23,130 nucleotides of DNA. Origin: a virus. This document shows, in pieces, positions 1 through 23,130 of the stretch; position 1 is the first letter of the stretch; the number at the start of each line of letters is the position of its first letter. Below the pieces are notes generated by a model. It was not told where the DNA came from, ran no database searches, and was given only the letters and a program-made list of their open reading frames with translations. The DNA is taken from positions 1 through 23,130 of the IMG/VR virus record IMGVR_UViG_3300037635_002520; one strand, 5' to 3'. A program made the position numbers and the translations under genes.

Positions 1-2
1 TA

Positions 3-1760
3 TCGTCTGAGGCATCGGCGGCACCTGGTCGATGGTATACCGAGCGCACCGAGTATTTACGGGGCATCATGGATGCGGCCAGTGATCCATCGGTGAATGA
101 AATCGTTGTTCAAGCGGGGGCGCAACTCGGGAAAACCGAGGTTTTGCTAAATGTGATCGGCTTTCACATTGCAAACGACCCCGCGCCGATCTTGGTTGTT
201 CAGCCAACCGGTCACAAAGGCATGGCCGAAACCTTTTCGAAAGATCGTCTCGCGCCGATGTTGCGCGATACACCTTGCCTAAAAGGGAAAGTGAAAGACC
301 CTCGATCGAGAGACAGCGGCAACACAACTTTGCAAAAGAATTTTCCTGGCGGTCGGATTTCGATGATCGGCGCGAACTCACCGGCGCAACTTGCCTCGAG
401 GCCGATCCGAATTGTTTTGCTCGATGAAACCGATCGATTTCCGGCATCATCCGGAAGCGAGGGCGATCCGATCGAATTGGCTCGCAAACGATCCGCGACA
501 TTTTGGAACCGCAAGATTTTGATGGTATCGACGCCAACCAACAAAGGCTCATCGATCATCGAGGAAAGATATTTGCAAAGCGATCAGCGGCGGTTCTTTG
601 CTCGATGCCCTCATTGCGATGAGGCTCAAATCTTAGAATGGCGAAACGTGCAATGGCAAAAAGATCGACCGGAAACCGCCGGTTATGTTTGCGATGGTTG
701 CGGGGTTTTTTGGTCGGATGCGGAGAAAAACAAAGCCGTTCGGAATGGCTATTGGGAAGCGAGCCAAAATTTTCATGGCATTGCCGGTTTTCAGATTTCC
801 GGAATCTATTCGCCTTGGATTTCGCTCGAGGATGCGGTTCGAGATTTCTTGAAGGCTAAGAAATTGCCGGAAATGCTCAAGGTTTGGACAAACACATATC
901 TCGGCGAAACCTTTGAGATACAAGGCGATGGCATCGATGAGGATGACATTCCTGGCAAGGATTCATTCGATAAAGAGTTTTTGCCGGATGAATGCGTTCT
1001 AATCACCGCCGGAATCGATACACAAGACGATCGTCTTGAAATTGAAATTGTCGGATGGGGCCGAGATCAAGAAAGTTGGTCGCTAGATTATCGGACAATT
1101 TACGGCGACCCATCCTCGCCTCAAGTTTGGGGCCAACTCGATGCGGTTTTGTCGGAAACGTGGGATCATCCTCGAGGGATTGAGATGCCTATTCGGTGCG
1201 CGTGTATTGACTCGGGGGGGCATCACACAAACGCGGTTTATGTTTTTGTGAAGCCTCGAGAGGGGCGAAGAATCTTTGCGATCAAGGGTGTCGGGGGCGA
1301 GGGGAAGCCACAGGTAGGAAAACCCTCGAAAAACAATCGGCAATCTGTTAGACTGTTTCCAGTGGGTGTTGATGGGATCAAGGAATTGGTTTATTCGAGA
1401 TTGAAAATTCGAGAGCCAGGGCCAGGATATTGTCACTTTCCCGAGGGGCGGGGTGATGAATACTTTTTGCAGCTAACAGCGGAAAAGATGGTCACTCGGT
1501 TCAAAAAAGGTTATAAGAGGCGGGAATGGGTGCAAACCCGACCCCGAAATGAGGCTCTTGATTGTCGCGTTTATGCGATTGCGGCGTTGGCGATCATGAA
1601 TCTAAATTTGAATAGTTTGGCAAATCGTTTCGCAAAGGCGGCACAAAGTGAGGATGATGAGCCAGAAATAAAAGCCGAGGTCGCGGAAAAGGTGTCGCGG
1701 CCATCACAAAGACCGATGAGGCGTCCAGGCAGCGGCAACTTTGTGAACTCTTGGAGATGA
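3..1760 (+). CDS. terL: Terminase large subunit, GpA family (5' partial)
   Basis: This is the ATP-driven DNA-packaging motor and headful/cos nuclease that docks on the portal. The reading frame is already open at position 3, so the start lies upstream of the window; the segment just before the first ATG (PGRWYTERTEYLRGIMDA) is typical GpA sequence and should not be trimmed. Visible motifs are a Walker A-like GAQLGKTE (about 117-140), Walker B LLDETDR (Asp at 423, Glu at 426), a zinc-ribbon-like CPHC...CDGC (about 606-700), and a nuclease domain with GIDTQDD (Asp at 1017), ACIDSGG and RNEALD (Asp at 1560). The last roughly 50 residues are a charged, proline-rich tail that may bind the portal. 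About 585 residues are present, close to full length for the family. It is followed 5 bases later by the next head gene. The small terminase subunit presumably lies just upstream. Family assignment is secure. Confidence 0.97.
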   Translation, partial: SSEASAAPGRWYTERTEYLRGIMDAASDPSVNEIVVQAGAQLGKTEVLLNVIGFHIANDPAPILVVQPTGHKGMAETFSKDRLAPMLRDTPCLKGKVKDPRSRDSGNTTLQKNFPGGRISMIGANSPAQLASRPIRIVLLDETDRFPASSGSEGDPIELARKRSATFWNRKILMVSTPTNKGSSIIEERYLQSDQRRFFARCPHCDEAQILEWRNVQWQKDRPETAGYVCDGCGVFWSDAEKNKAVRNGYWEASQNFHGIAGFQISGIYSPWISLEDAVRDFLKAKKLPEMLKVWTNTYLGETFEIQGDGIDEDDIPGKDSFDKEFLPDECVLITAGIDTQDDRLEIEIVGWGRDQESWSLDYRTIYGDPSSPQVWGQLDAVLSETWDHPRGIEMPIRCACIDSGGHHTNAVYVFVKPREGRRIFAIKGVGGEGKPQVGKPSKNNRQSVRLFPVGVDGIKELVYSRLKIREPGPGYCHFPEGRGDEYFLQLTAEKMVTRFKKGYKRREWVQTRPRNEALDCRVYAIAALAIMNLNLNSLANRFAKAAQSEDDEPEIKAEVAEKVSRPSQRPMRRPGSGNFVNSWR

Positions 1761-1765
1761 TATAA

Positions 1766-2350
1766 ATGGCGAATTTATTCGATGCCGCAAATGCCCCAAC
1801 AACTGAGCCGCTCGAAATTGTTGTTGGTGATTTCATTCAATGGAAAAGAACCGATCTCGGGGTCGATTATCCAAACAATCTTTACACCGCGACATATATC
1901 GCGCGAATAACCGGCGGCGGATCGAGCGAAATCCAACTTGTCGGAACCGCATCCGGCGATGATTATTTATTCACTGCGGATTCGGCAACCTCGGCGGCAT
2001 TCAACGCGGGTTATTATCATTGGCAACTCGAGATTCTTAGGAACTCGGATTCCGAGCGAGTGGTGGTCGATCGAGGCACGTTCGAGGCGATTGTTGATCT
2101 TGATGTCAACAATGTTGATCCGAGAACCCATGCCGAAATCATGGTTGATAAAATCGAGTCGCTTTTGCAAAATCGCGCCGATGCCGATGTTTCGAATTAT
2201 TCAATCAATGGCCGCTCTTTGGTGAAATTGTCGATCGATGATCTTTTGAAATGGCGAGATTATTATCGAAATGAATTGACGATGGAAAAGCGAAAAGAGC
2301 GGGTGCGTCGAGGCAAATCGACCGGCGCGACGATCAAGGCGAGGTTTTAA
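1766..2350 (+). CDS. Two-part head protein with connector-like C-terminal segment
   Basis: 194 residues between terminase and portal, the slot held by the lambda gpW connector. The N-terminal ~115 residues are rich in beta-strand-type sequence (VVGDFIQWKRTDLG, YTATYIARI, YYHWQLEILRNS). The C-terminal ~75 residues are helical (HAEIMVDKIESLLQNRADADV) followed by SINGRSLVKLSIDDLLKWRDYYRNE and a basic tail (KRKERVRRGKS). That second part matches the pattern of small phage proteins usually encoded alone beside the portal, so this looks like a fusion of a beta domain with a connector-like helical domain. GGAG at 1752-1755 supports the ATG at 1766. The portal gene starts 3 bases after the stop. Role as head-completion or connector protein is inferred from position; no catalytic motif is visible. 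Confidence 0.7.
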   Translation: MANLFDAANAPTTEPLEIVVGDFIQWKRTDLGVDYPNNLYTATYIARITGGGSSEIQLVGTASGDDYLFTADSATSAAFNAGYYHWQLEILRNSDSERVVVDRGTFEAIVDLDVNNVDPRTHAEIMVDKIESLLQNRADADVSNYSINGRSLVKLSIDDLLKWRDYYRNELTMEKRKERVRRGKSTGATIKARF

Positions 2351-2353
2351 AAG

Positions 2354-3853
2354 ATGGGTGTTTTTGATTTCCTAAAAAGAGATGCAAAGCCGGTCAAACG
2401 GCGCTCATTTAAAGCCGCTCAAACCGGTCGTTTATTCTCTGATTTTGTGGCATCGACAAAATCCGCCGACGCGGAAATTCGACCGGCTTTAAAATCAATT
2501 CGCCATCGATGCCGCGATCTTGCAAGAAATGATGAATATGCGCGGCGGTTTTTGACATTGATCAAAACGAATGTGGTCGGTGATAAAGGCGTCAATTTGC
2601 AAGTGAAGGCAAAGAATGCTGATGGCACGTTTGATTCGCCAGGCAATGCAATCATCGAGAACGCATTCAAGGCGTGGACTCGAAAAGGCGTTTGCACTGT
2701 TGATGGTCGGTTTTCTTGGAAAGACGCGCAACGTTTTGCGGCGGAAGCATTGGCGAGAGATGGCGAATTGTTGGTTCGTTTGGTGACATATCCAGGAAAT
2801 CAATTCAATTTTGCGATCGAGTTTCTCGAGGTTGATTTACTCGATGAAGATCAGAATGAAGATTTGCCGAATGGCAACAAGATCCGAATGGGCATCGAGA
2901 TCGATCAATTCCATCGGCCAGTCGCTTATCATCTCTTGGCCTCTCATCCTGGAGATGCGGAATATGCGACAACTTTAGCGAAAAAGAGGACTCGGATTCC
3001 GGCGGAAAAAATGCTTCACATTTATGCACCGGATCGAGCGCAGCAAACGCGCGGGGTGCCTTGGATGGCGGCGGCGGTTGCACCTCTCAAGCAACTCAAC
3101 GGCATGAGAGAGGCGGTTTTAGTGGCCGAGAGGGTTTCGGCCTCTAAAATGGGTTTCTTTACCACACCCACCGGCGATGAGTTCGTCGGCGATGATATAG
3201 AAAATACCTACACGCCAATAATTGAGGCCGATCCAGGAACGTTTCACCAACTCGGGCCAGGACAAGATTTCAAGACGTTTGATCCATCAACCGGATCGAA
3301 TAACTTTGCCGATTTTGAAAAGGCGGTTTTGCGGGGCATCGCCTCGGCATTGGGTGTTTCTTATGCCTCGATTTCGAATGATTTGACGCAAACCTCTTAT
3401 TCCTCGATCCGCCAAGGCGCTCTCGAGGATCGTGATTTCTACAAAGTTTTGCATGATTTTATGATCGAGCATTTCGTTCAACCGATCTTTCGGGCTTGGT
3501 TGATGGCCGCAATGGACAATGGCGCGATCCCAATTCCGCCAGTTCGGTTTGATAAATTCGCCGACAATGTTGAATTTAGAGCGCGGGGTTTTGCTTGGGT
3601 TGATCCTCAACGTGAAATGAATGCGGCGGTGATTGGCTTAAATTCCGGCATTCTATCGATGCAAGATGTTGCGAACCAATATGGCCGAGACATTGAGGAT
3701 GTGATGGATCAAATCGTTCTCGAGAAACAAATGGCGAGCGAGCGCGATATTGATCTCGCATTCCAACCGTTCGGCGGCGGTCAATCTGGATATGGGCCGA
3801 TGAAATTCACGGCTCAACCGATCGAGGATGAGGAACCCACCGATGGCAACTGA
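2354..3853 (+). CDS. Portal protein, lambda gpB-like
   Basis: 499 residues, the normal size for the lambda-type portal family (Phage_portal_2). The portal forms the dodecameric ring at one capsid vertex through which terminase pumps DNA and to which the tail attaches. Recognisable features are the N-terminal basic stretch after MGVFDFLKR, the conserved segment LKSIRHRCRDLARNDEYARRFLTLI, the GDKGVNLQ strand, EFLEVDLLDED, the AEKMLHIYAPDRAQQTRGVPW region, and TSYSSIRQGALEDRDFYKVLHDF near the wing and stem. The C-terminus is glycine/glutamine rich. GAGG at 2340-2343 precedes the ATG. The 3' end overlaps the next gene's start by 11 bases, which suggests translational coupling of portal and protease-capsid synthesis. 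Assignment is confident. Confidence 0.95.
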   Translation: MGVFDFLKRDAKPVKRRSFKAAQTGRLFSDFVASTKSADAEIRPALKSIRHRCRDLARNDEYARRFLTLIKTNVVGDKGVNLQVKAKNADGTFDSPGNAIIENAFKAWTRKGVCTVDGRFSWKDAQRFAAEALARDGELLVRLVTYPGNQFNFAIEFLEVDLLDEDQNEDLPNGNKIRMGIEIDQFHRPVAYHLLASHPGDAEYATTLAKKRTRIPAEKMLHIYAPDRAQQTRGVPWMAAAVAPLKQLNGMREAVLVAERVSASKMGFFTTPTGDEFVGDDIENTYTPIIEADPGTFHQLGPGQDFKTFDPSTGSNNFADFEKAVLRGIASALGVSYASISNDLTQTSYSSIRQGALEDRDFYKVLHDFMIEHFVQPIFRAWLMAAMDNGAIPIPPVRFDKFADNVEFRARGFAWVDPQREMNAAVIGLNSGILSMQDVANQYGRDIEDVMDQIVLEKQMASERDIDLAFQPFGGGQSGYGPMKFTAQPIEDEEPTDGN

Positions 3854-6503
3854 TTTCCCGAAAAAAGGCGATGATCTTAAAATTTCTTTGAGAAACTCGA
3901 ATTATCCTCAATTCGACAGGGATTTCGCCGAGAACATCAAAGAATTTAACCCCGACATATGGGGAGCCGGTGGAAATATTCGCGGCAATGAGGCTTTCAC
4001 CCTATGGGGCCGAGCGCGTGATGGTTCCGAAACCGAGGGCGTTTTGAGTTGGATCAAAGAGCGAGAGGCATGGGCGGCGCGACATTTTGGCGATGGTGAA
4101 CAATTCGCCGATGGTGATCTCGAGCCAAACCTCTCGAATGTTGGCGGGGTTGTTGCCCAAATAAAATGGGGCGTGATCGGCAACCTCGGTGAACAGGGGA
4201 TGAAAGATGTGATCCTCGAGTTGACGAAAAAGCTCGAGGGCAAGAAAGATCGGGCGATCGAGGATTTGACAGACACGGCGCGGAAAAGCCTCGAGAATAA
4301 AGTTTCGGAACACAATGAGGAATATGGTGATGATCCAACCAAGCGAGCAACGCTTGGAATGTTGGCCGAATCCTTTTTAAGAGGTATCGGCGCATACAAG
4401 ACAAATCCAGGCTCGGTTCGGCCTGGTGTGGCATCACCGGAGCAATGGGCTTTTGCCAGAGTCAATTCTCTGCTATTCTGTTTGCGAAACGGAAGATTTC
4501 AAGGCGGCAAGCACGACACCGATCTTTTGCCGGAAGGACATCCGGAATCAACGAAGGATCAAGATGAGGAAAGAGAAATGGATGATCAGCGTCATATAAA
4601 AGGCATCACCGAAACTGATGAATCAATTTTCGTTGAGTTCGGCAAATCAACTGAAACTGAGGTCGAGGCCGATGTCGAGGTTGATGTTGAAAACGGATAC
4701 AAACCCGATGATGAGGAACGCAAGGCACCGGCAGAATTGGAGACTCGAAAGTTTTCAACTCGAATGGATGCAGAAATGGATTCTGAGGATGATCGCAGAG
4801 TTTCCATTTCAATTTCAAGTGAGGCACGGGTCGATCGCTCATTCGGCGTCGAAATCCTAGATCACAACGATCGATCAATCGATCTTTCATTCTTAAACTC
4901 GGGCAACGCACCATTGTTGCTCGATCACGATCCCGAGCGTCAAATCGGGGTTATTGAATCTGTAAATCTCGATTCCTCGGCGCGGCGTCTCCGCGCGACG
5001 GTTCGGTTCAGCAAGGGCCAACTTGGTTCCGAGGTTTACGATGACGTTCGAAGTGGTATTCGGAACAATGTTTCAATCGGGTATCAAATCGGGCGAATGG
5101 AGCGTGACGAAAAAGCGGAAGGTGGGAACACTTATCGCGTTCGTTCGTGGAAACCTTTCGAGGCAAGCATTGTTTCAATTCCGGCGGATGACTCTGTTGG
5201 CACGAATCGCAATGCTGAAATCGAGCAAACCCCAACCCCTATTCCGGCAAAAGCCGAAAGAAAGGAACCAACCATGTCCGAACAAGACATTCAAGCGGTT
5301 GAGGCGAACGTTCGCGCAGAATACGCCAAGACTGTAAATGAAATCCTAGAATTAGGTGCATCTAAAAACAAACGTGATCTTGCCGATCAAGCCATCAAAA
5401 ACGGCTTATCAGTTGAGCAATTTCGCGGAATGTTGGCAGTTGCAGCGGCAGACCAACCTTTGACCACCGCCGACGAAATCGGCATGGAAACCAAAGAGGT
5501 TCGTCGTTTCTCACTCATCAACGCAATCCGCGCGATGGCAAATCCGACAGACATCAACGCGCAACGCGCAGCACAATTTGAGTTTGAGGCTTCAGCCGAG
5601 GCACAACGCAAATTGGGTCGCGAAACACGCGGCTTGATGATTCCTGGCGATGTTTTGCGTCAATGGAACCAACGTGACATCAACACAAGCGACGATTCGG
5701 CATTGATTGCCGAGGATTTACGCACTGGTGATTTCATCGACGTTCTACGCAATGCGTCAAGCGTGATGGCAGCGGGTGCGCGTATGTTGTCCGGTCTTCA
5801 AGGTGATGTTGTTATTCCTAAGAAAACAGCCGCATCAACTGCAAACTGGATTGCCACCGAGGGCTCGGCAGCGACAGAAAGCGAGCCTACACTTGGTTCG
5901 GTTACAATGTCGATGAAAACCGTTGGCGCAACAACAGATGTCACGCGCAACATGATGCACCAATCGTCAATGGACATCGAGACATTGATCCGCGATGACC
6001 TAACACAGTCAATCGCTTCTGCGATCGATCTCGGCGCATTGGCGGGTTCTGGTTCCTCTGGTCAGCCAACAGGCATCAAGAACACATCTGGCATCAATGC
6101 ACCAACCAACTTTGCAGCGGCGAACCCAACTTTCGCCGAGGTTGTAGCGATGGAAACAGCGGTTGCGGAAGATAACGCACTCGCCGGTTCTTTGGCTTAT
6201 ATCTTGCCCGCGGGCATGTATGGCGCATTGAAAACAACAGCGGTTGACAGCGGCTCGGGTCGTTTCGTTGCTGATGGTGGTTTGATGAATGGTTACAATG
6301 CGATCGTATCCAATCAGGCAACAGCCGGTGATCTTTATTTTGGCGATTTCAGCCAACTATTGATCGGCATGTATGGTGGCCTCGAGTTGATCGTTGATCC
6401 ATACTCATCAAGCAAATCCGGCGGCGTTTCGATCACTGCATTGCAATCTTGCGATGTTGCGGTTCGTCATGCGGTTGCATTCGCCTTCAACAATGATGGT
6501 TGA
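3843..6503 (+). CDS. Prohead protease-major capsid protein fusion with extra N-terminal domain
   Basis: 886 residues in three parts. Residues 1-~230 form a domain with NYPQFDRDF, WGAGGNIRGNEAF, IKEREAWAARH and VVAQIKWGVIG, a type I recall ahead of phage protease/capsid polypeptides. An acidic linker follows. Residues ~320-460 are an HK97-type prohead protease (family U35), with candidate catalytic His362 (LLLDHD), Ser411 (NNVSIGY) and Glu440 (PFEASIVSIP). Residues 478-886 are an HK97-fold major capsid protein with helical lead (MSEQDIQAVEANVR), WIATEGSAATESEPTLG, VGATTDVTRNMM and the C-terminal DVAVRHAVAFAF. The ATG at 3843 is chosen over the one at 3828 because GAGGAA (3830-3835) sits 7 bases ahead of it. 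The protease would cut itself free and trim the capsid subunits during maturation. An internal start at 5274 could make free capsid protein. Confidence 0.9.
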   Translation: MATDFPKKGDDLKISLRNSNYPQFDRDFAENIKEFNPDIWGAGGNIRGNEAFTLWGRARDGSETEGVLSWIKEREAWAARHFGDGEQFADGDLEPNLSNVGGVVAQIKWGVIGNLGEQGMKDVILELTKKLEGKKDRAIEDLTDTARKSLENKVSEHNEEYGDDPTKRATLGMLAESFLRGIGAYKTNPGSVRPGVASPEQWAFARVNSLLFCLRNGRFQGGKHDTDLLPEGHPESTKDQDEEREMDDQRHIKGITETDESIFVEFGKSTETEVEADVEVDVENGYKPDDEERKAPAELETRKFSTRMDAEMDSEDDRRVSISISSEARVDRSFGVEILDHNDRSIDLSFLNSGNAPLLLDHDPERQIGVIESVNLDSSARRLRATVRFSKGQLGSEVYDDVRSGIRNNVSIGYQIGRMERDEKAEGGNTYRVRSWKPFEASIVSIPADDSVGTNRNAEIEQTPTPIPAKAERKEPTMSEQDIQAVEANVRAEYAKTVNEILELGASKNKRDLADQAIKNGLSVEQFRGMLAVAAADQPLTTADEIGMETKEVRRFSLINAIRAMANPTDINAQRAAQFEFEASAEAQRKLGRETRGLMIPGDVLRQWNQRDINTSDDSALIAEDLRTGDFIDVLRNASSVMAAGARMLSGLQGDVVIPKKTAASTANWIATEGSAATESEPTLGSVTMSMKTVGATTDVTRNMMHQSSMDIETLIRDDLTQSIASAIDLGALAGSGSSGQPTGIKNTSGINAPTNFAAANPTFAEVVAMETAVAEDNALAGSLAYILPAGMYGALKTTAVDSGSGRFVADGGLMNGYNAIVSNQATAGDLYFGDFSQLLIGMYGGLELIVDPYSSSKSGGVSITALQSCDVAVRHAVAFAFNNDG
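5274..6503 (+). CDS. Possible internally initiated free major capsid protein
   Basis: An in-frame ATG at 5274, preceded by AAAGGA (5261-5266) with 7-base spacing, would give a 409-residue protein equal to the capsid module of the fusion. By hand count all 19 arginine codons here are CGC or CGT, against 13 of 38 in the upstream part of the same ORF, so codon choice changes at this ATG as expected for a much more highly translated segment. Lambda uses the same trick for its scaffold Nu3 inside gene C. This is inference: the product could equally come only from proteolysis of the fusion. Confidence 0.5.
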   Translation: MSEQDIQAVEANVRAEYAKTVNEILELGASKNKRDLADQAIKNGLSVEQFRGMLAVAAADQPLTTADEIGMETKEVRRFSLINAIRAMANPTDINAQRAAQFEFEASAEAQRKLGRETRGLMIPGDVLRQWNQRDINTSDDSALIAEDLRTGDFIDVLRNASSVMAAGARMLSGLQGDVVIPKKTAASTANWIATEGSAATESEPTLGSVTMSMKTVGATTDVTRNMMHQSSMDIETLIRDDLTQSIASAIDLGALAGSGSSGQPTGIKNTSGINAPTNFAAANPTFAEVVAMETAVAEDNALAGSLAYILPAGMYGALKTTAVDSGSGRFVADGGLMNGYNAIVSNQATAGDLYFGDFSQLLIGMYGGLELIVDPYSSSKSGGVSITALQSCDVAVRHAVAFAFNNDG

Positions 6504-6514
6504 TAAATAAAACA

Positions 6515-6541
6515 CAGAGAGGGGCGGCAACGCCTCTCTCG
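6515..6541 (+). terminator. Hairpin after the capsid gene, possible terminator
   Basis: Arms AGAGA (6516-6520) and TCTCT (6535-6539) enclose an inner GGCG/CGCC stem (6523-6526 with 6531-6534) capped by a GCAA loop; GG at 6521-6522 bulges, or an alternative 7-bp register forms. There is no T-run after it, so it may be a weak terminator or an mRNA-end stabiliser that keeps capsid message above downstream message. Confidence 0.5.
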
Positions 6542-6559
6542 ATTTATTGAGGAAATCAA

Positions 6560-6775
6560 ATGCCATATTTAGTTTTGAAATCATGTTTTGCCGGTGGGGT
6601 TCGTAGAAGCGCGGGGGATGTCATTGATCTTGCCGCATCCGAAGCATCGGCATTGAAATCGATCGGTCGCGTTTCCGAGGTGGAAAAAAAAATTGAGCCT
6701 AAAACGGATCGGTCAGTGGGTTTGGCGAAATCATCAACGCCTAAACCAAAGACTCGCGCGAAAGCCAAGAAATAG
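6560..6775 (+). CDS. Small head protein with Lys/Ala-rich tail
   Basis: 71 residues. The first ~35 residues (MPYLVLKSCFAGGVRRSAGDVIDLAASEASALKSIGRV) follow the compact pattern of small phage proteins found after capsid genes, with a G-DVIDL-A-AL-G arrangement. The remainder is a disordered basic tail ending in KTRAKAKK. GAGGAAA just ahead supports the start. The position between capsid and connector genes suggests a structural, decoration or DNA-contacting role, but no function can be read directly. It resembles the 54-residue product at 7554 in layout. Confidence 0.7.
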   Translation: MPYLVLKSCFAGGVRRSAGDVIDLAASEASALKSIGRVSEVEKKIEPKTDRSVGLAKSSTPKPKTRAKAKK

Positions 6776-6785
6776 GAATTGATTG

Positions 6786-7097
6786 ATGGCGGTTGAATCG
6801 GCAGACGATCGAGCGATTTTTGTGGGCATTGATGATTTCGGTGTCGCGGCAACTTATACGCCAAATGGCGGATCGGCCTCAACCGTCAACGGCATTTTCG
6901 ACAATGACATCGTTGAGGTTGACGCGGGTGGCAACATTCCGATGGCCGTTCGACAACCCCGATTTTTATGCCGCACAAGTGACGTTTCGAACGCCGTGGA
7001 CGGTGACGCCTTGAATGTTAATTCCACCGCCTACACGATCCGCGTAGTGGATCACGATGGCACCGGAATGACGGTTCTCGCATTGGAGAAAAACTAG
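6786..7097 (+). CDS. Head-tail joining protein, lambda FII-like
   Basis: 103 residues. The layout DDFGVAATYTPNGGSASTV, then GIFDNDIVEVDAGG, then a central strand region (RQPRFLCRTSDV) and the ending VVDHDGTGMTVLALE is the pattern of phage head-tail attachment proteins of the FII type, which plug the portal-connector after DNA packaging and offer the surface the tail joins to. The ATG at 6786 is preferred to the TTG one codon earlier because AGGA (6774-6777) lies 8 bases ahead of it. The following gene starts immediately after its stop. The lambda order, with a connector gene just ahead of a U-like gene, fits. Confidence 0.75.
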   Translation: MAVESADDRAIFVGIDDFGVAATYTPNGGSASTVNGIFDNDIVEVDAGGNIPMAVRQPRFLCRTSDVSNAVDGDALNVNSTAYTIRVVDHDGTGMTVLALEKN

Positions 7098-7538
7098 ATG
7101 GCGCACGTTCGCAAATCCATTCGAGACAATATCGAGACAACTCTCACCGGCCTCACAACCACCGGCACGAATGTTTTCGCATCGAGGGTTTATCCAATAC
7201 AAAGCGCCAGGATGCCTGGTCTTTGTGTCTACACCTCGAGCGAAACGATTGAGGCTCAAACGATTAAGCCGCCGAGAGGTCTTATTCGCTCGCTCGAGGT
7301 GTCAGTTGAGGTTTATGTTGAAAGCGCAACGGCGGATGATATTTTGGACGCGAGCGCGGCGGAAATCGAGGCGGCAATGGCAACCGATCGAACTCGGGGC
7401 GGATATTCTAAAGATACTCGCCTCATTTCGTTCGAGGCCGATTTTGCGGGTGAAGGCGAGAAACCTGTTGTTGTGGGTCGATTTATTTTCGAAATACTGT
7501 ATTCTACAACGGAAGCCGATGCAGAAACGGTCTATTAA
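7098..7538 (+). CDS. Tail terminator-like protein, lambda gpU type
   Basis: 146 residues. The pattern MAHVRKSIRDNIETTLTGL, then VFASRVYPIQSARMPGLCVYT, a strand-rich middle (RSLEVSVEVYVES), DDILDASAAEIEAAM and a final VVVGRFIFEILYST matches the minor tail protein U family. These proteins form a hexameric ring that stops tail-tube growth and joins the tail to the head. Start and stop are contiguous with the FII-like gene, so the two are probably translated together. Position directly before the tail tube genes agrees with lambda gene order (U before V). Confidence 0.82.
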   Translation: MAHVRKSIRDNIETTLTGLTTTGTNVFASRVYPIQSARMPGLCVYTSSETIEAQTIKPPRGLIRSLEVSVEVYVESATADDILDASAAEIEAAMATDRTRGGYSKDTRLISFEADFAGEGEKPVVVGRFIFEILYSTTEADAETVY

Positions 7539-7553
7539 GGAAAGGGCGTAAAA

Positions 7554-7718
7554 ATGGCAAAGAGAATGGAAGTTTATCCACCGAGCGGCGGAGAGCCGAT
7601 CGAGATAAACGCAGAAGATTTAGCCTCGTTTGAGGCTAAAGGATGGAAGGCATCACCCTCATCCAAATCGAAGGCGGTGAAAGCCGCAAAACCCAAAACC
7701 CTTGAAAGTGAGGATTAA
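7554..7718 (+). CDS. Small Lys/Ala-tailed protein (54 residues)
   Basis: Short ORF filling the gap between the tail terminator and tail tube genes. AAGGAAAGG at about 7537-7545 is a good ribosome binding site, and the next gene begins 3 bases after the stop. The product begins MAKRMEVYPPSGGEPIEIN, continues AEDLASFEAKGWKAS and ends in a Lys/Ala/Pro-rich tail. The EDLASFEAKGW segment resembles the core of the 71-residue product at 6560, so both may be versions of one small structural module. Function unknown. Confidence 0.65.
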   Translation: MAKRMEVYPPSGGEPIEINAEDLASFEAKGWKASPSSKSKAVKAAKPKTLESED

Positions 7719-7721
7719 AAA

Positions 7722-8114
7722 ATGGCTACATTTAGCGGTAGTGATGGGGTGATCTTGGTCGGAACTGACCAGGTTGCCGAAGTAAGATCGTTTTCCATCG
7801 ACGAATCCATGGACACCCTAGAAGACACGAGCATGGGTGATCAGAATCGCAGCTACAAAGCATCTTTAAAATCGTTCAGTGGTTCGGCGGATGTTTTCTT
7901 TGATGACACCGACACAAGCGGCCAAGGCGCGTTGACGGTTGGCACAAGCGCGACTCTGAACATTCAGATGGAAGGCAACACATCCGGCGATCATAAAATG
8001 AGCGGAACGGTTTTGGTCACTGGCCGGACAATCACCGCATCATTCGATGGCTTGGTTGAGGCATCAATCACATTCCAAGGCACCGGAGCGTTGACCGAGT
8101 CAACAGTTTCATAA
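7722..8114 (+). CDS. Major tail tube protein
   Basis: 130 residues, mostly beta-strand: MATFSGSDGVILVG, EVRSFSIDESMDTLEDTSMGD, SGSADVFFDD, GTLNI-type strands and a final SITFQGTGALTE. This is the pattern of small siphovirus tail tube proteins related to lambda gpV's N-terminal domain and to the TP901-type tube, which stack as hexameric rings around the tape measure. GAGGA at 7710-7714 is correctly placed. The neighbours (U-like before, G-like after) support the call strongly. It lacks the C-terminal Ig-like domain of lambda gpV. Confidence 0.85.
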   Translation: MATFSGSDGVILVGTDQVAEVRSFSIDESMDTLEDTSMGDQNRSYKASLKSFSGSADVFFDDTDTSGQGALTVGTSATLNIQMEGNTSGDHKMSGTVLVTGRTITASFDGLVEASITFQGTGALTESTVS

Positions 8115-8126
8115 GGGAAAAGAATT

Positions 8127-8492
8127 ATGGCGGCTAATTCAAAATCAAATGGGATGAGCGTGATCGATCGCGCAAAGGCTCATTATCAAAATCAACCGGT
8201 CAAAGAGATTGTTGTTCCGGAATGGGCGGATGAGGATGGAAATCCTTTTGTTTTCTATTCTCAACCGTTTACTTTGCAAGACCAAGGCAAGTTGCAATTC
8301 GCGGTGAAAAATCAATCCGAAGCGGATGCACTTGCCGAGGTTCTTGTGATCAAGGCTCTCGATGCCGAGGGCAATAAAGTTTTCCAAATCGGAGACAAAT
8401 CATCTTTGAGAAATGGCGTTGATGCTCAAGTTCTTGCGCGGATCGCAAATCAAATCATGGGGTCGATGGCCGAGGATTTGGAAAAAAACTAA
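8127..8492 (+). CDS. Tail assembly chaperone, gpG-like
   Basis: 121 residues between tail tube and tape measure, the invariant place for the lambda G-type chaperone. The sequence IVVPEWADEDGNPFVFYSQPFTLQDQGKLQFAVKNQ...LAEVLVIKALDAEGNKVFQIGDKSSLRNGVDAQVLARIA follows the usual layout of these chaperones, which bind the tape measure and recruit tube subunits. The gene ends in GAA AAA AAC TAA, placing a perfect A_AAA_AAC slippery heptamer directly before the stop, so a fraction of ribosomes should continue in the -1 frame to make the GT form (8489-8686). AGGGAAAAG precedes the start. Confidence 0.88.
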   Translation: MAANSKSNGMSVIDRAKAHYQNQPVKEIVVPEWADEDGNPFVFYSQPFTLQDQGKLQFAVKNQSEADALAEVLVIKALDAEGNKVFQIGDKSSLRNGVDAQVLARIANQIMGSMAEDLEKN

Positions 8493-8530
8493 GAAAGAGC
8501 GAGGAACGCCAATTCAAGTTTTTTCTCGCT
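8483..8530 (+). promoter_or_regulatory. Programmed -1 ribosomal frameshift signal
   Basis: Slippery heptamer A_AAA_AAC at 8483-8489 in the correct phase, immediately before the zero-frame stop. Eight bases downstream starts a stem: AGCGAGGAA (8498-8506) pairs with TTTCTCGCT (8522-8530), nine pairs including one G-U. Upstream GAGGA (8472-8476) could act as an internal Shine-Dalgarno-like stimulator. All three elements match the standard architecture of bacterial -1 frameshift sites. Confidence 0.88.
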
Positions 8531-8686
8531 GAAAAGTTGGGCAAGACGGTTGAACAAATTGAAACCGAAATGTCTGTTGATGAGTTTATTGAATGGTCGG
8601 TTTATGTGCAAATTCAATCCGATCGACAAAAACAGGCGATGAAAAAGAATGGCAACTCAAAGGCTCGAAACCCGATTAACCGCTAG
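8489..8686 (+). CDS. gpT-like extension expressed by -1 frameshift (GT chaperone)
   Basis: Reading in the -1 frame after the slip gives 65 further residues beginning LRKSEERQFKFFLAEKLGKT, then VEQIETEMSVDEFIEWSVYVQI and a short basic end, stopping at 8684-8686. The -FLAEKLGKTVEQI..MS..EF.EWSVY- pattern is typical of the T part of tail chaperone fusions. It has no start codon of its own and fills the otherwise empty 156 bases between the G gene and the tape measure. The joined product is join(8127..8489,8489..8686), about 186 residues. It overlaps the tape measure start by 38 bases. Confidence 0.88.
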   Translation, partial: LRKSEERQFKFFLAEKLGKTVEQIETEMSVDEFIEWSVYVQIQSDRQKQAMKKNGNSKARNPINR

Positions 8687-11444
8687 AGATGAAACGCAAC
8701 GCGCGTTTCGAACTCTTAAATCAAATCTAAACACGGTCAACACGGCTTTCGTAAATGTTGCGAAAGTCGCGGGGGCATTGGGCGCAGTTTTCGCCGGTGT
8801 GTTCATTCGTGATTTGGTTGAGGTCAACAAACAGTTTCAAAGCCTCAAGGCCTCGCTCGTTACTTTCACCGGATCGGTTGAAAATGCCGACACCGCATTC
8901 AAGATTTTGCAAGATTTTGCAAAACAAACACCATTCTCATTGCAAGAGGTTGTCGGCTCTTTCAATATTTTGGTGGCTCAAGGCATCAAACCAACCGAGG
9001 CTCAACTCGGATCGTTCGCGGATATTGCGGGTGGAACATCCAAATCAATCATGCAATTCGCCGAGGCGGTGGCGGATGCCTCGGTTGGCGAGTTCGAGCG
9101 GCTCAAAGAGTTCGGAATCAAGGCATCGAAAGAGGGCGATAAAATCACCCTCAAAATGGGCGACATCACAAAGGTTGTGGACAATGACTCGGCGGCAATC
9201 GTCCAGGCGTTGACCGAAATTTCCGATGTTGCGTTTGCAGGGGGTGCAGCGCGGCAAGCGGCCACCCTCGGCGGTGCAATCACCAATTTGCGAGATAATG
9301 TTGATTCGTTCATGTTTGCGATCGGTGAATCCGGATTTGGCGCGGCTTTGGCGAGTTCGATCCGAAAGTTGAGTGATTTCATCGATGGCAATGATGCCCT
9401 CGCGGAAATGATTTCGGATAAAATGACAAAGGGTCTTTTGGTCTTTGTTGGCGCTCTTGATTTGGTTTTCTTAAACCTCGAGGAAATCGGAAATATTCTC
9501 GACATTGTTTTCGGGGTTTTGGTGATCAAAAAGATTCTCGCGGTCGGGAATCAAATTGTTAAATTTACTCGAGCGATTGTCACCTCTCAAATCGCATTGA
9601 CCGCGATCAAGATCATCACAAAAAATTGGATGGTTGCCCTCGGAACATTGGGAGCCGGTATAGGTGCGGCGGCTCTTGCCACCGATGATTTGAAAGACAA
9701 GGTTTCCGAGCAACTTGCCGAATTTGTTGAAACCCTCAAAATCACCAACTTGGTTGAGGGCGCGATGAATGCTCTCGGCCTCGAGTTTATCGACGTTGAA
9801 AAACAGGTTGAGCAATTCAAAAAAGAATCGGGGAATATGAATGCCGAGGTGGTTCGCAGCGATGCAACCTTGGCCGATCTTATTCCCACCATCGAGGGCG
9901 TTTCCGATAAGCTAGACGAAAGCACGATCTCAACATCGGATTTCCAATCGGCTCTTGATTCGATGAAAAGTCGGCTTTCACCGGTTTCAGCCGCGATCAC
10001 CGATTTGAAAGACGAAAAAGCCGCGTTGAATGCGATGGTTGATGCGGGTGTCATTTCGGTTGGTGAAATGGATGGCGCGTTGAATGCGTTGGCTCGAGAG
10101 GCTCTTGGCCTCGATACAACCACCGATGATTTGGCAACTCGACAGAAAATCGCCAATGATGCTTTTGCTGCCGGTATTATCGAGGGTGATGAATACAAAG
10201 AAATTCTCAGCGGCATCAAAAGCGAAATGATCGACTACAACGCGGAGAATGAAAAAACATTCGGCGCGGGTGCGATCAAAGGCGTCAAAGATTATTATGA
10301 GGCGATTTCCGACAATGCCGCGAATATGCAAGATTTGGTTGGTCAATCGTTCAGTTCACTCGAGGGAACGCTTTCCGATTTCTTCCAAACCGGCGAGCTA
10401 GATTTCGGCACGTTCACCGATGCCATCAAAAAGGGTTTGGCCGATCTTGCGGCAAAGGCGGTGATCACCACCGGTTTGAATTTCCTCGGTGATATATTCC
10501 CGAGCCTCAGTTTCGCCGATGGTGGTTTGGTTCCTGGTTCCGGTGGGCCAAAGGCGGATGATGTTTTGGCTCGGGTTTCCTCGGGCGAATATGTGATCAA
10601 AGCCTCGAGCGTTTCAAAGTTTGGATCGGGGTTTTTTGATGCAATCAATGCCGGACAAATGCCAAGCGGCGGCGGAATGTCGATCGATGCCGACATTATG
10701 AAGTCAATCACGCCAGGTTTTTTCTTAGGCGGTGTTTTCGATTTCGTTGGTGATGTCATCGGTGGGATTGCGGGTGCGATTGGTGATGTTGTGAATGGGA
10801 TTGTTGATGCCATCGGTGATGTGATTGGTGCGGTTTCTGATGCGGTCAAAGGGTTGGTCGAGGGCATCATGGGCGGCGATTTAGCGACGATTGCATTGTT
10901 GGCGGGTTCATTCATCTTGCCTGGCGTTGGCCCCGCGATCTTGGCGAATATGGGCGCGGGTGCAGGATTTGCGGCCAGTGTTAGCGGCGGCATTTCGAGT
11001 TCGTTCGCGGCGGGTATTTTGGGCAGTGGAAGCCTATCAACAATCGCCACATCGGTCGGCATCGAACTTGCCAAAAGCACGTTCGTCGATTCACTCTCGA
11101 GCGCGATAAGCGATAAAATTGTCGGTGTCACCGGTGGCATGGGCAGAGACAAAGGCACATTCTCACAAAACCGAGCGGATCGATTCTCAACTCTTTACAA
11201 TGAAGCCGCGCCATATTTGGCGGGAATGACCGGCGCGAATGTTCATGCCGGTGACAATGTGAGAGTGGGTGAAAGAGGGCCGGAATTGTTTATCCCTCAA
11301 CGCAATGGCACGGTCGCACCGATCAAGGGCAATGCGTCCGATCTCATTGGCGCGGTGAATGATATGAAAGAGGAAATTATCACATTGCGGCGGCAACTCA
11401 GCCGCGCGATGTCATCCGGTCAACTCGCGGGGGCGAGAGCGTAA
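8649..11444 (+). CDS. Tail tape measure protein
   Basis: 931 residues, the longest tail gene, which sets tail length (very roughly 140 nm by the usual rule) and is ejected ahead of DNA. The N-terminus (LTARDETQRAFRTLKSNLNTV) has the usual coiled-coil character, followed by the TP901-type core QTPFSLQEVVGSFNILVAQGI and FADIAGGTSKSIMQFAEAVADAS. Hydrophobic segments lie at about residues 260-345 and 690-805. Two C-terminal motifs common in tape measures are FADGGLVPGSGGPKADDVLARVSSGEYVIK (about 620-655, only the order matters) and VRVGERGPELFIPQRNG (about 866-882). No lytic transglycosylase or peptidase motif was seen. Its stop overlaps the next start in TAATG. A long antisense ORF across its 3' half is judged a shadow. 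Confidence 0.95.
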   Translation: MATQRLETRLTARDETQRAFRTLKSNLNTVNTAFVNVAKVAGALGAVFAGVFIRDLVEVNKQFQSLKASLVTFTGSVENADTAFKILQDFAKQTPFSLQEVVGSFNILVAQGIKPTEAQLGSFADIAGGTSKSIMQFAEAVADASVGEFERLKEFGIKASKEGDKITLKMGDITKVVDNDSAAIVQALTEISDVAFAGGAARQAATLGGAITNLRDNVDSFMFAIGESGFGAALASSIRKLSDFIDGNDALAEMISDKMTKGLLVFVGALDLVFLNLEEIGNILDIVFGVLVIKKILAVGNQIVKFTRAIVTSQIALTAIKIITKNWMVALGTLGAGIGAAALATDDLKDKVSEQLAEFVETLKITNLVEGAMNALGLEFIDVEKQVEQFKKESGNMNAEVVRSDATLADLIPTIEGVSDKLDESTISTSDFQSALDSMKSRLSPVSAAITDLKDEKAALNAMVDAGVISVGEMDGALNALAREALGLDTTTDDLATRQKIANDAFAAGIIEGDEYKEILSGIKSEMIDYNAENEKTFGAGAIKGVKDYYEAISDNAANMQDLVGQSFSSLEGTLSDFFQTGELDFGTFTDAIKKGLADLAAKAVITTGLNFLGDIFPSLSFADGGLVPGSGGPKADDVLARVSSGEYVIKASSVSKFGSGFFDAINAGQMPSGGGMSIDADIMKSITPGFFLGGVFDFVGDVIGGIAGAIGDVVNGIVDAIGDVIGAVSDAVKGLVEGIMGGDLATIALLAGSFILPGVGPAILANMGAGAGFAASVSGGISSSFAAGILGSGSLSTIATSVGIELAKSTFVDSLSSAISDKIVGVTGGMGRDKGTFSQNRADRFSTLYNEAAPYLAGMTGANVHAGDNVRVGERGPELFIPQRNGTVAPIKGNASDLIGAVNDMKEEIITLRRQLSRAMSSGQLAGARA

Positions 11445-12946
11445 TGGTTGCCACTACTCTCGCGGATTTAGTTGCCGATCCATATGCAAAAAAGAAATAT
11501 CTAGTTATTCTCAAGCCATATGATGTGAGCGGTGCGAGCGAATTGACTCTCTATTATTCCGGTGAGGGATTTGTCACCGAGCCAACCGATACACCGGCAA
11601 ACACAATATTCGAGCCGAGATTGGTTGAACCGATTTCATTCTCAAGATCGATGTTTGCATCGGAGCGGCTTGGGGGTTTCTCGGTGCCTGGTTTTGGCGA
11701 ATTGGTTTTAACGAATGCCGATGGTTTTCTCGATGCCTGGTCGGGATATGGATGGGATGGCCGATCGGTTGAGGTTCGAGTCGGTGAAGCCGGAGCGGAT
11801 TTCCAATATTATTTCACCATATTCCAAGGCGAGGCAAAATCGATCGAGTTCGATGATTTATTCATTCGGGTGATTTTGCGCGATCGACAAACCGATTTCG
11901 ATGTGGATTTTCCCTCGGTTCTTTATGCCGGAACCGGTGGCAATGAGGGATCGAGCAACCTGGCAAATCAACCGAAACCGCTCTGTTTTGGCGAGGTTTT
12001 CAACATTGAGCCGATCTTGGTTGATGCGGCAAACAATGTTTACCAGGTTCACAATGGGCAGATTGAGGAAATTGTCGAGGTTTATGAATCCGGAAAGGCG
12101 ATAAGTTCGGGGTCGATCACCGAGGATTTATCCAATGGACGTTTTACATTGAGCGGAAGTGTGAATGGAATAATAACGGCGGATGTGAAGGGTTCAAAGC
12201 CATCGGGTTCATATAAAGAAACCGCCGGTGATATTATCCGGCACATTGTGGTTGATTATGGCGGTTTGACCGATCCAGGCGATTTGAACACAACCTCATT
12301 TTCGGATTTAAACACGGCGAATAGTTCGGCGGTTGGGGTTTATGTTCCGGACACAACCACCATCCTCGAGGTTCTCGATCAAATCGCAAACACGGTCGGG
12401 GCATATTATGGATTCGATCGATCGGGTGATTTCGAGGTGAACCGGATTGAACTCGCAACCGGAACGGCGGCGGCGGAATTTGACTCGACAAATATCATTG
12501 AGATCACGCGGCTTGCCTCGGCGGTTCCAAATTATCAAGCTCGAGTGAATTTCAAGAAAAATTATCGGGTGATGAGTGAAACGGATTTCGGTGCCTCGAT
12601 CACAACGGCGCAACGGGATTTCCTGGTTCGTGAATCCGATGTTGCCATTGCCACCGACACGGCCATTCAAACGCCATATCCAAATTCCGATCCGCTCATT
12701 ATTCCGGCATTATTTGCGGAGTCATCACCGGCGGCAACGGAAGCGGCAAGGCTTTTGACAATATACAAAACGCAGCGCGACATCTATCGGATATTGGTTA
12801 AAACCCAACCTTACACCCTCAAGCTGAATGATGTGGTAAAAATCACATTTAGTCGGTATAATTTGACAAGCGGCAAATTGTTTCGGGTGATTTCTATCGT
12901 TGAGGATGCGGCGGTGAATGAGGTCGAATTGGAATTGTGGGGATAA
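11444..12946 (+). CDS. Tail tip/baseplate hub-like protein
   Basis: 500 residues directly after the tape measure. The N-terminal part has ISFSRSMFASERLGGFSVPGFGELVLTN and a strand-rich region ending LRDRQTDFD. The middle contains YAGTGGNEGSSNLANQPKPLCFGEVFNIEPILVDAANNVYQVHNG, a segment I recognise from phage tail proteins widespread in proteobacterial prophages. A later part (EVLDQIANTVGAYYGFDRSGDFEVNRI) is typical of hub-type folds, where the domain senses a flexible loop. It probably forms the distal tail or hub ring on which the fibre assembles. No peptidoglycan hydrolase motif is visible. The exact equivalence to lambda M, L or J proteins cannot be settled from sequence reading. Confidence 0.75.
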   Translation: MVATTLADLVADPYAKKKYLVILKPYDVSGASELTLYYSGEGFVTEPTDTPANTIFEPRLVEPISFSRSMFASERLGGFSVPGFGELVLTNADGFLDAWSGYGWDGRSVEVRVGEAGADFQYYFTIFQGEAKSIEFDDLFIRVILRDRQTDFDVDFPSVLYAGTGGNEGSSNLANQPKPLCFGEVFNIEPILVDAANNVYQVHNGQIEEIVEVYESGKAISSGSITEDLSNGRFTLSGSVNGIITADVKGSKPSGSYKETAGDIIRHIVVDYGGLTDPGDLNTTSFSDLNTANSSAVGVYVPDTTTILEVLDQIANTVGAYYGFDRSGDFEVNRIELATGTAAAEFDSTNIIEITRLASAVPNYQARVNFKKNYRVMSETDFGASITTAQRDFLVRESDVAIATDTAIQTPYPNSDPLIIPALFAESSPAATEAARLLTIYKTQRDIYRILVKTQPYTLKLNDVVKITFSRYNLTSGKLFRVISIVEDAAVNEVELELWG

Positions 12947-12949
12947 AAT

Positions 12950-13801
12950 ATGCCAACCAACATGATCATTTCCTCGACTAATTATTCTGACTCCGGAACG
13001 GTAACGGTTGATGATGCGGTCGGAACATTGCCGATCACCAACTTGCAAGATCGGCAAATTGTAAAGATTTGGCGCAATACGCAAACCACCGCTCAAATCG
13101 ATGTTGATTTCGGTCAAGGGCGAATTGTGGATTTCGCGGCATTGATTAAACACACCATTTCGCAAACCGGAAAAATCCGGTGGCGGCTTTCGAATGCCTC
13201 GGATTTCTCATCAACGGTTTATGATTCCGGTTTGATTGATGCCTGGCCGATCGTCGAGGAATTTGGAACATTGCCTTGGGGCGTGTTTTCTTGGGGCGGA
13301 TATTTGAATATCACGGTGGCCGCTCAATATACGATCTCGACGTTTGCGGTTTTATCATCACCGGTTCAAGCGCGATATTTGCGGATTGATATTTCTGATC
13401 CGGACAATACTGATGGATATATTCAAGCCGGTCGATTGATTGCGGGGCCAGCGTATAAACCTTCGATCAATTACGCCAATGGCGTTGAGTTCGAATTTGT
13501 GGATGATTCCAGAATCACCAAATCACGCGGGGGGCAAACCTTTGTTGATGAAATCGAGCGTTTCCGGCGGATTCGGTTTGAGTTGATCAACTTGCCGGAA
13601 AACGAAATGTTTCAAAACGTATTCAATGCCATCGATCGATTGCGCGGGGTGGCGCAAGATATTTTGATCATTCCTCAACCGGATGAACCGACAACGTGGA
13701 TCACACAAAATATTTATGGTAGAATCACGCAAACATCGCCGATCGTGAACTCGGCACTCAACTTTTATGGCCGACAAATCGAGGTCGAGGAACTTATCTA
13801 G
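12950..13801 (+). CDS. Tail tip protein with galactose-binding-like domain
   Basis: 283 residues in the same run as the tail-tip gene, separated by 3 bases. Residues ~1-170 look like a jelly-roll: LPITNLQDRQIVKIWRNT, QIDVDFGQGRIVDFAALIKH, WRLSNASDFSSTVYDSG, AWPIVEEFGTLPWGVFSWGG and ARYLRIDISDPDN. That order (site-specific strands, then a YLRIDI strand) is the signature of discoidin/F5-8 type C-like domains often used for carbohydrate or protein contact in tail tips. The C-terminal part (GGQTFVDEIERFRRIRFEL...IDRLRGVAQDILIIP) is probably the attachment region. Likely an upper baseplate or host-binding adaptor; function is inferred from fold pattern and position. Confidence 0.72.
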   Translation: MPTNMIISSTNYSDSGTVTVDDAVGTLPITNLQDRQIVKIWRNTQTTAQIDVDFGQGRIVDFAALIKHTISQTGKIRWRLSNASDFSSTVYDSGLIDAWPIVEEFGTLPWGVFSWGGYLNITVAAQYTISTFAVLSSPVQARYLRIDISDPDNTDGYIQAGRLIAGPAYKPSINYANGVEFEFVDDSRITKSRGGQTFVDEIERFRRIRFELINLPENEMFQNVFNAIDRLRGVAQDILIIPQPDEPTTWITQNIYGRITQTSPIVNSALNFYGRQIEVEELI

Positions 13802-13813
13802 GGGAAACAAAAC

Positions 13814-15973
13814 ATGGCATTTCCGGTCACTCTAAACGGTCGCACCTATACGCTCACAGATTTTGAAGGCACCAATTACGTTGACGGGTTGCCGGATGCC
13901 TTTGAGGATTTTGTCACACATGCCGGTGATATTTATAATTCAACCTCGACCACATCGAACTCGATTGGCACCGGATCAAAGACATTCACGGTTGAGGCAA
14001 ACAAACCATATCAAGCGGGAACGCCATTGCGGATCGCGGATGCGGCGGCACCATCAACCAATTTCCTCGATACGGTGGTGACATCTTATTCGGGAACAAC
14101 CTTGGTGGTTAATTCCATCGGATATGGCGGCTCTGGAACGAAAACATCTTGGACGATCAACATCGGTGGCGCAAAAACTATTGATGGCACTCTGGGTGTC
14201 TCTCAGGGCGGCACAGGGGCCACCACAGCGGCGGCAGCGCGGACAAACCTTGACACATATTCAAAGAGTGAAGCGGATTCGCGTTTCTTGAATGTTTCCG
14301 GTGAGGCATCCGATGTTTCGATCACTGGTGATTTGACCGTGGACACCGATACATTTGTCGTTGATGGGACAAATGATCGGGTGGGAATTGGAGCGTCAGC
14401 GCCAGAACAACTTTTAGAAGTTCGCGGAAACGATGAGGTTGCGAGATTTAGGGGTTCAGATAATGAATTTTTGGACATTCAAGCAAATGATGGAGGTCGT
14501 GTAGATTTAGATGCAAATAATGCAACTGGATTTTCTCTTTCTATAAACACAAATCCAGTGTTGGTTATCGACACGTCGCAGCGGGTTTTGATCGGAACAG
14601 ATTCCTCAATCACTGGTGCGGGGAGTGTTGTCGCAAATAGTCAAGTCGCGGGAACAAATTCCGCAGGTAGTAGGTCAGCTTTTGTGTTTTCAACCACCAA
14701 CACCGCTGGTTCAGTATATGAAATGGGCAAATCAGGCAACGCCACAATAGGAAGCCACACCATTGTTGCCGATGATGAAACACTCGGCACTCTACGATTT
14801 AGTGGATCAGATGGCACGAATTTCATTAGAGGTGCAGAAGTACGAGCAGAGGTGGATGGAGCGCCTGGAACAAGTGATATGCCTTCACGTTTGGAGTTTT
14901 CGACTACTGCCGACGGCGCATCATCTCCAACCGAGCGCATGCGGATTACGAATGGGGGGTTCGTGGGTATCGGCGGCGCGCGGGATGCAGACACGCCTTT
15001 GCACATTTATTCAACAAGCACCGGCTCGATCATCCCGTCAATTAAGTTGCAATCAAATGTTTCCTCGAATGACAGTAGTGAGGGCGCGTCGATTGATTTC
15101 GTAGCCAGTGGAGACAATTCCGCGATTGGTTCTCGGATCATCGGAACGCGATCTGCATCTGGCGGTAATATGGATTTAAGATTCCACACCGGTCGGGATG
15201 CTTTCGCAATGCGAATTGATAATTCGAAGCGAGTTTTGATTGGGACAGATTCGGCTCTTACAACGGCAGGTTCCGAACCTAGATTTCAGGTCACAGGTTC
15301 TAGCTTTCCAGAATCAAGTATGCTTCTCGGGCGCGGTGCCGCGAATGCCAACGCATCTGGTTTGAATTTTGTAAAATCCAGAAACGTTAATTTTGGCGGC
15401 AACACCATTTTGCAAGACGACGATCAGGCCATGTATATCGCGGCATACGGTGATGATGGCACAGACTACAACACACCTATGGCAACCATCGTTGCAGAAG
15501 TAGATGGAACACCAGGTTCAAATGACATGCCTGGTCGGATTCGTTTTTCGACCACTGCCGACGGTGCGTCTTCTGTAACCGAGCGTATGCGGATTGATAG
15601 CGCAGGACAAATTTTTCAATACGCGGGAATCGTAAGAGCGCAAAACTTTGCTTATGCGTCCATGTCAAGCGGTACAGCCTCTGCAACTCTAGTTTCTGAC
15701 ATGGCAACTATAATTACTGGAGGCTTTGGGATGTGTAAAATTCTTATGCATGGTAATGAAAACGCTGCGACCAATTCATCGGCAAGACAATACATTGTTT
15801 TAAAAAGAACAGGTGGTTTTGAAATAACTGAAATAGGCACTGGAATTACATACGGAAACACTAATGGACACGTTGCTCTTTCCATTAACTCAAGTGACGC
15901 TTTAATTGCGACAAGGACAGGAACAGGTGGAACGGGTAATTGTATGGTGTCTTTTGAAGTTCTTTATCGTTAA
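13814..15973 (+). CDS. Tail fibre / receptor-binding protein
   Basis: 719 residues rich in Gly, Ser, Thr and Asn. The N-terminus (MAFPVTLNGRTYTLTDFEGTNYVDGLPDAFEDFV) is an attachment domain. A collar-type motif, VSQGGTGATTAAAARTNLDTY, lies near residues 130-150. The shaft contains repeated modules: RVLIGTDSSITGAGS (about 14583) with RVLIGTDSALTTAGS (about 15231), and EVDGAPGTSDMP...STTADGASSPTERMRI (about 14849) with a near copy (about 15499). The last ~110 codons are AT-richer and use more AGA, ATA and AAT than the head genes, as expected of an exchanged receptor-binding tip. AGGGGAA precedes the start. No chaperone or peptidase domain is obvious at the C-terminus. Confidence 0.9.
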   Translation: MAFPVTLNGRTYTLTDFEGTNYVDGLPDAFEDFVTHAGDIYNSTSTTSNSIGTGSKTFTVEANKPYQAGTPLRIADAAAPSTNFLDTVVTSYSGTTLVVNSIGYGGSGTKTSWTINIGGAKTIDGTLGVSQGGTGATTAAAARTNLDTYSKSEADSRFLNVSGEASDVSITGDLTVDTDTFVVDGTNDRVGIGASAPEQLLEVRGNDEVARFRGSDNEFLDIQANDGGRVDLDANNATGFSLSINTNPVLVIDTSQRVLIGTDSSITGAGSVVANSQVAGTNSAGSRSAFVFSTTNTAGSVYEMGKSGNATIGSHTIVADDETLGTLRFSGSDGTNFIRGAEVRAEVDGAPGTSDMPSRLEFSTTADGASSPTERMRITNGGFVGIGGARDADTPLHIYSTSTGSIIPSIKLQSNVSSNDSSEGASIDFVASGDNSAIGSRIIGTRSASGGNMDLRFHTGRDAFAMRIDNSKRVLIGTDSALTTAGSEPRFQVTGSSFPESSMLLGRGAANANASGLNFVKSRNVNFGGNTILQDDDQAMYIAAYGDDGTDYNTPMATIVAEVDGTPGSNDMPGRIRFSTTADGASSVTERMRIDSAGQIFQYAGIVRAQNFAYASMSSGTASATLVSDMATIITGGFGMCKILMHGNENAATNSSARQYIVLKRTGGFEITEIGTGITYGNTNGHVALSINSSDALIATRTGTGGTGNCMVSFEVLYR

Positions 15974-16000
15974 CCCTCAACAGCACAGGAGAAACAAACA

Positions 16001-16366
16001 ATGGCTGTCACACACACTTGGACGGTTGATCCCAACCTACAAACCAGAGATCAAGATGGCGAAACCGATGTTGTTTATTCGGTTGTCTGGCGTTTGCATT
16101 CAGAGGAAACCGTTGGCGATCAAACATATTCGATCACATCGGCAAATCAAATCTCGCTCGATACAAGCGATCTTTCAAACTTTACCGCACTCGCTGATTT
16201 AACCGAGGCCGATGTTGTCGGATGGGCAAAAGGCACGATCGATGCCAACGCCGCCGAGGGCGAGGGCGTTGATTGCGATGAGTGGGAAGCGGGACATGAG
16301 CGTAACATCGCAAAACAGAAAAATCCACCAACACGAACTCAAACCGCGCCTTGGGCGGCAGAATAA
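16001..16366 (+). CDS. Small phage protein after the fibre, function unknown
   Basis: 121 residues. The N-terminal half (HTWTVDPNLQTRDQDGETDVVYSVVWRLHSEE) looks like a small beta domain, followed by FTALADLTEADVVGWAKGTID. I recognise the WxVxxL...G..DVV..V.W and LTE..VV.W pattern from short proteins beside fibres in uncultured marine phages, but know no function. The final ~20 residues are a charged, proline-containing tail. AGGAGA ahead of the ATG is a strong ribosome binding site. It may be a minor structural protein or fibre-associated factor. Confidence 0.7.
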   Translation: MAVTHTWTVDPNLQTRDQDGETDVVYSVVWRLHSEETVGDQTYSITSANQISLDTSDLSNFTALADLTEADVVGWAKGTIDANAAEGEGVDCDEWEAGHERNIAKQKNPPTRTQTAPWAAE

Positions 16367-16379
16367 AAGGAACTAAAAA

Positions 16380-16616
16380 ATGGCGGCAACCATATCAATC
16401 AACGGCAAAGAATACGACATCGAAGCCGATTTAAACGATCAACAGCGTTATTTAGCCTCACAGGTTGAAAGAGCGCAGCGCACAGAGCAAGAACTAAAGA
16501 TGGATCTAGATCGGGCCATAATGTGCAAAAAGGGTTTCAGTGAGGCGCTTATGGCGTCCTTAAATAGTGAGGAAGGCAATGGCGAGAACGTCGGAACAAG
16601 CGCACCAGAGGATTGA
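16380..16616 (+). CDS. Small coiled-coil protein (DUF6447-like)
   Basis: 78 residues: ISINGKEYDIEADLNDQQRYLASQVERAQRTEQELKMDLDRAIMCKKGFSEAL. The opening I-INGKEYD-xDL followed by a helix with heptad spacing and an ending R-x(3)-C-KKGF-x-AL is a recurring small-phage-protein pattern. The coiled coil suggests an oligomer or a partner for the membrane protein overlapping its 3' end. AGGAACT lies ahead of the start. Function unknown. Confidence 0.65.
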   Translation: MAATISINGKEYDIEADLNDQQRYLASQVERAQRTEQELKMDLDRAIMCKKGFSEALMASLNSEEGNGENVGTSAPED

Positions 16617-16770
16617 TGAATTGGAACCGCGTGTCACCAAATTGGAAACCACGGTTCACATTCAGTTCAAAGAGGTATTCGCCAGGATCAAACGGATCGA
16701 GGCGATCTTGATTGGTGCCGCCGGAACCATCATCGCAATGCTTGTCGCGGTTCTGACAAAAATGGGTTGA
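16579..16770 (+). CDS. Coiled-coil membrane protein, XhlA-like
   Basis: 63 residues with start ATG at 16579, chosen over the upstream GTG at 16567 because GAGGAAGG (16569-16576) precedes it. It overlaps the previous gene by 38 bases in another frame. An N-terminal coiled coil (EQAHQRIDELEPRVTKLETTVHIQFKEVFARIKRIE) leads into one C-terminal membrane span (AILIGAAGTIIAMLVAVLT). This is the layout of XhlA-type hemolysin/holin-associated proteins. It opens the lysis region and may help holin or fibre-proximal membrane contacts. The role is inferred from topology. Confidence 0.65.
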   Translation: MARTSEQAHQRIDELEPRVTKLETTVHIQFKEVFARIKRIEAILIGAAGTIIAMLVAVLTKMG

Positions 16771-16824
16771 TCGTTTTATATCTCTCTTTTGTTGCCTTTG
16801 GGCATTCTCATCCTGGCGGGTTGT

Positions 16825-16853
16825 ATAAGGCGTGTATATATTACGCGCCTTAT
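16825..16853 (+). terminator. Strong hairpin, probable terminator before the lysis genes
   Basis: ATAAGGCGTGTA (16825-16836) pairs with TACGCGCCTTAT (16842-16853): 12 pairs with one G-U, and a 5-base loop. It sits in the 169-base gap 16771-16939, the longest unfilled stretch of the late region. The tail after it is TATGTTTC, so termination would be partial. The rest of the gap (16854-16939) shows no clear ORF; it could hold a promoter for the following genes, but no convincing -35/-10 pair was found. Confidence 0.6.
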
Positions 16854-16939
16854 TATGTTTCAAAACGCTATTATCACTATCCGCACCGTGTTATAGTTCA
16901 CCCATCGGCGGCTTGTCCTGATTGGGTGAGCGTAAAAAA

Positions 16940-17401
16940 ATGATTGCGGAACTTGCGGCATTCAATGCCGCGTTTGGTGTGGTAAAACAGGTCTTATCTA
17001 ATGGCCGCGACATCGCCGATTGCGCCAAGCAAATCGGGGTGATGATTGGCGCTCAAGAAGATTGCCGCATCAAAAGCGAAAAGAAATCAAAATCAATCTG
17101 GTTCGCGCTCGCCGGAAAAGACACCAATGATTTTGAGGAATTTATGGCGCTCGAGAAAATGAAAACTCAGCGAGCCGAATTGCTGCAAACCTTGCAACTA
17201 TTTGGCCGACCAGGATTGAAAGGCGATTTCCTAAAATTTGAAGCCGATGCGAGAAAGCGGCGGCGAGAGGAAGCCGAGGAAGCGAAAAAGCAAAAAGAGA
17301 AATTATTCACTTGGGTCGCGGTGTCTCTCTTGTCCTCGATCGCCATCGGAATCTTTGTTGTCATGGTTTACTTGATCGGCCTCGAGCGGGGGCGATGGTG
17401 A
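16940..17401 (+). CDS. Membrane-anchored coiled-coil phage protein
   Basis: 153 residues from the ATG at 16940 (GGGTGAG 16924-16930 ahead; a TTG six codons upstream gives no better site). The N-terminal helix region (LAAFNAAFGVVKQVLSNGRDIADCAKQIG) is followed by SEKKSKSIWFALAGKDTNDFEEFMALEKMKTQRAELLQTLQLFGRPGL, a segment I recall from many phage small proteins of unknown role, then a basic coiled coil (ARKRRREEAEEAKKQ) and a C-terminal membrane span (TWVAVSLLSSIAIGIFVVMVYLIGL). The topology fits a tail-anchored inner-membrane protein. Location in front of the holin suggests lysis or entry control, but no function is known. Confidence 0.7.
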   Translation: MIAELAAFNAAFGVVKQVLSNGRDIADCAKQIGVMIGAQEDCRIKSEKKSKSIWFALAGKDTNDFEEFMALEKMKTQRAELLQTLQLFGRPGLKGDFLKFEADARKRRREEAEEAKKQKEKLFTWVAVSLLSSIAIGIFVVMVYLIGLERGRW

Positions 17402-17655
17402 TGGCCGATGGATTGACCGGAACCGGATCGGCACCGTTTAACATCGGGAGCCATATTCATGAGCAAACGAGGATGCGTGAGGCGATCGAAACTCATTTGG
17501 CGGATCAGAGGGCGGAAAAAGAGCATCGGGCCAATCACCGGCGCTTAGAGGCGCTCAGGGAGCAAAGCCTCGAGCTATCCAAATCTTATAACAAATTCGG
17601 GGCGGCAACCAAAGCAACCAAGCCGGAAGGCTCAAACGTAAATATTGAGGTGTGA
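17401..17655 (+). CDS. Small soluble coiled-coil protein
   Basis: 84 residues from the ATG at 17401, which overlaps the previous stop in TGATG; the GGGGG run at 17388-17392 is 8 bases ahead. The same frame is open further upstream but that part is overprinted on the preceding gene. The product starts MADGLTGTGSAPFNIGSHIHEQ, continues as a charged helix (RMREAIETHLADQRAEKEHRANHRRLEALREQSLELSKSYNKFG) and ends in a disordered tail. It has no membrane segment and lies between two membrane proteins. Function unknown; a cytoplasmic partner of the lysis membrane proteins is possible. Confidence 0.55.
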   Translation: MADGLTGTGSAPFNIGSHIHEQTRMREAIETHLADQRAEKEHRANHRRLEALREQSLELSKSYNKFGAATKATKPEGSNVNIEV

Positions 17656-17656
17656 A

Positions 17657-17971
17657 ATGAGCGCGAAACAATTACAGCCCGACAGCAAACTCGACGAATA
17701 TGATTTCGATCACGATGGCATTGTCACCGATGCGGAGATCGAGCGAGCCAAAGAAATCCGAGAGTTCGAGGATCAATCCCGAAAACACTTGGCTCAATTA
17801 CGGATCGCCAGGTGGACATTGATCGGCATGGGAGCCTTCACCGCCGCGATGTTTGCAATGCCGGTCGATCGCATCGAGGCTCTAAGTGATATTTCTAATT
17901 TGTTTTATATCTCGGGAGCGGGTATTGTGGGGGCGTTTATGGGCGCAACGGCATGGATGAGTAAAAAATGA
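17657..17971 (+). CDS. EF-hand membrane protein of the lysis cassette
   Basis: 104 residues from the ATG at 17657 (GAGG at 17647-17650). Residues 16-27 read DFDHDGIVTDAE: Asp at 1, 3 and 5, Gly at 6, hydrophobic at 8 and Glu at 12, a canonical EF-hand calcium loop. A charged helix follows, then two predicted membrane spans (IARWTLIGMGAFTAAMFAM and FYISGAGIVGAFMGATAW). The hairpin-type topology resembles small holins, with the EF-hand in the N-terminal soluble part. The stop overlaps the holin start as ATGA. A calcium-sensing holin-like or accessory protein is an attractive inference; EF-hand loops in phage proteins can also be structural. Confidence 0.72.
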   Translation: MSAKQLQPDSKLDEYDFDHDGIVTDAEIERAKEIREFEDQSRKHLAQLRIARWTLIGMGAFTAAMFAMPVDRIEALSDISNLFYISGAGIVGAFMGATAWMSKK

Positions 17972-18363
17972 TTGATAAATTGATCGGGCCAGTCACCGGA
18001 CTGTTAGACAAATTTGTTGAGGACAAGGATCAAAAGGCGGCACTCGCTCACGAGATTGCCACCATGTCCTCTAAACACGCGCAAGAGATTGCCCTCGCTC
18101 AGATACAACTCAACACGGCAGAAGCAGCAAGTGGAAGCACTTTTAAAGGTGGCTGGCGCCCTTTCATTGGTTGGATCTGCGGGCTTTCTTTTGGTTGGCA
18201 TTTTATCGGCAATCCTGTTGCCCTTTTTTTTGTAGCTTTAACGGGAACAGAAATCCCGCCATTGCCGGAATTTGACATGGGAACCCTCTTAACCGTTCTT
18301 GGCGGAATGCTCGGCATTGGCGGTTTGAGAACATATGAAAAGCAGAAAGGTTTGACGAAATGA
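17968..18363 (+). CDS. Holin, 3TM superfamily-like
   Basis: 131 residues. The N-terminal amphipathic region (LIGPVTGLLDKFVEDKDQKAALAHEIATMSSKHAQEIALAQIQLNTAEAAS) precedes the conserved FKGGWRPFIGWICGLSFGWHFIGNP, a second hydrophobic segment (VALFFVALTG) and a last span (GTLLTVLGGMLGIGGLRTYEK). The GWRP-x-GW motif and the ending LG-x-GG-RT-EK are hallmarks of the GTA-type 3TM holins. It would form holes in the inner membrane to release the amidase. The gene overlaps its neighbours by 4 bases at each end (ATGA), so it is coupled with the EF-hand protein and the amidase. Confidence 0.88.
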   Translation: MIDKLIGPVTGLLDKFVEDKDQKAALAHEIATMSSKHAQEIALAQIQLNTAEAASGSTFKGGWRPFIGWICGLSFGWHFIGNPVALFFVALTGTEIPPLPEFDMGTLLTVLGGMLGIGGLRTYEKQKGLTK

Positions 18364-18788
18364 GACACATCGACGAAATCATAATTCATTGCACCGCGAC
18401 CAACTCGAAATGGTACGCAGACCGACCGGTTGAGGATGTGGTCAAGGAAATCCGCCGGTGGCACGTTGAGGAACGCGGATGGCGCGACATAGGCTATCAC
18501 GCACTTATTCACCGCGATGGCTCGGTGGGATATGGAAGACCGGTCGAGCAATCGGGGGCGCATGTTGCCAAGATGAACAGAAACACCATCGGGGTCAGCC
18601 TGGTCGGTGGGCGCGGCGGTTGTGCCGATGATGAGTTTCTCGATAATTTCACACCGGAGCAAGAGGAAGCCTTGCGCGAATTAATCGTCGAATATAAAGC
18701 CAAGTTTCCGACGATCGAAAAGATCACCGGCCACAATTCCTACGCAACCAAGGCTTGCCCATGCTTTCACGTTGAGAGTTGGCTATAA
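18360..18788 (+). CDS. N-acetylmuramoyl-L-alanine amidase endolysin, T7 lysozyme-like
   Basis: 142 residues, a single Amidase_2 domain. Predicted zinc ligands are His10 (IIIHCTAT), His125 (ITGHNSY) and Cys133 (KACPCF), with Tyr46 (DIGYH) and Lys131 in the catalytic positions known from T7 lysozyme. It cleaves the amide bond between N-acetylmuramic acid and L-alanine. There is no signal peptide or cell-wall-binding domain, which fits holin-dependent release in a Gram-negative host. It overlaps the holin gene by 4 bases. All key residues are present, so it should be active. Confidence 0.95.
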   Translation: MRHIDEIIIHCTATNSKWYADRPVEDVVKEIRRWHVEERGWRDIGYHALIHRDGSVGYGRPVEQSGAHVAKMNRNTIGVSLVGGRGGCADDEFLDNFTPEQEEALRELIVEYKAKFPTIEKITGHNSYATKACPCFHVESWL

Positions 18789-18980
18789 GTGAATGAGATC
18801 GATGTCACCGACGATGGCGAGGTTTTGATCTCGAGCGGTGGCAAAAAGATCATTCATTTTTTCTTGCCGGAATCCGAGCGGCTCGAATTGGTTTTAAAGT
18901 TGCTCGAGAGTGTAAAAGAAAAGCCCGCCAAGGATGGCGGGCAAGTTGTCAGTTTTCAAGGCAGAGAGAAAACTGATTAA
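18789..18980 (+). CDS. Small unknown protein after the amidase
   Basis: 63 residues starting at a GTG that follows the amidase stop directly. Product: MNEIDVTDDGEVLISSGGKKIIHFF, then LPESERLELVLKLLESVKEK and a polar tail. The codon pattern resembles neighbouring genes and supports a real ORF. Its 3' end carries both the minus-strand terminator hairpin (18923-18942) and a second inverted repeat (18950-18975). Its stop and that of the convergent gene share TTAA. No family recognised. Confidence 0.5.
   Translation: MNEIDVTDDGEVLISSGGKKIIHFFLPESERLELVLKLLESVKEKPAKDGGQVVSFQGREKTD
18913..18942 (-). terminator. Rho-independent terminator of the minus-strand small-gene operon
   Basis: Read on the minus strand: GCCCGCC, loop ATCCTT, GGCGGGC, then TTTTCTTTT. 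Stem coordinates are 18923-18929 with 18936-18942, all seven pairs G-C. It is a textbook terminator for the operon ending at 18977 and lies inside the plus-strand ORF 18789-18980. Confidence 0.9.
18950..18975. terminator. Second inverted repeat at the convergent junction
   Basis: CAGTTTTC (18950-18957) and GAAAACTG (18968-18975) form an 8-bp stem with a 10-base loop, just before the overlapping convergent stops. It could end plus-strand late transcription (downstream ATTAATTAAAAC is AT-rich but has no T-run) or stabilise the 3' end. Confidence 0.45.
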
Positions 18981-19174
18981 TTAAAACTCTTGGCCTCGAG
19001 GAACTTGATCAAGACATCGCGCAAATCAGGTTCACCCCAAAAGGCAATCACCAACATCGCAAAGCCAACCCAAAAACCGGAAGCAACCACCGGCGCGGAA
19101 TATCTTTTGCGGTCTTTATATTCCCGCCGAGCCTTTGCCAATTCTGTTTCGGCTTTTTGATTCTCATCACTCAT
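18977..19174 (-). CDS. Small single-span membrane protein
   Basis: 65 residues from the ATG at 19174, which overlaps the previous gene's stop by 8 bases and has AGAGG upstream; the frame is open ten codons further but that part overprints the neighbour. A charged N-terminal helix (DENQKAETELAKARREYKDRKRY) precedes one membrane span (APVVASGFWVGFAMLVIAFWG) and a short amphipathic C-terminus. It is the last gene of the minus-strand operon. No family recognised; an inner membrane protein with a cytoplasmic N-terminus is likely. Confidence 0.65.
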   Translation of the reverse strand: MSDENQKAETELAKARREYKDRKRYSAPVVASGFWVGFAMLVIAFWGEPDLRDVLIKFLEAKSFN

Positions 19175-19409
19175 CACTTTCATCCTCTTTTGGTATTGCG
19201 CCAATTCCGGCGCACGTTTCGCATTCGCCTTTGATCACATCGATCACCCCAACATCACGATCGAAAGAGTGAGGCCGAGGTCGTTCGATCTCAACCTCAC
19301 CCCATCCGAAGCATTCGGGGCAATCAATGGCCTCGACATATTCACCGCCATCGATCGACATCAAAACGGTGCCGTTGAGCCGTTGAACGGTTGAGCTATT
19401 GATCGACAT
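19167..19409 (-). CDS. Small zinc-finger protein, two CxxC motifs
   Basis: 80 residues from the ATG at 19409 (AAGGA with 8-base spacing). Cys30-x2-Cys33-FGWG and Cys63-x2-Cys66-AGIG are two CxxCxGxG-type motifs like those of DnaJ zinc centres; together they should hold one zinc ion. Between them is a basic/polar stretch (IERPRPHSFDRDVGV). Such short phage zinc-finger proteins occur in early operons; whether this one contacts DNA, RNA or protein cannot be read. It overlaps the upstream gene by 14 bases. Confidence 0.72.
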   Translation of the reverse strand: MSINSSTVQRLNGTVLMSIDGGEYVEAIDCPECFGWGEVEIERPRPHSFDRDVGVIDVIKGECETCAGIGAIPKEDESDE

Positions 19410-19770
19410 ATGGGAAATCCTTTGGAGTGAGATCAGGCAAATTCTTTGCGGTTTCGCTTTCACTGGTCAATTCCCGAATCCGGAAAAAACCTCGATGCTC
19501 GGGGAATGCTTGCATATACCACCGCGCGTAGTATGGCCGGTGATTGTTATTCACTTTAAACGTCGATTTGCCATCGACATCGGCCTCATCGGTTTCCCAC
19601 CGGATACGCTCAAAAATGGCATAGGCCGAATAATTGTTGAAACCTCGAGAGGTCATTTCGCGGGTGAACTTAACAAACAAAATCCACACGTTCGGATTTT
19701 CTTGGTGGAACTTCAAAGCCGATTCCTCGAGTTCATCCTTTCGGGTTTTTACGCGGGTGAATAAATCCAT
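19396..19770 (-). CDS. Conserved phage protein of unknown function
   Basis: 124 residues from the ATG at 19770 (GGGGTGAT is 6 bases ahead; an in-frame GTG lies three codons upstream). Segment ENPNVWILFVKFTREMTSRGFNNYSAYAIFERIRWET followed by KVNNNHRPYYARWYMQAFPEHRGFFRIRELTSE is a pattern I have seen repeatedly in phage and prophage proteins, with the IFERIRWET and NNNHRPYYARW blocks most conserved. No catalytic motif is evident; its aromatic and arginine-rich blocks suggest nucleic-acid binding. No function can be assigned. Confidence 0.72.
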   Translation of the reverse strand: MDLFTRVKTRKDELEESALKFHQENPNVWILFVKFTREMTSRGFNNYSAYAIFERIRWETDEADVDGKSTFKVNNNHRPYYARWYMQAFPEHRGFFRIRELTSESETAKNLPDLTPKDFPYVDQ

Positions 19771-19775
19771 ATCAA

Positions 19776-19916
19776 TCACCCCGCGATCAACGGCACAAAA
19801 ACAAAGAGGCCGATGCCGAGAATGAACAGGCAGATCGCGCCAATGATGTCGCCGATGATGCCAAGGCTATTTTCCATATCGCGCATCAGAGCGCGGAGTT
19901 TGTTAAGGTGCGTCAT
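19776..19916 (-). CDS. 46-residue membrane micropeptide
   Basis: Short ORF in an otherwise unexplained gap. It begins MTHLNKLRALMRDMENSLG and continues with a single hydrophobic span (IIGDIIGAICLFILGIGLFVFVPLIAG). Its ATG overlaps the upstream stop as TAATG and its stop overlaps the next gene's leader, so it is embedded in the same operon. The topology resembles tiny phage inner-membrane proteins. No homology recognised. Confidence 0.6.
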   Translation of the reverse strand: MTHLNKLRALMRDMENSLGIIGDIIGAICLFILGIGLFVFVPLIAG

Positions 19917-20098
19917 TATTCTATCCCCCAATATTCAGAAGCCTTTTCATCCATAAACGCATGGCCACAGGCAATGAACGTTGACTTATACCAGTCGCGG
20001 AAGTTTTCGCCCTCATCCTTAACATCGTCAAAGTAAGCGCGAAGAACATCTAAATCGTGGCCGGTGATCTCTATGGTTTGCTCAATCTTGATTTTCAT
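19916..20098 (-). CDS. Small acidic protein of unknown function
   Basis: 60 residues: MKIKIEQTIEITGHDLDVLRAYF, DDVKDEGENFRDWYKSTFIACGHAF and MDEKASEYWGIE. GAGGTGA lies 9 bases ahead of the ATG. The overlap with the upstream gene is ATGA and with the downstream gene TAATG. The sequence is a strand followed by helices with an acidic surface; no family recognised. Possible small regulatory or inhibitor protein, but that is a guess from size and charge only. Confidence 0.6.
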   Translation of the reverse strand: MKIKIEQTIEITGHDLDVLRAYFDDVKDEGENFRDWYKSTFIACGHAFMDEKASEYWGIE

Positions 20099-20301
20099 AG
20101 AAATGTCACCTCTATGCTGATGTCAATGCAACCATCACCGGAGATGGTTCCGATGGAATCTTGCGGATTATATTCAACATTATCTTGCGCCAGTTGCTTA
20201 ATTACTGCGTTCGCAATTTCACCCGCAAGCTGTCTATCCATCATGCCAATGGTGTACTTGAACTTGCATTCTTGGCCGAGGTATTGGTTTTCATTTTCCA
20301 T
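20095..20301 (-). CDS. First gene of the minus-strand small-gene operon, unknown
   Basis: 68 residues from the ATG at 20301, with AAGGA at a 9-base spacing inside an 18-base leader that recurs before the methyltransferase gene; an in-frame TTG lies three codons upstream. Product: MENENQYLGQECKFKYTIGMMDRQLAGEIANAVIKQLAQDNVEYNPQDS and a strand-like end (CIDISIEVTFL). No family recognised. It is the promoter-proximal gene of the six-gene minus-strand cluster. Confidence 0.6.
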   Translation of the reverse strand: MENENQYLGQECKFKYTIGMMDRQLAGEIANAVIKQLAQDNVEYNPQDSIGTISGDGCIDISIEVTFL

Positions 20302-20302
20302 T

Positions 20303-20320
20303 TTATTCAATCCTTATTCA
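20303..20320 (-). repeat. Shared 18-base leader, copy 1
   Basis: TGAATAAGGATTGAATAA on the minus strand, directly upstream of the ATG at 20301. An identical 18-base stretch precedes the methyltransferase start at 22615. It holds the AAGGA ribosome binding site and continues beyond it on both sides. Confidence 0.7.
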
Positions 20321-20335
20321 GTTGGTTCGTGCCGC

Positions 20336-20364
20336 TAGAATATAGACCCCGAATATATTTGCAA
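20336..20364 (-). promoter_or_regulatory. Possible promoter and operator for the minus-strand operon
   Basis: TTGCAA (20359-20364) and TATTCT (minus strand, 20337-20342) with a 16-base spacer form a plausible -35/-10 pair. Two GAATATA direct repeats (20338-20344 and 20351-20357, 13 bases apart) overlap it and could bind a regulator. Low certainty. Confidence 0.35.
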
Positions 20365-20384
20365 GAGGTTTCGGAAATATTTTA

Positions 20385-20412
20385 TTGATCTTAGATATAT
20401 TTTTGTTAATTT
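20385..20412 (+). promoter_or_regulatory. Possible plus-strand early promoter
   Basis: TTGATC (20385-20390) and TAATTT (20407-20412) are 16 bases apart in an AT-rich stretch of the divergent intergenic region 20302-20438. The match to consensus is partial. AGAGGA follows as the ribosome binding site of the gene at 20439. Confidence 0.3.
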
Positions 20413-20438
20413 AGGCTCGAGCAGCAAAGAGGAAAAAC

Positions 20439-20630
20439 ATGGCTTACACAAATTTTATGATGGTGATCCGCGAGGATGTGCATGATGCCTTGCATCACCT
20501 AAAGAAAAGCACTCGGGTGCCAATGGCAGTTCATGCCGAGCAATTCATCATCGATGGCTTGAAAAAATACGGCATCAAGGTTCCGGATTATCAACCCGAT
20601 CCAATCGATCAGGATCGTTCCAATGGTTAA
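20439..20630 (+). CDS. Ribbon-helix-helix-like small DNA-binding protein
   Basis: 63 residues. MAYTNFMMVIREDVHDALHHLKKSTRVPMAVHAEQFIIDGLKKYGI has the strand-helix-helix pattern of Arc/MetJ-type repressors: a short N-terminal strand (FMMVIRED), a first helix (DALHHLKKST) and a second helix (AVHAEQFIIDGLKKY). The rest is a proline-rich tail. It is the first gene on its side of a divergent intergenic region with candidate operator repeats, which fits a transcription regulator. The assignment is from fold pattern only. Its stop overlaps the nuclease gene by 8 bases. Confidence 0.55.
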   Translation: MAYTNFMMVIREDVHDALHHLKKSTRVPMAVHAEQFIIDGLKKYGIKVPDYQPDPIDQDRSNG

Positions 20631-21039
20631 TGTAAAACAAAAAGGCGCAGGGTTTGAGCGAGATGTCGCAAACCACCTCGAGGATTTGCTCGGAATCAAG
20701 TTCTCGAGAAACCCATTCGAGCAGCAACGCCAGGCAAACCAACCCGATCTCATTGCCGATGATCCGGATTTCCCATTCTCGATCGAATGCAAGAGATACA
20801 AAGGCGGCGAGTTTATGAAAGCCTGGTGGACGCAATCGGACAATGCCGCTCGAGCCTCAAATAAGTTGCCTTGCGTGATTTATAAGTTCGATCGCAAACC
20901 GGTGATGGTGGCCGTTGATTGGAAAGCCATCGCAGCAATGACCGGAATCGGCCTCAATGATGATGGCCTCATTTTTATGAATCTCGAGTCATTCGCTTTT
21001 ATGGCGCGGGAAATCATGGCGGGGAGATCAATCGGATGA
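20623..21039 (+). CDS. PD-(D/E)XK nuclease, Holliday junction resolvase-like
   Basis: 138 residues. GAGFERDVANHLEDLLG supplies Glu12. QPDLIADD holds Asp42 and FSIECKRYKGG holds Glu55-x-Lys57, the complete E...PD...E-x-K active site of the family. The spacing resembles archaeal Hjc and phage junction resolvases. A later conserved-looking AAR-SNKLPCVIYK-DRKPVMV strand region completes the fold. It would resolve branched or junction DNA before packaging, or act in replication and recombination with the exonuclease encoded next. Overlap with the next gene is ATGA. Substrate is inferred; a different structure-specific nuclease is possible. Confidence 0.8.
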   Translation: MVNVKQKGAGFERDVANHLEDLLGIKFSRNPFEQQRQANQPDLIADDPDFPFSIECKRYKGGEFMKAWWTQSDNAARASNKLPCVIYKFDRKPVMVAVDWKAIAAMTGIGLNDDGLIFMNLESFAFMAREIMAGRSIG

Positions 21040-21719
21040 GCGATCAATATAAAGGCGATCGATTCGTTTATTTCGATCTCGAGACAATTCCAAGCCAATC
21101 GCCGGAATATCTCAAGCGATGCCTCGGGAAAGTAAAACCGCCGGCATCGATCAAGAAACCGGAGTCGATCGAGAAATGGTACGCAGAGAGCGCAGAGGGA
21201 GCCGCACAGGAGCTTTTTGGCAAATCATCGTTCGATGGTGGCCGAGGGCATATTTGCACCATTGCATGGGCAAAAAACGATGATGAGGTGAAATGTTTTC
21301 ACGCGGCAACCCTCGAGGATGAAAAGCCGTTGATCAGCGCGTTCTTTAACGATCTCGATAAATACCATTCGGAAACCCTGGTCGGTCACAATATCATCGG
21401 ATTCGACATCGGATTCATTCGCAAACGCGCCATCGCGCTCGGGGTGCAATTACCAGGCGCATATAAATTGCCGCGTGATCCGAAACCTTGGGATAAAAAA
21501 ATTCATGACACGATGATTATGTGGGCCGGATCAGGAAAAACGATCTCGATGGATGATCTTTGTGATATTTTCGGCATTGCCGGAAAAGATGATTTCGATG
21601 GCTCAATGGTGGCCGATGCATGGGCCAACGGTGAACACGCAAAAATCGCAGAATATTGTCAACAAGATGTCGCTCGAACTCGAGAGATACACAAAAGATT
21701 TCTCGCGGTTGGGTGGTGA
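21036..21719 (+). CDS. 3'-5' exonuclease, PolB proofreading type (DEDDy)
   Basis: 227 residues. Exo I is YFDLETIP (Asp14, Glu16), Exo II is GHNIIGFD (His118 to Asp124) and Exo III is YCQQD (Tyr207, Asp211), so all DEDDy metal ligands are present. HDTMIMWAGSGKTISMDDLCDIFG in the middle is typical of the stand-alone predicted exonucleases related to the PolB exonuclease domain (DNA_pol_B_exo2). The protein has no polymerase domain. It probably trims 3' ends during replication or recombination. It overlaps the resolvase-like gene by 4 bases and is followed directly by the helix-turn-helix gene. Confidence 0.9.
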   Translation: MSDQYKGDRFVYFDLETIPSQSPEYLKRCLGKVKPPASIKKPESIEKWYAESAEGAAQELFGKSSFDGGRGHICTIAWAKNDDEVKCFHAATLEDEKPLISAFFNDLDKYHSETLVGHNIIGFDIGFIRKRAIALGVQLPGAYKLPRDPKPWDKKIHDTMIMWAGSGKTISMDDLCDIFGIAGKDDFDGSMVADAWANGEHAKIAEYCQQDVARTREIHKRFLAVGW

Positions 21720-21720
21720 T

Positions 21721-21981
21721 ATGAAATTGACGAGAGAAATATACGAATTGCATTATCGGAAAAAATGGTTGGAACAGAGGCAAAGAGAGAAAAAGAAAAG
21801 ATTCGATGATTCGATCGATGAATCAATCAACGCAAAAGATATTTCGCCAATGAGCAAAAGAGCCGCGCAAATCAATGAAATGATGAAAGCGGGGATGAAG
21901 CAAAGAGAAATCGCAAAGGCGCTCAATGTATCGCCTCGAAATATTAGCGATATGAAAAGCCGCCACAATTTGCCGAGATAA
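21721..21981 (+). CDS. Small helix-turn-helix protein
   Basis: 86 residues from the ATG at 21721, one base after the exonuclease stop; the frame is open far upstream but that region is overprinted on the exonuclease. The N-terminal half is a very basic helix (YRKKWLEQRQREKKKRF). The C-terminal part, KRAAQINEMMKAGMKQREIA followed by KALNVSPRNISDMKSRHN, is a clear helix-turn-helix: MKQREIAKALNVS-RNISDMKSRH, with the recognition helix at the end. It is probably a DNA-binding regulator of early genes. The minus-strand terminator starts 2 bases after its stop. Confidence 0.72.
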   Translation: MKLTREIYELHYRKKWLEQRQREKKKRFDDSIDESINAKDISPMSKRAAQINEMMKAGMKQREIAKALNVSPRNISDMKSRHNLPR

Positions 21982-21982
21982 G

Positions 21983-22011
21983 AAAAAACCCCGAAGCCAA
22001 AAGCCTCGGGG
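21983..22011 (-). terminator. Terminator at the second convergent junction
   Basis: On the minus strand CCCCGAGGC, loop TTTTG, GCTTCGGGG (21989-22011, one mismatch), then a six-T run. It ends the methyltransferase operon. On the plus strand the same stem lacks a T-run, so it would be a weaker terminator for the exonuclease operon. Confidence 0.88.
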
Positions 22012-22015
22012 CAAT

Positions 22016-22615
22016 TTAAAGCCGCTCGAGAACCATAAAAAACGAATGATGAATCCGCGCATGTTTTTGCGTCTTTTTGCGTTCGTTTTCCTTTTGCGGA
22101 ATCGGCATTCTATTCTTTGCCGATAGAACGAACAAATCTTTCAACCGAAACATTCCACCCATCCATTGCGTGATGTTGATGTGGGTGGGATGATGCCGAT
22201 GGTTGTGAATTATATCTTGGCATTTAATGACCATAATTCCGCGTTTTCTTAAAACACGATAAGCCTCGACGATCGTTTTAGTGTAATGATCTTGCAATTC
22301 ATCATATCGCCAATATCCGCCGAATCTTTTTGCCATGATCGAATTGTGATCTCGGGCAGCTTTCACATAGGTTAAAAATGGCGGATCAAAAACCATCGAA
22401 AAGATCGAGGCATCATCCAAAGGCAAGTGATCACTCGAGGCTTTCACAACGTCTTGACGTTGGGGGTCGATGTCGAATTTCAAGGCCGGTTCATTTATGT
22501 TTTTGTAAAACATCCCATTCCCAAAAGTGACATCGGCATCAAAACGATCGATGCCACATAATTCCATTATGTTGAGAATGATTTCGGTTTGGTCGGTATT
22601 ATGTGATTTTATCAT
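22016..22615 (-). CDS. DNA methyltransferase (DPPF type)
   Basis: 199 residues. DADVTFGNGMFYKN (26-39) is a motif I-like SAM-binding loop, followed by LKFDIDP (45-51) and the catalytic motif IV DPPF at 77-80. VIKCQDII near the middle and the later R-H-rich region complete a class I methyltransferase fold. DPPF/DPPY active sites belong to exocyclic-amino methylases, so the target is adenine N6 or cytosine N4; which one cannot be read. No restriction enzyme gene is adjacent, so it looks like an orphan phage methylase used for protection or regulation. The 18-base leader with AAGGA precedes the ATG. Confidence 0.85.
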   Translation of the reverse strand: MIKSHNTDQTEIILNIMELCGIDRFDADVTFGNGMFYKNINEPALKFDIDPQRQDVVKASSDHLPLDDASIFSMVFDPPFLTYVKAARDHNSIMAKRFGGYWRYDELQDHYTKTIVEAYRVLRKRGIMVIKCQDIIHNHRHHPTHINITQWMGGMFRLKDLFVLSAKNRMPIPQKENERKKTQKHARIHHSFFMVLERL

Positions 22616-22632
22616 TATTCAATCCTTATTCA
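22615..22632 (-). repeat. Shared 18-base leader, copy 2
   Basis: Identical on the minus strand to the stretch at 20303-20320; here its final A is the first base of the ATG at 22615. It contains the AAGGA ribosome binding site of the methyltransferase gene. Confidence 0.7.
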
Positions 22633-22638
22633 TTTGGC

Positions 22639-22698
22639 CGAGGCTCGAAAGCCTCGACCGTTTTTGACCAACTAAAGCCGCCGAAAGCCGGTCAAAAA
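22639..22698 (-). promoter_or_regulatory. Paired hairpins in the methyltransferase leader
   Basis: On the minus strand, TTTTTGACC (22690-22698) pairs with GGTCAAAAA (22661-22669), then CGAGGCT pairs with AGCCTCG (22639-22656) around a TTCG loop. Both lie in the 83-base gap between the small gene and the methyltransferase. They could attenuate, process or stabilise the message. Confidence 0.5.
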
Positions 22699-22911
22699 TT
22701 ATGGTTTCGGTTTCGGGCGAACGAATGATGAAATCTTGTCGGTTTCATAACAGGTTGCCCGCGTGTCCGAATAATTTTCATATATAGGTTCATAAATCCA
22801 TTCGACCGAGGCTCGGCAAGCCTCGAGCGATGGAAAGATGATTTTCGATTCGAACAATTCATCATCCGAATTGCCATAAATCAAAACCAAGATTGTCCAG
22901 AAACTAGCCAT
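22699..22911 (-). CDS. Small two-cysteine protein, possibly exported
   Basis: 70 residues: a hydrophobic start (MASFWTILVLIYGN), DDELFESKIIFPSLEACRASVEWIYEPIYENYSDTRATCYETDK and a basic proline end. Two cysteines (near 31 and 54) could form a disulphide if the protein is exported, and the layout matches short phage proteins of unknown function. Start overlaps the upstream stop as TAATG. The alternative frame at 22692-22877 is a shadow. Confidence 0.6.
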   Translation of the reverse strand: MASFWTILVLIYGNSDDELFESKIIFPSLEACRASVEWIYEPIYENYSDTRATCYETDKISSFVRPKPKP

Positions 22912-23129
22912 TAAAAGGGAATTTCATCATCCAGATCGGCGGATGGTGGCGGTGGTGGTGGCGGTGCTTGGAAACTCTTGGCCGATGGCATTGGATCAGG
23001 ATGAACCGACATCGGAGCCATTGAATCGGTAAACCGTTTCAATCCGGTTTCGATCCGCTCTTTCATCCGCTCGGAAAGCAACTCGAAAGAATTATTGTCC
23101 TCGGGAAGCGAGTTTATATAGAGCAACTC
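22911..23129 (-). CDS. SSB-like protein, C-terminal part (5' partial)
   Basis: At least 72 residues; the frame is open to the window edge, so the start lies outside. It shows a helical segment (SERMKERIETGLKRFTDS), a flexible Pro-rich linker (seven prolines in a row) and the acidic tip ADLDDEIPF. A disordered linker ending in DDxIPF is the hallmark of single-stranded DNA-binding proteins, whose tip recruits replication and repair partners. The OB-fold domain is not in the window, so the call rests on the tail and on the recombination gene context. Confidence 0.6.
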   Translation of the reverse strand, partial: ELLYINSLPEDNNSFELLSERMKERIETGLKRFTDSMAPMSVHPDPMPSAKSFQAPPPPPPPSADLDDEIPF

Positions 23130-23130
23130 A

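Follow-up and report, generated by a model that had tools for sequence, protein, structure and literature searches.

We propose that the open reading frame (ORF) at positions 3843-6503 of the window, a 23,130-base IMG/VR phage record, is a dual-product gene, and we hold with high confidence that it yields both a protease-major capsid protein (MCP) fusion and an excess of free capsid precursor, the fusion delivering the protease by co-assembly. That two proteins are made is very probable from sequence comparison, because all relatives open to inspection retain the second start. This start lies exactly at the beginning of the capsid half, so that free capsid subunits can exceed the protease-bearing form. 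Ribosomes starting at 3843 would make the fusion. Independent initiation at ATG 5274 would yield a free 409-aa HK97-type precursor (delta scaffold domain plus capsid), the counterpart of the MCP that ordinary HK97-like phages make as a protein on its own. This free precursor, in excess, would form most of the procapsid, and the minor fusion form would bring the protease into the shell, co-assembling through its own capsid part. The protease would then cut away its own linker as well as the delta domains, and the mature subunits would all be identical.

The elements of this scheme differ in strength. Use of the internal start, its near-universal conservation, a separate codon selection and the presence of the delta domain in the predicted product are strongly supported by the comparisons below. 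Co-assembly as a device for targeting the protease is suggested by analogy with lambda C/Nu3, and processing of the fusion by the protease is presumed. An excess of the free form is suggested by codon usage and by capsid stoichiometry, the R4C shell being a T=7 structure of 415 subunits (PMC10276861). The sequence-only reading had already proposed that the internal start makes surplus capsid protein and that the full-length form supplies the protease at a low ratio. The internal start finds support in its conservation and in the codon step; the low full-length ratio would follow from codon usage and capsid stoichiometry. The Shine-Dalgarno sites of the window's two starts, by contrast, are similar in strength (-6.3 kcal/mol at 3843 and -5.6 at 5274), and the equal or slightly better site of the full-length start speaks against the scheme.

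Table 1. Features of the protease-capsid region of the window.
Feature	Position	Strand	Remarks
Full-length ORF: N-terminal domain, prohead protease and HK97-type major capsid protein	3843..6503	+	886 aa
Shine-Dalgarno-like GAGGAA region before the full-length start ATG 3843	3830..3835	+	-6.3 kcal/mol
N-terminal domain, function unassigned	3843..4560	+	~235 aa
Prohead serine protease domain, Peptidase_S78	4881..5220	+	Pfam PF04586, ORF residues 350-453, E=8e-11
Protease/capsid-module linker, poorly conserved, bearing the internal ribosome binding site	5221..5273	+	
Internal Shine-Dalgarno AAAGGA	5261..5266	+	-5.6 kcal/mol with the anti-Shine-Dalgarno
Internal ATG start codon	5274..5276	+	ATG or GTG in 59/59 dereplicated fused relatives
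Nested MCP gene, predicted capsid precursor	5274..6503	+	409 aa; high-expression codon usage
Delta (scaffold-like) domain, expected to be lost at maturation	5274..5693	+	~140 aa; codon-optimised like the mature capsid
Mature HK97-fold capsid protein	5694..6500	+	Pfam PF05065 (residues 621-882); aligned to PDB 8gta, R4C
Terminator-like hairpin GAGAGGGGCGGCAACGCCTCTCTC, directly 3' of the capsid stop codon	6517..6540	+	

The organization of the locus was examined (Table 1). A single unbroken ORF holds a Peptidase S78 protease and an HK97-fold MCP (Pfam PF04586 and PF05065), and PHROG 617 spans both halves. The term capsid module is used here for the scaffold-like delta domain together with the mature capsid. 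The fusion ORF adjoins a lambda-type portal gene on its upstream side, an order that is identical in CRP-811 and others. There is an overlap between its start and the portal gene's 3' end; a further in-frame ATG, at 3828, could serve instead, and coupling to the portal gene may affect start use. Among isolates, Roseobacter phages (CRP-811, CRP-831 and others) stand closest, and in them the protease-capsid ORF is annotated as a single "major capsid protein". The N-terminal domain (3843-4560, + strand) shows 48% identity to part of an 852-aa "hypothetical protein" present in many Salinibacter phages; this domain of ~235 aa is a separate ORF in roseophage CRP-823 and is fused in its near relative CRP-831. 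At the other end of the locus, Burkholderia phage Mica likewise carries an annotated terminator right behind its capsid gene.

Conservation of the internal start was analyzed in two sets of relatives. The first set comprised 209 sequences, reduced to 183 ORFs containing both protease and capsid and then to 59 clusters at 85% identity. A start codon was present at the capsid-module boundary in all 59 clusters (54 ATG and 5 GTG), three of the GTG (L140, L146 and L105) lying 1-2 codons off the alignment column and being assigned by eye, so that a strict column count gives 56/59. GTG at a valine position was discarded as strong stand-alone evidence: it is weak, GTG making up 52% of the valine codons of those ORFs. 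The second set was obtained by a protein-profile fetch from bacterial genomes and further viral contigs. It contains 154 fused ORFs, about half of them bacterial and from many phyla, with a few repeat fetches of one contig. An in-frame ATG was found in the linker of each of the 149 ORFs whose protease end was located by motif, a weaker result than the alignment of the first set to one position, because an ATG also occurs in 87% of 70-codon stretches elsewhere; the stronger evidence is the ribosome binding site. An R4C-based search of viral contigs found nothing. The start that the sequence-only reading proposed to look for in homologues is thus kept in 59/59 clusters and 149/149 assessable later ORFs, and it appears from these comparisons to be near-universal among fused relatives.

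The strength of the ribosome binding site was then compared with a synonymous null, in which the residues are kept and their codons replaced by synonymous ones from the same ORF. In the 35 clusters of the first set classified as Shine-Dalgarno type, the mean pairing energy with the anti-Shine-Dalgarno is -6.9 kcal/mol versus -4.35 for re-coded sequences (Wilcoxon p=2e-8; p-values are optimistic, because cluster representatives share ancestry), and 697 other in-frame ATGs average -1.94 kcal/mol. The split between Shine-Dalgarno-type and cyanophage-like clusters rested in part on inspection of the sites and in part on identity, so that the cleaner figure comes from the undivided second set. There, out of sample, 112 dereplicated ORFs give -6.2 versus -4.1 (p=6e-14), and -2.3 for other ATGs; the linker ATG was taken as the first at a distance of at least 12 codons from the end of the protease, and this rule was set once the list had been seen. 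Relative to the ORF, the GG core uses each of the three frames (80, 16 and 4 cases), and the Shine-Dalgarno is written through varied residue pairs (KE, EE, ED, RS, QE and others). The use of three frames and of differing residues indicates that the conserved object is a nucleotide signal. In the window itself, ATG 5274 is in frame and begins the capsid module, preceded by AAAGGA at 5261-5266 with a 7-base spacer, exactly as noted earlier from the sequence. The window's Shine-Dalgarno is not stronger than its own synonymous null (p=0.48); it is the family that provides the significance. CRP-811 and CRP-831 combine a weak annotated full-length start (0.2 and 0.4) with a strong internal one (-9.1 and -8.2).

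Conservation of the ribosome binding site, also expected by the sequence-only reading, holds for one branch only: a site of -5 kcal/mol or better is present in 30 of the 35 Shine-Dalgarno-type clusters and is absent from the 24 cyanophage-like clusters. The latter, kin of Synechococcus phages S-LBS1 and S-CBS3, keep the ATG or GTG with no Shine-Dalgarno, and so rule out the Shine-Dalgarno as a universal rule. Their leaders are C- and A-rich, with a mean pairing of +1.4, weaker than their own synonymous null. The start region of these clusters is unusually unstructured (-5.0 kcal/mol, versus -14.9 at random positions of their own ORFs); the corresponding values for Shine-Dalgarno-type clusters are -6.5 and -12.5 kcal/mol. 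Proline-rich linkers could be behind part of this low structure. The leader is nearly G-free as well as unstructured in L087, L089 and 22 further cyanophage-like clusters, which constitute a natural set for studying Shine-Dalgarno-independent initiation.

Codon usage was analyzed on both sides of the internal start. The earlier hand counts proved exact: CGC/CGT account for 13 of 38 arginine codons before 5274 and 19 of 19 after it (Fisher p=5.7e-7). Glycine codons GGA/GGG fall from 12/42 to 1/36, and permutation of synonymous codons within the ORF, amino acids being kept, gives z=4.6 for the split at 5274. With the mature MCP as reference, the codon adaptation index is 0.531 for the N-terminal and protease half, 0.688 for the delta domain alone and 0.733 for the whole MCP module. 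Other scored genes of the window range from 0.46 to 0.62. The protease half is thus ordinary and like them, whereas the capsid module, delta part included, has a codon usage unlike that of any other scored gene. The step is located at the protease/delta boundary and not at the delta/shell boundary.

An unguided two-segment Bayesian model applied to the window gene alone preferred no split (log Bayes factor -1.4 at 5274, best value -0.8 at 5103), and the single-gene change point was discarded as uninformative for locating the step. Its exact position therefore comes from a pool of 16 dereplicated roseophage-type clusters and not from the window gene alone. Training used only codons more than 60 before or more than 150 after the internal start, each cluster was left out of its own training, and the best split was sought in the held-out junction stretch. 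For the roseophage-type group the best split is at codon -1 (score 263.9), with 263.7 for codons 0 and +1. The wider Shine-Dalgarno-type set gives +7 (385.9, versus 379.9 at 0). In the cyanophage-like set the best split lies 5-7 codons upstream of the start (394.3 at -7, versus 366.4 at 0), and the step is near the internal start, not at it. Both this offset and the missing Shine-Dalgarno of the cyanophage-like clusters count against the dual-product scheme. The codon step announced by the sequence-only reading is therefore present in the window gene, and pooled roseophage-type relatives place it at the start codon.

To characterize the internal product we used the alignment to the R4C capsid (PDB 8gta), in which the mature subunit begins ~140 residues into the capsid module. 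In R4C the particle subunit corresponds to ORF residues 362-629 and the conserved internal Met is residue 189, so that the internal product carries the delta domain. By its sequence it would be a capsid precursor that bears a delta domain, like HK97 gp5, and the delta stretch would, by analogy with HK97, act as a scaffold. Where protease and MCP are encoded separately, in two distant relatives, the MCP is 437 and 439 aa long, the same unit as the internal product. The fusion and free forms would mature to one identical chain, so that mature-particle structures cannot distinguish them; the words "protease" and "fusion" are absent from the R4C structure paper.

Several other explanations were considered. 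Transcription from an internal promoter, or mRNA processing, might be the main source of extra capsid, in place of initiation within the long mRNA. Either way the internal ribosome binding site would serve, and the terminator-like hairpin behind the capsid stop makes a short capsid mRNA conceivable; we nevertheless judge this source unlikely, as a scan of 3700-6700 for sigma-70-like promoters found none on the + strand, with two matches on the minus strand for 2.2 expected by chance. It is very improbable, to our mind, that the fusion alone is made, capsid being released by proteolytic cleavage of the linker and the ATG and Shine-Dalgarno being fossils of formerly separate genes. Every fusion molecule does contain the protease, and fusion is a stable state: L123 and L128 are the only loci with intact upstream DNA in which the genes are separate. 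But a fossil start would decay, yet the start codon persists in relatives that share 35-40% identity and have unrelated linkers, and the Shine-Dalgarno is held in differing frames and residues. The codon step would moreover be unexplained, as both halves would be translated equally. A fossil start after gene fusion was thus rejected on the basis of conservation across deep divergence.

The codon step could also be unrelated to internal initiation, reflecting either accuracy selection, stronger on the structurally constrained capsid, or a module acquired by recent recombination. This would suit the abundance and conservation of capsid proteins and the mosaic make-up of phage genomes. Against it, the fusion is common to relatives at 30-40% identity and is therefore old. 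The delta domain, poorly conserved and disposable, comes close to the shell in codon optimisation, and the conserved protease does not. The pooled change point, at most one codon from the start codon in the roseophage-type group, is a further argument against it, and we give this explanation slightly less credit still than the fossil start. Least credible is a peptide signal, such as a protease cleavage site, whose conserved Met and KE-like residues mimic a start site: K/R-E-x-x-M-S/T-E/D is frequent in the roseophage group, but flanking residues vary by group (SEDA|MSDP, EDSR|MLEK, PIRS|MEPT), five clusters have GTG (Val), and the shared trait is a start codon accompanied by one of two features, a Shine-Dalgarno or an unstructured leader.

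The dual-product organization recalls several known systems. The lambda C protease and Nu3 scaffold are nested in-frame genes. In lambda the protease is N-terminal and the scaffold C-terminal, an in-frame internal start gives surplus scaffold, and the protease enters the procapsid as a scaffold fusion; the likeness claimed is one of logic only. The same type of nesting is seen in the window: ATG 5274 is in frame inside the protease ORF, the predicted products share their C-terminus, and the internal start lies ~140 codons ahead of the mature shell, where the delta domain begins. Unlike lambda C/Nu3, delta and shell of the window phage form one chain, so that the internal product would be the MCP and the protease would be tethered to a shell subunit. 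The likeness to HK97 gp4 and gp5 concerns the prohead protease, the delta scaffold domain and the HK97-fold shell, found in matching order, and the predicted free 409-aa MCP has the layout of gp5; HK97 uses two separate genes, whereas the window has one ORF with a nested start. Retroviral Gag/Gag-Pol offers an analogy only, with an excess structural protein and an enzyme carried as a minor fusion. There, unlike in the window, the order is opposite, the ratio is set by frameshifting or readthrough, and the proteins are unrelated.

Direct relatives with the same fusion and internal start are found in PHROG 617 ("major head protein") and PHROG 4523 ("major head and protease protein"), which include roseophage CRP-811, Jilinvirus ep3, Synechococcus S-CBS3, R4C and Foxunavirus. 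The public records examined give one product for them, and the extra N-terminal domain belongs to the window phage. Fusions of protease and capsid are also reported in actinophages (PMC5513430, PMC9671004). In Arthrobacter, Microbacterium, Gordonia, Curtobacterium and Rhodococcus phages, an ATG with a Shine-Dalgarno-like site follows the protease in 11 of the 11 fusions examined (-3.9 to -10.8 kcal/mol); the Met was chosen by reading translations, without a null model, which makes this a lead rather than a test. These fusions have little or no sequence similarity to the PHROG 617-type family of the window and possibly arose independently. Their start is not noted in their records or in the literature examined.

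Protease-capsid fusion as such is already known (PMC5513430, PMC9671004, PMC9753647, PMC12760985, PMC6606914), and a scaffold-protease fusion is mentioned in PMC5513430. We found no description of an internal start of the protease-capsid fusion in the open-access literature searched; subscription journals may hold prior art. The fusion and the nested scaffold genes of lambda are thus known, and what appears new relative to the open-access literature searched is the internal start of the fusion, broadly distributed. We lean towards a more general reading, to be taken as a whole, in which internal initiation would be the rule for protease-capsid fusions of tailed phages: the fusion would target the protease and the nested start would set its dose. 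Separate fusion lineages in proteobacterial, cyanobacterial and actinobacterial phages would all have retained or gained a second start where the scaffold begins. This would achieve the Gag/Gag-Pol logic by another route, the unstructured leader replacing the Shine-Dalgarno in the cyanophage-like branch.

In many phage and prophage records the gene appears as a single "major capsid protein" of 600-900 aa. Such annotations would lack the true major capsid precursor if ribosomes do use the internal start, and expressing the complete ORF for particle or structural studies might then yield a mixture of products. The dual-product scheme, if true, also answers how a phage with a shell-fused protease avoids hundreds of proteases per shell. 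Two minor observations concern neighbouring genes. The putative tail tube gene of the window (7722-8114, + strand), of the same size as in CRP-811, is without capsid-type codon bias despite its presumably high expression. In a Haematospirillum contig (L279:5675-6764), a second and shorter capsid-like ORF of 363 aa, without protease, is located immediately downstream of the protease-MCP fusion.
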